Positions 1-57,054 of a stretch of DNA of 57,054 bases are shown here, in pieces. A model generated the notes under the pieces. It searched no databases, had not been told where the DNA came from, and was given only the letters and a program-made list of their open reading frames with translations. Location: IMG/VR virus record IMGVR_UViG_3300046787_000098, positions 1-57,054 of that record; one strand, given 5' to 3'. Positions within the stretch are counted from its first letter, which is position 1. Each line of letters begins with the position of its first letter. The stretch is from a virus. Both the position numbers and the translations under genes were made by a program.

Positions 1-95
1 CCACAGTACATTGGCTCGCCATGCTTTTCCATGTAGGCGGCTTCAGCGGCTTTAGCGGCGGAGAGGGCTTCTGTGTAGATGTTGTCGAAGTTCAT
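1..95 (-). CDS. 5' fragment of conserved phage protein (continues at 56586-56805)
   Basis: The ATG at 95-93 starts the same protein as the full-length 104-residue gene at 56586-56900. The window edge cuts it after about 31 codons. This is an effect of the linear cut in a circular genome, not a broken gene. Only the N-terminal Ala-rich helix lies in this copy. Confidence 0.85.
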   Translation of the reverse strand, partial: MNFDNIYTEALSAAKAAEAAYMEKHGEPMYC

Positions 96-114
96 GATGG
101 TCTTTCAAGTAAAT

Positions 115-126
115 GCCCCGACGGGC
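115..126 (-). other. GCCC-GTCG-GGGC hairpin between two small genes (left copy)
   Basis: On the minus strand a 4-bp GC stem closes a GTCG loop, between the stop of the 96-residue gene (132) and the start of the next gene (95). The other copy (56920-56931) has TTCG in the loop. No clear T-run follows, so it may be an mRNA-stabilising hairpin or a weak terminator. Confidence 0.45.
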
Positions 127-131
127 GGGAA

Positions 132-422
132 TTAGTTTGACAAAGCCTTTGTTTCGGCGGCGAGGATGTTGTAGGTAACCTTGGTGTGCTTAGCGATCAG
201 CTCAGCAGGGGCGCTTAGCTCTTTGGCAACAGCAGACCATGAGGTGCTTTTCTTTTCTGGAGTGTGCTTGACGGTGGTCACGTACAAGGTGCCAGCGTAT
301 GTGCCTTGGCCCAGCATCTTGAGCTGGTTCTTGATGTCTTCTGCTTGCTCTTGCAGAGCGGCAATTTGGTCTTCGATCAAACCGAGTTGGTCAACGATCT
401 TGAGTGCTGTTGCTGTAGTCAT
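132..422 (-). CDS. Conserved hypothetical phage protein, 96 aa, coiled-coil N-terminus
   Basis: I do not recognise a function. Residues about 10-38 are a charged, Gln/Glu-rich amphipathic helix likely to form a coiled coil. The middle contains a Thr/Val-rich segment, and residues 60-95 look helical. The product is probably a small cytoplasmic accessory protein. It is the first gene after a promoter-like element at 467-496. Through the circle join it is followed by the 104-residue gene (start 95 or 56900), so it leads the right-hand accessory cluster. The start follows a purine-rich AAAGGAAATAGGAA stretch. Confidence 0.75.
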   Translation of the reverse strand: MTTATALKIVDQLGLIEDQIAALQEQAEDIKNQLKMLGQGTYAGTLYVTTVKHTPEKKSTSWSAVAKELSAPAELIAKHTKVTYNILAAETKALSN

Positions 423-466
423 TTCCTATTTCCTTTTTCATGTAACCTGCTTATTGCAGTGACGCT

Positions 467-496
467 ATCTTAACATCAAGTTAAAGCGCTTTGGAA
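467..496 (-). promoter_or_regulatory. Promoter-like element with TTAAC-N5-GTTAAGAT dyad
   Basis: Read on the minus strand, TTAAC (480-484) and GTTAAGAT (467-474) form a dyad containing a TAAGAT -10 (467-472). The -35 (491-496, TTCCAA) is weak, with an 18-bp spacer. The same TTTAACT-N3-TGTTAAGAT block occurs at the plus-strand promoter near 4379-4396. It lies upstream of the 96-residue gene. The shared dyad suggests a common regulator (inference). Confidence 0.5.
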
Positions 497-529
497 GTCT
501 TTTTAAAAATATTTTTATTAGGACAAACC

Positions 530-802
530 CTACCTTTGCATCAAAAGGGCAACGACCCTCTCTATCGTCACGTTCAGGGCGTCTTGCTCATCCATTTTCT
601 TGATGGCCCACATGCGCTTCTGCCCGTGCCAGCCGTTGAAGCTCCCCTGATGGCAGTCCTTGCAAAGAGCCACGACGGTGTACTGCCTATGCTGTTTGAC
701 GTGGTGGGCATCACTTGGCCCCTCTGCATCACACACGGAGCAGGGGAGCTCTTTGACAAGCCCCACGTACGCTTTTTCTTTCGCAGTGAGGGTGTTGTTC
801 AC
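530..802 (-). CDS. Ref-like HNH-type nuclease, 90 aa
   Basis: This is a small zinc-binding HNH/Ref-like protein. C21-x2-C24, H33-H34 and C47-x2-C50-H51 match the Cys-rich beta-beta-alpha core of phage Ref (RecA-dependent nuclease) and related HNH proteins. Such proteins cut DNA, in Ref's case where RecA filaments form. The GTG start at 802 overlaps the TGA of the 116-residue gene (GTGA), indicating translational coupling. It is the last gene of the left minus-strand operon and is followed by an AT-rich gap. RusA two genes upstream supports a recombination role. Nuclease activity is inferred from the motif; a purely structural zinc finger cannot be excluded. Confidence 0.7.
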   Translation of the reverse strand: MNNTLTAKEKAYVGLVKELPCSVCDAEGPSDAHHVKQHRQYTVVALCKDCHQGSFNGWHGQKRMWAIKKMDEQDALNVTIERVVALLMQR

Positions 803-1149
803 AGTGTGGCCTTCTCGACGTGGCGGTTAGAAGCCTCCATAGAGCGCCATACGGCGATTCTTTCCTGAGAAGCTATGAGGAGCCACCGAAGGCGTTCGCG
901 CTCCTGTACGGCTTGTCTGAGGGCTTCTAGGTGCTCTTTGTAGCGGGGGGAGGCGTAGGCTTCCCGTTCCTGCATGGCGGCGGTCTTGTATTCACCGTTG
1001 CCATATACCTCGGCGTTCTTCATCTCTTCGGCTTTGATGGTCTTGCGTAGCTCCTCCATGTACACCTTTGTTGCCTCTGCCTCGGCGTACTTGGCTGAGT
1101 TGGCGATCATGAAATCTACTGCATCGTTGGGGTCAATAATTTTGCTCAT
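799..1149 (-). CDS. Hypothetical helical phage protein, 116 aa
   Basis: The function is unknown. The sequence is almost all alpha-helical, rich in Ala, Glu, Arg and Lys, with a coiled-coil-like segment over residues about 60-100. An upstream in-frame ATG would add 47 residues, but these overlap RusA and look like out-of-frame sequence. The ATG at 1149 has a GAGGAA ribosome site a few bases before it and overlaps the RusA stop (1146) as ATGA. The 3' end overlaps the Ref-like gene by 4 bp. It may be a partner of the adjacent recombination genes, which is inferred only from position. Confidence 0.75.
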   Translation of the reverse strand: MSKIIDPNDAVDFMIANSAKYAEAEATKVYMEELRKTIKAEEMKNAEVYGNGEYKTAAMQEREAYASPRYKEHLEALRQAVQERERLRWLLIASQERIAVWRSMEASNRHVEKATL

Positions 1150-1505
1150 GTTTGTTCCTCGATTTCGATTAAAAGTTTCCCGGGTTTTGTTCCTGCTTTT
1201 CTGTAAATCATGATGGGCTGAAACAGTTGGTCGTTCACCATCAATGCATCGGCTAAGCCGTCCAGCGCTCCCTTTGCGGCGGCAAGGCAATTGTCCGCAT
1301 CGCGCTTTCGTTTGTCAGGCATCTCGAACGTGATCGTCAGTCTCAGTTCTCCGCCTGCGTGCTTCCAGCCCTTGATCTGGTGCTTAGCCAGCCACGTGCT
1401 GTTCTCACGGTAGTCCGAGCGGAGCTGGTACAGCTTGCCCCAGTGCGTACCCTTGGCACGGTTTGGGAATAGCTCCGCAGGGGGAAAGTCCAGCTCAATC
1501 CGCAC
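1146..1505 (-). CDS. rusA: RusA-type Holliday junction resolvase, 119 aa
   Basis: RusA enzymes are dimeric Mg-dependent nucleases that cut four-way DNA junctions made during phage recombination. The diagnostic block KRDADNCLAAAKGALDGL, followed by a downstream D, carries the conserved acidic residues of the family, and the N-terminal PP...PN...HW region fits. I chose the GTG at 1505 over the longer ATG at 1580. It has AAGGA six bases upstream, gives 119 residues (the family is about 120), and the extra 25 residues would overlap the previous gene and have no family match. It lies in an early operon with a DUF1376 replication protein and a Ref-like nuclease. Confidence 0.88.
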   Translation of the reverse strand: MRIELDFPPAELFPNRAKGTHWGKLYQLRSDYRENSTWLAKHQIKGWKHAGGELRLTITFEMPDKRKRDADNCLAAAKGALDGLADALMVNDQLFQPIMIYRKAGTKPGKLLIEIEEQT

Positions 1506-1743
1506 GGTGCATCCTTGTACGGATCGCCTGCGCCAGCTCTTCTTGGCTCCACTCTTGGGCAATACGTGCACAGGCTTCACGCTCGATGCCGATGGCTTGC
1601 TTTGTGGTCTGGATGGCTACAGCCATGATCTCAGCCTTAGCCTGCGCCAGCCCCTCTTCGAATTCTTTTGCTGTGAACAACTGCTGTCCAGTGCCTTGTG
1701 CAAAGAACTTCTTTTGAAAATCACTCAGTTCTACTTTTGCCAT
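1495..1743 (-). CDS. Small helical protein with ER-x-ACA motif, 82 aa
   Basis: The function is unknown. Residues about 45-75 contain the IEREACARIAQEW segment and a following A-x-AIR-x-R helix. The same pattern recurs in the genes at 2027-2239 and, more weakly, 4653-4973 and 8243-8470. The ATG has AAGGAG seven bases upstream. The 3' end overlaps RusA by 11 bp. Such proteins are frequent in phages of Burkholderiales and are probably small soluble early proteins. Confidence 0.75.
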   Translation of the reverse strand: MAKVELSDFQKKFFAQGTGQQLFTAKEFEEGLAQAKAEIMAVAIQTTKQAIGIEREACARIAQEWSQEELAQAIRTRMHRAD

Positions 1744-1939
1744 TCTCTTGCTCCTTTTTCATTCGGTTAACTAGGTCATACATCGCTTGGGTTCCGCGAC
1801 GCTTCTCGATGTCACTCTTTACTTTTGCCCACCACAATTGCGCGTTCCCGAAGCCTAGCTCGATAGTCTTCTTTTTGTATCGGCTGATCCACTCTCTCGC
1901 TTCGCACTGCCTCATGTGTTCCAAGGTCTCCTGTGACAT
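1721..1939 (-). CDS. DUF7696-like small protein, 72 aa
   Basis: A HMRQCEAREW start-proximal motif and IEKRRG-x2-AMYDLVNRM near the end resemble the DUF7696 group of phage proteins, whose function is unknown. The ORF is open upstream to 2020, but residues encoded before 1939 look like the shadow of the overlapping gene at 1812-2030. I therefore prefer the ATG at 1939. An alternative ATG at 2020 has a good GGAG site nine bases upstream, so the start is uncertain. It overlaps the next gene by 23 bp. Confidence 0.6.
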   Translation of the reverse strand: MSQETLEHMRQCEAREWISRYKKKTIELGFGNAQLWWAKVKSDIEKRRGTQAMYDLVNRMKKEQENGKSRTE

Positions 1940-2030
1940 AGAGACATTCGATGGCGCAAGCCTCGGTGTAGGCATCACCAAACCCACCACGGATTTGGTC
2001 GAGGATTTGTTTGGCTTCATGGTTGGTCAC
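1812..2030 (-). CDS. Small conserved phage protein, up to 72 aa, overlapping DUF7696-like gene
   Basis: The first ~36 residues (MTNHEAKQILDQIRGG, ending in a TGDL motif) resemble a short phage family that often sits beside DUF7696-like genes. The GTG at 2030 overlaps the TGA of the previous gene (GTGA coupling). The C-terminal half overlaps the DUF7696-like gene in another frame and looks unconserved. Either the two genes truly overlap by 128 bp, or an older stop was lost. Confidence 0.5.
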   Translation of the reverse strand: MTNHEAKQILDQIRGGFGDAYTEACAIECLYVTGDLGTHEAVRSERVDQPIQKEDYRARLRERAIVVGKSKE

Positions 2031-2239
2031 TCCTGTCCCCTTGCTCGGATGGCATCAGCCGCTTTGCTTGCACTAGCGGCTCTGTATGGCATTGATTCAC
2101 ACACCTTTGCACACGCCTCACGCTCGGCAGAAGCGACAAGGGCGGCAAAGCGTTCAAGTTCTTCCAAAGTGTCTGTGAATGCCGCAGGACTCCAGCCGTT
2201 GGCTTTTGCGTACATTCGAATAATGTCTTCTTTATTCAT
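2027..2239 (-). CDS. Small EREACA-family phage protein, 70 aa
   Basis: The function is unknown. It contains MNKEDIIRMYAKANGW, then LERFAALVASAEREACAKVC and a closing A-DAIRARG. This arrangement is widely seen in short phage proteins and is shared in part with 1495-1743 and with the plus-strand gene at 4653-4973. Three ATG codons lie in a row. The third (2239) is six bases from GGAGG and gives the family-typical MNKEDII start. The start overlaps the end of the 53-residue gene by 8 bp. Confidence 0.72.
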   Translation of the reverse strand: MNKEDIIRMYAKANGWSPAAFTDTLEELERFAALVASAEREACAKVCESMPYRAASASKAADAIRARGQE

Positions 2240-2393
2240 CATCATCCTCCACGTTTTCTTGTATCAGTTGTTGCTTCACCAACTCCAGCACGCCTATGAC
2301 GGTGGACATGTAAAGCGTTTCGTCGTACTTGCGTATGACCGAAATCAGTTCGTCGGCTAAGCCACCTGCAAGTTTTCCTTGATTCAGTATCAT
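2232..2393 (-). CDS. Short acidic-tailed hypothetical protein, 53 aa
   Basis: This short gene starts at an ATG overlapping the stop of the preceding 140-residue gene (ATGA, 2390-2393). It reads through to a TAA at 2232-2234. The product is mostly helical (GGLADELISVIRKYDE, then VLELVKQQLIQ) and ends in an acidic ENVEDDDE tail. It exactly fills the gap between two credible genes and is coupled at both ends. That context is the main support; the function is unknown. Confidence 0.62.
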   Translation of the reverse strand: MILNQGKLAGGLADELISVIRKYDETLYMSTVIGVLELVKQQLIQENVEDDDE

Positions 2394-2812
2394 GATTTCC
2401 TCTTCGCCAGTCCTGCACGAATAGCCAGCTCGTTGCGCAGGCGGTACTCGTACTTTGTTTTGCGGATCTTCTCGTGCTCAGTGGGCTGTAGTTCTGGCTG
2501 GTCGTCAAACAGGGCGGCAAACTCTTGCCACTTTGGTGGGTAGCCATTAACCGCTGATCCCCAAGAGATCATGTCGATCTTCATGACTTCACCAATCGCA
2601 ACACGGATCGTCTCGCAATCCTGCAAAGCTTCTGTGATGCGAGGCCACTCAGTGGGCAGGGCTTGGTGGTGGTAGGCACAGACCCAGTGGCTACCAGTGG
2701 AGATCCCGCCAGCCATGGGGCAACCGTTGGCGTAGCAGTTGTGACCGTGGGGCTGGTCATCAACCTCTGTTGTTTTTTCAGCGTAGCGCTGTTTTGCTGA
2801 TGCGTAACTCAT
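2390..2812 (-). CDS. Conserved phage protein with zinc-binding N-terminus, 140 aa
   Basis: C26-x4-C31 and C45-x2-H48 form a probable zinc site (NGCPMAGGIS, then WVCAYHH). The segment PTEWPRITEAL follows, with a helical C-terminus. Similar proteins sit beside replication genes in many betaproteobacterial phages, without a defined role. It overlaps the DUF1376 gene (2809) by 4 bp and the 53-residue gene by 4 bp, so it is part of the early operon. It may help the replication protein; that is inference from position. Confidence 0.72.
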   Translation of the reverse strand: MSYASAKQRYAEKTTEVDDQPHGHNCYANGCPMAGGISTGSHWVCAYHHQALPTEWPRITEALQDCETIRVAIGEVMKIDMISWGSAVNGYPPKWQEFAALFDDQPELQPTEHEKIRKTKYEYRLRNELAIRAGLAKRKS

Positions 2813-3549
2813 TTTTGATCCTTGTGGTATGTGCCTTCGATGACTCGGGGAAACTTGCTTGGGTTGAACAGGAAGTCCATGTCAGCCTTCCAGTCTTTGG
2901 ATTTGCCTGTCAGGAACTTGGAGGTCTTGACCATCTCGAAGTACCACCTGAAGAAGTCCAGACCACCCTGTCGGTCAAGCTTGTCAGCAGTAACAACCTC
3001 ACGCCATCTGGCGGCAATAGCTCTCTTGCGTGAATCGTTGACAACAACGGTCTGTGGCAACTCAGGCAGTATGGTGTTGTACATCTCAACAATCTCTGCA
3101 ACTGGACACGCAGGGGCTGACTTTGGCTTGCCAAGGTCAGGAGAAGCTTTAGCTTCTATTTGTGTTATGTGTACTGTGTCCTGTGTATTGGGAGCATTGC
3201 TTTCGGATTGCGCTGGCAATGCGTTCGCATTAGAAGCCTTATTCCATCGGGCTTTGGCGGAAGCTGATGCCTTCTCTTTCTTGACGCCAACGGCCTCAAT
3301 CTCCTTGATGACACGCTCTGAGATCCAACCAGACTCTGTGCGTTCGAAGTACTCTTGCAATACGAGCGTAATGCTGTCGCAATGCGAACGCATACGGATT
3401 TGACGTGCAATATCCTCTACGTCAAGCGGCAAAGGTTTCTCGTGAAGGTAGCACCAGTCGAGCATTCGGCGGTAAGCCAAGTCCTCTGTGTCAGACAGAT
3501 GCGAGGTGTGACTTTGGTAGTCACCAATGTTGAATTGGTAGTAATGCAT
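2809..3549 (-). CDS. DUF1376 (YdaU-type) phage replication protein, 246 aa
   Basis: Residues about 1-90 match DUF1376: HYYQFNIGDYQSHTSHLSD, then AYRRMLDWCY and KPLPLDVEDIARQIRM. This winged-helix domain is typical of phage replication initiators. A low-complexity Ala/Ser/Asn linker (about 95-145) precedes a C-terminal domain with NDSRKRAIAARWREV and FFRWYFEMV, like other phage replication proteins. It probably acts at the phage origin or recruits the host helicase (inference). The ATG at 3549 has TGGA five bases upstream; a GTG at 3558 is the alternative. It is the second gene of the operon behind the YdaS-like regulator. Confidence 0.8.
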   Translation of the reverse strand: MHYYQFNIGDYQSHTSHLSDTEDLAYRRMLDWCYLHEKPLPLDVEDIARQIRMRSHCDSITLVLQEYFERTESGWISERVIKEIEAVGVKKEKASASAKARWNKASNANALPAQSESNAPNTQDTVHITQIEAKASPDLGKPKSAPACPVAEIVEMYNTILPELPQTVVVNDSRKRAIAARWREVVTADKLDRQGGLDFFRWYFEMVKTSKFLTGKSKDWKADMDFLFNPSKFPRVIEGTYHKDQK

Positions 3550-3660
3550 TTTTTCCACTTTGTCAGGCCACTTAGAAGCAAAGAAACTCAGGCAGGGGAA
3601 AAGTGGGAACCCTTTTCAGAGCGGGGATCAATCCGCTCCTAGCCTTCATTTCAAATCATA
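3550..3660. other. Short intergenic region between regulator and replication gene
   Basis: It is 111 bp with no credible ORF. It contains a partial AAAAGTGGGAACCCTTTTC dyad around 3599-3617 and a GAGCGGGGATCAATCCGCTC dyad at 3618-3637. The latter pairs GAGCGG with CCGCTC around an eight-base loop, with no T-run. It may attenuate readthrough from the regulator into the replication gene. Confidence 0.4.
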
Positions 3661-3864
3661 TTACACGAAAAACAGATCTGGACGCAAGTCTTTTCTTGTG
3701 ACCAAACCTTGTGTTGCTTTTTCGATTTTGACAGCGAGTGCGGCAGACGCAGTTCTGCGCTCATGGATCAACAGCGACATCCATGTCAGGCTGATGCCCA
3801 GATACTCTGCCATCTCACCTCTTGCGCCCAACGGCTCCGTCGAAAAATACTCCTGCAAGGTCAT
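3661..3864 (-). CDS. YdaS/Cro-like antirepressor-type HTH regulator, 67 aa
   Basis: MTLQEYFSTEPLGARGEMAE followed by LGIS-x-W-x-S-x-LI, ERR, and AVKIEKATQGLVTRKDLRPD matches the YdaS family of Cro-like DNA-binding proteins: the helix-turn-helix is at about 16-45, with the typical IE-AT-G-V-R-LRPD ending. It likely represses its own promoter. The ATG at 3864 gives the family-typical start; a GTG at 3891 would add nine residues. Three ACGTGT-type repeats at ~20-bp spacing lie directly upstream and would suit a dimeric autoregulator. No CI-type partner repressor is visible. Confidence 0.82.
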   Translation of the reverse strand: MTLQEYFSTEPLGARGEMAEYLGISLTWMSLLIHERRTASAALAVKIEKATQGLVTRKDLRPDLFFV

Positions 3865-3882
3865 GTTCTTGTTTTCCAGTTT

Positions 3883-3933
3883 TATGTACACGTCACAAAA
3901 ACATGTACACGTTTTGCCTTTTTATAGACACGT
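3883..3933 (-). promoter_or_regulatory. Three ACGTGT direct repeats, probable operator of the YdaS-like gene
   Basis: On the minus strand ACGTGT occurs at 3928-3933, 3907-3912 and 3888-3893. Two copies continue as ACGTGTACAT and one as ACGTGTCTAT. Their starts are 21 and 19 bp apart, so they face the same side of the helix. They end just before the coding start at 3864. Their position fits an operator array for the adjacent Cro-like protein. Binding is inferred. Confidence 0.5.
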
Positions 3934-3992
3934 TAGTTGTTGGTGTCCTGCCTTGATCTTTAACGCAGGTTGACGGTCTCAGGCTTTCGCCA

Positions 3993-4077
3993 CACCAACA
4001 CGGCTGGGTACTGCAAGGCTGGACGACAAGAGCCAGCATTAAGACGTTCAATACCCATGCGTGTAGGTTGTTGGTGG
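3993..4077 (+). ncRNA. Candidate structured RNA, unit 1
   Basis: On the plus strand CACCAACA (3993-4000) pairs with TGTTGGTG (4069-4076), and TGGGTA (4005-4010) with TACCCA (4052-4057). An inner stem GCTGG (4018-4022)/CCAGC (4033-4037) lies between. The second unit keeps the same plan, with the pair T4009-A4053 changed to G4141-C4206. AGCATTA and CCCATGCGTGT are shared. The nested-stem layout next to an early phage regulator recalls phage c4-type antisense RNAs (RF01695), but I cannot confirm that match. Confidence 0.5.
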
Positions 4078-4123
4078 CGACTGGGTTCTCCCGATCCGCA
4101 CGCACAGGTTTCCTATTACGCTA

Positions 4124-4230
4124 CCACCAACACGGCTGGGGACTGGATGCTCTATTACCGAGAGATGCAGGCCAGAGCATTAGGCCACTTTCGGTTTTTT
4201 CCAATCCCCATGCGTGTTAGTGTTGGTGGC
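4124..4230 (+). ncRNA. Candidate structured RNA, unit 2
   Basis: CCACCAACAC (4124-4133) pairs perfectly with GTGTTGGTGG (4220-4229), and TGGGGA (4137-4142) with TCCCCA (4205-4210). An inner ATGCTCT (4147-4153)/AGAGCAT (4174-4180) stem encloses a possible CTCT-loop-AGAG hairpin. An intrinsic terminator starts seven bases later (4237), suggesting a discrete plus-strand transcript end. It shares its ends and AGCATTA with unit 1 while the inner stem sequences differ but still pair. A c4-like antisense RNA is a candidate identity. Confidence 0.55.
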
Positions 4231-4236
4231 TCACAT

Positions 4237-4254
4237 AAAGCAGTGTGCTTTTTA
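4237..4254 (+). terminator. Intrinsic terminator after structured RNA unit 2
   Basis: AAAGCA (4237-4242), a GTG loop and TGCTTT (4246-4251) run into five Ts (4249-4253). It lies between the RNA-like unit and the promoter of the plus-strand operon, so transcripts from the RNA region would stop before entering that operon. Confidence 0.55.
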
Positions 4255-4366
4255 GCATTCGTCCGATTGTTAAATCTGTATTGGCGCTAACCCAATACAC
4301 CACCAACGGGCGCAGTATACATTAACTTTGAATTAAAAGAAACCCCACAATTTACTCAGGTTTGTG

Positions 4367-4396
4367 TTGCATTGTTTTTTAACTACGTGTTAAGAT
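4367..4396 (+). promoter_or_regulatory. Promoter of the plus-strand early operon
   Basis: TTGCAT (4367-4372), an 18-bp spacer and TAAGAT (4391-4396) fit a sigma70-type promoter. The -10 is inside a TTAAC-N5-GTTAA dyad (4379-4393) that recurs at 467-484. It is 37 bp upstream of the first gene (4433), which has AAGGAG before its ATG. Confidence 0.6.
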
Positions 4397-4432
4397 GCGC
4401 CCACGCTGATACAGCGGTTAAGGAGAAATCAA

Positions 4433-4651
4433 ATGGAAAAGCACTTACCCTTCACGACCAAGTCTGGTCTTCGCATTGGCTGTATGTACAGCCCTCCCCA
4501 ACGTAACCACATGAGCGCTGATGCTGAACGCATTCAGATGGCTTTGCTTGGCATCGAGCCTGAGTTCTCTCAGCGTCGTGTTGCTGGCTGGGTTGCGTAC
4601 ATCATCTTTCTGGCAGTGCTCGTTTCAACCTTGGTTGCGTTAGGGGTTTGA
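4433..4651 (+). CDS. Small membrane protein, 72 aa
   Basis: The function is unknown. The N-terminal ~48 residues are hydrophilic, and residues about 50-71 (VAGWVAYIIFLAVLVSTLVALG) form one clear transmembrane helix at the very C-terminus. It is the first gene of the plus-strand operon, directly after the promoter at 4367-4396, with an AAGGAG ribosome site seven bases before the ATG. An early C-tail-anchored phage protein could act on the host membrane or superinfection, but nothing in the sequence shows which. Confidence 0.72.
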   Translation: MEKHLPFTTKSGLRIGCMYSPPQRNHMSADAERIQMALLGIEPEFSQRRVAGWVAYIIFLAVLVSTLVALGV

Positions 4652-4652
4652 G

Positions 4653-4973
4653 ATGACCAGAGAAGACATTATTTGTATGGCGCAAGAGGCAGGATTGATT
4701 GGCAAGCCAATCTTTACAGAAGGTTTAGAACATTTTGCCAACCTTGTTGCGTCTGCCGAACGTAGCGCGTGTATTGATTTACTCATGGGGTTACATGAAG
4801 CCCAAAGTAACAATGGCGCTCACAACTATTACCACTTTGCCTCGAACGCCATCAAGGAGTTAAGAGGCAAAACCATCACCATCAAAACCAAACAATTTAA
4901 ATGCACTGGTTGTCAAGGCAAATGGCATAACTCAGAAGATGCAAAGCATCATTCATGTAAGGATTTCCAATGA
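4653..4973 (+). CDS. EREACA-family protein with added C-terminal zinc ribbon, 106 aa
   Basis: The N-terminal part (MTREDIICMAQEAG, then LEHFANLVASAERSAC at about 25-40) is the same small family as the minus-strand gene at 2027-2239. The C-terminus adds C84-x2-C87, H92 and C102, a probable zinc ribbon. The function is unknown; nucleic-acid binding through the ribbon is plausible. The gene starts one base after the preceding stop and overlaps the alpha-CTD gene by 4 bp. Confidence 0.7.
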   Translation: MTREDIICMAQEAGLIGKPIFTEGLEHFANLVASAERSACIDLLMGLHEAQSNNGAHNYYHFASNAIKELRGKTITIKTKQFKCTGCQGKWHNSEDAKHHSCKDFQ

Positions 4974-5344
4974 ACAAAGAACAATTACTTGACCAATTTG
5001 CAATTGAGGCAATGAAGGCAATTCAACGTCAAGAGGGTATGGTTGCTGTGCATAACGTAGCACTACGCGCTTATGGAATTGCAGAAAAAATGTTGGAATG
5101 CAGGCAAACGGTTTTAGACAATTGGGCATTGAAGGATGCAATTGTTGAAGATGGCATTGAAAAACTTGAATTGACTGTACGGTCTGAGCACTGTTTAAAA
5201 GCTGAGGGCATTTACACCATAACGCAACTGCTCACATACTCTGATATTGGCTTGCTTAGGGTACCTAATTTGGGACGCAAAAGCCTTAGAGAAATTATTG
5301 AGCAATTAGATGCACGTGGATTGAAGTTAAGGGGGCAAGCATGA
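4970..5344 (+). CDS. RNA polymerase alpha-CTD-like protein, 124 aa
   Basis: Residues about 63-121 closely match the C-terminal domain of the bacterial RNA polymerase alpha subunit. LELTVRSEHCLKAEGI aligns with the host LELTVRSANCLKAE, and VPNLGRKSLREI with TPNLGKKSLTEI. The DNA-contacting Arg265, Gly296, Lys298 and Ser299 equivalents (R71, G102, K104, S105) are kept; Asn268 is His74. Residues 1-60 are a separate helical domain and there is no alpha N-terminal domain, so it cannot assemble polymerase. It may bind UP elements or activators in place of host alpha-CTD (inference). It overlaps both neighbours by 4 bp. Confidence 0.85.
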   Translation: MNKEQLLDQFAIEAMKAIQRQEGMVAVHNVALRAYGIAEKMLECRQTVLDNWALKDAIVEDGIEKLELTVRSEHCLKAEGIYTITQLLTYSDIGLLRVPNLGRKSLREIIEQLDARGLKLRGQA

Positions 5345-5433
5345 ATGACAAAGACTTCGAGCGCCTCTACATCATTCTGTTTGTAGCTGGTTTGGCAATT
5401 TCCCTATACGACCTTTTTATCTGGAGACCCTAA
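5341..5433 (+). CDS. Tiny single-pass membrane protein, 30 aa
   Basis: The ATG overlaps the TGA of the alpha-CTD gene (ATGA), and the TAA overlaps the next ATG (TAATG). The product is MNDKDFERLY followed by a hydrophobic helix (IILFVAGLAISLYDLFIW). Coupling on both sides is the main support. The function is unknown. Confidence 0.6.
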   Translation: MNDKDFERLYIILFVAGLAISLYDLFIWRP

Positions 5434-5642
5434 TGAATTTACAAGACGTACTCTGGTTCGACACCAGTAAGGGTCGCATTGGCGTGCTGATGGTGCTTGA
5501 CTGGCACACAGAACAGCTTCACTACTACCTTGGCATCGCTGATGGCATGAATTCCAACATTGACATCAACCACATCTATAACGGCGGCGTGAAGCTCCCT
5601 GATGCTGTGGGCATGAACTTCTTCTTCGGGGAGTCAGAGTGA
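5433..5642 (+). CDS. Hypothetical protein, 69 aa
   Basis: I do not recognise it. It is a compact protein with aromatic and acidic residues (VLWFDTSKGRIGVLMVLDWH) and predicted beta strands in the first half. It lacks membrane segments or metal motifs. It is coupled to the preceding 30-residue gene by TAATG, and its TGA overlaps the next GTG. Its presence in the tightly packed early operon is the main evidence that it is translated. Confidence 0.65.
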   Translation: MNLQDVLWFDTSKGRIGVLMVLDWHTEQLHYYLGIADGMNSNIDINHIYNGGVKLPDAVGMNFFFGESE

Positions 5643-5812
5643 TCACCATGGCAACAAATCAAGAGTACGAAGACTGGAAAAAAGACCCTGTTGCACAGCA
5701 GGAATACACAAAATATTTACTTGAGGAAGCACAAAAAACAGACCCCAAAGCAATTGAATTTATCAACCAATTTACTAGCCAATTTAACAAAATCTTTAAG
5801 GAAAAATCATGA
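5639..5812 (+). CDS. Small charged helical protein, about 57 aa
   Basis: A GTG at 5639, five bases after GGGGAG, overlaps the previous stop. An in-frame ATG at 5648 is the alternative (54 residues). The product is Lys/Glu/Gln-rich and helical (ending FTSQFNKIFKEKS). The TGA overlaps the start of the SSB-like gene (ATGA). It is a probable early accessory protein of unknown function. Confidence 0.6.
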   Translation: MITMATNQEYEDWKKDPVAQQEYTKYLLEEAQKTDPKAIEFINQFTSQFNKIFKEKS

Positions 5813-6465
5813 GTTTTATCGTAGAAAACACGTCCACTGGTGGCGACTTCAAACCAGTACCCGCAGGTCTTCACCTTGCACGTTGCTACCGAATCATTGA
5901 CCTTGGAACCCAGCGTTCTGAGTACGAGGGCATTGAGAAGCACCAGCGCAAGATCATGCTGGGCTGGGAACTGCATGGCAAGGACGACGAAGGCGACGAG
6001 CTGGTGACCGAGCGTGGCGATCCCCTTGCGATCTTCAAGAACTACACGCTGAGCTGGAACGACAAAGCCAACCTGCGGATTGACCTCCAGAACTGGCGTA
6101 ACAAGCCCTTCACAGAGGAAGAGATGCGTCGTTTTGACATCCAGACCATCTTGGGTGCGTGGTGCATGTTGACCGTGATCCAGAGGCCGGGGAAAAACGG
6201 CAAGCTCTACGCCAACGTCAAGGCTGTATCTCCTGTTCCGTCTGTCATCAAGTCCGCAGGTCTCCCTCCAGCGATCAACGTGAACCAAGTGTTCCGTTTG
6301 GCTGACCCTGACCTCGAGCTTTACGAGACCTTCGGTAAGGGCCTCAAGGCGATGATTGAGGCTTCTCCTGAGTGGCAGGCTTTCCAAGGCAAGAAAAGCG
6401 CTCCAAACCCCGTTAAAACGCCTTCCAGCGGCTTTGACGACATGGACGACGACCTGCCCTTCTGA
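5809..6465 (+). CDS. Phage single-stranded DNA-binding-like protein with acidic tail, 218 aa
   Basis: The body (residues about 1-150) resembles phage proteins often annotated as ssDNA-binding or DUF669-type. There is a GWEL segment, an FKNYTLSWNDKANLRIDL stretch and strand-rich composition. The C-terminus is GFDDMDDDLPF, the hallmark acidic tip of bacterial SSB that binds host replication and repair enzymes. A Pro/Ser/Lys linker precedes it. It probably coats phage ssDNA during replication or recombination and recruits host factors. The PD-(D/E)XK nuclease gene three genes downstream and RusA in the other early operon fit a recombination-dependent replication set. Confidence 0.8.
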   Translation: MSFIVENTSTGGDFKPVPAGLHLARCYRIIDLGTQRSEYEGIEKHQRKIMLGWELHGKDDEGDELVTERGDPLAIFKNYTLSWNDKANLRIDLQNWRNKPFTEEEMRRFDIQTILGAWCMLTVIQRPGKNGKLYANVKAVSPVPSVIKSAGLPPAINVNQVFRLADPDLELYETFGKGLKAMIEASPEWQAFQGKKSAPNPVKTPSSGFDDMDDDLPF

Positions 6466-6467
6466 TC

Positions 6468-6830
6468 ATGAAACACGAACGGGACGAATTAACACTTGAC
6501 CTGTTTGGGGGGCACCTGCCCCCTCCTACGGGCTTACAGCTTGGTCACGCCTTGGCAAAGGTTGCGGCTGATAACGCTGGTGAGGACTGGAAAAAGATTG
6601 CCTACGAGACGTTTGTCCAGTATGCACGTATGCACCACGAGTTCACCACAGAGCAAGTTAGGGCTGACAGCTTGGACGTTCCAACTCCTCCTGAGCCTCG
6701 TGCTTGGGGGCACATTGTGAACATGGCAAAGAAAAACAACATCATCGAATTCGCAGGGATCACGACAGCTACGAGCCGCAAGGTGCATGGCATGAGAGTG
6801 ACGCTGTGGAGATCAAAGATTAACTACTAA
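6468..6830 (+). CDS. Conserved phage protein next to SSB, possible winged helix, 120 aa
   Basis: The arrangement of an ALAKVAADNAGEDWKK helix, FVQYARMHHEFTTEQVRAD, PEPRAWGHIVNMAKKNNIIE and a final VTLWRS strand matches a widespread phage family of unknown function near replication genes. The pattern of helices followed by a short hairpin would suit a winged-helix DNA-binding fold. It starts two bases after the SSB-like stop and is probably co-translated. Its role may be in replication, inferred from position. Confidence 0.7.
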   Translation: MKHERDELTLDLFGGHLPPPTGLQLGHALAKVAADNAGEDWKKIAYETFVQYARMHHEFTTEQVRADSLDVPTPPEPRAWGHIVNMAKKNNIIEFAGITTATSRKVHGMRVTLWRSKINY

Positions 6831-6837
6831 GGACAAC

Positions 6838-7038
6838 ATGAGATATAGCACTGCAAAACCAACACTGAAAGCCAATTGGTCTGAGGGATCTGGCGAAATC
6901 GGCAACCTTGAAGAGTGGCGCAAGCACGACATGATGCTACGCGCTGACCTGCTTCAAGACTGGATTCACGATCTGGAGCAAGAGTATCACCGTACCCTTG
7001 AGGAATGCTTTCCCAAAAAGCTGAAGGCGGTCAAATGA
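6838..7038 (+). CDS. Hypothetical protein, 66 aa
   Basis: I do not recognise the family. The C-terminal two thirds are a charged helix (RADLLQDWIHDLEQEYHRTL). The ATG has AAGGAC six bases upstream, and the stop overlaps the nuclease start (ATGA at 7035-7038). It is likely a small soluble early protein, possibly partnering the nuclease. Confidence 0.68.
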   Translation: MRYSTAKPTLKANWSEGSGEIGNLEEWRKHDMMLRADLLQDWIHDLEQEYHRTLEECFPKKLKAVK

Positions 7039-7796
7039 GTATTACCGTACGAGCCAGCGAATCATCCCATTGGTACACCCGTGAAGGGCAACCAAAATAC
7101 ACCGTAGAAGCCAAGAACGGCAACCTGCGGAACACGACTCTAGCTGATGCACGCAAGATGAACCTTGTGCCGTCGGTGACGACGATCATAGGCTGTGCCG
7201 CGAAGCCCGGCCTCGAGGCGTGGAAGCTCAACCAAATGATGTTGGCCTCCATGACCCTGCCACGGGCGCCAGAGGAATCTGAAGAGCTGTACGTTCAGCG
7301 AGTCATCAAAGACTCCCGTGAACACGCCCGTGCCGCCGCCCAGAGGGGTACAGAGGTTCACACGGCTCTTGAGAGCTGGTACGAAGGCGTCATGGTGGCT
7401 GACATGGTCGACTACCAGATGGGCACTGGTCAGGCTGTCAAGGAGGCTTTTGGTGAGCCTACGTGGCACTCAGAGAAGTCGTTCTGTCATGAGATGGGGT
7501 TTGGCGGCAAGCTTGACCTGCACTCAGAGGATGGAGATGGCATCGTCATCGACTTCAAGACGAAGGAATTCACCGACCCCGCAAAGGTAGATGCATACGA
7601 CGAACATCTGATGCAACTTGCCGCTTACAGGATTGGATTGAATCTACCCAAGGCACGCTGTGCGAATGTGTTCGTATCGGTGAGTGAGCCGGGGCTGGTG
7701 GTGGTCAAAGAGTGGACGCAAGAAGACCTTGACCGTGGATGGGAAATGTTCAACAGCTTGCTCAAGTACTGGCAGGCAAAAAATAAACACAAATGA
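7035..7796 (+). CDS. PD-(D/E)XK superfamily nuclease (RecB/Cas4-like exonuclease), 253 aa
   Basis: The full RecB-family motif series is visible: G105-x3-H109 (RGTEVH), E147, D161 (GGKLDL), D173-x-K175 (VIDFKTK) and Q194-x3-Y198 (QLAAY). These make a Mg-dependent exonuclease active site, here probably for resecting phage DNA ends with the SSB-like protein two genes upstream. There is no Cys quartet, so no Cas4-type Fe-S cluster. I chose the ATG at 7035, which overlaps the previous stop and has GAAGGCGG upstream, over one at 7005. An SSAP annealing protein, a usual partner, is not recognisable nearby. Confidence 0.85.
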   Translation: MSITVRASESSHWYTREGQPKYTVEAKNGNLRNTTLADARKMNLVPSVTTIIGCAAKPGLEAWKLNQMMLASMTLPRAPEESEELYVQRVIKDSREHARAAAQRGTEVHTALESWYEGVMVADMVDYQMGTGQAVKEAFGEPTWHSEKSFCHEMGFGGKLDLHSEDGDGIVIDFKTKEFTDPAKVDAYDEHLMQLAAYRIGLNLPKARCANVFVSVSEPGLVVVKEWTQEDLDRGWEMFNSLLKYWQAKNKHK

Positions 7797-7810
7797 AGGA
7801 GTTAACTCTT

Positions 7811-7978
7811 ATGGACGAACTGTTACCGATTATTTTGATTGGCTGGGTCATAGCCTCTTGGCTCACCCACATCATCGTCTGTCTCAAGACAGCCTCTTGG
7901 GGCTTTCTGATTGCTGGCGCGATCCTCTTCCCCATCGCTTGGATTCACGGCACAGCCATTTGGCTTGGTCTCGTTTAA
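7811..7978 (+). CDS. Two-pass membrane protein, 55 aa
   Basis: Two hydrophobic helices are visible: residues about 4-24 (LLPIILIGWVIASWLTHIIV) and 30-52 (WGFLIAGAILFPIAWIHG), with a short loop between. An ATG at 7793 overlaps the nuclease stop, but AAGGAG nine bases before 7811 marks that ATG as the better start. The function is unknown; it is an early membrane protein, not a recognisable holin. Confidence 0.7.
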   Translation: MDELLPIILIGWVIASWLTHIIVCLKTASWGFLIAGAILFPIAWIHGTAIWLGLV

Positions 7979-7988
7979 GGAAAAAATC

Positions 7989-8246
7989 ATGTTCATTTCA
8001 TACACAGAAAAACTGCATTTGCTTGACAAAGTTAAATTACTCGACTCGCTGATCAAAGAGGTCAGCCTCATGGCTACCGAGATCACCATGCTCAAGGCAA
8101 AGATCAAGGTTTTAGAGGGCGCAAAGGTTGCCCCTAAGAAGCAAACCACAGCGGCTCAGAGAGCTAAACAGCGTGAATACATGCGCAAGTACAAGGCACG
8201 CAAAAAGGCTGAGAAAGCCGCTCAATTAGCGCAGGTGGTTGCATGA
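7989..8246 (+). CDS. Coiled-coil protein with basic C-terminus, 85 aa
   Basis: Residues about 8-47 form a leucine-rich coiled coil. The C-terminus is strongly basic (AAQRAKQREYMRKYKARKK), consistent with nucleic-acid binding. The ATG at 7989 has AAGGA upstream; a longer ORF from 7911 overlaps the membrane gene and is rejected. The stop overlaps the next ATG. The function is unknown. Confidence 0.7.
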   Translation: MFISYTEKLHLLDKVKLLDSLIKEVSLMATEITMLKAKIKVLEGAKVAPKKQTTAAQRAKQREYMRKYKARKKAEKAAQLAQVVA

Positions 8247-8470
8247 ATCCATACCTGACTCCAGACGAGATCAAAGAAGCGTTTCGCAAGATCTACCTTG
8301 AGGAGAACCACGACTTCCTCGAGGAAGACCTTCAAAAGCTTGCTGACGGCTTCATCATGGCGGCGGCTCCTATGATCATCAGAACTGAGCGCGATATGTG
8401 CATCAAGTTTGTCAATTCACTCAACACCAATGTGGCTCGTGCTCTTGGTGAGTACCGAGAGAACCTATGA
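8243..8470 (+). CDS. Small helical protein, distant EREACA family, 75 aa
   Basis: A helical protein with LTPDEIKEAFRKIY, then LQKLADGFIMAA and a TERDMCIKFV segment. The last parallels the ER-x-AC helix of the small proteins at 1495, 2027 and 4653. It is coupled by 4-bp overlaps to both neighbours. The function is unknown. Confidence 0.65.
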   Translation: MNPYLTPDEIKEAFRKIYLEENHDFLEEDLQKLADGFIMAAAPMIIRTERDMCIKFVNSLNTNVARALGEYRENL

Positions 8471-8694
8471 CACCCAAGCAGTTCGTCAATGAGCTGTTTG
8501 GCGAGGATTGGAAGCCCTCACAGCTTCCAGTCTTCCTTGACCAAATTAAGGCTTGGTCAGAGGATGCTCAGAGGTACTACGTTGTACGTGACTTCTCAAA
8601 AGACTTGGAGTGGGAAACTGATCCCCGTCTGCGTGTGAAGTTCGGGGAATTTGACGACCTTGTGGATGCCAAGCGCTTCGAGCAAGAGCTATAA
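8467..8694 (+). CDS. Hypothetical acidic protein, 75 aa, last gene of the plus operon
   Basis: I do not recognise it. It is an acidic, aromatic-rich small protein (MTPKQFVNELFGEDWKPSQL, later a DFSKDLEWETDPRLRV strand region). The ATG overlaps the preceding TGA. The stop runs into the converging terminator at 8693-8718, so this closes the operon. Confidence 0.68.
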   Translation: MTPKQFVNELFGEDWKPSQLPVFLDQIKAWSEDAQRYYVVRDFSKDLEWETDPRLRVKFGEFDDLVDAKRFEQEL

Positions 8695-8718
8695 AAAAAG
8701 CCCCCGTTTTAGGGGGGC
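8693..8718 (-). terminator. Strong intrinsic terminator of the late operon
   Basis: On the minus strand GCCCCC (8713-8718 complement), a seven-base loop and GGGGGC (8700-8705 complement) are followed by seven Ts. It ends the minus-strand late transcript 40 bp after the SLT-domain gene. On the plus strand no T-run follows, so it works mainly in one direction. Confidence 0.88.
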
Positions 8719-8757
8719 AAATTCATAGGCAACTGCGATTAGCTCTATGAAGGACAA

Positions 8758-10314
8758 TCAAGGCAAAGGGGTTCCCAAGGGGTCTGTGTTGGATAGAGAC
8801 CTCATGATCGTGTCACGGTACTCAGCAGGGTTACGCTCGATCTCTTGCTTTTGACGGCGCACGTCACGGATGATTGGTGCGCCGATTGACAAAGGAATAG
8901 CCAGAGGTGCAACAGGCGGGATGAATGAGCCTACAGTGCCAGCCATACCTAAGCCAGTTAAGGCGAGGTCAGTGTAGTCAGGCTGAGATACACCCATGCC
9001 GTGGAAGAACTCTGGTGCTTCGTAGCCAAGGTTTGCGCCAGCCAACGGTGCTGAGACGATAGGCAAGCGACCAGCAAAGCGACTTGTTCGGCTTGCCAAG
9101 TCCTTCAGCTCTTCGACAGATGGGCCAACATTTCCAGAAGACTTCATCATGTTGACAAACAACTCTTTTGTGGCGTCCAGACCTGACATCTTGGGGACGA
9201 CAGGCACAGGAGGCTTAGCTCCACCGATCTCGCCTGCTGGGCCACGGGGGCCAAGTGTTGGGGCAGGGGAGGATCTGTTGTACAAAACGCCGCTGGGCGA
9301 GGAGGTCATCCCCGGCTGTTGCGCAAAGAACGTCGGCGCCTCTTGGGTCACCTGACCTGTCTGACGCAGAATTTGAGCGATCTTCTCAGCTTCAGCCTTA
9401 GCCGCCGCCTGCTGTGATGTCTCCACGTTGTAGCCAGTCTGACGTGCACGACCCGTAGTCCCCAAGTCTCCAGTTGTACCTTGAAGGATACGTGTGGCCT
9501 GTGGGTCGCCAGAAGGCAGTCCACCCATTTGTGGAGGGGTAGGTGCACCACCACCCACAGGAGCGCCTGTAGGGGGCATAGGAGCGCCTCCAGAGGGCAT
9601 CTGTGGAGGCATTTGAGCGGCTAGCCTGTCGACCATGCCACCGATCTTGGTCATAGCTTTACCGCCCTCAACCTTGACCTGCGCAGGACTACCCACTGCA
9701 AGACCAGCTCCAGCGCCATAGAGCGACATCATTTTCTTTTCGTCTTGAGCGGCTTCACGTGATGCCGCCATCTCTTCGTCCAACTTGATCTGACGAAGCT
9801 GTGCCTCAGTGGGTTGCGACACATCCACAGGAGGTTTAGCGGCTTCTGGGGCGCCAGTAGCCTCAACAGGCTCAGAGGCTTCAAATGTGCCAAAGCCTTT
9901 AAGGGCTTGAAGGTATTCTTTGGTGCGAGGGCCAAGCTTTTCGCCAGCGGCAAGAGAAGCAATAACGTCTGGGCCGCTGTGGTAGAACGCCGCAGTCAGC
10001 TTTGGATCGTTGCCAGTGACCGTCAAACCTTCCTTGATGTACTGAACACCAGCCTCAATGTTCTTGGCTGTGTCACGCAGATCTTTTTCAGAAAAGCCCA
10101 TGCCCTTGCCAGTCTTTGGCAGAACCTGCATCAAACCTACAGCACCGTCCTCACTGTCTTTCACGTCAGGACGAAGGCTACTTTCCTTGAATGCAATAGA
10201 GATTGCAAGCGCAGGCGGCACACCCATCTCTTTGGCTTTAACAGCCACTTGACGAGCGTACTCAAGTTGGTCTTTGTCCAAAGTGTCTAGAAACGCGAGT
10301 TTATTTTGCGCCAT
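8758..10314 (-). CDS. Virion protein with lytic transglycosylase (SLT) domain, 518 aa
   Basis: Residues about 15-135 are an SLT goose-lysozyme-like domain: the catalytic FKESS motif (E44), GAVGLMQVLPKTG, NIEAGVQYI and AFYHSGPDV. It cuts peptidoglycan between MurNAc and GlcNAc. A long Pro/Gly/Ala-rich linker (about 140-380) leads to a C-terminal hydrophobic stretch (about 420-495: IVSAPLAG, LTGLGMAGTVG, PVAPLAIPLSIGAPI). This suggests a protein ejected with the DNA that opens the cell wall and enters the membrane. It is the last late gene, next to two helical ejection-type proteins. Confidence 0.82.
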   Translation of the reverse strand: MAQNKLAFLDTLDKDQLEYARQVAVKAKEMGVPPALAISIAFKESSLRPDVKDSEDGAVGLMQVLPKTGKGMGFSEKDLRDTAKNIEAGVQYIKEGLTVTGNDPKLTAAFYHSGPDVIASLAAGEKLGPRTKEYLQALKGFGTFEASEPVEATGAPEAAKPPVDVSQPTEAQLRQIKLDEEMAASREAAQDEKKMMSLYGAGAGLAVGSPAQVKVEGGKAMTKIGGMVDRLAAQMPPQMPSGGAPMPPTGAPVGGGAPTPPQMGGLPSGDPQATRILQGTTGDLGTTGRARQTGYNVETSQQAAAKAEAEKIAQILRQTGQVTQEAPTFFAQQPGMTSSPSGVLYNRSSPAPTLGPRGPAGEIGGAKPPVPVVPKMSGLDATKELFVNMMKSSGNVGPSVEELKDLASRTSRFAGRLPIVSAPLAGANLGYEAPEFFHGMGVSQPDYTDLALTGLGMAGTVGSFIPPVAPLAIPLSIGAPIIRDVRRQKQEIERNPAEYRDTIMRSLSNTDPLGTPLP

Positions 10315-10316
10315 GT

Positions 10317-12005
10317 TTACTCCAGCTCTTTGTCAAGGTTTTTCCGCGCTTCGCTCACATCAGGCTTGCCAGTTGGTCTGGGTTTTGTAGACACTGCGCC
10401 AGCTTTACTGCGAACCCAAGAATCGTAGCTCTTCTCAAGCTTCTTGTATTCAGGCGTGCTGGTGTACTGCAAGTACGTGCCGCGTGGGTTAGCGCCAACA
10501 TAGTCTTTGTAGCCTTCAAGGCGGTCTCTGTCAAAGTCAGCACGCTTGCCAACAAACTGGGCGCGAAGCTTCAAGACCTCTGGGCTGTTAGACACAGTGC
10601 CAGTGCCAGCCGCTCTGGAGATCATGCGTTCACCTTCGGTGATCTGTCCTTGTTTGCTCATGAACATGCGGGTGTAAGCCAACTCGACGTTAGCCATGTC
10701 TGCACCCACCAACTGAACGGCATCGATGTCAGTCTGCTTGATCTTAGGGTCGGCTTGACGGACAGCGTCTTCCCATGCGGGGACAGTCACACCACGAGAG
10801 TTGGCGCGAATGCCTTGGCTGACGACGGTGTTGATCGCGGACAGGAGCCCGGGCTTCTTGAAGATGCCAAAGCCCTTCGGATTCGCACTAACCTTCTCGT
10901 AGATTGAGTTGGCTGAGTTCGACAGGTCACGCGCCATGCTGATTTCAACAGGCGCCTCTTTACGAAGCTCCACCTCAGTCTTAGCAGTACCAACAGCCAG
11001 CTCTTTGTTGCCAGCCGCTTCAGCTTCAGCTTGTTCTGCGGTTGGCCTCTGTGTTGGCGCACCAGCAGGAGCCGCACCAGTAGGTGTACCGCTAGGTGTA
11101 GATGGCGCGGCAGTCTTGGGTTCAGGGCCAAACATAATCATCTTGGCAATCTTGGCGTAATCATCCGCATCTTGCGCGTTGCCAAGCATGGTCGCGTATG
11201 TTGCAGGAATCTCTACACTGCCATAGCCATGGATGTAAGTCTTGGTTGGTGTTGGATCGAAGCCAAACTTCTGACCAGTCGCTAGGTTAACGCCAGATGT
11301 ACCAGCTTGATTGACCTGAATGTTTTTGCGACGATTTTCAAAGATGTCTTTGCGGATCTCGTACGGATCTTTGCCAGCGGCTAGACCTCGTTTGTAATCC
11401 ATCTTTTCTTGCGGAGTAAAGCCTTCAGGTTGTGCAGGGAACAACTGAGTTCCAGCAGGAGCTGATGGAGCTTGAGGAGCCTGAGCCATAGGAGCCGCTT
11501 GAGGGGCCGCTTGAGGAGCCGTAGACAAAGGTGCTTGAATAGCAGGAGCGGCAGGTGCTTGAGCAGTAGGCAAAGCTCCAGCAGGTGCTGAAGGAGCTGG
11601 CTGTGGGGCTGGTTGAGGAGCTATTGCTGGAGGCTTGGTGTAAGGGGAATCTCCGCCCAAGTCCTCGTTGATAGCACGTTGCCGTGCCTCAGCTTGTTTT
11701 GTCTGCATCTCAGTCTGGACGCCTTGCTGAGCCATCTCTAGGCGCATCTTAGCCATCTCCATGATGCGCTTTTCTTCAGCGGCTTGGGCTGGGCCAACAG
11801 AGGCGGCTACGTTGCCTAATGACTCGCCAAAAGAACCAGTCTTTGTAGGCGCAAGAAAGCCTTGAGCCATGGCAAGCATGGTGGGGTCAAACAAACGATT
11901 GCTTCGCTCTTCAAACTTCTCTCGAGCATTCTTTTGAGCGTCGAGATATTCTTGCATGGCATCACTGCCAATGACATTCGTAAAATCTGGTGCTTTAGTT
12001 GCCAT
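10317..12005 (-). CDS. Probable DNA-ejection/internal virion protein, 562 aa
   Basis: No family is recognised with certainty. The N-terminus is helical and Gln/Met-rich (about 15-110). Residues about 120-200 are a Pro/Ala/Gln linker (repeated APQ, QAPA). The C-terminal half is helical, with a LVGADMANVELAYTRMFMS segment. Size, composition and position between the SLT protein and another helical protein fit the internal or ejection proteins of podoviruses such as P22 gp7, gp16 and gp20. It starts 10 bp after the stop of the preceding gene. The role is inferred from context. Confidence 0.6.
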   Translation of the reverse strand: MATKAPDFTNVIGSDAMQEYLDAQKNAREKFEERSNRLFDPTMLAMAQGFLAPTKTGSFGESLGNVAASVGPAQAAEEKRIMEMAKMRLEMAQQGVQTEMQTKQAEARQRAINEDLGGDSPYTKPPAIAPQPAPQPAPSAPAGALPTAQAPAAPAIQAPLSTAPQAAPQAAPMAQAPQAPSAPAGTQLFPAQPEGFTPQEKMDYKRGLAAGKDPYEIRKDIFENRRKNIQVNQAGTSGVNLATGQKFGFDPTPTKTYIHGYGSVEIPATYATMLGNAQDADDYAKIAKMIMFGPEPKTAAPSTPSGTPTGAAPAGAPTQRPTAEQAEAEAAGNKELAVGTAKTEVELRKEAPVEISMARDLSNSANSIYEKVSANPKGFGIFKKPGLLSAINTVVSQGIRANSRGVTVPAWEDAVRQADPKIKQTDIDAVQLVGADMANVELAYTRMFMSKQGQITEGERMISRAAGTGTVSNSPEVLKLRAQFVGKRADFDRDRLEGYKDYVGANPRGTYLQYTSTPEYKKLEKSYDSWVRSKAGAVSTKPRPTGKPDVSEARKNLDKELE

Positions 12006-12015
12006 GTTTTACGCC

Positions 12016-12927
12016 TCAGGTTGGGCCAGACAATTGCTCTGGGCCACTTGAAAATTGGTTGCCAACAAAATTCAGCGCCTTATCAAGCCAACCAGTATCT
12101 TTGGAGTTTGTGCCGCTTGCAAGTACGGAACCTAAGCCACCAATCTGTGACAAGATGGATGGGCCGTAGGAGCTGGCTGGGCCTTTGTAGGTCTCTGTCG
12201 TTACCGTTGGGTACGTATAACCACGCATCAGGGCGGCGACGTTTGTAGCGTTGGTCAATGGTGCATTGATCTCGGCTTGTTGCTGAGCTTGCTCGATAGC
12301 ACCAATGTCAGTGGCTGACTTCAAACCAGTGGTAGCGGCTTGCTGTTCTTGAGCGCCCAGAGTGCCTAGCATTTGACCTGCTTGTGTCTGACCACTCATC
12401 TCACGCAAAGCGGCATCAAGAGACGACTGGTATGCCGCCATCTTGGCTTTGTTTTGCTCTTGCAGAAGTGTTGTATTGGCGTCACCCAAGGTCTGACCCA
12501 AGGCGCCAGCATAACGCTGACTGCCCAATCCACCAGAACCAACGAAGCCAGCCTTAAGCTGGGGCAGAAGGTTACGTTGGACGTTCTGGGCGCTACGGGT
12601 AGCCATGTCTTCTGTGACAGCGGCTTCGTAGGGGTTGTAGAACTTGTTGATGTCAGCTTGATCTACACCAGCGCCAGCCTGCCCAGCCGTATAGGCGGCG
12701 TCCATGGGGCTTTGGTAGCGTGTGAGAGCAGTTGGTGCGGCGGTAATCGCCTGCGTCTGCAAAGTGCTCAGAGGAGCTACCAGTTGGTCAGCGGGTTTTG
12801 CAAGGGCTGTTTGACCAGCCGATGCGACGTCTTCCAGATACTTCGTCAGGTAGTCAGGAGCTTTAGCCGCCGTTTCTCTAAACGTCTCAACATTTGGTGG
12901 TGCGTCACCTTGGAATAAGCTTGCCAT
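12016..12927 (-). CDS. Helical Ala/Gln-rich virion protein, probable ejection protein, 303 aa
   Basis: It is almost wholly helical, with high Ala, Gln, Thr and Gly. The segment LLPQLKAGFVGSGGLGSQRY lies near residue 130 and many Gln-Ala runs follow. Proteins of this type (Gly-rich break, helical flanks) sit in the tail or ejection module of freshwater podophages. It lies between the 1907-residue protein and the 562-residue protein, all on one transcript with gaps of about 10 bp. No enzyme motif is visible. Confidence 0.6.
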   Translation of the reverse strand: MASLFQGDAPPNVETFRETAAKAPDYLTKYLEDVASAGQTALAKPADQLVAPLSTLQTQAITAAPTALTRYQSPMDAAYTAGQAGAGVDQADINKFYNPYEAAVTEDMATRSAQNVQRNLLPQLKAGFVGSGGLGSQRYAGALGQTLGDANTTLLQEQNKAKMAAYQSSLDAALREMSGQTQAGQMLGTLGAQEQQAATTGLKSATDIGAIEQAQQQAEINAPLTNATNVAALMRGYTYPTVTTETYKGPASSYGPSILSQIGGLGSVLASGTNSKDTGWLDKALNFVGNQFSSGPEQLSGPT

Positions 12928-12936
12928 TTTTGCTCC

Positions 12937-15900
12937 TTACCGTTTCTTTTTTAGGTAATCTAGGGGTGATTTCAACGCTGGTGGCGGTAGGTCTTTTGGC
13001 TTCTTAGACCTAGCTCTGGCGCGGATAGCGTGCATCATTTCGTATAGTTTATCTGAACCAGCCTTGGTTGAGCCATTTCCCAGAGCAGAAACTACGTCCG
13101 CAGGGAACACAAACTCACCATCAGCCAGCATGGCCTTGATGTCGTCAGACTGACCGTCACCCTCACCAGCTACGTGGGCGCCGTGGCGGAAGTCCATCCG
13201 ACCGTCAGGACGGGGTAAGGCTCCTAGAGCACCACCAGACTTAGCCAACAGGGGTAGAGCCATCGCTCCACCAGAGGCCATCTGCAAGGGGGCAACAAAG
13301 CCGCCTTCTTTAAAGGCTGGGGCCTCTTCCTCTTCGTCAAACAACGTGTCAATGTCGTCTGGAGCGTTGCCGTATTTCCATGTACCTTGGTCTGGCATGT
13401 CTGGTTCCTGTGTATTAACTTGAGGTGTTTCTGGCATTTTCTCAGTATTCATGTCTTCTTGCAAAGCCTGTAGCTTCGCTAGAGGATCAATAAACTTGTC
13501 CTGAGTCATATATGCCTTGAGCATTTGAGGTGGCAGGCGGTCTAAATCACCAGCCATAGCGGCTCCGCCAATCAAACCAGCAGTTAAACCAGCGCCTTTT
13601 TTGCTTGTGCTGGTGGTCTTGCTTGTTGGGGTTTCTGGTGTGGCGGTTAGTGAGCCAGAGATCAGATCGTTGACCTTGTCACGCAAGACAACGGTTTCCT
13701 GAGTCTTTGTGGCTGTATCGGTAGCCAGTTTTTTCAGCTCATCAATGTTGATATTGACGTTCGTGTTTACATTTGCGTTTACGGCGGCATTCACAGCGGC
13801 ATTTACGGCTGTGTTTGTGTCGACACCAGAGTTAATCGCCGCAGTCACAGCAGACGTGACAGCATTTTTGGTCACCGTCGTCACGTTTGAATTCACATTT
13901 GCATTGACGTTCGCATTTACGTTAGCGTTGACATTTGCGTTAGCGTTTGCATTCGCGTTGGCGTTGGCGTTGGCGTTTGCATTCGCATTTGTGGTTACAG
14001 CCGCATTGATAGCGGCAGTCACTGACGTCGTGATTGCTGTGTTTGCATTGACATTACTACTCAGAGCAGTCGTCACAGCAGAATCAACAGCAGTGGTCAC
14101 AGCGGCGTTTGAGTTCACGTTGCTTGTCAGGGCAGTTGTGACCGCAGAAGTAACGGCTGTATTGATTGATGTAGAGGCATTAGCACCAGTTTGAATGCTA
14201 GACGTGATCGCAGAGCTGACCGTGTTGTTGATCGCTGTGTTGGCATTCACGCCAGCATTTGTAGCCGCTGTAATCGAGCTGGAGACGGTCTTAGACACGT
14301 CTGCACCGCTTGTGATGGCTGAGCTAACAGTAGAGTTGATCGCTGTTGTCGTGTTTGCACCAGCGGTAATGGCTGAGTCAATAGACGTTGTGACAGTTTG
14401 AGTTACATCAGCACCACTTGTCACAGCAGAAGATACGGCTGTCGTGATGGACGCACTGGCATCAGCGCCGTTGGTGATCGCTGAGTTAACTGTAGATCCA
14501 ACAGCTACTTCAACAGAAGCACCATTTGACAAAGACTGCTGAACAGAATTTGTGATGGCTGTGTTCACACCTGCTTTGTCACCAGCGGTCACAGCGGCTG
14601 TGATGTTATTGTTGATTGTTGTGCTTGTTGCGATGTCAGTTGGCGAGGTTGCAACAGCAGTTCCTTTGCCAACAGCACCGCCCAAAATGGTTTGCGTCAA
14701 AGCTTTGTTTGCATCTAGCTCTTGACCTAATACAGCGTTTACAGCAAGGGATGAGCCACCCTCCTGACCAGCCTCTGTGAACGTCTCACCAACAACCTTA
14801 GAGCCTGCTTTGCCAACGACGTTTCCGACTTTGCCGACAACGACGTCAGCAACCTTGCCCAGAGTCAACTGAACAGCGGTTTCGGCAAGACCTGCGGCGG
14901 CGCCAGCTTTTCTAGCGTCTGACAAAGCATCTGCGTGGCTCTTGCCTGCTTTGATGGACTCGTCATAAGTTTCCAAGGCGGCGTTACCAGTGGTCTCAGC
15001 GACGTCCATAGCGCCAGTGGCAAGCAAGATGCCTTTGACAGTTCCGCCCCCGAGGAATAGGCCGGGCAACTCTTGCCTCAATTCCACCTCTACTTGGCGA
15101 CCCAAGCCGCTGTTGCCATCCATGATGCGACCAGCCAAGATGCCAAGCTTCTCCCATCCTTTGGCGTTTTGGATGAGGGACGTGGTTTCATTCCAGTTCT
15201 TGGTATCTACCACACCATTGCCAATACTCTGACCAAACTTGGTCAAGTCGTCTCCGCTCTTCACAAAAGCGTCAGCCAGTGGTTTGTTGTCAGTGATTAA
15301 AGACAAACCACCAGCCACGTTCTTTTGCATGTTGCCAGCGGCCTCATACGCTGTGCTCACACTGTTTGTGATGGGGCTGTTTGGGTTGTTCTTTAGATAA
15401 TCTTGAGCCGCCTCACTGCTCAGCTTCATTTGATTCTGAATTGTGTTGGCAAGGTTGCTGAAGAAACCTGTTGACTCAATCTTCTTTGTAGCGGCGGCTT
15501 GTTGTTTGGCAAGCTCGTCTGCGGCGGTGGCACGTGCGGCTGTATCGCTTTGAGCGGCAACAGTCTTAGAAGCATCAGTTACTGTTGACAGATTGGCTTT
15601 GTTCAATGATTCAATTGATGGGCCAGCCAAGTCTGGGCGCTCTTCAGCAGTGGCGGCGCTGTAGCTTTTCCCGTTCCATGTAAATACATCTTTAGCGCCA
15701 AGACCGCCTTCACGTGCAAGTCTGAACGCTTCATCTCTTGATGATGCATTGGCAATGTTGTTTTTTAATTCTGTTGCTTTTGCTTCATTAAAAGCTTTGT
15801 CAACAGCCTCGCCCGATGCACCCATGGTGTACGTAGTGCCACCGTATGTAAAGGTTGTTCCCGTGGGGTTGCGAGCCTTAGCCAGCGCGGCGGCTTCTTC

Positions 15901-18660
15901 CAACGTGTCAGCTTCTGTGTTGCCAATGTTGGTGTTGTTCTTTGCGGCGTTAGCGGCTACAGCCGCATCTACGCCCTCAAACTCGCCGCCTTTTAAGTTG
16001 TTGGCTGTGTTTGTCTTGAGTGCATCAGTCTCAAGTTCTTTGATTGTGTTTTCGGCGTTGTTGTTGTCGATGGTGTAAGTTTTTCCACCAAACGTAAACT
16101 TGCCATACCCAGCGGCATCAGCGGCCTGCATGGCGGCATTGACGTCCGTAGATCCTGTTGCATCAAATGTCAGAGCTTTATCAAGCTCAGAAGATACAGC
16201 GTCATTGATTGTTTTATTGGCTTCAATGGCTGTAGCAATACTACCTGTCGCAGAAGCTTTGGTTGCGGCTGTACCAGCAGTAAAGGCGGCATCAACCAAG
16301 TCGCCCAAAGATAAATCACCACCGTTTTTGATAGTGGTTGCAACTACACTTCTTGTGAAATCTTGTTGACCTTGAGATAAATCTTTAAAGCCCTCAATGT
16401 TATCTGTAATTTGCCCCACACCTACGTCAACAGCACCGCCAGCCAGCGATGTGATGATGTCAGCCTTGCCTTCGCTAGATACAAATTTTCCTACGCTCTT
16501 TCCGATTACGTTTGCGGCATCAACGCCAACAGAATTTACAAGGTCTGCGGAACCAGATATGTTCCCAGCAATCTCTCCACCAACGTATGTAAGCAAAGCG
16601 CCCTTGGCAATGTCTGTAACGCTCTTGCCCATTGCGGCTTGTAGTGCGGCTACGCCTGCGGGGCCCCCAAAGTAAGCGGCGGCGGCAGTTGCAATCTTTC
16701 CAAGCAACGGGCTATCTGCAAACAGTTTCACCAGATCATTGGATGAGGCGTATGTTGTGTAAAAAACAGGTGCGCCCTGTGAGAAGTCTACGCGGAATGC
16801 AGTATTGCCACTTCCAGCGGTTGTCCCACTCAGAATGTCGTCGCCTTGTTGGGCGGAAAAATTCTTGGCAATTGCTTCGCCAGTTTTTGTGTTGCCAAAT
16901 GTTGTTTTTCCTGTGTCAACTACAAGTTTGCCGTCTACTGTTTTAAGTTTTGATGGGTCAAGTTGGTTGTAGCCTTCATATCCATCATATTGACCATAAA
17001 TAGATTCAAGTTTTGCGTCCTTTGGAACCATGACAGTTCGATAGACCACATTACCTTCAGAGTCCGTTTCGCCACTTGGCTCACGATAATAGTATGAGCC
17101 GCCACCGTTGCCGTACTCGTCTGCACCAGTTAGATAGACTCTGTTGCCGTTGTACGTCTTACCAATTTCTTGTACGTCCTCATAAACGGGAACCTTGCCA
17201 AGATCATAAATGTTGTCAATCCCAACCTTTAAAAGAGCAGAAGCTATAGATGCGGCATTTGCTTCTGGAGAACCCCAACCTTGACCAGACCAATGTGCTG
17301 TAGTACCTTGGTCAAGAATCTGGTTGGTTAGTTTTACTAAGTTTGGATTTCCAACAACGGATTTGTCTAATGCGTTCCAGTTTTTCTCTTCTCTGCCGTC
17401 CGAATAAAAAGCTCTTCCATCTGACGTTAAAAACAAACCATTTTTTAAATCGATTGCGTTTTTAAAATCGTCACTTGATTGGAAATTTACTTGAGATGGA
17501 GACTGACGTCCCTCGTCTGCCCCAGAGCTTTCATAGTGCGATTGAGCATATTGATCGGGAGTCATGCCGTTGCTGTTTGCGGCGTATGCGGCGGCTACAT
17601 CAGGGTTAGCTTTAAGGTATGCATTTGAGGCGGCTGTATCTACTTTTGCTGTTTGAGACGCTTGAGCGGCTGTATCCGCTACGTTTGTGCCTTCAACATC
17701 ATCAATAGCTTCAGCAACCTCTACTGGCGTGCGACCACCTTTTTCTTGCACTTTATTGGCAACTTCAATCTTTTTATCTGGATTGAGTCGCTCGTACGCC
17801 TCCATGACAGACTTGTTGTAGACCTGCCATCCAGCATCATTAGGATGGATAAAGTCTGACAACAAAGACTTGTCTTGAAGAATTTGACCCATTGTGTCAA
17901 CAAGCGCGACATTTGAATATTTGTCGGCAATGTTGGTGTAAATTGAATCTAGCTCTGGGTTGAAGTTGTTTGTTTTTACATCTTCAAATGAAGCGGCGTA
18001 TGGTGAGCCAGTAAGAACAACATTGACCCCATCTTGTTTAAGTGTGGAAACAATTTGATCAATGTTATTTTGAATAACATCTTTGTTTTCACCGTAAACA
18101 AGATCAAGACCACCTGTTTGCAAGAACACCGTAGAGCCGGGCGCAAACGTACCGCCAGCACTTTTGTAATCATTTAACTGTTGGAGGGTTTCACCAGTTG
18201 TGGCGCCACCTACTGATGCGTCAAAAGTTGCCTGACCATTCAATGCGGTCAAGTCAGCCGCTAGTGTTGGGTTTAAGCTGTTCCAACTTGCACCAGCCAA
18301 AATATTCCCAGACAACTGATTGCCAGAAGTTGCTTGTTCAAGCGCACCCGTGGGCACTTGAGCGGCGGCGGCTTGACGATCCCATTCAGCTTGCTGTGCG
18401 GCGGCGTCTGCGGCCCATTTAGCCTCTTGCTCTGCGGCTAATCTTGCCCACTCAGCCTGCTGGGCTTCTGCCTGACGCGCCCACTCCGCTTGTTGCAGTG
18501 CGGCTTGCTGTGCCCAGTAGTCTTGGGCGCTTGTGTCAACAGGTTGTTGAAAAGCTTGGGTCAAAGCTCCAACATTATTGTCGGCGCTGGTGTCGTACCC
18601 GCCATAGTAGTCGTCGGTGTCTTCGAACAGGTTTGTTTTGTATATGTCTTTTAATGCCAT
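12937..18660 (-). CDS. Giant repeat-rich internal virion protein with defective SGNH domain, 1907 aa
   Basis: Order of parts: four 11-residue coiled-coil repeats (56-99); an SGNH-hydrolase-like domain (about 115-293) with GGATT (151-155), the QTGGLDL block and D269-x2-H272 (DFIHP), but no GDS nucleophile block; a YLKANPDVAAAY/EGR repeat (about 345-385); long helical regions with a glycine-rich membrane-active stretch (LPGLFLGGGTVKGILLATGA and following); 18- and 22-residue Thr/Ser/Ala repeats; an Ala-Asn/Val-Asn hexanucleotide array; and a conserved C-terminus (GEGDGQSDDIKAMLADGEF, then LYEMM). That C-terminal segment is common in phage internal or tail proteins. It is probably ejected with the genome. 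The longest gene here, it has no sign of frameshift. Confidence 0.75.
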   Translation of the reverse strand: MALKDIYKTNLFEDTDDYYGGYDTSADNNVGALTQAFQQPVDTSAQDYWAQQAALQQAEWARQAEAQQAEWARLAAEQEAKWAADAAAQQAEWDRQAAAAQVPTGALEQATSGNQLSGNILAGASWNSLNPTLAADLTALNGQATFDASVGGATTGETLQQLNDYKSAGGTFAPGSTVFLQTGGLDLVYGENKDVIQNNIDQIVSTLKQDGVNVVLTGSPYAASFEDVKTNNFNPELDSIYTNIADKYSNVALVDTMGQILQDKSLLSDFIHPNDAGWQVYNKSVMEAYERLNPDKKIEVANKVQEKGGRTPVEVAEAIDDVEGTNVADTAAQASQTAKVDTAASNAYLKANPDVAAAYAANSNGMTPDQYAQSHYESSGADEGRQSPSQVNFQSSDDFKNAIDLKNGLFLTSDGRAFYSDGREEKNWNALDKSVVGNPNLVKLTNQILDQGTTAHWSGQGWGSPEANAASIASALLKVGIDNIYDLGKVPVYEDVQEIGKTYNGNRVYLTGADEYGNGGGSYYYREPSGETDSEGNVVYRTVMVPKDAKLESIYGQYDGYEGYNQLDPSKLKTVDGKLVVDTGKTTFGNTKTGEAIAKNFSAQQGDDILSGTTAGSGNTAFRVDFSQGAPVFYTTYASSNDLVKLFADSPLLGKIATAAAAYFGGPAGVAALQAAMGKSVTDIAKGALLTYVGGEIAGNISGSADLVNSVGVDAANVIGKSVGKFVSSEGKADIITSLAGGAVDVGVGQITDNIEGFKDLSQGQQDFTRSVVATTIKNGGDLSLGDLVDAAFTAGTAATKASATGSIATAIEANKTINDAVSSELDKALTFDATGSTDVNAAMQAADAAGYGKFTFGGKTYTIDNNNAENTIKELETDALKTNTANNLKGGEFEGVDAAVAANAAKNNTNIGNTEADTLEEAAALAKARNPTGTTFTYGGTTYTMGASGEAVDKAFNEAKATELKNNIANASSRDEAFRLAREGGLGAKDVFTWNGKSYSAATAEERPDLAGPSIESLNKANLSTVTDASKTVAAQSDTAARATAADELAKQQAAATKKIESTGFFSNLANTIQNQMKLSSEAAQDYLKNNPNSPITNSVSTAYEAAGNMQKNVAGGLSLITDNKPLADAFVKSGDDLTKFGQSIGNGVVDTKNWNETTSLIQNAKGWEKLGILAGRIMDGNSGLGRQVEVELRQELPGLFLGGGTVKGILLATGAMDVAETTGNAALETYDESIKAGKSHADALSDARKAGAAAGLAETAVQLTLGKVADVVVGKVGNVVGKAGSKVVGETFTEAGQEGGSSLAVNAVLGQELDANKALTQTILGGAVGKGTAVATSPTDIATSTTINNNITAAVTAGDKAGVNTAITNSVQQSLSNGASVEVAVGSTVNSAITNGADASASITTAVSSAVTSGADVTQTVTTSIDSAITAGANTTTAINSTVSSAITSGADVSKTVSSSITAATNAGVNANTAINNTVSSAITSSIQTGANASTSINTAVTSAVTTALTSNVNSNAAVTTAVDSAVTTALSSNVNANTAITTSVTAAINAAVTTNANANANANANANANANANVNANVNANVNANVNSNVTTVTKNAVTSAVTAAINSGVDTNTAVNAAVNAAVNANVNTNVNINIDELKKLATDTATKTQETVVLRDKVNDLISGSLTATPETPTSKTTSTSKKGAGLTAGLIGGAAMAGDLDRLPPQMLKAYMTQDKFIDPLAKLQALQEDMNTEKMPETPQVNTQEPDMPDQGTWKYGNAPDDIDTLFDEEEEAPAFKEGGFVAPLQMASGGAMALPLLAKSGGALGALPRPDGRMDFRHGAHVAGEGDGQSDDIKAMLADGEFVFPADVVSALGNGSTKAGSDKLYEMMHAIRARARSKKPKDLPPPALKSPLDYLKKKR
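13886..13990 (-). repeat. Hexanucleotide array encoding Ala-Asn / Val-Asn repeats
   Basis: Imperfect 6-bp units encode about 17 consecutive Ala-Asn or Val-Asn pairs inside the 1907-residue protein. Units differ mainly at third codon positions (for example gcgttg, gcattc, gcattt on the plus strand). This shows age or selection rather than very recent slippage. Loss or gain of units stays in frame. Confidence 0.85.
13990..14570 (-). repeat. 18- and 22-residue Ser/Thr/Ala repeats in the giant protein
   Basis: Consecutive units follow ITTAVSSAVTSGADVTQT, VTTSIDSAITAGANTTTA and INSTVSSAITSGADVSKT (18 residues, 54 bp). Later units gain four residues (INTAVTSAVTTALTSNVNSN and two more). The period implies a regular fibre or helical solenoid. 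The change in unit length at constant phase is unusual. Confidence 0.8.
18364..18495 (-). repeat. Four tandem 11-residue coiled-coil repeats
   Basis: The units are QQAEWARQAEA, QQAEWARLAAE, QEAKWAADAAA and QQAEWDRQAAA (residues 56-99 of the 1907-residue protein). An 11-residue period (33 bp) is the signature of right-handed or hendecad coiled coils, and a Trp recurs at the same place in each. Confidence 0.85.
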
Positions 18661-18661
18661 A

Positions 18662-18922
18662 TCAGTTCACCGATGGGTTGACAGCGTTGACAAGGGCTTC
18701 GGCCCATTCTTGCCAGTCGGAGTAGTTGTAGGGGCTAGGGATGCCCTCGTTCGTAAACACGTCGATCCCCTTCAAGCCTGCCGCCCACGATTGCCAATCC
18801 GTATTTGCGTCTGGGACTGACAACTGTTGCGTAGCATACAGCTCGCACATAAGGGAAGCCCACGACTCAAAGCTGTGATACCTTGGGTCGTAGACCTGAG
18901 CGACGTTAAGTACGTTTGCCAT
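18662..18922 (-). CDS. Small hypothetical protein in tail module, 86 aa
   Basis: The function is unknown. Two similar Trp-rich halves are visible: TDWQSWAAGLKGI followed by SDWQEWAEALVNAVN. This hints at a duplicated helical hairpin. It lies between the gp10-like protein (1-bp overlap at 18922) and the giant internal protein. It is probably a minor virion or assembly protein of the tail. Confidence 0.65.
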   Translation of the reverse strand: MANVLNVAQVYDPRYHSFESWASLMCELYATQQLSVPDANTDWQSWAAGLKGIDVFTNEGIPSPYNYSDWQEWAEALVNAVNPSVN

Positions 18923-20904
18923 TATGGTCTCACATCGCCCATGTCTGCATCGAGAACGACCTTACCAAGTTGGTAGTCGCCACCAGCCACATTAGAGACA
19001 AACTTCAATCGAAGTTCACGGCGTTGCTCACGCATGTCAATCTTGCCCGTCTCTGGAGCAAAGGTATATGGGCCAGTCGTCACGTCATCAGTCTTAGCAA
19101 AAGAGCTACCAGTGACATACAAATCCATGTCGCCTTCTTGGATGAAGTCAGGCTCAACACGTTCTAAGCGTAGCCAACGGTTCTCGCCAACAGGATTAGG
19201 TTGTGATGGGCCACCAGATACCCAGCCAAGGTCATTGGTCTCGAAGTAGGACTCGATGGCAAGCACGTTTGTGTCTTGCACAGCATCTGTTCCAATCTCG
19301 TGTTGCCACAGAGAAACAAAGTCAACCACTTCGTCCACAGTGATCACCAAACCAGAACCAGCAGGAATTGATGCAGACAAGGTATCACCAACAACATAAT
19401 CAACGCCTTTGTTGTAGATTGTGACCGTAGTAACGATACCACCAGCCACCACAATCGTAGCTGTAGCGCCTGAGCCACTTCCGCCTGTCAGGGCTTGGTT
19501 TGTGTAGGTTCCGTTTGTGTAGGACGTACCAGCGGTGGTCAGGGTGACTTCGTTCACGCCGCCAACCTCATTGGTTTCCCAAGACGCCGCGATTGGGTAG
19601 TGGAAGACCTGCGAGAAGTAGCCAGCAGAACGACGAGCACCAATGGCTTGACCAGCGTCATACCATGTGTTCTCGCGCACGTTGTAGATGATCGCGTCTG
19701 TGCACTCAGTAGCGTTGCCACGAGGGTAGAACCACCAGATCTCACCAAAGCGAGGAACCTTGGACACCCAAATCTTCTCGCGCTGGGCGTAGTTCAGGTT
19801 GTCAAAGAAGTAGTTCTGGTTCATGGAGTTAGGGATCTCCTTCACAACACCGTTGTAAAGCAAGAATCGGTCAACACCACACCAGTAGTAGATACCGTCG
19901 TACTCAATCACTGACTGAGAAGACAGGATAGACGACTGAGAAGAAACCAAGTCATAGCGCCAGTACTGGGGAGGTGTACCAGCTCCACCGATGAATGACA
20001 CACGGATTAGGCTGTCAAGGCTCCAAAACAGCCCAGAAGGCGCGTTTGAGCCACCCCTGACGGGTAGCCCTTGGACAATCTTTCCAGTAGCTACAGAGAC
20101 CTCATTTGCGTCAGCAGAGACCCAGTCTTGAATATTTCCTGCTGAGCAGTTTCTGATCAAGCCGTTGTTGCCGTACACAAACACGTAAGGGTGAAGCGTA
20201 ACCACGCCACCAGAGACGGATACGTTGTTGTCAAAGGTCAGCGTAATAGACGAGCCATTTGCTGTGGCGTTGGCGGAGATCACCAAAGCCGTAGTGCTAA
20301 TTGAGACAACGGTGGCGCCAGCAGGAATACCAGTGCCAGACACAGATTGACCAGCGCCAATCAGAAGGTTTGCTGAGGCCAGCGTGATGTTAGGCGAGCC
20401 GTTTGTAACCGTAGCCGCAACTTCGGTGAATACGCCAATAGCTGACAGAGAGGTGCCAGTGATGTCGCCACCCAAGACGGGGGTGTTGATGTTGTTGTCG
20501 ATGAGGGTGAGAGACTGCCCCGGGTGCGCCAACAACAAATTATTCCCAGATCCGCTCACGTCATAGAACGCATCAAACTGCCACAGGTTGTTGTCTGAGG
20601 CGGTGAAGTTAGACAGCGTCATGTCTGTGATGCCAGAGCCTACGCCGTTGTTGTCAATAGGAACAACTTGTAAGCCCTGTGAGTGACCACTGAAGACGTT
20701 GTTAAAGCTTTGCTGTGGGTTGACATAGATGCCACGAGATGGGCCTGAGAGGCCAGCGGTGATCTGGCGGTAGCCACCAATCTTGCGAGGGCGTCCACGC
20801 TGGAACCTGACCCAACGTCCGTCGTTGTAGAAGTCTTTGTCGAAGACCGTGCCATCGCGCTGGATGCCCGGCTTCGTGTCGAGAGCAAAGACTTTTTTGG
20901 TCAT
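18922..20904 (-). CDS. P22 gp10-like tail (packaged-DNA stabilisation) protein, 660 aa
   Basis: The N-terminus (DGTVFDKDFYNDGRWVRFQR, then RPRKIGGYRQI) and the beta-rich body with WQFDAFYDVSG, GLFWSLDSLIRVSF and FFDNLNYAQREKIWVSK match podovirus tail hub/nozzle proteins of the gp10 type. In P22 these sit below the gp4 adaptor and seal the packaged DNA. A Gly/Thr-rich Ig-like or fibre-like insertion occurs at about 150-240 and another near 470-540. The usual length is about 470-700, so this fits. It overlaps both neighbours by 1 bp. The specific gp10 assignment is by pattern memory. Confidence 0.72.
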   Translation of the reverse strand: MTKKVFALDTKPGIQRDGTVFDKDFYNDGRWVRFQRGRPRKIGGYRQITAGLSGPSRGIYVNPQQSFNNVFSGHSQGLQVVPIDNNGVGSGITDMTLSNFTASDNNLWQFDAFYDVSGSGNNLLLAHPGQSLTLIDNNINTPVLGGDITGTSLSAIGVFTEVAATVTNGSPNITLASANLLIGAGQSVSGTGIPAGATVVSISTTALVISANATANGSSITLTFDNNVSVSGGVVTLHPYVFVYGNNGLIRNCSAGNIQDWVSADANEVSVATGKIVQGLPVRGGSNAPSGLFWSLDSLIRVSFIGGAGTPPQYWRYDLVSSQSSILSSQSVIEYDGIYYWCGVDRFLLYNGVVKEIPNSMNQNYFFDNLNYAQREKIWVSKVPRFGEIWWFYPRGNATECTDAIIYNVRENTWYDAGQAIGARRSAGYFSQVFHYPIAASWETNEVGGVNEVTLTTAGTSYTNGTYTNQALTGGSGSGATATIVVAGGIVTTVTIYNKGVDYVVGDTLSASIPAGSGLVITVDEVVDFVSLWQHEIGTDAVQDTNVLAIESYFETNDLGWVSGGPSQPNPVGENRWLRLERVEPDFIQEGDMDLYVTGSSFAKTDDVTTGPYTFAPETGKIDMREQRRELRLKFVSNVAGGDYQLGKVVLDADMGDVRP

Positions 20905-22133
20905 TAGAACGAGCCCCCAGCAACACCACCCGTGAAGTTACCAGTACCAACAATTGCCAAACCAGACGCTGACAGCGTTGATCTCAAAACACCCAAGATA
21001 GCTGTGTTGAACTCGCCAGACGTTGCACGGTACAAACCAGTGTTTGTTTCAGAGGCATAACTTAGCGCAGGAGCACCTACGGTTCCGTCACTCAACGATA
21101 CGGTTGTAATAGAACCAGCTTGAGACGTGTTGGCATTAAAGAAGTTAGTACCGTCGCACGCCAAAGTCACCTGTTGACCAGAAGGAATGGTCACAGATGT
21201 TCCTACGCCAGTGCCCACGGTCAGCGTAAAGCCACCAGCGGTCACAGAGTTCTTGATCACGTACAGGTTCACCACTGGTGGGTAAACAACTGTTACGTTA
21301 CCAGTCAAGGTTCCTGTGTAGGTCTGAATGGTGTTTGATGCTTCGCTGGCGCTCAAGGTGTAAGAGCCAGAAGTCACAGCCTTCACCAAAGAGGTGTAGA
21401 AGAACTGTGAGCTGACGCCGTAACCAACAGTGATGTAGGTTGTTCCTGTACAGACAATAAAAGCAGACTCACTAGGAGCAAATGTCTTGGTCGATGCGCC
21501 ATCAATGTTGTCAGAGGCGGAGATAACCATTGAACCAGTGCCACTGTTCTTGAACAGGGTGAACCAGTTGTTACCTAGAGTTGCAACCGATGGAAGCGTA
21601 TAAGTACCAGCGCCACCAGTCCAAACGGAAGTCTGAGCACGGTCAGTGGTTGCAAAGGTTCCAGCGTCCACCAAGGTCTGAGAAGGGTGGCTTTGGTTCA
21701 GCGTAACGCCATCAGCAACCAAACCAAGGCCAGCCAAAGTGCCTGCGTCAGCAGAAGAGGTTCCTGTGCCAAAAGCAATGGTTCCCCATGTGCCTGTGAC
21801 CGTTGGGTTTGCTGTGATGTAGACGTACTTGGACTCACCAGCGGCTACAGAGATGATTGTGTTTGCGCCAGCGTAGTCTTTAACCGTGAAGGTATTTGCA
21901 CCGACGTTGCGGATTAGGGCATCTTGACCAACAGAGGCTTGATCAGCAGGAGGCATGTACAGGCTCAGACCTGTAGTCGTTGCCGTGACCTGCATGATTC
22001 GAGCGGCGTAGTCGTCAGTGGCGTTGCCGTTGATAGGCCACTGTAACTGGGTGTTAGCACTCAGCGTAACGGCACGATAAGAAACGTCCGTCGGTTGAAT
22101 GACGTTGCCTGTGAATGGTGAGTTGTAGCTCAT
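20904..22133 (-). CDS. Tail fibre/spike protein, 409 aa
   Basis: A beta-rich Ser/Thr/Gly protein without Cys clusters. The N-terminal ~130 residues hold strand-rich repeats (LQWPINGNATDDYAARIMQV). The end carries PALSYASETNTGLYRATSGE and finishes in GGSF. TNTG-x-YR segments are typical of phage tail fibre shafts, preceding the C-terminal trimerisation region. The other fibre (32548-34695) also ends GGTF. It lies between the second adaptor and the gp10-like protein. It is likely a receptor-binding or side-fibre protein; the receptor is unknown. Confidence 0.7.
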   Translation of the reverse strand: MSYNSPFTGNVIQPTDVSYRAVTLSANTQLQWPINGNATDDYAARIMQVTATTTGLSLYMPPADQASVGQDALIRNVGANTFTVKDYAGANTIISVAAGESKYVYITANPTVTGTWGTIAFGTGTSSADAGTLAGLGLVADGVTLNQSHPSQTLVDAGTFATTDRAQTSVWTGGAGTYTLPSVATLGNNWFTLFKNSGTGSMVISASDNIDGASTKTFAPSESAFIVCTGTTYITVGYGVSSQFFYTSLVKAVTSGSYTLSASEASNTIQTYTGTLTGNVTVVYPPVVNLYVIKNSVTAGGFTLTVGTGVGTSVTIPSGQQVTLACDGTNFFNANTSQAGSITTVSLSDGTVGAPALSYASETNTGLYRATSGEFNTAILGVLRSTLSASGLAIVGTGNFTGGVAGGSF

Positions 22134-22141
22134 GTTAGTCC

Positions 22142-22777
22142 TTAACTGTCATTGGCGACCGCCTGACGGTCTGCAATACGCAACTTGTCCTCTGCTGTCA
22201 GGATGTCCATGATCAGCTTGTATTGACCCTGCCACATAGGAATACGGTCATCGTTCTTGAGGAACGGCATCGCCTGAAGGAGAGATCCGTACAGCAAAGC
22301 TTGAGGTGCGTAAATGGTGAACCAGTTGGTTTGGTTAGAGCTGTCCAAAGGCTGAACGCGCTCGTAATACAAGACCTCAAAGTTGTAAGCCGCATCAGGC
22401 GTAGGCGCCACCATCCAGTGGGTGTAGTCATAGTCACAGTAGAAGACTGGTGTGCCCTCTAGTGTGGGGTTAGGCCAGTACTCACGGAGGTACTCGTACC
22501 TGCGAGTTAAAACAGGCTGGCGTGCACCATCCACAGTGATGTTCATAGATACGGTTTTGTGCCAACGGGCAGGCTTGTCAATCACGTTTGCACCAGCGGT
22601 CATTGTGCTGGTGTTGACTGTCAGGTTGCCCAAGAACTTGATCTGAGAGGCAATAACCTGCTCAGCCAGCATAATGAAAAGGGGGATCTTGTCCAGCGTG
22701 GCGGCGTCAGTACGCTCCAGATAGGACTGGATATTTTCGACCAAACTGTCATAGGTCATAACACTTGCGGTCGTCAT
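22142..22777 (-). CDS. Phage adaptor protein (SU10/gp4-type), 211 aa
   Basis: A helical N-terminus (YDSLVENIQSYLERTDAATL, then IPLFIMLAEQVIASQIKFLG) is followed by PARWHKTVSMNITVDG, RRYEYLREYWPNPTLEGTP and YYERVQPLD. It matches the adaptor family that joins portal to tail nozzle in short-tailed phages (SU10 adaptor, P22 gp4 analogue). A second, larger protein of the same class lies at 35044-36114. It is the first gene downstream of the lysis cassette, so the late operon appears to place tail parts on both sides of the fibres. Confidence 0.75.
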   Translation of the reverse strand: MTTASVMTYDSLVENIQSYLERTDAATLDKIPLFIMLAEQVIASQIKFLGNLTVNTSTMTAGANVIDKPARWHKTVSMNITVDGARQPVLTRRYEYLREYWPNPTLEGTPVFYCDYDYTHWMVAPTPDAAYNFEVLYYERVQPLDSSNQTNWFTIYAPQALLYGSLLQAMPFLKNDDRIPMWQGQYKLIMDILTAEDKLRIADRQAVANDS

Positions 22778-22835
22778 GCTCTCACCTCGTAGATTCGTTG
22801 GGGCATTTTAGTCTGCCTTTTAGCTTGTGACAAGG

Positions 22836-23273
22836 CTACTTACTAGCCACGCCCTTTGTTTTCTCAACAGAGCGCATACCAGCGATACCCAAGATACCTG
22901 TCAGGATCACCCACAGTTGCTCAGCATCGAGGACTGGAGGAGGCTCCAAACCTACTGGAACCCATCCTGTTGCCTGCGCCCACTTCCAGATCCACTGAAA
23001 CATAGGGTAGAGCAAGAACTGGTAGCCCAAAGCGGCAACACCGATCCAGCCAATGGCAGGTCGCCAGCCAGACACAAACACGCTAGAGGACGCCGCCTCG
23101 ACCTTGTTGACCTCGATCTGAGCCAAGTTAGTCGCTTGGTCGATTTTCTTCTCTTCTAGGTCGAGCTTTCGTTGCTCAAGATCCATCTCCATCCGCTCTT
23201 TGTCAGTGGTGACCAGATCGCCAGCAACCTTGCCGACAGCCTCAATAATTGATCCTACGCCAAGCAAGCTCAT
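22836..23273 (-). CDS. Holin, GTA_holin_3TM family, 145 aa
   Basis: Residues 66-90 (FVSGWRPAIGWIGVAALGYQ and on) with PPPVLDAEQLWVILTGILGI and a closing RSVEKTKG match the 3TM gene-transfer-agent holin family. Two hydrophobic segments (about 72-97, 119-133) follow a charged coiled coil (25-60). The holin opens the inner membrane so the adjacent endolysin reaches the wall. The ATG at 23273 overlaps the endolysin stop by 4 bp and gives the typical start; a longer ORF from 23342 is rejected. Confidence 0.85.
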   Translation of the reverse strand: MSLLGVGSIIEAVGKVAGDLVTTDKERMEMDLEQRKLDLEEKKIDQATNLAQIEVNKVEAASSSVFVSGWRPAIGWIGVAALGYQFLLYPMFQWIWKWAQATGWVPVGLEPPPVLDAEQLWVILTGILGIAGMRSVEKTKGVASK

Positions 23274-23785
23274 GCCAGACCTTTCAGTGTTCGGTTGATC
23301 CAGCCAAGCAAGAACTTGGATTGAGTCCTGTTTTTGTTGCAAATTTCAGCGTAACGGGCTATTTTTGCCAAGGCATACGCCTGTTTGAACTGCTGTCCGT
23401 CAGTGATCAGGTTCAGCTTTTCGACTGTTTTTGCACCAATTCCACCGTCTGGAGTAGCTCCAACGACCAATTGGGCAAGCTTTATAGCCATGCCCATGCC
23501 AGCATTTACCCCGAAGTTAAAAATGGTGTTGGCAACCTCTTGATTGGTGATCTCATTGCCACGCATCTTGTCCCAGAACTCAGCGCGGTAGAACTCACGC
23601 ACCATGCCTGTCAAAGATCCGCCGAATTCCTTCTTGTCGACCAGAGGCCATCCGCTCCACTGAGGGTTTTTGTTACGGGCGATGCCTGCGTAGGTCATGC
23701 CACCTGTGTCGCCCTCGACGTCGTGGAGGATGTAGCCACCCTCGTCCTTGATCATTAGCTCAAAAGCTGGTTCAAACTGTGCCAT
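23270..23785 (-). CDS. Endolysin, GH108-type muramidase, 171 aa
   Basis: MIKDEGGYILHDVEGDTGGM with Glu15 in EGGY and the following GDTGG-T-AGI block is the GH108 glycosidase signature. The C-terminal half (VGATPDGGIGAKTVEKLN) is the PG-binding_3 region. It hydrolyses the peptidoglycan glycan strand. There is no N-terminal signal, so release depends on the neighbouring holin, with which it overlaps by 4 bp. The length fits the family (about 170-190). Confidence 0.9.
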   Translation of the reverse strand: MAQFEPAFELMIKDEGGYILHDVEGDTGGMTYAGIARNKNPQWSGWPLVDKKEFGGSLTGMVREFYRAEFWDKMRGNEITNQEVANTIFNFGVNAGMGMAIKLAQLVVGATPDGGIGAKTVEKLNLITDGQQFKQAYALAKIARYAEICNKNRTQSKFLLGWINRTLKGLA

Positions 23786-23786
23786 G

Positions 23787-24485
23787 TTATTCGTCCGCCA
23801 TGTCTGTTGCCGCCAAGTTGATGCGAGTCTTCAATGCGGCGATGTCTTCGGGCTTTTCCTTGAAGCCAACAGCCACGTAGCCTGCAAACTTGCCCATATC
23901 AGGGGGGATGGAGCCACGGCACATAAACTTCACGCCCTGTTTGGCTCCCCACTCACCAACTTTGGAGGATGGGCTGAACTCTTCGCACAGAACTTCACCG
24001 TTGAGCATGGCAACCATGGCGGCATTACGATCAGCGCTGGCGTTGAACAAGGAAGTCACAGTGCCTTCCATCTTTTTCTCGCGTGAGCCATCAGAATTGA
24101 GCGCCAGCATGGTCGTGCGTGAGTTGGTGGCTAGGTTAGCCTTGTGAACCAGCACAATCAAACCGTCCACGTCCTTCATCAAGCTCTGTGCAGGCTCAAT
24201 CAATTCGTCTTGTTTGACAAGCTGAGGCATGTTGTCTTGGTTTTGGATGGCGTGCAGGATCACTTGACGCGAATCCCAAGCGAAGTAGCCAGCGAAGGCC
24301 AAGAAGCTCAACAGGATCACTGTGAACAGCTTAAAAGGGCTGTCAACCCACTTAATCAGGTCTGTGACGCGACCAATTGCATCAGTCGAGGGTTTGGGTG
24401 CAGGAGCCTCTACGACCGCTGGTTTGGGCTTTGGTGTGCGCCGCTTAACTGGAGCGACCTTGGCTGGAGCTTTTTTAGTGACCAT
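23787..24485 (-). CDS. Single-pass membrane protein in lysis cassette, 232 aa
   Basis: A basic, Pro/Lys/Ala-rich N-terminus (1-35) is followed by one transmembrane helix (about 50-70: FKLFTVILLSFLAFAGYFAW). A soluble domain (about 85-232) contains Cys near 165 and 188. The topology suggests a cytoplasmic tail and periplasmic domain. Its position beside endolysin and holin suggests a role in lysis or host envelope control. No holin or spanin family matches clearly. Confidence 0.65.
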   Translation of the reverse strand: MVTKKAPAKVAPVKRRTPKPKPAVVEAPAPKPSTDAIGRVTDLIKWVDSPFKLFTVILLSFLAFAGYFAWDSRQVILHAIQNQDNMPQLVKQDELIEPAQSLMKDVDGLIVLVHKANLATNSRTTMLALNSDGSREKKMEGTVTSLFNASADRNAAMVAMLNGEVLCEEFSPSSKVGEWGAKQGVKFMCRGSIPPDMGKFAGYVAVGFKEKPEDIAALKTRINLAATDMADE

Positions 24486-24491
24486 AAATCC

Positions 24492-24731
24492 TCATACGTA
24501 TTTGTCAAACCGTCTTGTGTTGTTGAATATTTCCAACTCAATTGTATTTTGCCGTGCTCGTTTGTTGTACAACTCGATCTCAAGTGCGTCAACAGCTTTG
24601 TTCACCTTCTCAGCTTCCACAGCCAACTTGTACTCATACTCCAGTCGTTCCGCTCTTTTCTCGGCGGCTATTGCCTTGACATCGTATGGAGTGGGAAACA
24701 CAAACGGATACCATTTGCGAAGCTGAATCAT
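24492..24731 (-). CDS. Coiled-coil protein of lysis region, 79 aa
   Basis: MIQLRKWYPFVFPTPYDVKA followed by a long charged helix is a recurrent small phage family near lysis genes. A coiled coil covers about 20-70. There is no signal peptide or transmembrane helix. It overlaps the signal-peptide protein by 4 bp. A spanin-like or antiholin role is possible but not shown. Confidence 0.65.
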   Translation of the reverse strand: MIQLRKWYPFVFPTPYDVKAIAAEKRAERLEYEYKLAVEAEKVNKAVDALEIELYNKRARQNTIELEIFNNTRRFDKYV

Positions 24732-25015
24732 TTTTTCTCAAGCTCAACCGCCCTCGCGTAGTAAAACAAAACTTTCCCACGTAGTTCTGCGCTGTCAGCA
24801 ACACCTGCCCACTCCGACAGATTGTTCCAAATCGCTACCAACTGCTCCGAACTGCAACTTGTGCCATTTGTGGTGAGCCACTGCGAAAGTTTTTGGTGTC
24901 TCTCGGACGGGTTGTGTATCGTCCACGACAGGACATAGAAGTCCGACACAAGGCACATGTCCTTCGCTGTCGCACCTGCTAGTAACAGCATCAGTGGGAG
25001 AAGTAGCCAACGCAT
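24728..25015 (-). CDS. Secreted/periplasmic small protein, 95 aa
   Basis: MRWLLLPLMLLLAGATA is a clear signal peptide with cleavage near A17. There is no lipobox Cys at the right place (the first Cys is at 21), so it is not an obvious o-spanin lipoprotein. The mature part has Cys21 and Cys54, which could form a disulphide. It is part of the lysis cassette by position. The function is unknown. Confidence 0.65.
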   Translation of the reverse strand: MRWLLLPLMLLLAGATAKDMCLVSDFYVLSWTIHNPSERHQKLSQWLTTNGTSCSSEQLVAIWNNLSEWAGVADSAELRGKVLFYYARAVELEKK

Positions 25016-25111
25016 TTACCATATCCCAGCCCATGCAATAACGTATGTGCAAAAGATCACAAAGAAGGTGACTGTGATGGCGGCTACGATAGCTTCCACC
25101 CAATCCCACAT
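25016..25111 (-). CDS. Tiny membrane protein, 31 aa
   Basis: The ATG at 25111 follows the previous TGA by one base, and the TAA ends just before the start of the signal-peptide gene. The product MWDWVEAIVAAITVTFFVIF continues as a single hydrophobic helix ending WAGIW. Tight packing supports it. It is possibly a holin-like or antiholin micropeptide. Confidence 0.55.
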   Translation of the reverse strand: MWDWVEAIVAAITVTFFVIFCTYVIAWAGIW

Positions 25112-25112
25112 G

Positions 25113-25310
25113 TCACAGCCCCAAAAGCTTTTTGACGAACTCGCCAGCCACCCCGGGGCCAAACAGCACACAGATCATCACCGCATACAGCAAGTACTCG
25201 ATCTTTGTCATGCGCTTGTCCCCATCACGCAAAGAGCGATCAATACTGTTGTATCGCTCAGTGCAAATAGCCTCATGCACGGCAAGCTTCGTCTCTACAG
25301 AGTCCATCAC
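25113..25310 (-). CDS. XhlA-like small protein with C-terminal membrane helix, 65 aa
   Basis: A charged helix (about 5-40, VHEAICTERYNSIDRSLRDG) precedes a transmembrane segment (about 40-58, YLLYAVMICVLFGPGVAG). This coil-plus-membrane layout recalls XhlA-type phage lysis helpers, though I cannot prove the family. The stop is one base before the 31-residue gene and the start overlaps the preceding gene by 4 bp. Confidence 0.62.
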   Translation of the reverse strand: MMDSVETKLAVHEAICTERYNSIDRSLRDGDKRMTKIEYLLYAVMICVLFGPGVAGEFVKKLLGL

Positions 25311-25831
25311 GCTGTCCAGTTTTGAGCCTGAACAACAGCAATGAGAGCCTCCACGTCAGTAGCTTCGGTGATCGCTGTTTCGAGGCGATTGCATTCAGCA
25401 ACGATAGCGGCACGAGCTGTAGCTACGTCTTCAGGAATGTCAACCATGCGTTCAAACTTACGGTACACGTACCAGTCAGTCTGAGACAACAAAGAGCCTG
25501 CTGTGGCTTTAACTTGGGCGATCCACTGTGACTTTAGACCTTTGGTCACCACAGGCTCTGTAGCGCCTTCAGGCGTTTCTGAGACGTCTTCCAAAGCCTT
25601 GGCTGTGTTGGTGTAGGTACGAACAACCTTGTCCACATCAAATTCGTGCTTGTCAAAGGTCACCCAGTAGAAGCGCTGGTCTTTCTGTTCACCCTCAACG
25701 ATGGGGAACACACCGTTTTCATAAGCCCATGCGTCATACGCATCGCCTGTAGGTTGAACAAATAAACCTGCTGAGAGAACAACGAGTTCTCCAACTTGGG
25801 TTACGTTTCCGTTTTTTACAAATGCGTACAT
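25307..25831 (-). CDS. Tail fibre assembly-type protein, 174 aa
   Basis: The C-terminal half (SLLSQTDWYVYRKFERMVDI, then PEDVATARAAIVAECNRLE) is a recurring segment of phage tail-fibre accessory or assembly proteins, sometimes annotated DUF4376-like. The N-terminus is strand-rich. It sits directly behind the LamG-SPRY protein (gap 3 bp) and may help fold or cap it. The specific role is inferred. Confidence 0.6.
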   Translation of the reverse strand: MYAFVKNGNVTQVGELVVLSAGLFVQPTGDAYDAWAYENGVFPIVEGEQKDQRFYWVTFDKHEFDVDKVVRTYTNTAKALEDVSETPEGATEPVVTKGLKSQWIAQVKATAGSLLSQTDWYVYRKFERMVDIPEDVATARAAIVAECNRLETAITEATDVEALIAVVQAQNWTA

Positions 25832-25834
25832 GAG

Positions 25835-28282
25835 TTACCTCGCTAAAGAATACTTGAATGGGGACGTGGCAAACGCCATAAAGATGTATGTCCCACCAGA
25901 AGCGTTTGAGCCATTATTAGTCTGGCGTAATTTAAACCCATTAGAAAGAATATCTATGGAATTTCCTGCACCAGTTGTATTTTCAGCGGCCGAATCGTTG
26001 GCGTATAAAACATTTATTGTTTGGTTATATGCGCTTCTTGTTGCGTCATTTATAACCCAATCGTTTGCAACATCTGTTCTTTTGAACATTACATAAGCAG
26101 GCCTGAAACCTGTAAAAACAAATGGGCCATCAGTAGAACCATTGCCTGTGTAAGAGCCAAACTTGCTATACCCTGCTACTTCTGCAAAGCAGTAGGCGAC
26201 AGATGCCGCACCATTTTGAATAATGTTAGTGTTTGTGTAAATAACACTTGATGTTGGATTACCACCAAGAGAGATACCACTTGCAACCGCATTTGTTGTA
26301 TTTAATGTCAGATAAGAGTTTGACATATTTGCCAAGGACTGATGCAACACAACCCAGTTTGTTACATTTGTTCTGTCTTTGTAAATCACCATTGCGGGTG
26401 CAACACCGAGCCCATGCCCAACAGTTCCTGATGAAGCATTGGTATAAGTCACCACACTAAATCCACTTGTAGTGTTTGCGCTTACTGTTGAAGTGATTGA
26501 CCCTGCTGTGTTGGTTGAGCCTGAACCAGCACCACTCCAAGACCAACCAACATAAGTTGCACCATTAGTTAAATAACCTGCGGGAACAGTGTAGCCATCT
26601 GCATTGAACGTAAGTGCAGTTCCAGCCGTACCCTCAGCCGCAGTTGAGTTTGTAATTAGATTCTTTGTGCCACCACGAACGGCATCAATAACAATGTTGT
26701 TTTCTGCGGCAGACCGACTTTTGAACCAAATTAAAGATGGTTGAAAAGCAAGACCTGATACTGTAATGTTGGCTGAAGCCGCACCAGCAAATAACGATGG
26801 GGTGAAATAAGCACCCGCCTGAGTCGCAGTAGTCGCACCAATGGTAGGCGTAGGCAAGTTCTGTGTGCAAAGTGCTTTGAAGCCTGATGGGGCTGTGTAG
26901 GCAAATGGGCGTTGACCGAAGTTGATGTTTGGTGTTGCGTTATTTAAACCAAGCGCAGGGAAATACGGGCCTGATGTTAAGCCAGTAAATGCCACACCTT
27001 GACTTGTGCCATTTTTGTAAAAAGTTAAACTTCCTGTATCAGCATCAAATGCAATGCCAATAATGTCTCCTGTCGTGTAACTTGCACCATAGGCAGTAGC
27101 AGTGCTATTTGTATATTTCTGACCACCAAAGTAATATGCCCATCCGTTTGTATCCGAACCAATGTAATTGGACAAAGTAGCCGCTGAAGTTCCGATACCA
27201 ATCATTATTTGGAAGCCATTGAAAGTGGTTTCCCAGTACCATTTTCCACTCGTCATTCCAAAAGTTGAACGCACAGACACCCATGTACCACTAGCGGTGA
27301 CATCAAGATTCCCATTTGCCAAAGTGATACTGGATTCTTTATCCAAAGGATTCAATGTGCAGTAATTCCCCCGCACAGTCCCACCCACACCAGTATCAGT
27401 TCCATACGATGTTGGGCTGTCAACCATTGAGTCGTTGCCAGCGCCAGCAGTCACGCTGAAGTTTGATGGCGTGAAGTTGTTGCCGTTACCAGACGAGTCA
27501 GCACCAAGCGTCGTAGCTGTTGTGTTGGTGTTGTCGTTAAACGTCAACTGGAACCCGTTCGTGCCATACGTCAGGTTCTTCTGTAGTGGTTGCCATACAC
27601 CTGTATTGACGTTGTATTCACCGAATGATGTTGGGTCTAGGGCTTGACCATCGACAAACTGTACGTTTGCCATGTAGCAATTCAACAAGAAACCAGATTG
27701 GCTAAGTCCAATTCTGGTTAGAGCATTGCTGTTTATGGTTGTATTTTGGTTTTGCGATGGATACGTTGCTGTGGCAAACGAAGTAACCTGTACGCCATTT
27801 ACATACAGTTTTGCGCGATTAGAACTCGTCGCCTGAGTTGAGTCATAGGCAACGACCAAATGGTACCAAGCAGAAGGATCTCTGAATACTTGCGTAGTGA
27901 TCAGATCAAGAACAACTGATGAGCTACTAACCATAAAGAAACGAAACTGGTCTGACGTGTTGAACCGAAACTCATCGTAATTAGCACTAGTAACGCTAGC
28001 ACCAAACAGGTTGTACTGATAATCAGACAAATTTGTTCTTTTGACCCAAGCGCTCCATGTCCAAGTTTTGAGGTTGCCTGAATACGTAGGTGTTCGGCTC
28101 AATGACGTTGAATCTGCTTGATTGAAACGCAACGAACGGCTGACCTGTGAAGGCGAGTTAGGCCACAGACCAGCTTGTTGGTACTGCTCCTGCTGTGACA
28201 GCGTCCAGATGCCTGTAGCGGACGTCTGTGAGGGTGTTGGTGGGTTGTAGGTTACAAAACCGCCGGGATACTTTTCGCTCAT
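25835..28282 (-). CDS. LamG-SPRY adhesin-like tail protein, 815 aa
   Basis: An N-terminal IWTLSQQEQYQQAGLWP motif is shared in form with the next protein. Residues about 50-225 are a LamG/concanavalin-A-like sandwich (SLSRTPTYSGNLKTWTWSAW). About 330-465 is a SPRY domain (GKWYWETTFNGFQIMIGIG). About 480-815 is a beta-rich, DUF7483-like repeat region with VGWSWSGAGSG and YCFAEVAGYSKFGSYTGNG. All are glycan- or protein-binding folds, so it is a good candidate for host recognition. It lies between the fibre chaperone-like gene and the five-LamG protein. Confidence 0.75.
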   Translation of the reverse strand: MSEKYPGGFVTYNPPTPSQTSATGIWTLSQQEQYQQAGLWPNSPSQVSRSLRFNQADSTSLSRTPTYSGNLKTWTWSAWVKRTNLSDYQYNLFGASVTSANYDEFRFNTSDQFRFFMVSSSSVVLDLITTQVFRDPSAWYHLVVAYDSTQATSSNRAKLYVNGVQVTSFATATYPSQNQNTTINSNALTRIGLSQSGFLLNCYMANVQFVDGQALDPTSFGEYNVNTGVWQPLQKNLTYGTNGFQLTFNDNTNTTATTLGADSSGNGNNFTPSNFSVTAGAGNDSMVDSPTSYGTDTGVGGTVRGNYCTLNPLDKESSITLANGNLDVTASGTWVSVRSTFGMTSGKWYWETTFNGFQIMIGIGTSAATLSNYIGSDTNGWAYYFGGQKYTNSTATAYGASYTTGDIIGIAFDADTGSLTFYKNGTSQGVAFTGLTSGPYFPALGLNNATPNINFGQRPFAYTAPSGFKALCTQNLPTPTIGATTATQAGAYFTPSLFAGAASANITVSGLAFQPSLIWFKSRSAAENNIVIDAVRGGTKNLITNSTAAEGTAGTALTFNADGYTVPAGYLTNGATYVGWSWSGAGSGSTNTAGSITSTVSANTTSGFSVVTYTNASSGTVGHGLGVAPAMVIYKDRTNVTNWVVLHQSLANMSNSYLTLNTTNAVASGISLGGNPTSSVIYTNTNIIQNGAASVAYCFAEVAGYSKFGSYTGNGSTDGPFVFTGFRPAYVMFKRTDVANDWVINDATRSAYNQTINVLYANDSAAENTTGAGNSIDILSNGFKLRQTNNGSNASGGTYIFMAFATSPFKYSLAR

Positions 28283-28292
28283 CTTTTATCCT

Positions 28293-31200
28293 TTATCCGT
28301 TTGGTAGAGCCTGTGTTGGAGGCGTGAATGTCGTAGTGTACCGAGCGTACTTTGTAACTCTAAGATCATCAATGTAACCACTGAAATAATTGGCAGTTGA
28401 TCCTGCAACAAGTATTGACGAGCCAATTTGCACATTGGTATCAGTAAAATTATTGCTTCTGGTTCCTGATGCAACGCTACTTCCATTTACATATAGCGTT
28501 ACTGTAGTTCCACTGCGAACTGCCGCAATGTGCGTCCATGTATTTGCCGTAACCGTGCCTCCAGATAGAACGACACCACTAGCATAAAACAAAATGGCAT
28601 TTGATGAATACAGCCCGAAAAAATAACCAGTAGCAGATGCATCGGTCGTTCGCGTATCAAAGACACACTGCGTCCCACTTGATACAGTTGTATAAACCCA
28701 CGCCTCAATTGTGAAATCACCAGTGCCAAATACGCCAGTTAAGTTTGGTCTGCCTATTAGATAGTCACCCGTACCATCAAAATACATCGACGCTGTACCG
28801 TACTTCACCACGCTTGTGCTGATCTGTGCGTTACCAAGTGTCTCCAAGTCATTCATCATGGATTGATCCAAGATGGCTGAGTTGGTGGTAGACAGTAACA
28901 GTGATGTGTTTGCTGTCGGTGTCAGTGGTGCTGTTGGTGGTGTGAACGCAGATGTATAAAGTGCCGTGCCTTTGACAACTCGCAAATCAGCCATATAGCC
29001 AAGTAAATTTGATGGGCTATACAAGGGTGAAACACCTATGTATGGTGTTGGAGTGTCAGAAAAGTTATTGGCTTTTGTAAATGTTGCACTTACTGCGCCA
29101 TTAGAAAACAATCTAACAGTTGTTCCGCTTCTAGTAACAGCAACATGATTCCAAACATTGTAGTTAAGAACAGTTGAGCCTAAGTTAAATCCACCATCGG
29201 TATAGAAATTTAACTGATAACCAACACCAGTTGGATTCATGTTAAAAACAAAACCTGTGCTTGTTGAACCACTTGAACGCAATTCAATAATTACATCATT
29301 ATTGGCATTTACAAGAGGGGTGTTTATCCAACATTCAATAGTAAAGTCACCAGTACCCATAGCAAAAGCTGAATTGCTAGGTGCGGTCAAATAATCACCA
29401 CTACCATCAAAATACCCTGACCCACCAATCACGCTTGTGGAGTAGGCGGTAGAAGTACCAAATGGGTTGAAGCGTTGTACGCTTGGTGAAGTAGTTGGCG
29501 TGATTGTTAAAGCATTGCCACTATTGTCTATAAAACGATTGCTTTGACAGGTTAGCAAACTTGTTCCAGAGATTGCAGTCAGTGGAGTTGTGCTTGGGGT
29601 AAATGCGCTTGTATATACTGCTGTGCCTTTAACCAATCTAAAGTTAGAGACGTACCCGTCAACCACCTGTCCGCCAGCGGCAGAACCAGCCATAATTGAC
29701 ATTGCATTAGCATCCGCCACGGTAAAGTTTAATGTTACTGTTGTTCCAGCGACACCATTTTTATAAAGAATTAAATTGTTTCCGCTTCGCACCATTGCTA
29801 AATGTTGCCAAGAACCAATAGATGCTGTTTGACCAGAAGAAGTGCCAGAAATTCCCCATGTTCCCGTTCCTGACGCAACAAAAAACAAATAATTTCCACT
29901 TGAGTCTATTACTAAAGAGGCCCCCCCAGTAGTTCCATTACTTGTTCTTTTAGACCAAACAGTTTTATAGTTTCCGCCGCTTGGCAAACTTGCTGGGTTA
30001 AGCCAAGTCTCAATTGTGAAATTTCCAGCGCCTACCGAAAGAGCCGCATTATCTGCAACAAGCAAGTAACCATTTCCATCAGAATAGTTTGACCAGTTAG
30101 AACCATAAGGCGTGAATGTGCCTTGGGTTGTATTGCCGTTACGTGTGATGGCAAAGTTGTTCTGACTGCTGTCTTTAAAGCCACTGTTGTTGCCACCACC
30201 GTTGTATTGAGTGGTGAGCAGTTGGGTGTTTGTAATGGCTGTCAGAGGAGCACTTGGGACTGTGAGCGTTGTTCCAACACCGTATGGGTTTGAACCAATA
30301 ACAAAGCGCACGTCGCTCATGTAGCCCGGCACGTTGTCTCCGCCTGAGTACCCGCTTGCAATATACCAACCACCTGTTTGAGCGCCAACACTGCCAGCAA
30401 AAGACGCGGTGTTTTGTCGAGCACCATTCTTATACCCAGCAACAGTAGAGCCAGAGCGAGTCAACGCAATATGAAACCACTGTCCGACAGGAACAGAACC
30501 AAAACTGACTGAAAAGTTAAGCGCTGTGCTTGCTTCGTATGAATAAGCAGTGAGGTTATTGCTTGCGTCAACAAAGAAGCCAAGCTGGTAATAGCCTTGG
30601 TCTTGGCACAGAAAATTCTTGTTTACTAGCGCAGAAGGTACGTAGGCCCAGAACTCGATAGCAAAATCTTGGTTGGTCAGGTTCATTTGAGAGCCATACG
30701 CAACCTTCAAGCTGTCACCAGTCCCATCAAAGTACCCAGAGCCGTATGTCGCCACACTGCTTGGCAAAGCGAATGGTTGTGCGGTGGCTACTTGTGGTGT
30801 GCCATTCACAGTAATGGTGAAGGCATTGACGCTGTTATCAATGAAGCGGTTGTTTTGACTTGTCAACAAAGAAACTGTTCCTGATGAAACAGTGGTTGTC
30901 AGTGGTGTCGTGCTTGGCGTGAAGGTTGTCGTATAAAGAGCGCCCCCTTTTGTAATCCTTGCATTGGATATGTACCCAATCCAAATTTCACCAGAGGTTG
31001 TAGAGCCACCAATTTTGGGGCCAGTAGTACCACCATCACTCTGAGTAGATGAGTTTGTAAATGAGCCACCAGAAACACCATTGATCCAGTATGTCCATGT
31101 GTTTGTGCTACGTGTTAACGCAACATGATTCCATGCATTCAAAGTCAATGAATTTGTAGATGCGCCTACAAATGCAGTATTTGTATAGACGTTTAATGTT

Positions 31201-31721
31201 GTAGCACCAGACTGGCTAAGAAGTGCAAAACCATTTGCGCCGCCAGTTGTGCGTATTTCAATGATTGGTCGAGTACCAGAGGTGGATGTTGGATAGACCC
31301 AAGCCTCAACAGTAAAGTCACCAGTACCAAAGTTGAAAACAGTATTTGCTGGCGCGTTCAAATATTGACCGCTTGTACCATCAAAGTAGTTGCTGTAGTA
31401 GCCAGTGCCTAAATATGGGCTGAAGTTATTAGACCGTGCATCACCGTTGATGGTGACGTTAAAGTTGTTTGTCGATGCGTCAGTATTGAACGCTGTCACA
31501 GTAGGCGTAGCGCCGCCACCAGAGCCGTTATTAGCGCCAGCAGAGCCATCACCATGCAACAACATGGTCACGTAGTTGAACTGCGGATCACGCACGAAAG
31601 GCCATGTGCTCGTGCCATTGGCTTGCATTTGCTGTTGGAGCGTCCACGCCCCACTTGCCGTCAAGCTAGTTGGCGTATTCGCAGTGGCTGATAGACGACT
31701 GCCTTTGTATCGCATCGACAT
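28293..31721 (-). CDS. Five-LamG-domain adhesin-like tail protein, 1142 aa
   Basis: Five concanavalin-A/LamG domains follow in tandem at about 110-285, 345-520, 560-740, 780-960 and 965-1140. Each opens with a YFDG-x-G or similar strand and a GTGDFTIEAW-type strand, has a WNHVALTRSG strand and ends near LLT-Q-NRFIDNS. The N-terminus carries GAWTLQQQMQANGTSTWP. Multiple lectin-like domains suggest a surface-binding adhesin. Domain copies differ clearly, so the array is old or recombined rather than freshly duplicated. It shares its motif with the SPRY-LamG neighbour. Confidence 0.78.
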   Translation of the reverse strand: MSMRYKGSRLSATANTPTSLTASGAWTLQQQMQANGTSTWPFVRDPQFNYVTMLLHGDGSAGANNGSGGGATPTVTAFNTDASTNNFNVTINGDARSNNFSPYLGTGYYSNYFDGTSGQYLNAPANTVFNFGTGDFTVEAWVYPTSTSGTRPIIEIRTTGGANGFALLSQSGATTLNVYTNTAFVGASTNSLTLNAWNHVALTRSTNTWTYWINGVSGGSFTNSSTQSDGGTTGPKIGGSTTSGEIWIGYISNARITKGGALYTTTFTPSTTPLTTTVSSGTVSLLTSQNNRFIDNSVNAFTITVNGTPQVATAQPFALPSSVATYGSGYFDGTGDSLKVAYGSQMNLTNQDFAIEFWAYVPSALVNKNFLCQDQGYYQLGFFVDASNNLTAYSYEASTALNFSVSFGSVPVGQWFHIALTRSGSTVAGYKNGARQNTASFAGSVGAQTGGWYIASGYSGGDNVPGYMSDVRFVIGSNPYGVGTTLTVPSAPLTAITNTQLLTTQYNGGGNNSGFKDSSQNNFAITRNGNTTQGTFTPYGSNWSNYSDGNGYLLVADNAALSVGAGNFTIETWLNPASLPSGGNYKTVWSKRTSNGTTGGASLVIDSSGNYLFFVASGTGTWGISGTSSGQTASIGSWQHLAMVRSGNNLILYKNGVAGTTVTLNFTVADANAMSIMAGSAAGGQVVDGYVSNFRLVKGTAVYTSAFTPSTTPLTAISGTSLLTCQSNRFIDNSGNALTITPTTSPSVQRFNPFGTSTAYSTSVIGGSGYFDGSGDYLTAPSNSAFAMGTGDFTIECWINTPLVNANNDVIIELRSSGSTSTGFVFNMNPTGVGYQLNFYTDGGFNLGSTVLNYNVWNHVAVTRSGTTVRLFSNGAVSATFTKANNFSDTPTPYIGVSPLYSPSNLLGYMADLRVVKGTALYTSAFTPPTAPLTPTANTSLLLSTTNSAILDQSMMNDLETLGNAQISTSVVKYGTASMYFDGTGDYLIGRPNLTGVFGTGDFTIEAWVYTTVSSGTQCVFDTRTTDASATGYFFGLYSSNAILFYASGVVLSGGTVTANTWTHIAAVRSGTTVTLYVNGSSVASGTRSNNFTDTNVQIGSSILVAGSTANYFSGYIDDLRVTKYARYTTTFTPPTQALPNG

Positions 31722-31734
31722 AGGATGCTCCTAA

Positions 31735-32157
31735 TTATGGTGATGTGATTGCTTCAAATGATGCTGTGAAGTTTATCGCATTCGCGGTTCCAACGGTCAC
31801 ACCAACTGACTGATATTGAGTGACGTAGAACGATGTTGTCTTGTCCACAATGATCAGTGAAGAGTTAGCAGGAACGCTGATCTGGTATGCAATGTAGTAG
31901 GGTGTACCGCTTGCAAAAACAGAGTTGTTCGATACCGCAACGGTCACAGCAACAGCAGAGGATGTGACGTTAGATGCAACGATGTTGTTGATCTTGTTCA
32001 CAGTACCTGACGCTGGGTTCAGACCGGGCAACGAGACAGTACCGCTCGTGCTTGGGTCAGCGTATGTCCATGTTGCAACGGCTGTGGTCACGGATGGCGA
32101 AATGTACGCCGTGGTTCCATTGATGACCGTTACGTTAACGATATTTGGGTTTGCCAT
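31735..32157 (-). CDS. Beta-rich hypothetical tail protein, 140 aa
   Basis: An Ala/Val/Thr/Ser-rich protein without helix or metal motifs and with many beta-strand-like stretches (VTVINGTTAYISPSVTTAVA). It is probably a small jelly-roll or Ig-like tail component. It is packed between two adhesin or fibre genes. No family is recognised. Confidence 0.6.
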   Translation of the reverse strand: MANPNIVNVTVINGTTAYISPSVTTAVATWTYADPSTSGTVSLPGLNPASGTVNKINNIVASNVTSSAVAVTVAVSNNSVFASGTPYYIAYQISVPANSSLIIVDKTTSFYVTQYQSVGVTVGTANAINFTASFEAITSP

Positions 32158-32167
32158 TTATAGCTCC

Positions 32168-32548
32168 TTAGAATCCGAAAATCATCGCCATCGCAATGGC
32201 TTTACCAGTTGAAATACCACTTGCCGCTGGCGCTTGGGATACCCAAGTTGTGCCATTAGAGGTCAAGACGTTGCCTGAAGTGCTTGGCGCAACAGCTTGC
32301 AAAGCAGAGGTTCCGTTACCCAACAGCACGTTGTTTGCTGTCAGCGTTGTGGATCCTGTACCACCAGCAGAAACTGGCGTTGTCTTCCACGCAATGACTT
32401 GCACCGCATTAGAGCTGTCTTTGTAAAAGAGCTTACCATCGGCTGTGTTAATTGCCAACTCACCAGCGGCTAAATTGCCTGCTGTGGGCGCGTTTGTTGT
32501 TGTCGCGCTGTAGTAAAGCTGAATGGGTGTGTAGCCTGTTTGTGCCAT
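32168..32548 (-). CDS. Tail fibre-like protein, 126 aa
   Basis: MAQTGYTPIQLYYSATTTNA followed by a GNLAAGELAINTADGKLFYK strand region is a common phage fibre segment. The hydrophobic C-terminus (GKAIAMAMIFGF) is typical too. The ATG at 32548 shares one base with the stop of the large fibre (TAATG). A longer ORF from 32578 would overlap more and is rejected. It is probably a fibre tip or short fibre. Confidence 0.68.
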   Translation of the reverse strand: MAQTGYTPIQLYYSATTTNAPTAGNLAAGELAINTADGKLFYKDSSNAVQVIAWKTTPVSAGGTGSTTLTANNVLLGNGTSALQAVAPSTSGNVLTSNGTTWVSQAPAASGISTGKAIAMAMIFGF

Positions 32549-34695
32549 TAGAAGGTTCCTCCTGAGATGCCTGACCATACGGGTGTCGAAGAACCCGCCG
32601 ATGTTAATACTTGACCTGCCGTTCCGTTGGCAATAAAGCCTGTCGCTCCAGCACCAGTTTGATACGCAATTTGACTTGCCGCACCGCCTGCAATGTTTGT
32701 CGCAGTTGTTGCTGTTGTGGCTGTCGTAGCAGTTGTAGCCGCACCCACAGTGATTGATGCAGGGTTGGTGTACTGAGGCGCAGTTCCGTTCGATGTAAGG
32801 ATATACGTCGAAGCACCTACAGTTAGCTTGTCAAGGGTTGTTGTGGTGTTTGCAAACAGCAAGTCACCAACAGCAAATGACGTGATGCCAGTGCCACCAA
32901 CTGTAGGAGCAACAGAACCTGAAGTGATCTGTGATCCAGCAATTGCAATAGAAACATCAGCCGCCGCAGTCAGTTGACCTTGGGCATTGACTGAGTATGT
33001 TGGAACAGTAGCCGCCCCACCGTAGGAGCCAGACGTAACCGCTGTGTTGGCGATATTGAACGTGTAGGCTGGCGACTCATTCAGACCAGTGCCAGCAGAG
33101 TACGTCAAAGGCGCACCGAACTGTTGGAAAACAATTGCTGTTGTGCCGACAACAATAGGTAGTGGTGTCTGCTGTACCCATGAGGTATTTGCTAGGGTAG
33201 AGCCTGCGGTGATCAGGAAGAAGTCACCAGCATCAATCTGATCTACGCCTACGCCTGAAGAATCAAAGTCAGTCGCACGGGTCAGGATGTACGGAGCACC
33301 AGCAGAACCTGTCTGAGTGACCGTGTACACGCCATTGTTAGCTTGCGCGGCTTCGTTCTTAATCAGGACACGGTTGGTTGCCGCAACTGCTACACCGTCA
33401 ATGCTTAAAGCACCATTAGCATTCGCAGTCAACGTCGCACCAACACCAGACGAGCCGTTGTTGTACGTATTAGCCGCTAGAGCTGTAGTCGTTGCCAATC
33501 GGCATGACTGGTGGAAGTTAATACCTGAAGCAATCGCATCAGCATAGGTTTTGTTGACAATATCGTTGCCAGTTGTTGGAGCGGTGGTGATCGTTCCAGA
33601 GGTCATGGCGACCGATGTGAACGCACCAGTAGATGGCGTTGTCGCACCAACTGAAGTGTTGTCAACAGTGCTACCAGTAACCGTAGCGCTAGATACTGAA
33701 GCGCCGCTGATTGTTCCGCCAGTGATCGCCACAGCATTAGCGTCTTGCGTGGACATAGTCCCCAAGCCAGTGATCTGTGTGTTGGCGATTGCAATAGGCG
33801 TCTCAGCCATTGCTGTCAACTGACCTTGAGCGTTAACTGTGGCTGTCAGGGTCTTGGATGCCGCACCGTATGAACCAGCAGTCACAGCGGTATCGGCAAT
33901 TGAGATTGTGCCTGTGGAGGTGATCGGGCCACCTGTCAGACCAGTGCCAGTCAGAATAGATGTAACGCCAGAACCAGAAGCCAATGACGTCCAAGCACCG
34001 TTCAAATAAGCCTCAAGCAACGCAATGGTTGTGTTGTAGCGAAGCGTACCGTTGGTTGGGGATACTGCGCGGTCACCAGTGGTTCCAGAGGGTAGGACTA
34101 CGCCAGCGGAGCCGGGCAACGCTGGGTTATCCGTAATCGCAAATGTTGGGTTACCAGCAGATCCATCACCGTTCGTGACTGTGATCTGACCAGACGTCCC
34201 AAGCAGGTCACGACCAGTAACAGCCGTACCACTAGAAGTCAGAGCCAGAACACCCGTACCAGACAGCGCGGCAATAGATGCGGCAACGCCTGTTAGCTGG
34301 AAGGTTGGGTTACCAGACACGCCATCAGGGTTGGAGATGCTTAAACCGCTTCCAGACGTCTGAAATGTACGTCCTGTTACCGCGCCACCAGTTTTGGCAA
34401 TCATGCCGTTGGAGGACGATTCAAGGCTTCCTGAGACGCCATTTAGGGTGATCTGAAGGGTAGACTGAGCGCCACCATCAACCAAACCTACACCAGTACC
34501 GCCAGACAGCGCTCGGCTGTTGGCAAGTGTTGGCTCTTGGTTGAGCGTCAGGAACGTCTGTGTTTGGTTAGGCGATGATGAGATCGCGGACGTGGTTGTC
34601 TGTACGGTCTGACCATTTTGAACGATAGGAACGAGCTCCGTGCCCGTAATCGCGCCAGCCTGTGGGAGTTGGGTAATCGTTACTTGTGCGGACAT
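32548..34695 (-). CDS. Tail fibre protein, 715 aa
   Basis: A long Ser/Thr/Gly/Ala-rich beta fibre with repeated TGS, GTG and NAQGQLTA segments, for example two copies of VNAQGQLTA about 300 residues apart. The N-terminus (ITQLPQAGAITGTELVPIVQ) is a close relative of the 193-residue protein at 36642-37223 (ISAMPSAATLTGAELVPLVQ), suggesting a shared virion-anchoring module. It ends in GGTF, like the 409-residue fibre (GGSF). It is likely a receptor-binding fibre. A TAATG overlap couples it to the next gene. Confidence 0.78.
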   Translation of the reverse strand: MSAQVTITQLPQAGAITGTELVPIVQNGQTVQTTTSAISSSPNQTQTFLTLNQEPTLANSRALSGGTGVGLVDGGAQSTLQITLNGVSGSLESSSNGMIAKTGGAVTGRTFQTSGSGLSISNPDGVSGNPTFQLTGVAASIAALSGTGVLALTSSGTAVTGRDLLGTSGQITVTNGDGSAGNPTFAITDNPALPGSAGVVLPSGTTGDRAVSPTNGTLRYNTTIALLEAYLNGAWTSLASGSGVTSILTGTGLTGGPITSTGTISIADTAVTAGSYGAASKTLTATVNAQGQLTAMAETPIAIANTQITGLGTMSTQDANAVAITGGTISGASVSSATVTGSTVDNTSVGATTPSTGAFTSVAMTSGTITTAPTTGNDIVNKTYADAIASGINFHQSCRLATTTALAANTYNNGSSGVGATLTANANGALSIDGVAVAATNRVLIKNEAAQANNGVYTVTQTGSAGAPYILTRATDFDSSGVGVDQIDAGDFFLITAGSTLANTSWVQQTPLPIVVGTTAIVFQQFGAPLTYSAGTGLNESPAYTFNIANTAVTSGSYGGAATVPTYSVNAQGQLTAAADVSIAIAGSQITSGSVAPTVGGTGITSFAVGDLLFANTTTTLDKLTVGASTYILTSNGTAPQYTNPASITVGAATTATTATTATTATNIAGGAASQIAYQTGAGATGFIANGTAGQVLTSAGSSTPVWSGISGGTF

Positions 34696-34696
34696 A

Positions 34697-35044
34697 TCAT
34701 GGGCTCAGTTGGTCATTGTTACCGTTATTCTCAGGATCCTGAGTATTGCCTTCGGTCGAGATGATGAAGCTACCACCAGTGATACCGTTTTGGGTAGTGA
34801 CAATGTTGTTGTCATTGGCGGCAACGCTCACGTCAGGACGTGGGAATCTGATCGTTATTCTCTCAGTTTTACGGGCTGGTAGTCTATAGGGATCGATCTC
34901 ATCTGCACAACCTTGCCCACAGACTTGGAGGCCGGGGAAATTCGGGTCAGCTCTCATCTCCGCATGGGCACGCTTCATCTTGCATCTATCGCAAATAGCA
35001 ATAGACAAAGTTGAAAGCCCACGGGTATCGAGAAAAACTGGCAT
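34697..35044 (-). CDS. Zinc-binding conserved phage protein, 115 aa
   Basis: C18-x2-C21 and C42-x3-C46 (CDRCKMKR, VCGQGC) make a probable zinc site, followed by DPYRLPAR. The family is frequent in freshwater podophages beside the adaptor. The role may be structural (tail joint) or regulatory. The Asn/Gly-rich C-terminal tail (ITGGSF) is low complexity. It overlaps the adaptor by 1 bp. Confidence 0.7.
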   Translation of the reverse strand: MPVFLDTRGLSTLSIAICDRCKMKRAHAEMRADPNFPGLQVCGQGCADEIDPYRLPARKTERITIRFPRPDVSVAANDNNIVTTQNGITGGSFIISTEGNTQDPENNGNNDQLSP

Positions 35045-36114
35045 TATCTTGTGTACACCGAGATGTTAGGGGCGAAGTAGATGGGTGACTTATCGCGTTC
35101 TTCTTGTTCGACCATGTTCAGATACTTTTCGGCTTGGCCCTCGAGGTACTGGATGCGTGCCATGTCAACACCGGGCAACTCGAGGCTCATCCTGTGAGCC
35201 AGCATCATCAAAGTAGCCTCATACCAGCGTGTTGGGATGTACAGCTCGTCTGTCAGCGCACCAACGTCCATGATCTGCTTGCTGTACCACACCGTGATCT
35301 GCACGAATGGGTCGCTAGGGACAGGCCACAGATACAGTGAGGGCAGTGGAATTGTGCGATCAAACCAGAATTGGAAGGGTTGGTTCGCTGTGAAGTTCTT
35401 GTTTGGCAGGTTTGTGTAGTCGTCGCGGTTCAAACGAGACATTGTGATCTCGGTTGAGTTGTTTCCAACGTAAAACTCACGCAAAGCCAAGGTTGTGCCA
35501 CCAGAGGCGCGGACACGGTAATACTGGACAGCTTGCCCCGGGTTTATATCCGTCCAAATCCACTGGTTGTCAGTCACAGTCACCGTTCCGAGGCTCTCAA
35601 GCGTCGACCATGTGCTGTTATCTGTCGAATATTCGAGGGTCAGCGTCCATGTTGCGCTACCACCACCTGCCACGTAGGGCAAGATACCGATGGAGCCAGC
35701 ATAAATGTCTTGGTTTGTACCAAAATTGGCTGAAATGTTGCCGTTTGCGCTTGTCTGCTGGCAGTACGTGTCGACGTCATTGTCACCAACGTTAGCCACA
35801 GTACCGCCTGCTGAGCTGGTGTAACTGCAATCAGGGCGGTTCATCGTGCGATAGAGCACGTTTAGAGCGTCGTTTGCACCAGCAGGCAGGGTGTATATGT
35901 AATTGTTCGCAGAAGCGCCCAAAACGATCTTATCGATGGCGAAATACTGGATCCCGATGTTGATCAGGTTCTGCAAAAGAAAGCCAAGAGACTGACGAGC
36001 GGAGACAAGTTGCTCAGAGGTCAGCTCTTCAGCCAATTTGCCAGCACGTCTCGCACCATGATCAATCAGGGTTTGGACATTAACTGTTTGACCGTATGTG
36101 TCGGAGTACGCCAT
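35044..36114 (-). CDS. Tail adaptor (gp4/SU10-like) with discoidin-like insertion, 356 aa
   Basis: The N-terminus (VQTLIDHGARRAGKLAEELT, then RQSLGFLLQNLINIGIQYFA) and C-terminus (WYSKQIMDVGALTDEL, then ARIQYLEGQAEKYLNMVE) form the helical adaptor fold that sits under the portal. Residues about 95-215 are inserted: DVDTYCQQTSANGNI, TLEYSTDNSTW and YYRVRASGG, resembling an F5/8 type C/discoidin carbohydrate-binding domain. The insertion explains the length (356 against ~170-210 for a plain adaptor). The domain would sit on the outside of the neck. A second adaptor is at 22142-22777. Confidence 0.72.
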   Translation of the reverse strand: MAYSDTYGQTVNVQTLIDHGARRAGKLAEELTSEQLVSARQSLGFLLQNLINIGIQYFAIDKIVLGASANNYIYTLPAGANDALNVLYRTMNRPDCSYTSSAGGTVANVGDNDVDTYCQQTSANGNISANFGTNQDIYAGSIGILPYVAGGGSATWTLTLEYSTDNSTWSTLESLGTVTVTDNQWIWTDINPGQAVQYYRVRASGGTTLALREFYVGNNSTEITMSRLNRDDYTNLPNKNFTANQPFQFWFDRTIPLPSLYLWPVPSDPFVQITVWYSKQIMDVGALTDELYIPTRWYEATLMMLAHRMSLELPGVDMARIQYLEGQAEKYLNMVEQEERDKSPIYFAPNISVYTR

Positions 36115-36126
36115 TGTTGATTCCTC

Positions 36127-36645
36127 TTACCAGCCGGGGCAATTCCACCGTTGCATCGATGCACGCGATCTACTGCCCTTTTCGCTCTTTTCTGCCACAG
36201 GCTCCATTCTCGCGCAAAACGAGTCCCTACGGGCACCGCCTTGGGGCTGTGGAGCCTTTAAATTTGATCCTGTCTCACGGTTGTACTTGGCACGACCTTT
36301 TGCGGTCAAACCAGCACCCTTGTCAGCAGGAAGCTTCTCGCCACGACCGATAGCCAAGCTAGGGCCACCGTTCTTCATTTTGGCTGTTTTGGCTGACTCT
36401 TTAAAAGCGTTCGCAGTTGGCGCACCTTTGCTACCTGCTCTGCGCATTTTCTCGCCAGAGCCTTCAGCGATTCTTTCGCGCTTTGCATGAATGTTGGCAT
36501 AGAGGCCACCTTCCTTGAATTCTTTGCCCTTGTCAGCCTTGGCAAACTCTTTGCCGACCTTCTGGGGCACACCACCAAAGCCACCCTTTGTGTGGGCGGC
36601 GGCTTGCATCAGCTTGTGTTGGGCGGCGGACTTGCTAGGCATCAT
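36127..36645 (-). CDS. Small basic protein with DUF6321-like C-terminus, 172 aa
   Basis: The C-terminus AGLTAKGRAKYNRETGSNLK, then RRDSFCARM is the DUF6321 signature. N-terminal parts are Lys/Gly-rich (KSAAQHKLMQAAAHTKGG, FKEGGLYANIHAKRERIAEG). It is very basic and probably virion- or DNA-associated. The ATG at 36645 overlaps the upstream stop. It shares the F/M-K-x-GG pattern seen in other late proteins. Confidence 0.7.
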   Translation of the reverse strand: MMPSKSAAQHKLMQAAAHTKGGFGGVPQKVGKEFAKADKGKEFKEGGLYANIHAKRERIAEGSGEKMRRAGSKGAPTANAFKESAKTAKMKNGGPSLAIGRGEKLPADKGAGLTAKGRAKYNRETGSNLKAPQPQGGARRDSFCARMEPVAEKSEKGSRSRASMQRWNCPGW

Positions 36646-37223
36646 GCCACCTGATTGATTGTCATCACCACAGATGCGGTGGAGGGCCAGCTTGCGCCAG
36701 CGGCAAGGGTTCTAATGTTAACTGTCGTGCTTGCCGAAGTCCAAACCAACTGGATGTAGTCGTTTGCCGCAAGATCTAGGAAGAAGTTCCAGCCAACAAT
36801 AGCATGACCATCGACGCTACCGTGGCTGTTTGGAACTGATACCAAGCCAGTAGATCCACCAATGTCGGTTCCGTTTTTACGCAACCAAACGTAGATGTCT
36901 TGCAACTGAACGCTAGTACAGCCAAACTGAATGCTGAACTGGAAGTTGTACTTGCCAGCTTTGGTAACGGTAAGCCGAGAACCAGAGACCAACGTAATGC
37001 CTGTTGCCCAGCTCGTGGTGTTAAAAGTCACGACAGCAGGAGTGTTTGCAGTTACAAGGTTTTGGTTCGTGTAGTCTTCAAACGCCGCATTTGCACCATA
37101 GGTAAATGTAGTCAGCGTAGACAGAGTTGTTTGGACGTTCCCGCCAGATTGAACCAGAGGAACAAGTTCAGCGCCTGTAAGCGTTGCCGCACTGGGCATT
37201 GCCGAGATTTTTTGGTCAGCCAT
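36642..37223 (-). CDS. Tail fibre-anchor-like protein, 193 aa
   Basis: The first 35 residues (ISAMPSAATLTGAELVPLVQ then NVQTTLSTL) parallel the N-terminus of the 715-residue fibre. The rest (about 55-193) is a jelly-roll/C1q- or TNF-like beta sandwich: YNFQFSIQFGCTSVQLQDIY, then WVTS-type strands. It may be a short receptor-binding protein sharing an attachment module with the long fibre. It is packed by 1-4 bp overlaps. Confidence 0.65.
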   Translation of the reverse strand: MADQKISAMPSAATLTGAELVPLVQSGGNVQTTLSTLTTFTYGANAAFEDYTNQNLVTANTPAVVTFNTTSWATGITLVSGSRLTVTKAGKYNFQFSIQFGCTSVQLQDIYVWLRKNGTDIGGSTGLVSVPNSHGSVDGHAIVGWNFFLDLAANDYIQLVWTSASTTVNIRTLAAGASWPSTASVVMTINQVA

Positions 37224-37456
37224 TAGTTGCTCTCCAGTTCAATTTTGCTATTGTCTTCTTGCAAGACGTATCCTGAGTTTTCCATCAGAATGTAAAACTT
37301 AGTCCGTGCCGCACCGCCATAGAGGTCAACAACTCCGTTGTCCCCTACGTCGTCGCCCGGGGTTGATCCCACCACGTTTGCGGCAGTCACATTTAAAGCA
37401 AACCCATCGCTGGTATTTGCTTGATTGGCTACGCCTGTGTAACCAACATAAGGCAT
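37223..37456 (-). CDS. Small hypothetical virion protein, 77 aa
   Basis: The function is unknown. It is short, Gly/Asn/Val-rich and beta-like (MPYVGYTGVANQANTSDGFA). It ends acidic (NSKIELESN). Overlaps and 1-bp gaps with neighbours place it in the head-tail structural block. Confidence 0.6.
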   Translation of the reverse strand: MPYVGYTGVANQANTSDGFALNVTAANVVGSTPGDDVGDNGVVDLYGGAARTKFYILMENSGYVLQEDNSKIELESN

Positions 37457-37457
37457 A

Positions 37458-37760
37458 TCAAATACCTGCTTGGATGAGGTTCAAGGTCGCTGTACCAGCA
37501 CCAGAGTTCACCAGAACCTTGATACCAGTCACAGGGAACGCATAGTTACCATCTTGGTTGTCAGTCTTGCTGGCAATCGTAGGATGGCTGAACCAAGTCG
37601 TAAAACCCACAGCAGGGTCATCAAAAGTGTGCTGGACGGTATAGTTGACCGTGCCAGTCGCCACAACACCAAAGCCCACATTGAAGGGGCTGATATTCGT
37701 ATTCATCACCAAAGCGGAACTAGATCCAGTACCCGTCTTCGAAACTGTTTGCACTTTCAT
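37458..37760 (-). CDS. Small beta-rich virion protein, 100 aa
   Basis: It contains strand-rich repeats (MNTNISPFNVGFGVVATGTV) and NLIQAGI at the end, consistent with a small decoration or tube protein. The ATG at 37760 is six bases after GGAG; the ORF is open to an upstream codon at 37772. The terminator-like hairpin at 37774-37799 lies between it and the upstream Lys/Gly-rich gene. Confidence 0.65.
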   Translation of the reverse strand: MKVQTVSKTGTGSSSALVMNTNISPFNVGFGVVATGTVNYTVQHTFDDPAVGFTTWFSHPTIASKTDNQDGNYAFPVTGIKVLVNSGAGTATLNLIQAGI

Positions 37761-37773
37761 GCGATTCTCCATT

Positions 37774-37799
37774 TAAAAGTGGGAGCCGAAGCCCCCACT
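37774..37799 (-). terminator. UUCG-loop hairpin terminator, Lys/Gly-rich gene end
   Basis: On the minus strand AGTGGGGGC-TTCG-GCTCCCACT (37778-37799) is followed by TTTTAA. A nine-base-pair stem has one G-T wobble. A similar element with its wobble at a different step lies at 39294-39322. It may partially terminate or process the late transcript. Confidence 0.65.
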
Positions 37800-37804
37800 T
37801 AGGT

Positions 37805-38821
37805 TCAGCACTTAACTGATCCACCACGTTTCTTAGCAGGAGATACTGTCACGGACTTCTCAGTCTTGGTGACAGAGCCAGCAGGCTTGTCCTTGCTAGT
37901 AAACAGACTCTTCGCACCCTCATACAGCTTGCTAGGGATGTCACGGATGGTTTTAGCCATGCTCATGTCTTCCTCAGATGGGCCGATTGATTTGTCGTAA
38001 GCGCCTTTGGAAAGGTCAGTTACTTTCCCGCCAGATTGATACTTCAGGTTGCTCTGGGCTTTCGCTTGCTTCATCGCTGTTGCGTTCTCAGACTTGAAGT
38101 TACTTTGCAGTTTCTTCTCGGCTGGAGTCACACTGCCACCCTTTTTAAAGGTGCCAGATTGACGATCATTGCTGACAGGGGCAGACGGCTTTTTTGCTGG
38201 GTAGGCTACGGCGTGACCGCTGTTATTAACAGCTCCCCCCGTAGCGTAGTGCTTTTTTGCCGCACCGCCTTTTTTGTAGCCACCAGCGTTGCCCATCTTT
38301 ACTTCGCCTGTGGGGGCGGAGTTAGTGTCAGGTTTAGCTGTGTCCATCTTGGTGTTGCGGTACTCGCCACCTTGTTTTTCGGTGTTGATGATGCCGCCCT
38401 TTTTGTAGCCGCCTTGACCATTGACAACGCCGCCCGTGGCGTAACCAGCAGGCTTCGTCGACTTGGCAATGCCACCAGTAGCCAGACCTTTGTGGGCCTT
38501 GCTTGCTGGTTTGCCTTCGTGAGACTTCAGCTCAGACTTAATGCCTTTGAGGGCCTTCATCTCAGCTTTGTGCTCACCCTTGGACTCGCCACCTTCCTTC
38601 ATGCCCAACATAGCCGCACGACGTGCCGCCATAGTAGGACGCTTAGGACGAGCGACGGGCATCATGCCGCCACGAGCAGGCATAGCAGAACCCATGGAAG
38701 AGCCCATAGGCGCACCCATCATTCCGCCGTCTGCCTTTTTAACGGATCCGCCTTTTTTGAGCTTCAATTCGATTGAAGGCTCTGTGGTCTCCATTTTGAC
38801 CATTGGCTTAAATTGACCCAT
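37805..38821 (-). CDS. Lys/Gly-rich protein with repeated KKGG motifs, 338 aa
   Basis: An unusual, highly basic, low-complexity protein without a fold I recognise. KKGG occurs repeatedly (LKKGGSVKKADGG, two YKKGG, FKKGGSV), with MKEGG, ATGG in three contexts and RGGSVKC at the very end. The middle is Lys/Ala-rich. It could be a histone-like DNA-condensing or internal capsid protein. It lies between the 149-residue head protein and a UUCG terminator. Its high abundance is suggested by its own hairpin and position near the major capsid gene (inference). Confidence 0.68.
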   Translation of the reverse strand: MGQFKPMVKMETTEPSIELKLKKGGSVKKADGGMMGAPMGSSMGSAMPARGGMMPVARPKRPTMAARRAAMLGMKEGGESKGEHKAEMKALKGIKSELKSHEGKPASKAHKGLATGGIAKSTKPAGYATGGVVNGQGGYKKGGIINTEKQGGEYRNTKMDTAKPDTNSAPTGEVKMGNAGGYKKGGAAKKHYATGGAVNNSGHAVAYPAKKPSAPVSNDRQSGTFKKGGSVTPAEKKLQSNFKSENATAMKQAKAQSNLKYQSGGKVTDLSKGAYDKSIGPSEEDMSMAKTIRDIPSKLYEGAKSLFTSKDKPAGSVTKTEKSVTVSPAKKRGGSVKC

Positions 38822-38832
38822 GATTGTGCTCC

Positions 38833-39282
38833 TTAGACTTTCTGAGCATACACAACGGTCAGGCGAATAACGCCTTGTGTTGTGCTGATCGTGCCGTTAG
38901 GGTCAAGCGTAACGACGACAGAGGTATTGCTACCAATGTCGCTCATTGCGAGCAACTGAGCGGCTGTGAAGGTTAAGGCGGCGCGACCACCTGCAAACAC
39001 ATCAGTCGAGGACACGTATTGTGTACCTGCGGCGGCTGTGCCAACGGTCATTGCAATTGCAGTAGCTGTACCGCCACCAACCACTTCGTCCACAACCATG
39101 TCAGCAAAAATGCTGATGATTTGTGAGGAAGCAGGAAGAGTCAGTGTTGAGCTAGTAGCAGTGCCTGCGGCGGCGGTTGTGACAGTAGTTGTCTGAGTCA
39201 TGACGACGAAACCGCCATCAGTAGTGTCAGTCAATGTGCCAGAACCTGCACGCAGGGTAGAACCAAAATAGGTTTGTGCCAT
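38833..39282 (-). CDS. Probable head decoration protein, 149 aa
   Basis: Strand-rich Thr/Ala/Val protein (VTTAAAGTATSSTLTLPASS, later TQYVSSTDVFAGGRAALTF, ending in GVIRLTVVYAQKV). The composition suits a small capsid decoration or vertex protein. It directly follows the major capsid gene in the late transcript, separated by a terminator-like hairpin, as in other head modules. No family is named. Confidence 0.62.
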   Translation of the reverse strand: MAQTYFGSTLRAGSGTLTDTTDGGFVVMTQTTTVTTAAAGTATSSTLTLPASSQIISIFADMVVDEVVGGGTATAIAMTVGTAAAGTQYVSSTDVFAGGRAALTFTAAQLLAMSDIGSNTSVVVTLDPNGTISTTQGVIRLTVVYAQKV

Positions 39283-39293
39283 TGTCTTTTCTC

Positions 39294-39322
39294 CTTAAAA
39301 CGTAGGGGCCGAAGCCCCCACT
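39294..39322 (-). terminator. UUCG-loop hairpin terminator after the major capsid gene
   Basis: The minus strand reads GTGGGGGC-TTCG-GCCCCTAC followed by GTTTTAAGG (39294-39321). An eight-pair stem carries one G-T wobble. It lies just after the major capsid stop. It would reduce downstream expression relative to the capsid, or protect its mRNA. Confidence 0.65.
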
Positions 39323-39327
39323 TGGGT

Positions 39328-40245
39328 TTAGACGCCAGCAGTGCCGTACATTGCACGAGGATCAGTGAAGCCCACGTCGTAACGCTCTGTCGCTTTATAG
39401 CGCATAGAGTCAGTTTCGAAGTCGCCTTCCATAGTCTTCTCGAGCTTACGACGCATCATCAGCTTCATGCCTTCAGGAGCGTCGGTTTGTACCCACCATG
39501 ACGATGCGTTGGTCAAACGTGACAAGACAGCCGCGCCTTCGTCCAACAAACCGATGGACTTGACAGGGTTGATGTCGTTGTTTGCGTTACCAGCACGCAA
39601 GACGGATTTCAACAGAACTTCAGCTTGGAAGACGTTGCCGGGGGCGACCACCAACTGGCGGGGCACCAAACGAATTTTCTTACCGTTGTTGTCCACAGCT
39701 TGACGAATCTGGATCAACATCTGCTCAAGCGATGTCTGTGACAGATTGGCGGCTGTAGCCAATTGGTTGCTGAATGTACCGTTCACGATTGGGTGATTGG
39801 TTGCAATCAAAGCAACGCCGTCGCCACCTGCTGTAGCACCGCCAGTGAAGGCGTTGTTCAACACGTTAGCAGACAATGTCTCTTTGGTCTCAATCAAAGA
39901 CTGAGCCAAGTGACGTGCGTACACCTGACCGATACGGATGTGGTCACCGTCTTCAACCAAAACTTTGGTCAAAGCGAATGCCAAGCCGTACACAGAGTAC
40001 ACATAGCGTTTCAAGAACAACACACCACCTTGTTGGTACGACACAGGAGTGCCGTCAGGCAACTGAGGTGCGGCACCGAAACCGTACAAGACGGGTTCTT
40101 CGTGGTAGTTGCGTGGGATGCCTTCTTGTTCCGTGAAAACACGAGACCATTCATCGGCACGTTGGTCGTAGACACCGTCAAAACATTCATTCAAGATTGG
40201 TTCGACGATGCTACGAAAGTCGGTACTGCGCATTGGAGCGGCCAT
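39328..40245 (-). CDS. Major capsid protein, Mu gpT-like, 305 aa
   Basis: Hallmarks of the gpT/HK97-like capsid family: RSIVEPILNECFDGVYDQRA, VSYQQGGVLFLKRYVYSVYG, IRIGQVYARHLAQSLIETKE, ATNHPIVNGTFSNQL, RQLVVAPGNVFQAEVLLKS and a C-terminal FETDSMRYKATERYDVGFTD. No N-terminal delta domain is needed, since a separate scaffold gene lies upstream (41433). The length is close to gpT-type capsids (about 300). It is followed by a terminator hairpin, as for abundant capsid mRNAs. It builds the icosahedral shell. Confidence is good on family, moderate on subfamily. Confidence 0.85.
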   Translation of the reverse strand: MAAPMRSTDFRSIVEPILNECFDGVYDQRADEWSRVFTEQEGIPRNYHEEPVLYGFGAAPQLPDGTPVSYQQGGVLFLKRYVYSVYGLAFALTKVLVEDGDHIRIGQVYARHLAQSLIETKETLSANVLNNAFTGGATAGGDGVALIATNHPIVNGTFSNQLATAANLSQTSLEQMLIQIRQAVDNNGKKIRLVPRQLVVAPGNVFQAEVLLKSVLRAGNANNDINPVKSIGLLDEGAAVLSRLTNASSWWVQTDAPEGMKLMMRRKLEKTMEGDFETDSMRYKATERYDVGFTDPRAMYGTAGV

Positions 40246-40261
40246 GGTTCATGTCCTCCTA

Positions 40262-40852
40262 TTAGATAGCTACGGGGTAACCACCACCAGACGCGATCTG
40301 GGCATATTGATGCTTAGCCACAGTTGCGCGAACGATAGTGAAAGAGTCTCCCCAAGCATTGCCGGGGTACGGAGCGAGATTGATGATTCGCATTTGAGCG
40401 CCAGAGCCAGCCGCCGCGAGGGTGGTTGACAATGTGCACTGAGACAAACCAGTGGTTGTTGAACCATCAGTTGTGTTGCTCAAATCCGCCTCAGCGCCTA
40501 CAGAAGTCTGCGCCAGTGAACCAGCGGCTTGAACTTCGTAAACGATGTTGGGATCATCATAGTAATAAGCGATGCATGAACCTGTCTGGTATGCAGTAGA
40601 TGCAGGCCAGTAGTTCGATACACGGCGACGACCAGTTGTGTCAGTCCACTCAACACCAGAGAATGCGCCCAAGAACGCATCGCCAGCGGCGGCAACCTGA
40701 ATAACACCAGAGGTGTCCAACTTGACGGGCTGACCCTTCAAGATGTTGGTCGAATAAGTCGAGAGAATACCGTCAGCCAACGCAGTTGCGCGATCCAACC
40801 CAGATGGGTGGTACGCAGGACGCAAACCGAACGGAGCATTTGTAGCAGACAT
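40262..40852 (-). CDS. Head protein, conserved, decoration-like, 196 aa
   Basis: The pattern PFGLRPAYHPSGLDRATALA, then KGQPVKLDTSGVIQVAAAGD, FLGAFSGVEWTDTTG and IAYYYDDPNIVYEVQAAGSL is a widespread phage capsid-associated family beside the major capsid gene. It is likely a shell decoration or vertex-stabilising protein. The gap to the major capsid gene is 16 bp. Confidence 0.75.
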   Translation of the reverse strand: MSATNAPFGLRPAYHPSGLDRATALADGILSTYSTNILKGQPVKLDTSGVIQVAAAGDAFLGAFSGVEWTDTTGRRRVSNYWPASTAYQTGSCIAYYYDDPNIVYEVQAAGSLAQTSVGAEADLSNTTDGSTTTGLSQCTLSTTLAAAGSGAQMRIINLAPYPGNAWGDSFTIVRATVAKHQYAQIASGGGYPVAI

Positions 40853-40870
40853 AGTCTTACTCCTTAGAAG

Positions 40871-41422
40871 TTAGCCCTCAAAAATTGGGGCGCGATTAGA
40901 TTGAGATTGGTCAAACCTACCCATACCATCGCCTTCAACACGTACCAGCGACTTGCCACTGCTGTCACGCTGACCTTGAAGATTCTCAAGCTGTACACGG
41001 ACTTTGTCCGCTTCTTCTTGGGGAGCTTCGTAGTGCAGTTGCGCCATAACGTCTTGGTAGACATCCATGGGCAATTTGAACAGCAACATCTCGTTGCATG
41101 ATATGTATCCAACGTGTTCGCCAGCCTTGACTTTGTAGTTGTCGAAGCCCTTCATCTCATCCGCTCTCACGGGGATGTAGCCTAGACGAACACGCTTGTC
41201 AATGGTGTCGTATGCGTTGGTTGTTGAAAGCCAAATGAGGTGCCAGCCCGGCATCTCTGGTACTTTCGGCAGTGCTGATTGGTTCCATTCATCACTCCAC
41301 ATCTTTCGACGTTCCTGTGAGCTTACGAACTTTGTTTCTGGAGCGGCGCGACTTGCGTCCTCGCTTGCGCGATCATTGCGTCCACCTGCGTTCAGAGATT
41401 TTTTCAAACGTGATTCGGTCAT
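40871..41422 (-). CDS. Hypothetical head-module protein, 183 aa
   Basis: The function is unknown. The N-terminus is basic and disordered. The middle has WHLIWLSTTNAYDTIDKRVR and YIPVRADEMKGFDNYKVKAG, and the end is disordered. It lies between scaffold and decoration protein. I chose the ATG at 41422 over one at 41464, which would overlap the scaffold 3' end. It may be an assembly cofactor. Confidence 0.65.
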   Translation of the reverse strand: MTESRLKKSLNAGGRNDRASEDASRAAPETKFVSSQERRKMWSDEWNQSALPKVPEMPGWHLIWLSTTNAYDTIDKRVRLGYIPVRADEMKGFDNYKVKAGEHVGYISCNEMLLFKLPMDVYQDVMAQLHYEAPQEEADKVRVQLENLQGQRDSSGKSLVRVEGDGMGRFDQSQSNRAPIFEG

Positions 41423-41432
41423 ACTTGTTTCC

Positions 41433-42392
41433 TTAGTAAGAGTTGTTTCGAGCTTCTTGCGCATATCGCTTAATCATCTTGGATCGCTTGTCGGGATCAT
41501 CCCAAAAGCCTGCATCCTTCATAGCACGCACTTGTTCTGGTTTCAAAACAAATGTGTTCCTGTTGGTGCTTCCGTTGACGCTTTCGCGACCAGAACTTGT
41601 TACAACACTCCTTGGTCTCTTAGTAGACGAACGTACGTCCGTGCTGTCATTGTACTTGTGTGGCAAGTACTTATGCAAGCGATTATCGAGTTCATTCCAG
41701 TAGTCAGGTGAAGTTGGATCCCAACCCTCTGAAACTAGCGTCTCGTCAATCTGCTTTGCAATCTTGGAATCGGTGTCCCGACCGTTCGGGTCATACCAAT
41801 CATTCTTCTCCATCCAGTTCGACGCCAAGCGTTGCAGGCGTGGATCTGGGACGTTTCCTTGGGTCTGGCGAGGCTCTACAGCCGCCTTCTTGAAGTTGGA
41901 CAAAGCTTCCATCTGGCGACGGGCTTCGTACATCATCTCTTGGGCTTCTGCCATGGCGTGACCGTCCGAAGCGCTTGCCGCCTCAGAGATCTTCATCTTG
42001 GCGTACTGCAAGCGAAGTTCTTGGTCTTCAATAGCCTTGTCGATACGGGCGAGGTCTGCGGAGTGCGTTTTACGCTCCACAACGGACAAACGCTCCATGA
42101 GTTCTTGGTTCTTGCGTTCCAAGAGCTGGAGTTTCATGTCCTTCTCTACGCCTGTCTTCTTAGCCAGCTCACGCTTAGCCTTACGCTTCTCGCGGCGTGC
42201 ACGCTGGTACTCTGTCTCGTCCTCGGGGGCAACATCGTCGTCACCGTGGTCGTCAGCAGAGCCGCCAGCCGCCATGTCGCGGTCGTCTTCCTGTTCGTCA
42301 GGGCTTTCAATGCTGTCAGGAAGGTCAATAACGGCTGAGCCGTCTGCCTCTTCCGTGACTTTAATCTTGTCCAAATCGTTTTCTGTGGTCAT
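41433..42392 (-). CDS. Scaffolding-like protein, 319 aa
   Basis: It is acidic at the N-terminus (ESPDEQEDDRDMAAGGSADD, SADDHGDDDVAPEDE), then charged coiled-coil helices (about 60-175) and a C-terminal WYDPNGRDTDSKIAKQID region. The disordered-acidic plus helical layout and the place between portal and capsid genes fit a capsid scaffold. There is no protease domain. It overlaps the GroES-like gene by 4 bp. Confidence 0.75.
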   Translation of the reverse strand: MTTENDLDKIKVTEEADGSAVIDLPDSIESPDEQEDDRDMAAGGSADDHGDDDVAPEDETEYQRARREKRKAKRELAKKTGVEKDMKLQLLERKNQELMERLSVVERKTHSADLARIDKAIEDQELRLQYAKMKISEAASASDGHAMAEAQEMMYEARRQMEALSNFKKAAVEPRQTQGNVPDPRLQRLASNWMEKNDWYDPNGRDTDSKIAKQIDETLVSEGWDPTSPDYWNELDNRLHKYLPHKYNDSTDVRSSTKRPRSVVTSSGRESVNGSTNRNTFVLKPEQVRAMKDAGFWDDPDKRSKMIKRYAQEARNNSY

Positions 42393-42823
42393 AAGAATGC
42401 TTTCATAGCTAAGGGGTCACCAATGACTTTGGCAATAATCTCGTGGTCGTTCAAGATCATGAAGAGGGCTGGGTCTTCGACGTCGTCCTCATTTGGTATC
42501 TTGACTTCCCAACGATCTCCGCCCCATTTAGGGACTCGGATGTAATCGCCGACTTCGCACCATGAACCCTCGGGCCATGACTGCATCGTGTCGCGGTTTT
42601 TGAATGCGAGAGGGCCAATCTCGATGACTTTTGCCACCATGTTGTTCCACTTCTCTGTTTCCTTGGTCTCTTCGACCAAGATGATCCCTGCGCCAGTCGT
42701 TTTCTTCTTTGTGCGACGTAATTGCACCAAAATTCGACCACCTAATGGCTTAGCACCCGGGTTCACAGCGGGAAAGGCCCACTTCACTTCAGCGTTTTCC
42801 AACACTTCGGGGTTATCGCTCAT
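42389..42823 (-). CDS. GroES-like co-chaperonin, 144 aa
   Basis: The Cpn10 pattern is visible: GRILVQLRRTKKKTTGAGII, VEETKETEKWNNMVAKVIEI, GPLAFKNRD, then VGDYIRVPKWGGDRW and DHEIIAKV. Length exceeds bacterial GroES (about 97) because of N- and C-terminal extensions. Phage versions of this kind (as T4 gp31) help GroEL fold the capsid protein. Its place among capsid genes supports the same job. It overlaps the scaffold gene by 4 bp and the 62-residue gene by 11 bp. Confidence 0.8.
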   Translation of the reverse strand: MSDNPEVLENAEVKWAFPAVNPGAKPLGGRILVQLRRTKKKTTGAGIILVEETKETEKWNNMVAKVIEIGPLAFKNRDTMQSWPEGSWCEVGDYIRVPKWGGDRWEVKIPNEDDVEDPALFMILNDHEIIAKVIGDPLAMKAFL

Positions 42824-43001
42824 CTTCTTCTTCTTTCTTTAACATATTGTTAATAATGTCCAAGGTGTCCTGTAATCCTTGGTACTGCCCGACCATGCGC
42901 TGGTAGGATTCGATATTGACAGCGTTTCCCAACGCTAACGAGAGGCGTATTTCAGCCATCCGTACCTCAATTGCGCCGATCAGATCTCTGATGGAGAACA
43001 T
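42813..43001 (-). CDS. Small helical protein, 62 aa
   Basis: It consists of two amphipathic helices (IRDLIGAIEVRMAEIRLSLA, SYQRMVGQYQGLQDTLDII) ending in KKEEEDER. No motif is recognised. It sits between the 51-residue basic gene and the GroES-like gene, with an 11-bp overlap to the latter. Confidence 0.62.
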   Translation of the reverse strand: MFSIRDLIGAIEVRMAEIRLSLALGNAVNIESYQRMVGQYQGLQDTLDIINNMLKKEEEDER

Positions 43002-43003
43002 GT

Positions 43004-43159
43004 TTATTTCTTTTTAGCTTGCGATAGGGCGCCTCCTTGTTTTTTTGCTGGCGCTGTGTTGCCAGAGGACTTCAAAGATGTGCCATCGAGCTTCTCGCCT
43101 GCGGCAATACGCTTGTGCATGGGCACTGCTTCGTTGTGATAAGGGTTAGATGTAGCCAT
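43004..43159 (-). CDS. Small basic protein with GG tag, 51 aa
   Basis: The ATG at 43159 has GGAGG five bases upstream, directly after the portal stop. The product reads MATSNPYHNEAVPMHKRIAA and ends AKKQGGALSQAKKK, a short form of the Lys-Gly-Gly pattern in other late proteins. It may be a minor head protein. Its gap to the next start is 2 bp. Confidence 0.62.
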   Translation of the reverse strand: MATSNPYHNEAVPMHKRIAAGEKLDGTSLKSSGNTAPAKKQGGALSQAKKK

Positions 43160-43160
43160 T

Positions 43161-45713
43161 TCAGCCTCCTAAGTAGGTTTGTGCTTCGTTTTGAAGCTGG
43201 GTTGCAGTTTTCACCTGCTCTTGTTGCAGTTTTGCCGCATCTCGCGTCAACCTTGCAGACTCTATGCGCTCTTGTGTGAGATTTTTCTCTGTTTGCATCG
43301 CCACTTCGAGCTGTTGTTCGGCGCTGAACTGTTGCTGGCTCTGTTGGAGCTTGGCAACGTCCAGTTGTTGCTGGTTCTGAAGCTTCTGGACAGCCAATTG
43401 GTTGTCCGCTTGGTCTTTTGCTGACAAGCGTTGGGTCTCTGCCATGCTTGTCTGGAGCAAAACCTGTGCTTCTGGTGTCATTGGAGGGGTTTGACCCTGC
43501 TTGACCTGCTGGATTGTCTGCATCATCTTCTGCAACTCAGGCACAACCTGCGCAAACACCTTCTGTGTGTCCAGCGATACGTGCTGAGAAGCGATAGCCA
43601 TGAGCTTGTCTGCCTCTGGCGTGACCTTTGGATCGTCGTAGTCGGTTGCTTGGCGTCCCAAAGTCTTGACAACGTAGCCGTTCATGCGGTTCAGGTACCA
43701 CATAGACAAGTGTTGCTTGATGTGCTCCACCATTTGCGGGAGGATGACAGGCTGAACCATGGGGTTTGAGCCGAACACTGGATCTTTGTAGAAGTCCAAG
43801 TGGCTCTGGATGTGAGCCAAGTGGTCTTGCTCCATGTAGGCGAAGGCCGCTTGACCGAGCATCATGGCGACGTTCTCGTTGGCGGAGTCGCGCTTCTCGG
43901 GAGAAGGGACGTCTTTCATGATCTCGTTGATCCCGGGCACCTTGATCTGTTTTAAGAACCGCTCCACCACCGTCTTACGGTTGAACAGGTCTGGGTTCTC
44001 CTTCATGATCTGCATCACAGCCTGCGTCTGAGCCATACGCTGGGTCTCAGAGAAGATGTGTGGATCAGAAACAGGGATCACGTCCGTGTTCGATGCGAAG
44101 TCTTCCTTGCGGATGTCGAGGTCTGCAACAACTTCACCCTTGCGTTGCTCGTCCAAGTACCAGCGGTTCAGGCGACCGAGGATCTTCAGGACGCGACCTT
44201 GGCTGTCGTGCAGGCGTGAGTGGATGGCTGAGAACACCACAGCGCCTTGCTCGATCAGAGCTTGGGTTGTGCCAACAGGCATGTTGGCGTTCACGTCAGC
44301 GATCTTTTCCTCGGCGGTGGTCACTACCCCCTTAGCCGCACCGTCTAACCAGCCCAGAAGCTTAAATAAGACCTCTGAGGGTGGGTTGAAGGGCATGGGC
44401 ATGGCGATCTTGCGGATGTCGTCGACACCGGGGGCGCCTTCGATCTCGCAAACTTGGGTGACGTCAACCTGCTGGGACTGACCCGAGATCTTCGCGCCCT
44501 TGAGCTTGAGCATGGTTGCCGCATTGTTGATATGGGCAGAGTCCAGCAAAGCGCGTAGAGAGCCTGTGAGGGCCGCTGAGAGGCCACCAATAAGCTGTGG
44601 CAAGCCGATAGCGTAGGCGCCGCGCCATGGGATGAACTTGAACTCGACAACCCAGTCAAGCTTGGTCATCGTCTCGTCGCCCTCTTCCCAGTTGCGGTAC
44701 AAGCCCACGCACTCATTCTCGTGCTCATCAATCATCATGATGTAAGGGGCTGACTCACCGTTGGTCAGTGGGTCGTCTTCCAGCTCGAGCCAAGTGTAGA
44801 TGTGATAGACCTTACGCAGACCGTCTTCGTTGTCTTCGTACTTGCGGCCTTCGATCTTGTTGTTCGCCTTCTCAGAGTGTGTTTCCTCTGGCTCAGCAGA
44901 TACACGGATCAGGTCGATGTCACGATACAAGCCAGAGCGAATGCGGTTCTTGAACTCCCACTCGGTGATGGTCTGCATCTCAGTGACGCGCTGGGCTGTG
45001 TAGAAGTTCGCGGCGGCAAAGGGCAACAGGATGTTGTCGATTGGCATGAACTCAGCGCAGGGGCGCTTCTTCTTGTCGTCGTACCAGAGCTTGAGGTACT
45101 GTGAGCCACCCAAGGGGAGCTGGGTCAGCATCTGTTCTTGCTCGTCGCGGAACTCTTCGATCTGCTCGGTCAACTGCCAGTTCATGTAGTCGCGCTTACG
45201 CTCGGCTTTCTGAATCTTCAGCTCGTCCACGTCGCCCAAGATCTTGGTGCGGGTGGGGCCGTCAGGTGGGAACATCTCTTTGATGGCACGGGAGGCGAAG
45301 TCAACGCAGGCTTCAGCCATGGCTGGGTGTACCACTTTTGATGCACCCATGAAGGTAGCACCGCCGGGGGCATCATTCCCCATGCCTGTTCGCTTCAATC
45401 CCTCTTCGTACTTCTTGTCACGCTCCTCACGGGACTTCTTGTCGTTCTCGACCAAGTCCATGTAGCGCAGTGCAATCTTGTTCAGGTCATAGGGGTCGAT
45501 CTCTTCTGCCAAGTTGGCGTAGAAGTCTTCGTCCTCCATCGGGCCTTTGTGTGCGTCCATGCGAACAATGGCAGAGCCGTCTGGCAACTCTTCTACCTCA
45601 GAGTCCTCTGGTGGCATCTCGAACTCCATGCCTTCGTCTGCCTCGACCTGTTGATCTCTCAGCCCATCGATAAAACGACCAGCGTTAGGATCTTGCGGGA
45701 ATTGTGTCGCCAT
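43161..45713 (-). CDS. Portal protein, 850 aa
   Basis: A large portal of the podovirus type: the core (about 100-640) has SKVVHPAMAEACVDFASRA, YDDKKKRPCAEFMPIDNILL, WRGAYAIGLPQLIGGLSAAL and GWLDGAAKGVVTTAEEKIAD. The C-terminal ~140 residues are Gln-rich helices (QQLDVAKLQQSQQQF), comparable to the barrel of P22 portal. The N-terminus is acidic and disordered. Portals form the dodecameric DNA entry channel. It lies between terminase-side large proteins and the scaffold-capsid block. Confidence 0.85.
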   Translation of the reverse strand: MATQFPQDPNAGRFIDGLRDQQVEADEGMEFEMPPEDSEVEELPDGSAIVRMDAHKGPMEDEDFYANLAEEIDPYDLNKIALRYMDLVENDKKSREERDKKYEEGLKRTGMGNDAPGGATFMGASKVVHPAMAEACVDFASRAIKEMFPPDGPTRTKILGDVDELKIQKAERKRDYMNWQLTEQIEEFRDEQEQMLTQLPLGGSQYLKLWYDDKKKRPCAEFMPIDNILLPFAAANFYTAQRVTEMQTITEWEFKNRIRSGLYRDIDLIRVSAEPEETHSEKANNKIEGRKYEDNEDGLRKVYHIYTWLELEDDPLTNGESAPYIMMIDEHENECVGLYRNWEEGDETMTKLDWVVEFKFIPWRGAYAIGLPQLIGGLSAALTGSLRALLDSAHINNAATMLKLKGAKISGQSQQVDVTQVCEIEGAPGVDDIRKIAMPMPFNPPSEVLFKLLGWLDGAAKGVVTTAEEKIADVNANMPVGTTQALIEQGAVVFSAIHSRLHDSQGRVLKILGRLNRWYLDEQRKGEVVADLDIRKEDFASNTDVIPVSDPHIFSETQRMAQTQAVMQIMKENPDLFNRKTVVERFLKQIKVPGINEIMKDVPSPEKRDSANENVAMMLGQAAFAYMEQDHLAHIQSHLDFYKDPVFGSNPMVQPVILPQMVEHIKQHLSMWYLNRMNGYVVKTLGRQATDYDDPKVTPEADKLMAIASQHVSLDTQKVFAQVVPELQKMMQTIQQVKQGQTPPMTPEAQVLLQTSMAETQRLSAKDQADNQLAVQKLQNQQQLDVAKLQQSQQQFSAEQQLEVAMQTEKNLTQERIESARLTRDAAKLQQEQVKTATQLQNEAQTYLGG

Positions 45714-45716
45714 AGC

Positions 45717-47561
45717 TTATTTCCTTTTGAGCTTCTTGTTGCTCAGTTCCATGAACATCGCGTCGGGGTTCGTCGTTACTTTGACTTTACCACCACGTTT
45801 AAATGGAGCACCCTGAATGATACGCCCTCCATCAGACATATCAGGTGCTGTGTTGTAATTTATTGCGCCCCCATCAGCCTTTTTAACTTCTGGTTCAAGC
45901 TCTGGCTCTTGCATTGTTTCGGGCATCTGTGAAGCCGCACCAGCGCCAGCAGTTGGAATGCCGATCTGTTGGTACAGGGGCAAGCCCTTCTGCTTGATGG
46001 ACTCGCGCATCTCTTTTGTAATGGGGAAGTTGTGGAGCTTGATCTGGTTGTACGTATCCAGCTTCATAAGCTCGGATGCTATTCTCGCTTCAGAGTCAGC
46101 CCTCAACATTCTGCCAACCAGATCATGTTCACCAGTTTCTGGGTTGCGCCTGAGTAGATCCACCATTCCATCAAATGGCTCACTCAGGTCTTGGCTGGTC
46201 ATGAATGGGTGATCGCCTTGTCCGCCATCCCAGCCTGTGCTTTTAGGGTCTCTAGTGGATACAGGCACACTGCCCATCTGAACCTGAGCACCGTAGGACT
46301 TGCCGTAATTGTTCAGGTAGTCAGGCAGGATCTTGTCGTAAAAGCCCTTCATACCTTCGCCACCGACCTCAAGATCAGCGCCACGTAATGTATGTTGCCC
46401 AACCTCATCAACAGGCGTCTGAAGGATTTTTTGGGCGCCTTCCTTGCCAATGTAGTCTTCAAGGTTTTCAGAGGTCACGCCTTTTTGTGCAACCACAAGC
46501 TTCCCATTGTGATCGCGACCAGCTAAATAGCCAGTGTTTGGATCGAATTGAACTTCGTCTAATTGTTTAGCAAGGCTATAGCGCTTTGCCTGCTCCGCAC
46601 CGGGGGTGATGGCGATGCTGTCGTACCCGTTGTCAGCGGCGTAGTTCAGCAGTCGCTTCATAGCCAGTTCGTGCCAGTTCTTCTTGAACGGGGCGTCAGG
46701 TACGCCACCCATAATTGGCGGCAATGCTTCAATTTGTTGTCTAAGTTCTTGCGGAATCGGTTGGTTGCGCTCCATGTAAGGCCAAGACAGTTCTCGCAAC
46801 TCATTACGCTTTGTTTCTATTTCTGGCGTGTTGTACCCCTTCTTGCGTCCCTCTTGATGCCAGTCGGACTGGATCTCTTCGACGTGCAGGATCTTCTCGC
46901 CGTTGGGGCCAGTGCGGTCTTGGACGCGCATGTGGGCTAAGACGTTGGGGTCTTCCTTCCAGTGTCTGGAATGGTAGTCTTTCTTGCCGCTGGCGTTGTA
47001 TGCCCTCAAGTCTGCGTCGTACTTGGCTGGATCAGAGTAGTTGCTGGCGCTGGGTCTTGAGGATGGCAACTTCAGCAGGATCTCACGGTAGTTCTCGCCG
47101 CCTTGCGTCTTGTAGTCACCATATTGTGGGCCATTCTCTTCGCCCATGATTCTTTGGGTTTCATCAAAGATGGGACGGCGATCTCTATGTGAAAGGTCTT
47201 CGTAAGACCTGCCGTACATCTGTTGGGCAAGCTCTTCCTTGATGTCCTCCTCTTCCCTGACCATCTTCTCGTTGTACTCACGCTCCTGAAGCTTTGGTGG
47301 TGGGTTCTCTTTGAGGATCTGCTGAGCCTCTTCCTTGGTGATCTTGCCCTTGGCTTTGAATGCCTGCTCGAGCTTACGGTCAGCCAGCTCAGCCTTCTTG
47401 ACGCCTGCCTGCTTGGTCAGCTCGGTGTAGAACTCAGCGCCTGTGCCTTTGGGTCTGGCAATGTTAGCCAGCGCCTCATCTACAGAAGAGTAAAAGGGCG
47501 CCGTCTTCTTGGCTGTCTCGCCAGCCTTCAGCGCTTTGGTCAGTGCTCCAACGAGGCTCAT
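45717..47561 (-). CDS. Polyvalent-type virion protein with C-terminal RGG tag, 614 aa
   Basis: The middle contains HVEEIQSDWHQEGRKKGY and PFKKNWHELAMKRLLNYAAD, then DSIAITPGAEQAKRY and FYDKILPDYLNNYGKSYGAQ, a segment found in phage polyvalent or internal proteins. Its function is not known. The N-terminus is helical. The last 30 residues (KRGGKVKVTTNPDAMFMELS) parallel residues 653-680 of the upstream 1150-residue protein (KRGGVAISKNPDAMMLELN). It is probably a virion protein delivered with DNA. A 4-bp overlap couples it to that protein. Confidence 0.65.
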   Translation of the reverse strand: MSLVGALTKALKAGETAKKTAPFYSSVDEALANIARPKGTGAEFYTELTKQAGVKKAELADRKLEQAFKAKGKITKEEAQQILKENPPPKLQEREYNEKMVREEEDIKEELAQQMYGRSYEDLSHRDRRPIFDETQRIMGEENGPQYGDYKTQGGENYREILLKLPSSRPSASNYSDPAKYDADLRAYNASGKKDYHSRHWKEDPNVLAHMRVQDRTGPNGEKILHVEEIQSDWHQEGRKKGYNTPEIETKRNELRELSWPYMERNQPIPQELRQQIEALPPIMGGVPDAPFKKNWHELAMKRLLNYAADNGYDSIAITPGAEQAKRYSLAKQLDEVQFDPNTGYLAGRDHNGKLVVAQKGVTSENLEDYIGKEGAQKILQTPVDEVGQHTLRGADLEVGGEGMKGFYDKILPDYLNNYGKSYGAQVQMGSVPVSTRDPKSTGWDGGQGDHPFMTSQDLSEPFDGMVDLLRRNPETGEHDLVGRMLRADSEARIASELMKLDTYNQIKLHNFPITKEMRESIKQKGLPLYQQIGIPTAGAGAASQMPETMQEPELEPEVKKADGGAINYNTAPDMSDGGRIIQGAPFKRGGKVKVTTNPDAMFMELSNKKLKRK

Positions 47562-50500
47562 AGTGGTCTCTCTTCAATGATCAGGTCGTCACCAGTGATA
47601 GCTCCACCAGCGGCTTTATGCATACCAGTGTCAGCTACTTGGCGTGCCGCATCATCTACTGACAAGCCTTTGTTGACAAGGTCTACGATCTTGTTCAGGT
47701 TGTTCATGCTGTCTTTGATGCCGTACTTCTGTGCGGCTAGGACGAACTCGTTACCATCAATGTAGGCGGCTGGCTTCTTGATAGCTCCGCCTTCCTTCTT
47801 GCCTGTCAGCTCCTTGAGGCGCTTGCGGTAGGCGCCCATCTCGTCAAGGTATTGCTGATCAACTATCTGGTGCGGGAACACCTTCTGAATTGTGCCAGTG
47901 AAGTCCTGTGGACGCTGTGTCGAGATAATGTGCTGAGCGGCATCAGCAAACGAAATAGGGAAAGGCGAGAGAACGTCTTGATGCCCCTTATATATTCCGC
48001 GAATGCCTTTTAAATATGTGTTGTGATCAGCGGTGTCGGTCAACTCTGCGTTGGGCACTAGCTCACCAACACCATGCCCAGTCAGGTTCACTTCCATGTC
48101 GCGCAGATCAGGGCTGGTAATGGCATACCGAACGTCCTGAGCATTAGGTAGACCCAGCGGCTCAGTGATCTTTGGCGTCTGCATGAGTTTGTTAAACCAC
48201 TTGCGCATCTCTGGGTTTTGCTTCATAGCAAAGTAGGCGGCTTGCGGGTCAACGATGCCGGGCCAGTCTGGGAAATCAACAACCTTGTATGTCGTCTGAC
48301 CTGTCTTCTTGTCCTTCTTGGGAAGCACAAAACCTTCTGACAAGATCTTGTCAAACTGGTACATGTCAGCAGGGCGAAGCTTGCTGTAGTCAATCCTGCG
48401 CAAGTTTGCGTCTGCAAAGTGCTGGGCAAAGTTTGTGGCAATTGGCCCCATCGCCATGTGGTGACCCATGATGCGCTCAGGGCCGTACAGATCAGCAAGT
48501 TCGGTCACCTTGTTTTGCACTTGCTGGGCTGGGCCTTCGTTGGAGGCGTAGAACAATGGAAGCTCATCCTCCAAGTGACCTAGCCCGTAGCGTGATCCAC
48601 CCTCTTGGCGAGAACCAATAGGCTCACCCATGAGGCTCTTCAGCTCAACGTCTGACACCGTGAAGTCGCCGGGCAGGGCAACATTGATGTCACCAAGTTT
48701 AGACTCAACCACCTGAGACTCTGGCACATCCTTGGTAGGAACAAACTCATACTCAAGAGCCTTGACGCGCTGGCTCTCTTTCATGGATCTGCCTGCGAGG
48801 TTCTTGGTGTCGCCAGCCTTACCGCTTGTGACGTGCTCACCCATCATCTGGCGTGCAACACGCTCAGCATGGGCGTTGATCTCGCTCAGAGGCTTAGGCA
48901 TGGCACGGGTCAGGCGTAGAGGCAACGCACGCTCAGCTTCTGATGCGGCGCCCTTGAGGATCTTTGTGATGCCACCCTTAGCCATCTTGCGGTCGTTCAG
49001 CTCAAGCATCATGGCGTCTGGGTTCTTGGAGATGGCTACACCGCCACGCTTCATGCCTTCGGCTGGTGGCACGTCCAATTGCTTCAGTAGCCAGTCTGCG
49101 TGCTCAGCAGGCGTCATGATCTGGTCGCCTTCACGCACCAAGCCAGTGTGGTGGAAGTCGCGGACATCAGCCCAGTTGCCACCCTTTACAAAGTCTTGCA
49201 CAAATGGCAGGTAGTCTTCCTTGGGTTTAGCGTTACCTTTTCCTTTGATTTGTGTGATCGTGTAATCGCCTTCAGGCTTCTTTTCGGCCATCAACTGCGC
49301 CTTCAACTCTTGGTATCGCTTATCCGCAAACTTGTCCCTTTCAGCAAAAGTTTGAAAGTTTTGTGCATCAGCTTCTAAATCCGCTTGTCTCTGAAGCGGT
49401 TGCAGTTCATCGTAGTTTGATCGAAGGCTTGGCGCTTTGGTTTCAATGGTCACATGTGGCTCACCTTTGGCGTCCAGCAATGAGTAAACCTTGGCTCTTC
49501 CGCTTTTAATCCCCTCCCATCCACCATGGCCGTAATCAAGATGCCCCTCGTCACCAGAGCCTTCCACCCAATCAGGATGGCCTTTTGGTGGTTCATAGCC
49601 ACGAGATGAGTGTCCCATAGCGTTTGACTCAGCGGCAAAGTCGCCGGGTCGATTGAGCTGAACCCACTTATATCCCTCGGGATATTCTTTGTGAACAGGC
49701 AGTTCTGCTCGTGATGTCAAGCGAGCCTCATTCATCTTCTTGGCCAATTCTTGGTCGTACTCATAGGTGCGGCGCACCGCCTGCTCCATGCTGACCTTGT
49801 TGAGTTGCTCAGGGCGAATGCGGCCAGTGGCTATGTCTTCTTTGAGAACATCAACAATATGGTCGAAGCCCAAGTCGTACGTTGAGCCTGAGTAAAGTTT
49901 GGTTTCTGGGTCAAGCTTGGCAACAAATGGATTGAGTTCACCAGCTCGTTTCTCAAAGCCTGATTCCCTTGCAAGCAACTCATTGATGTTGCCCTGCAAT
50001 TCTTTGTACTTGTCGTCACCCAAAATCTCTGCCTTTTGGAAGAACGGAAACTTATCAAATGTTGCACGGTCTTTGTCACTGAGACCGCCTTTGTCTTTCA
50101 AGAGTTTAATGAAGTCTTCATTGATTTTTTCTTTGTGAGCTTCTAGCTCAGCCCTAGCCTTCTCAAGCTTAGCGCCAGTGTTTTCCTGATCTTGAATAGC
50201 GCCAGCTTTGGTAACTCTGATTGAGTCGTCGGCTGTATCTTCCCATCGACGCGCAAGATTTGATCGGCCCATGCCCTCAGCAGGGAATCCTTCTGCCACA
50301 CGCTGAGCACGGAGGAAGTCACCAGCGGCTTCGGTGTCTCGAAGAGGTGTGTGGATGATTCCCTGTTCAGCCAATCTTCTGATTGGGTCTTCAGGCGTGC
50401 CCATTTCCTTCTTGACGTAGTTCTTCAGGTTGCTGTCAATCCAGTTGTTTATGGCATTCTTTTTGCCTAGAACATCTTCAACTGTATCCCCTTGAGCACC

Positions 50501-51010
50501 CATCATGGTATCTAGCTTCAGCCTGCGCAGGTCGCCTTCGGGAGTTCTAATCTGATCCCTTTCGCCACCGCTCAGCCAGTTGCCGCCCTTGGGCTTGACA
50601 ACGTGAGGGGCGCCAGCCGCTGAGGCCAAGGCAAAGTCTTGAGCGCCACGCTTGATGGCCTTGGGCAGTGCACCGACCACACGCAGGGGAGAGCCGGGGC
50701 CCGTGTAGAAGCCACCACCCAAGATGCCCAAGCCAGTAGCGGCCTTGCTCACGGGTGTATCAGACTTGAAGGGCAAACGCTTCTCGATGTCCTCAGACGT
50801 TGGCAGGATGGTCTTCTCATCGATGTAGGGCAACATGCGCACCAATGACTCGATGTCACCGGGAGCGCCCAGCACGCCGGCCACAGCACCACGGGCCAAG
50901 TCTACGGGGACGTTCTTAGCCGCCTCACGGTCTTGCTTGGAACGATTGCGCTTGAGTTGTGGGAACACGCCAAAGGCGGCTTGGTCGTTGGACGGTGTGC
51001 GTTCAGCCAT
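47558..51010 (-). CDS. Large two-part virion protein, likely fusion, 1150 aa
   Basis: Part one (1-~680) is helical and ends in a MKRGGVAISKNPDAMMLELN tag like that closing the 614-residue neighbour. Part two (~680-1150) begins with a fresh N-terminal-looking segment (ITKILKGAASEAERALPLRL) and holds LEDELPLFYASNEGPAQQVQ and DKILSEGFVLPKK. It ends with another GG-tag (KEGGAIKKPAAYIDG, AAGGAITGDDL). The simplest view is a fusion of two ancestral genes. No enzyme motif is certain. It lies between small proteins behind terminase and the portal, a place used by internal head proteins. Confidence 0.65.
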   Translation of the reverse strand: MAERTPSNDQAAFGVFPQLKRNRSKQDREAAKNVPVDLARGAVAGVLGAPGDIESLVRMLPYIDEKTILPTSEDIEKRLPFKSDTPVSKAATGLGILGGGFYTGPGSPLRVVGALPKAIKRGAQDFALASAAGAPHVVKPKGGNWLSGGERDQIRTPEGDLRRLKLDTMMGAQGDTVEDVLGKKNAINNWIDSNLKNYVKKEMGTPEDPIRRLAEQGIIHTPLRDTEAAGDFLRAQRVAEGFPAEGMGRSNLARRWEDTADDSIRVTKAGAIQDQENTGAKLEKARAELEAHKEKINEDFIKLLKDKGGLSDKDRATFDKFPFFQKAEILGDDKYKELQGNINELLARESGFEKRAGELNPFVAKLDPETKLYSGSTYDLGFDHIVDVLKEDIATGRIRPEQLNKVSMEQAVRRTYEYDQELAKKMNEARLTSRAELPVHKEYPEGYKWVQLNRPGDFAAESNAMGHSSRGYEPPKGHPDWVEGSGDEGHLDYGHGGWEGIKSGRAKVYSLLDAKGEPHVTIETKAPSLRSNYDELQPLQRQADLEADAQNFQTFAERDKFADKRYQELKAQLMAEKKPEGDYTITQIKGKGNAKPKEDYLPFVQDFVKGGNWADVRDFHHTGLVREGDQIMTPAEHADWLLKQLDVPPAEGMKRGGVAISKNPDAMMLELNDRKMAKGGITKILKGAASEAERALPLRLTRAMPKPLSEINAHAERVARQMMGEHVTSGKAGDTKNLAGRSMKESQRVKALEYEFVPTKDVPESQVVESKLGDINVALPGDFTVSDVELKSLMGEPIGSRQEGGSRYGLGHLEDELPLFYASNEGPAQQVQNKVTELADLYGPERIMGHHMAMGPIATNFAQHFADANLRRIDYSKLRPADMYQFDKILSEGFVLPKKDKKTGQTTYKVVDFPDWPGIVDPQAAYFAMKQNPEMRKWFNKLMQTPKITEPLGLPNAQDVRYAITSPDLRDMEVNLTGHGVGELVPNAELTDTADHNTYLKGIRGIYKGHQDVLSPFPISFADAAQHIISTQRPQDFTGTIQKVFPHQIVDQQYLDEMGAYRKRLKELTGKKEGGAIKKPAAYIDGNEFVLAAQKYGIKDSMNNLNKIVDLVNKGLSVDDAARQVADTGMHKAAGGAITGDDLIIEERPL

Positions 51011-51074
51011 GGCTTATCCCGCTGAGTTGTTGCTGTTGCCCCAATGATACCTTGGGTGTCATGTCAAGTCCACC

Positions 51075-51128
51075 ATGTATACAGTTGACGGCTCATAAGT
51101 ATCTAGTCCAGCTTTTTATGTATACAGT
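51075..51128. repeat. Two atgtatacagt direct repeats 43 bp apart
   Basis: The 11-bp sequence is at 51075-51085 and 51118-51128. The second copy is in the 3' end of the 66-residue gene. Together they straddle the only sizable gap (51011-51102) in this part of the late region. Spacing is close to four helical turns, so an operator pair is possible. Confidence 0.45.
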
Positions 51129-51303
51129 CCGCGCACCGCTCATCCACCTTGCCCAGCTCGGTCTTGGTGTACTGGCAGTCAGGCGCCATGCGGAAGGGAG
51201 CCTGCTCTACCTTGGCGGTTCTGGTGATGCCATCGAGCCACCAGCCGTTCTGCACGAAGAGCTTGGGCTTGTACGCCTTGCGGTTGTGACAGCCGTAGGT
51301 CAT
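51103..51303 (-). CDS. Small Cys-containing phage protein, 66 aa
   Basis: C43, C57-x2-C60 and H62 (TELGKVDERCADCIHKK) form a likely zinc site seen in small phage proteins with the ELG-x-DERC pattern. The N-terminus has a Trp-rich strand (VQNGWWLDGITRTAK). The function is unknown. It overlaps the next gene by 4 bp and ends before a 92-bp gap. Confidence 0.65.
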   Translation of the reverse strand: MTYGCHNRKAYKPKLFVQNGWWLDGITRTAKVEQAPFRMAPDCQYTKTELGKVDERCADCIHKKLD

Positions 51304-51608
51304 GGCTTTACTAGCGGGATCGAGTTGCTCAGGCGCTTGAAGTCTGACTCGATGGCGTTCAGGTCTTCCAAAACCTCTTGATTAACCATCGTCAAGCCAC
51401 GCACATCCATGTAGTTCTGGATGACATCACTACGCTCAACTGACCACAGAATGTGCGGCTTGATGTGCCAGCGGAACCGAAACCGAGCAGTAAACATCTC
51501 GTGCTTGGCAAAGTCATACCATGCCCACAATAGGCGGAAACCACCCCTTGTGCGGCTAAAATTAAGGCCCAGCTTAATGAATGAACCTTCTGGTGTGTAG
51601 TGGATCAT
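51300..51608 (-). CDS. Hypothetical protein, 102 aa
   Basis: I do not recognise it. It is aromatic-rich in the first half (FSRTRGGFRLLWAWYDFAKH), with a helical end (EVLEDLNAIESDFKRLSN). It is coupled by 4-bp overlaps on both sides between the zinc protein and the PGDYG-like protein, in the terminase-to-portal interval. It may be a head-tail accessory. Confidence 0.6.
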   Translation of the reverse strand: MIHYTPEGSFIKLGLNFSRTRGGFRLLWAWYDFAKHEMFTARFRFRWHIKPHILWSVERSDVIQNYMDVRGLTMVNQEVLEDLNAIESDFKRLSNSIPLVKP

Positions 51609-51883
51609 TCTGCCACCTCGTACGTCATCTCAAAGATGTCTGGCTTGCATGGGTAATGCTCACCCTTCACGCCTGTGATGATCCAGTCGCCTGAGCAAAC
51701 AACATGCGCACCTTCAAGCGTTTTCACCCAACCAAGCTTTTTACGTTCCTCAGTGGAAAGGCCGCGCTCTCTTGCATAGTCGTGGCACTCAGCTTTACAC
51801 CAGTAGTCTTCAACGGCTGGATGGTCACCCATCTTGAACCATTGGGTGGCTTCAATCACCACAGGCTTCTTGCGGTATTTCAC
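51605..51883 (-). CDS. PGDYG-type conserved phage protein, 92 aa
   Basis: MKYRKKPVVIEATQWFKMGD at the start and DWIITGVKGEHYPCKPDIFE near the end match a very common phage protein (PGDYG-like family) of unknown function. An inserted Cys pair (C29, C33) and another Cys lie between. It follows the large terminase with a gap of 11 bp. Confidence 0.78.
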   Translation of the reverse strand: MKYRKKPVVIEATQWFKMGDHPAVEDYWCKAECHDYARERGLSTEERKKLGWVKTLEGAHVVCSGDWIITGVKGEHYPCKPDIFEMTYEVAE

Positions 51884-51894
51884 TTTTACCTCCT

Positions 51895-53331
51895 TTATGC
51901 GGCATAGGGGTTCTCAAGCTTACGTGACATGCCACTGTCCACGTAGTCGTCCATGTCGTAGTCGTCTCGTGGTGCTCCATCGATGTCCAGCCAGCCAGCG
52001 TCACGCAGGAACCGTAGCCCTTGGGTGCAGGCGTCCACGAAGTCGTCATGGGTTGAGTCAGGGAAGCTACAGATCTGGGACACGAAGCCCTCAGCCCAGT
52101 CCTTGACGTAGCCCTTGCGGACACTGCTCTCAGGAATCCATACGCGCCCTGCGGCGATGATGTTGGACACGATGTTCAGGCGCTGGATCTTGTCAGCACG
52201 ACCGGGGTTATACGCACGGACAGGCAGATGCCCACGGCGTAAGTCTTGGATCAAGGCGATACCTGCGGACTTGTCTTCTACGAGGATCAGGTCGACCCGC
52301 TTCTTGTCCTTGCCCTCACCGTAGACCACGTCGTACTCTTCGATCACCTTGGGGCGCAAGTCAGGATACTGTAAGCGGTCTTGCCAGCAGTCGATGATCA
52401 TGGCGGACATGGGGCCATCTAGGGGCTTGAATACACCGAACGTGATGGCGGCTGTCGGATCGTTGACAGTCTTCTCTGAGCTGGCGCAGTCGTAGCTCTG
52501 CACGATGTACTCGAACTTGGGGAAGGGCTTGTTAGGTGCCCACAGCTTGAACATCTCGCGCTTGACGATGCCCGACTCTTCTGGGTCAATGATCTCCGCA
52601 TGGATCTCCTGACGACCAATCTTAGTACCTTCGTATGCAAGGATCTGCTTTTGAAAGCTTGGCGCAAGGTTGGCTAGGTTGACGTAGGTAGATGCTGTCG
52701 TGATAGCCACGTCGTCACCTTCCCTGCCGATCAGCTCAACGATCAGGTCTTTGGGTCGTGGTGTGGTGGTGGCGATCACCTGCGTGCGACCATCAGCCTT
52801 CTTAAGACGGACGGCGAACTGAATGTTGTACCAAGCTTCGTCGAGGTAGTCCCAAGCCGCCAGCTCGTCTAGCCATGCGCCATGGTACTGGCCTCCACGG
52901 AAGCGGTCAGGCTCACTGGCTGAGATGCCTTTGATCAGGCTACCGTTGACCAGCTTGATCTCGTGCAGGGCTTTGTTGTAGTCCTCGATCAGTATCTCTG
53001 GGATGACGGCGATCAGTCCTGACTCACCTTCAAAGCATGTGCCACGGACGTCCATCGATGTGGGGGCGGACACGAGCCACCGTGTGTTGGGGTTCTCCCA
53101 CGCCCACCACCAGAGCTGTTCAGCCGCCGTACGGGTCTTGCCTGCACCACGGCCTGCCAGCATGAGCCAGATAGACCACCACTCACCTTGGGGAAGCTTT
53201 TGGTGATTGAACGCGCCTGAGAGCCATTTGATGCGTGTGGCGTAGGCGGCGCCGTGGTACGGGCCTAGACTCTTGCGAAGCTCTGAGTCTTGCAGGATGT
53301 CCAGAATGTCCTGTTCAATGACAGCGCTCAT
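51895..53331 (-). CDS. Terminase large subunit, 478 aa
   Basis: Walker A GRGAGKTR (60-67), Walker B AWLDE (152-156) and the VIATTTPRP coupling motif (about 185-193) define the packaging ATPase. The nuclease half has D281 (SYD), D353 (VEDKSAG) and the HDDFVDA acidic cluster (429-433), a complete RNase H-like site. It pumps and cuts the genome into the procapsid through the portal. The length is normal (about 450-550). The ATG overlaps the small-subunit stop by 4 bp. Confidence 0.93.
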   Translation of the reverse strand: MSAVIEQDILDILQDSELRKSLGPYHGAAYATRIKWLSGAFNHQKLPQGEWWSIWLMLAGRGAGKTRTAAEQLWWWAWENPNTRWLVSAPTSMDVRGTCFEGESGLIAVIPEILIEDYNKALHEIKLVNGSLIKGISASEPDRFRGGQYHGAWLDELAAWDYLDEAWYNIQFAVRLKKADGRTQVIATTTPRPKDLIVELIGREGDDVAITTASTYVNLANLAPSFQKQILAYEGTKIGRQEIHAEIIDPEESGIVKREMFKLWAPNKPFPKFEYIVQSYDCASSEKTVNDPTAAITFGVFKPLDGPMSAMIIDCWQDRLQYPDLRPKVIEEYDVVYGEGKDKKRVDLILVEDKSAGIALIQDLRRGHLPVRAYNPGRADKIQRLNIVSNIIAAGRVWIPESSVRKGYVKDWAEGFVSQICSFPDSTHDDFVDACTQGLRFLRDAGWLDIDGAPRDDYDMDDYVDSGMSRKLENPYAA

Positions 53332-53885
53332 TCGGCTATCCGAATCAACTCTAGGCGCTTGACCGCCACATCCATCATATCACGCACGTTCACATCGATG
53401 ACCGTGAGGTCTTGGGCTTCCTCAGCCTGCTTCTGCTCACCGTACTTCTTGGGCGCCATGCGTGCGGCTGTCCACTTGCGGGTGTCGACCCGAAGCTTCA
53501 TCCAAGCCACGTAGGAGGAGTCGAACTTGACCTCGACCAGCTCACCCTTGTTGTTGGTGATGTGGCTCAGCTCAGGCGGCTGGTCAACAATGTCGATCAA
53601 TTCATCGAACTGCGTCTCAGCCTGAATCTCACGTGCGCGTGTGTATTGTTGCAAAAAGTCAGGCTTGGTAGTCAACCAACCCATCACACTTCGCAAGCTT
53701 GGCATATCCTCATCCAAGCATATCTTGCGCAGGCTTTCACCTAATCCTAACCTCGTGCATATATCGTTAGCTAACTCATCCGTGTAAATGGATGGTCGAC
53801 CCATCTTTGTCACTTCTTTCGTTTGCGGCTCACCTGTCACATCGGCGACTTTATCGCTGGGAAGACTCTTTGGTTTCTTTGCCAT
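53328..53885 (-). CDS. Terminase small subunit, 185 aa
   Basis: The N-terminal third is basic and disordered. MGRPSIYTDELANDICTRLG, LRKICLDEDMPSLRSVMGWL and FLQQYTRAREIQAETQFDEL form the helix-turn-helix plus oligomerisation core of Sf6-like small terminases. It recognises the packaging site and feeds DNA to the large subunit, to which it is translationally coupled. AAAGGAG lies seven bases before the ATG. Confidence 0.9.
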   Translation of the reverse strand: MAKKPKSLPSDKVADVTGEPQTKEVTKMGRPSIYTDELANDICTRLGLGESLRKICLDEDMPSLRSVMGWLTTKPDFLQQYTRAREIQAETQFDELIDIVDQPPELSHITNNKGELVEVKFDSSYVAWMKLRVDTRKWTAARMAPKKYGEQKQAEEAQDLTVIDVNVRDMMDVAVKRLELIRIAE

Positions 53886-53906
53886 TGCTGGACTCCTTTA
53901 ACGTGA

Positions 53907-53936
53907 AGTTTAACGGATGTTTCGCTTTACGTGCAA
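53907..53936 (-). promoter_or_regulatory. Weak promoter candidate before the terminase genes
   Basis: TTGCAC (53931-53936 complement), an 18-bp spacer and TAAACT (53907-53912 complement) stand 22 bp before the small-terminase ATG. It resembles the TTGCAT-18-TAAGAT promoter of the plus operon in form. Only half of the -35 is consensus. Confidence 0.35.
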
Positions 53937-53940
53937 CGGT

Positions 53941-54153
53941 CTAGTCTTTCAACCCTCTCATGATCCTTCGATCCATGTCTTTGATGATGAGTCTCTGCTC
54001 TTTGTTTTGTGCTTCTAGTTTTGCGGCTTTTGCTGTAGCGTGCTTCAGTTTGGACTCTAGCTCTTGAACCTTTGTTTGTAGCTCTGTGATGGCTTTGTTT
54101 GCCAACTCAGGGTTTTCGGCGATCCACTCTGGCGCCCAGATCTCCTCTGTCAT
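53941..54153 (-). CDS. Coiled-coil protein, 70 aa
   Basis: MTEEIWAPEWIAENPELANK followed by a continuous heptad-type helix (VQELESKLKHATAKAAKLEA) to the end. The function is unknown. It overlaps the next gene by 4 bp. A roughly 55-bp gap with a weak promoter separates it from terminase. Confidence 0.65.
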   Translation of the reverse strand: MTEEIWAPEWIAENPELANKAITELQTKVQELESKLKHATAKAAKLEAQNKEQRLIIKDMDRRIMRGLKD

Positions 54154-54506
54154 CGCTTCATTCCTCGGATAAATGCACTGATGCTGGCTCCTGTGTCTCC
54201 AAATGGCATCTTGTCGAACTCTTTGGCTACTTCTTCGAGCACTTCGTTACGGTCTACAGGCATGACGTATTCACGCTTGGGGAAGGCTTCACGGTAGTTC
54301 ATGTATTTGTGTTCTTTGTCCATGGCTTTCCTTAACATTGATATGCGTTTCAATCCAGCCTCTATTGCTTCTGGCTTTTCTAACTGGGTTTTGCTGTACA
54401 CAAAAGGGCTGGCAATCTTCTCTTCCCTCGTGGTTTTGCGGGTTGCCACGTTGGGGCAGTTCCTGCCTTGGTGGCAGTGGTTATTGCAGGGTGGGCAATC
54501 AGCCAT
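54150..54506 (-). CDS. Small Cys-rich phage protein, 118 aa
   Basis: The N-terminus MADCPPCNNHCHQGRNCP has C4, C7, H10, C11 and C17, a compact zinc knuckle often seen in phage accessory genes. The rest is helical and charged (ending GDTGASISAFIRGMK). The ATG at 54506 has GGAG seven bases upstream and overlaps the previous gene's stop. A longer ORF from 54590 is rejected as it runs through that gene. Confidence 0.7.
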   Translation of the reverse strand: MADCPPCNNHCHQGRNCPNVATRKTTREEKIASPFVYSKTQLEKPEAIEAGLKRISMLRKAMDKEHKYMNYREAFPKREYVMPVDRNEVLEEVAKEFDKMPFGDTGASISAFIRGMKR

Positions 54507-54879
54507 TGTTCTTCTCCTTAATGCCGTGTGCGGCTTCGATGGCTCGGGCAAATGTATATAGCCGTGTGCCATAGGCGTTAACATCTTCAAGGATTGCGCC
54601 TATTTCCTCTTCACTTAGCGGCTTGCGCTGTGGTGGATGCGGTGCATATTCCCACCCAACAACTTCAATACCGCCATCAGCAAGCCGTTTGATAATGCTT
54701 ACGCTGTTTCCATCCGGCCCCCAATCCACGCCCCATTCCACCTGCTCCTGCTCTGGCTGTGCCAAGGCTTCTTTGATGGCGTTAATCTGGAAATTAAATT
54801 CACCTTCAAATATAGAATCCACATGGTTCATGAATTCAAATTTCTCCAGCGCCAGCTTCAATGCTTCTCGTTCGGTCAT
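54499..54879 (-). CDS. Conserved phage accessory protein, 126 aa
   Basis: The start MTEREALKLALEKFEFMN, then INAIKEALAQPEQEQVEWG, is a frequent modular head in phage small proteins. The tail TRLYTFARAIEAAHGIKE is another recurring module. The function is unknown. The start at 54879 overlaps the membrane gene by ATGA, and an ORF from 54948 through that gene is rejected. Confidence 0.68.
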   Translation of the reverse strand: MTEREALKLALEKFEFMNHVDSIFEGEFNFQINAIKEALAQPEQEQVEWGVDWGPDGNSVSIIKRLADGGIEVVGWEYAPHPPQRKPLSEEEIGAILEDVNAYGTRLYTFARAIEAAHGIKEKNNG

Positions 54880-55007
54880 AGCCACCCCAATCCCTTGCAA
54901 GCGGCCACGATCAAGATGATGCAACCAATGGTCTGGCCGTACCACCACTTCACATGAGGAGCCACCCAGATCGTGCCCAACATCACCAGCAGTTGTGCTT
55001 CAGTCAT
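54876..55007 (-). CDS. Small membrane protein, 43 aa
   Basis: The ATG at 55007 overlaps the stop of the 92-residue gene and the TGA overlaps the next ATG. The sequence MTEAQLLVMLGTIWVAPHVK, then YGQTIGCIILIVAACKGLGW, carries a clear C-terminal transmembrane helix. Coupling at both ends makes it credible. The function is unknown. Confidence 0.6.
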   Translation of the reverse strand: MTEAQLLVMLGTIWVAPHVKWWYGQTIGCIILIVAACKGLGWL

Positions 55008-55282
55008 TGCCGTGGCTCCCGCTTCATGTTGGTCAGCTCAAGGAACTCTTCCTCGGTCAAAGGCTTTGCGCCCTCCATGATGCTTCCGTCAGCGACCATC
55101 TGGTGGATGTCAGCCACCATCTCGGCAAGCTCCTCCTGAGTCCCTTCAAAGCCGTCGAAGCACCCCTCGGCGAAGACCACCTTCAGCTTGGGAGGCTCGT
55201 CCCTGCCGAAGATGGCGTCCCATCGGTTCTCCCACTCTTGTTGCGTCAAATCTGACGGCCTGCGTCCGCTACCTTTGCTCAT
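55004..55282 (-). CDS. Small acidic conserved phage protein, 92 aa
   Basis: MSKGSGRRPSDLTQQEWENR, then WDAIFG, is a common phage start. The rest is acidic and helical. No metal or catalytic motif is visible. It is coupled by 4-bp overlaps on both sides in the accessory cluster. Confidence 0.68.
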   Translation of the reverse strand: MSKGSGRRPSDLTQQEWENRWDAIFGRDEPPKLKVVFAEGCFDGFEGTQEELAEMVADIHQMVADGSIMEGAKPLTEEEFLELTNMKREPRQ

Positions 55283-55560
55283 GAGTTTCCCTTTAAGGCG
55301 GCATCAATTTCCATTGCTTTTTGCAAAACAATCTCAAGCGATGAACCGTTTACTTTGTGAAAGCCAATTGGGGTCTCTGGATACCATTGCAACTCCCAAA
55401 GCTCATCCGTATCCACGCACTTTTGGTAGTCCTCTAGCGAAACAAAGTCGTCCTTGCTCATGTTCATGTACTCTTCGACATGCTCTTCTACGGTCTCGTA
55501 ATAATCTTTATGTTGGTTGTGCGTCAAATACAACCCTGCTTTGTGGCTAGGTAGCTTCAT
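55279..55560 (-). CDS. Hypothetical protein, 93 aa
   Basis: A helical, acidic protein (HVEEYMNMSKDDFVSLEDYQ). The start at 55560 overlaps the HTH gene stop by 4 bp; a longer ORF to 55614 is a readthrough of that gene in another frame. The function is unknown. Confidence 0.62.
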   Translation of the reverse strand: MKLPSHKAGLYLTHNQHKDYYETVEEHVEEYMNMSKDDFVSLEDYQKCVDTDELWELQWYPETPIGFHKVNGSSLEIVLQKAMEIDAALKGNS

Positions 55561-55871
55561 TTTGGCTTTCCTTCTGGTCTTGGACAATCTTTTGGCGGGG
55601 TCACCACGCACCAAATGGCTTTGTACTGCTTACGTGGTGCGGCTTCCCATCGGTCTATGTAGGCGTCAGGCATAGCTTTGAGTACCTTCCTGACGTTGCT
55701 TTCTGGTCTAGCCAGCAGTGCGGAGATCTCCTCCAAGGTCATGCCATCAGGCACACCACGTAAGGCGACACGCACACTAGCGATCATTGAGAGCCTGAGC
55801 CCCTTACCTGTCGGTTTTGAAGCAGGTTTTTCTTTGCGGACTTCCTCGTCCAGCACCCTGCGCACATCCAT
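55557..55871 (-). CDS. HTH domain protein, 104 aa
   Basis: Residues about 30-75 (LRLSMIASVRVALRGVPDGM, then TLEEISALLARPESNVRKV) form a helix-turn-helix with an AEL-like recognition helix, ending in YKAIWCVV. It is possibly a small regulator. The ATG at 55871 has GGGA five bases upstream. It overlaps the zinc-ribbon gene in another frame by 88 bp, which may mean an overlapping pair or a displaced fusion. Confidence 0.6.
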   Translation of the reverse strand: MDVRRVLDEEVRKEKPASKPTGKGLRLSMIASVRVALRGVPDGMTLEEISALLARPESNVRKVLKAMPDAYIDRWEAAPRKQYKAIWCVVTPPKDCPRPEGKPK

Positions 55872-55990
55872 CGAGATCCCATGTCGATCCCTCCCTCTGG
55901 TGGCTTCTCCTGCTGGCATTTGCCACATAGTTTGAATTGGTGACATGGTTGTTTGGTTCCGATCTGTAATTGTTGTTCAGCAAAGCTCAT
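55784..55990 (-). CDS. Small zinc-ribbon protein, 68 aa
   Basis: C22-x2-C25 and C43-x2-C46 (KLCGKCQQEKPPEGG, MCAGCW) make a clear zinc ribbon. The C-terminal ~20 residues overlap the HTH gene in another frame. The start overlaps the preceding gene by 4 bp. It may bind nucleic acid or protein; no specific function is known. Confidence 0.62.
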   Translation of the reverse strand: MSFAEQQLQIGTKQPCHQFKLCGKCQQEKPPEGGIDMGSRWMCAGCWTRKSAKKNLLQNRQVRGSGSQ

Positions 55991-56166
55991 GCGGGGGTCT
56001 TTTCAGGCTTTTGAGCCGTTTTCTGGTCTCGTTGAGGGTCAAGGTGCTTGAGAAGCTGTTCGAGGCTCAGAGAGCCTGTTTTCTCAAGTCGTTCAATTTC
56101 GGTCAAAACGCAGTCAACTCCTGCGTTGAATCCTTTGATGTAGTCGCTCATTTTGGTCTCGCTCAT
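55987..56166 (-). CDS. Small phage protein, 59 aa
   Basis: An ATGA overlap sets the ATG at 56166; an in-frame ATG at 56151 (MSDYIKGFNAG) gives the usual start of this family, so either may be used. A helical middle (VDCVLTEIERLEKTG) is followed by a Lys/Gln/Pro-rich tail. The function is unknown. Confidence 0.62.
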   Translation of the reverse strand: MSETKMSDYIKGFNAGVDCVLTEIERLEKTGSLSLEQLLKHLDPQRDQKTAQKPEKTPA

Positions 56167-56318
56167 AAAACTTCGTGGATGTCTTCGCACCATACTTCGC
56201 GCACGTCAAATGGAATCTTTTCCAACATGATGTCAATTGCGCTGTCAGGGCTATCAGCCTCTACGTCAATGACGGAGGTGTGTCCTTTTACGGTTTTGAG
56301 TGAAACTTTGTAGATCAT
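56163..56318 (-). CDS. Small hypothetical protein, 51 aa
   Basis: MIYKVSLKTVKGHTSVIDVE, then ADSPDSAIDIMLEKIPF, ends in DIHEVL. It has a beta-alpha-beta character. Start and stop both overlap neighbours as ATGA. The function is unknown; packing in the operon is the main support. Confidence 0.6.
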   Translation of the reverse strand: MIYKVSLKTVKGHTSVIDVEADSPDSAIDIMLEKIPFDVREVWCEDIHEVL

Positions 56319-56506
56319 GCTGTCACCTTTTGGAAAAGAACAGCTTGCAAGTTGATCAGAAGCTCTTCAGCTTCGGCGCGTGTCATGGGGACGCTCATCA
56401 TTGCACGGCGACCTTGCAGGGACAGCCACACGCCGTCGTCGTATTGGTCAACGCTGATGCGCACCTCTGCCTCTGTGGTGAATGAGGTTTCGATTGGGTT
56501 TGTCAT
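56315..56506 (-). CDS. Small hypothetical protein, 63 aa
   Basis: The MTNPIETSFTTEAEVRISVD start is followed by MSVPMTRAEAEELLINLQAV. It has strands then a helix, fitting a small regulatory or structural domain. The ATG at 56506 has GAAGGAAC upstream. It is the first gene after the promoter at 56546-56575. A longer ORF from 56623 runs through the promoter and terminator and is rejected. Confidence 0.62.
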   Translation of the reverse strand: MTNPIETSFTTEAEVRISVDQYDDGVWLSLQGRRAMMSVPMTRAEAEELLINLQAVLFQKVTA

Positions 56507-56524
56507 TTTGGTTCCTTCAAGTAA

Positions 56525-56539
56525 ACGCCTGATTGGCGT
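56525..56539 (-). promoter_or_regulatory. ACGCC-N5-GGCGT inverted repeat in leader
   Basis: A perfect 5-bp dyad lies between the promoter (-10 at 56546) and the ribosome site. It could be an operator or an mRNA hairpin that controls the first gene of the operon. Confidence 0.4.
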
Positions 56540-56545
56540 GATTGC

Positions 56546-56575
56546 ATTGTAACACGAAATTAAAAAGGGGCACAA
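56546..56575 (-). promoter_or_regulatory. Promoter of the right-hand late/accessory operon
   Basis: The minus strand has TTGTGC (56570-56575 complement), an 18-bp spacer and TACAAT (56546-56551 complement). Its -35 lies within the terminator stem of the preceding gene. It precedes the operon that runs through terminase toward the structural genes. Confidence 0.5.
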
Positions 56576-56580
56576 GCCCC
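56557..56580 (-). terminator. Intrinsic terminator after the 104-residue gene
   Basis: GGGGC-TTGT-GCCCC (56567-56580 complement) is followed by TTTTTAATTT on the minus strand. It closes the short operon that crosses the circle join (422 to 132, then 56900 to 56586). Confidence 0.75.
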
Positions 56581-56585
56581 ATCTT

Positions 56586-56900
56586 TTAATCTGCCCGAGA
56601 TCCAGCGAATGCTTGGATGCCATGCTTGCGCAGGACTTCTGCGAATGCGTAGGCGCCAGCTTCTTTGATGTCCATGGACTGCGTGGGGTTGCCAGCAGGA
56701 TTCCAGATAGACCAGCCCTTTTGCCAGTGCTTGCGACCGACGTTGTTTTTCTTGCACCAGTTCACGAAGGGAACACGGGCGCTTGGCAGGTCAACCCAAG
56801 CAAAGCCACAGTACATTGGCTCGCCATGCTTTTCCATGTAGGCGGCTTCAGCGGCTTTAGCGGCGGAGAGGGCTTCTGTGTAGATGTTGTCGAAGTTCAT
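56586..56900 (-). CDS. Conserved phage protein, 104 aa
   Basis: An Ala-rich helix (TEALSAAKAAEAAYMEKHGE) is followed by YCGFAWVDLPSARVPFVNWC and NVGRKHWQKGWSIWNP. This family is common in phages but has no known function. The full gene is here; its 5' third also appears at 1-95. It is second in a two-gene operon behind the 96-residue gene and ends at a strong terminator. Confidence 0.78.
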   Translation of the reverse strand: MNFDNIYTEALSAAKAAEAAYMEKHGEPMYCGFAWVDLPSARVPFVNWCKKNNVGRKHWQKGWSIWNPAGNPTQSMDIKEAGAYAFAEVLRKHGIQAFAGSRAD

Positions 56901-56919
56901 GATGGTCTTTCAAGTAAAT

Positions 56920-56931
56920 GCCCCGAAGGGC
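56920..56931 (-). other. GCCC-TTCG-GGGC hairpin (right copy)
   Basis: The minus strand has the very stable cTTCGg tetraloop in a GCCC/GGGC stem. The left copy (115-126) has GTCG instead. The stem is unchanged between copies. Confidence 0.5.
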
Positions 56932-56936
56932 GGGAA

Positions 56937-57054
56937 TTAGTTTGACAAAGCCTTTGTTTCGGCGGCGAGGATGTTGTAGGTAACCTTGGTGTGCTTAGCG
57001 ATCAGCTCAGCAGGGGCGCTTAGCTCTTTGGCAACAGCAGACCATGAGGTGCTT
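56937..57054 (-). CDS. 3' fragment of the 96-residue protein gene (continues at 250-422)
   Basis: The last 38 codons plus stop of the gene found complete at 132-422. The window edge cuts it; the sequence is identical over the shared part. Confidence 0.85.
   Translation of the reverse strand, partial: STSWSAVAKELSAPAELIAKHTKVTYNILAAETKALSN

Follow-up and report, generated by a model that had tools for sequence, protein, structure and literature searches.

The closest described relatives of the RNA arrays reported here are the small RNAs STnc100, PasD1 and PasD2, which like the arrays are borne by prophages, often near late genes (PMC13192938, PMC12370729). PasD is structurally related to STnc100 (PMC13192938). 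STnc100 is encoded 75 nt downstream of stx2 and has been detected by RT-qPCR in STEC vesicles (PMC12370729), and PasD1 and PasD2 have been detected by Northern blot and depend on Hfq for stability (PMC8550237). All three have been described as single sRNAs and not as exchangeable bodies in alternating frames. Phage tRNA clusters agree with the arrays in strand and place; in phages L and Sf6 the late operon opens with tRNA genes at its 5' end (PMC8022706). Phage L has two tRNAs in this position, and the authors were unsure whether they are excised (PMC8022706). C4 antisense RNA (RF01695) is, like the arrays, a phage structured RNA found near immunity genes. GOLLD and ROOL are associated with tRNA genes. 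They resemble the arrays in being large, ornate, phage-borne RNAs (PMC12286853), but each is a single conserved RNA while the arrays are modular and of variable length. A description of the array architecture was not found in the open literature searched, a body of text in which subscription journals are mostly not included.

The locus studied lies in the window, which is the whole stretch of viral DNA analysed (57,054 nt). Between a -10 box and the leader of a Cro-like gene it carries five modules in the order B-A-B-A-B, read on the minus strand from 4307 to 3939 (Table 1). Two closing helices alternate along the array: helix B is GTTGGTG/CACCAAC and helix A is ACACG-CA-TGGGGATTG/CAGTCCCCA-GC-CGTGT. 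The first module begins 6 nt past TATACT, and modules B-2 and A-1 overlap by 2 nt (GT). The body of A-1 possibly forms a pseudoknot. The body of A-2 is common to two other loci (L020, L052) and that of B-3 to six (L041, L076, L218, L242, L244, L260). The Cro-like gene matches the PHROG 35 transcriptional repressor (E 1.7e-10); its start, aligned with relatives, is the ATG at 3864, the mechanical open reading frame beginning at 3891. Just upstream of this start codon ATGTACACGT occurs twice (3884-3893 and 3903-3912), 19 nt apart; the pair is operator-like and is missing from the short leaders of the relatives read.

Table 1. Positions of the array modules and adjoining features in the window
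Feature	Position	Strand	Remarks
-10 box TATACT, inferred promoter	4314..4319	-	coordinates read in the window
Module B-1	4222..4307	-	closing helix GTTGGTG/CACCAAC; two hairpins; B2/B4 family
Hairpins of B-1, by loop	GTTAGCG (4280-4296), TGCTTTAT (4229-4248)	-	loop-loop pairing proposed
Module A-1	4130..4217 (88 nt)	-	ACACG-CA-TGGGGATTG ... CAGTCCCCA-GC-CGTGT; unit 2 of the preliminary description
Module B-2	4070..4131	-	GTTGGTGG ... CCACCAAC
Module A-2	3998..4064 (67 nt)	-	ACACG-CA-TGGGTATTG ... CAGTACCCA-GC-CGTGT; unit 1 of the preliminary description
Module B-3	3939..3999	-	GTTGGTG ... CACCAAC
Cro-like repressor gene	3661..3864	-	downstream of the array; first gene of the transcript

A preliminary description of this DNA had reported two tandem structured units, at 3998-4064 and 4130-4217. 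Both are real and lie where described, but they are two modules out of five, the array extending on both sides to 3939-4307. The details given for them, namely a T4009-A4053 pair in unit 1 replaced by G4141-C4206 in unit 2, inner stems GCTGG/CCAGC against ATGCTCT/AGAGCAT, and AGCATTA common to both (4035 and 4176), are all present in the sequence. From these paired changes a selected fold had been concluded. Two copies alone are thin evidence, and it is the comparison with relatives that settles the matter in favour of the fold. The fold z-scores are -4.9 (plus) and -4.5 (minus) for unit 2 and -1.7 (plus) and -2.5 (minus) for unit 1, so that folding energy alone decides neither unit 1 nor the strand. 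The alternating two-frame layout, the interchangeable bodies and the spread over hundreds of phages had escaped notice.

The frames are widespread in viral sequences. An arm pattern of 20 arm bases with the middle left free (CACGGCTGGG N40-70 CCCATGCGTG) has exact matches in at least 119 viral contigs, and in the GTDB species genomes in five stretches only, all in MAGs. Two more viral scans, each for an A end plus B, gave at least 119 and at least 120 contigs, with at least 200 distinct B bodies. Altogether A and B frames surround very diverse bodies at 324 or more viral loci; these viral totals are lower bounds, and many of the contigs are akin, so the counts do not represent independent events. 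A B helix immediately follows A in 95 of 169 cases, compared with 29 of 665 random positions, and the arrays reach four A units at L050 and L112. The sequence between the arms is wholly unlike from contig to contig, while body families recur across contigs with different flanks. BLAST with the entire region as query gave nothing relevant in phages or plasmids, since only the frames are conserved. Alternating closing helices, exchangeable bodies and an orientation on the tRNA strand define the arrays, and all three were found in the window and the related loci. A direct example of a body exchanged between frames is L009 (1597-1690), where an A frame holds a B2-type body (GGGTTAGCGCC ... CACTGCTTTATGTGAG).

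The RNA is encoded on the minus strand, opposite to the plus strand assumed in the preliminary description. This follows from the G.U-type pairing in the A helices and from the orientation of neighbouring tRNAs. The A arms hold a U.G pair on the minus strand where the plus strand would give a C.A mismatch. In a set of 82 loci obtained with a different pattern, which left the inner stem free and prescribed the ACACG end, pair 10 of the A helix is GC in 46, AT in 24, GT in seven and AC in three, pair 11 is GC in 50, GT in 16, AT in nine and AC in one, and pair 14 is TG in 70. Read on the minus strand, G.U-type pairs thus far exceed A.C. ARAGORN located 44 tRNAs within 1 kb of the arrays at viral loci; all 44 are on the RNA strand and 34 lie downstream. 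The promoter and the downstream gene also indicate the minus strand, and the plus-strand reading was rejected.

Two families of bodies give a topology with pairing between loops. The B2/B4 family, which includes B-1 of the window, has two hairpins with loops such as GTTAGCG and TGCTTTAT; the pair joining the loops is A-U in 15 and G-C in seven of 22 sequences and is broken in none. In the B3 family up to 6 bp form between the loops AGGCTGAT and AGATCAGCA; G-C and A-U replace one another there, and the stems covary. Members of both families were picked via their loop motifs, so that only the unfixed positions and the stems count as evidence; there were 25 double-changed cells in B2/B4 against 6.2 in shuffles and 25 in B3 against 6.5, values reached in 0 of 500 shuffles in either case. 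Complementarity between first and last loop in an automatic test across body families (23% against 7%, null sd 7%, about 15 representatives) is only suggestive, and loop-loop pairing is therefore not extended beyond B3 and B2/B4.

The B3 body is found within at least six unrelated closing helices, all of them paired: GTTGGTG/CACCAAC, TGTGGTG/CACCACA, TGTGATG/CATCACA, GATGGTG/CACCATC, AAACCGG/CCGGTTT (10 bp) and GAAGATG/CATCTGC (one mismatch in 10). This indicates selection on pairing and not on sequence. The 46 distinct B3 inserts fall into 40 unrelated clusters and range from 37 to 162 nt. B3 is thus a constant scaffold with a variable payload.

The arrays are also present in cultured phages and in Escherichia coli. 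Short frame-plus-body queries matched 208 phage records when the threshold was loose and 165 when it was set to E<0.01. Among 5,426 complete E. coli genomes, at least 1,147 were matched by one A'/B3 query. Phages P1, KP591P1, HK75, HK620 and CUS-3 have the same layout as the window. The frames in enterobacteria have a different sequence, ACAAC-AG-GTAAGAGCATTG ... CAGTGCTCTTTC-C-GTTGTGGTG; the layout is retained, and so is the inner end ATTG/CAGT including the U.G pair. In P1 an alternating A'B'A'B' array lies directly after tRNA-Asn and tRNA-Thr and has no RNA annotation, and in KP591P1 the array is upstream of tRNA-Ser, -Arg and -Met. The arrays of HK75, HK620 and CUS-3 are situated between Q and the holin gene, that of HK75 beginning 8 nt past the annotated tR'.

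Comparison with catalogued RNAs indicates that STnc100 (RF02076), as judged by model score and shared structure, is probably one such module. The model scores 47 bits against the array of UPM2146, over the cut-off, and 33.9 bits against the P1 B' module, below the 47-bit cut-off; seven other phage records and the window array were without a match. STnc100 and PasD resemble B modules in having a closing stem UGGUG...CACCA, a hairpin on the 5' side and, on the 3' side, a second one that adjoins the stem. The evidence for expression of modules comes from the reports on these relatives and concerns them rather than the window. This known module type does not cover the architecture of the arrays. 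The loops of the STnc100 consensus look complementary over 4 nt; the P1 copy breaks the complementarity, so no claim is made.

The Rfam scan of the window matched no family, and the GOLLD and ROOL models matched neither the window nor the 17 loci scanned. Matches of 3900-4400 to retron msr (E 3.4) and sR035 (E 4.9) were taken as chance, and sub-threshold matches of phage loci to Plastid-ycf2, mir-142 and permuted tmRNA were disregarded. The preliminary description had named a C4-type antisense RNA as one candidate. Such an RNA would act on a gene close by, and a structured RNA within a phage immunity region would suit it. RF01695 matched neither the window at gathering score nor 3900-4400 at E<=5; the strand is wrong and the architecture and neighbours are different, which makes this identity very improbable.

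The inverted repeats are imperfect and their centres vary, exchange is mosaic, and the array is present or absent at one site; all this could also characterize an element working as DNA, with binding or recombination sites (attC-like folded ends) and no RNA. We consider this quite improbable, because G.U is favoured over A.C on one strand only, the 44 tRNAs are all co-oriented, the array starts at a -10 box, loops covary with loops, and a catalogued RNA, STnc100, is probably one of the modules. By informal inspection no attC core sites were seen, and the integron reading was rejected on this and on the strand-specific G.U pairs. The part of the preliminary description that saw a structured RNA beside the Cro-like gene, and not merely protein-binding repeats, is borne out.

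The modules resemble tRNA in their arrangement. In the best-resolved bodies a 7-bp closing helix is followed by a hairpin of 4 bp with an 8-nt loop, then by an insert that varies, and last by a hairpin of 5 bp directly adjoining the helix. The acceptor stem, the D-arm and the T-arm of tRNA are the counterparts of the closing helix, the first hairpin and the last hairpin. Canonical T-arms within 3 nt of the 3' frame occur in 12 of 165 B and four of 211 A bodies, the maximum in shuffles being one. The Rfam tRNA model (RF00005) matches B modules in L056 (8318-8392, 54.1 bits) and L053 (1921-2033, 35.4 bits). The B' module of HK75 has a true T-arm, with a weak match to the tmRNA model (20.2 bits, below the cut-off). 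Most bodies fail to score as tRNA, and the window modules gave no RF00005 match and no ARAGORN call. These scores and arms identify a subset of the modules as tRNA-derived, and some bodies as true or near-true tRNAs. Unlike phage tRNA clusters, most modules have no tRNA features, B3 holds inserts of 37-162 nt, and the frames are fixed; in both, tRNAs or near-tRNAs occur. In L016, L033, L053 and L059, B modules on the RNA strand have tRNA-like D- and T-arms, combined with an extra hairpin in the D-loop or with changes in the region of the anticodon. These are possible intermediates between tRNA and non-tRNA modules.

The linkage to tRNAs on one strand, and the subset with true T-arms or a tRNA score, could be explained if the modules were functionless debris of phage tRNA clusters, that is, degenerating tRNA genes. 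This explanation is improbable and was already disfavoured by the compensatory changes that maintain both closing helices and loop-loop pairs; moreover, bodies recur in distant phages within different frames, and the alternating layout is retained across hundreds of loci.

The window locus in close relatives contains zero, one, three or five modules. The majority of the relatives read have an empty site (TATACTTGCCGCCAAGGAAGAACAATG) with the promoter region and the Cro-like gene unchanged. One module is found in L128, L145 and L149, three in L129, L132, L135 and L156, and five in L150 and the window. The arrays in relatives begin 6-8 nt past TATACT and end before the gene; TATACT and the 75 nt upstream are kept in 13 relatives with or without an array, L156 having a variant -10 box. 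From this polymorphism at a single locus, the array is read as optional, accessory cargo built as B(AB)n, where n is 2 in the window. A main role as a regulatory RNA for the divergent operons, as had been suggested, is unlikely when close relatives keep promoter and gene without an array.

The main rival explanation is a cis-acting mRNA leader that would not be excised and would serve the operon behind it through stabilization, timing or antitermination, in the manner of lambdoid put or qut elements. The array does span from just past the -10 box to near the start codon. Elsewhere arrays precede terminase genes or tRNAs; in 143 cases TerL follows in the same orientation, at a median of 554 nt. 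The arrays of HK75, HK620 and CUS-3 lie behind pR'. However, the empty alleles keep an identical promoter and gene, and the genes downstream are unrelated between loci (Cro-like, terminase, holin, tRNA, LexA-like). A terminator also seems to close some arrays, those of L010 and L019, and the bodies vary far beyond what is expected of a cis signal. A cis-acting leader is accordingly judged unlikely, less so than the other alternatives above.

The explanation we prefer, with slightly better than even confidence, is that the array is an accessory set of tRNA-like RNA modules, carried in a minus-strand leader and acting in trans. Transcription would start from the TATACT promoter on the minus strand, and the array would lie in the transcript ahead of the first gene of the Cro-like operon. 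A module consists of an A or B closing helix and an exchangeable body; in the best-resolved bodies two hairpins touch via their loops, in positions like those of the D- and T-arms. Modules may be derived from tRNA scaffolds or imitate them, and may be excised from the leader as tRNAs are. Once excised they would work in trans, either as small RNAs or as decoys, the variable body giving specificity for a target, and recombination in the conserved frames would swap modules between phages. A role in conflict with the host or with rival phages is plausible by analogy, since the arrays are polymorphic, mosaic and payload-like in the way of accessory phage cargo. A more far-reaching version, which we hold as tentative and rather doubtful, is that of plug-in, tRNA-shaped arrays with a fixed scaffold and interchangeable payloads, directed in trans against host defences or rival phages, in which an arms race would drive the turnover of payloads. 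Such arrays would correspond, at the level of RNA, to cassette arrays, and their modules could, for example, be decoys for systems that cut tRNA or sense RNA.

If the preferred explanation is true, hundreds of phages, and the E. coli genomes counted above, carry a largely unannotated class of modular RNA. STnc100 and PasD would gain a family and a structural logic, and a tRNA-like scaffold bearing swappable RNA payloads would exist as a natural system. As the model phages P1, HK75 and HK620 carry arrays, the question would be testable at once, and the empty phage leaders would serve as natural controls.

Some further features were found near the arrays. In L199 a match to Betaproteobacteria-1 RNA (RF02932, 92.6 bits) at 5185-5301 lies on the array's strand, downstream of the array and of tRNA-Pro, -Asn and -His. 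Short antisense coding sequences annotated as hypothetical proteins over arrays (L406 1211-1576 in Bas80, and similar records) are likely to be false gene predictions. A conserved stretch (GATGGTTTTCGT ... TTTTTAGAAACTGACCACAAAGATAAATGCAAACGA ... GCAAGGTCTTCCGACTCCTTGTC) just upstream of A'/B' modules is common to very different phages (KP591P1, Bas80, UPM2146 and HK620; L404, L406, L408 and L411). In the Klebsiella phage UPM 2146 (MN478483.1; L415) about 3.3 kb without an annotated coding sequence (88005-91341) separate tRNA-Met from a hypothetical gene. The region contains a B3 module and the STnc100 match, and may be almost wholly structured RNA.
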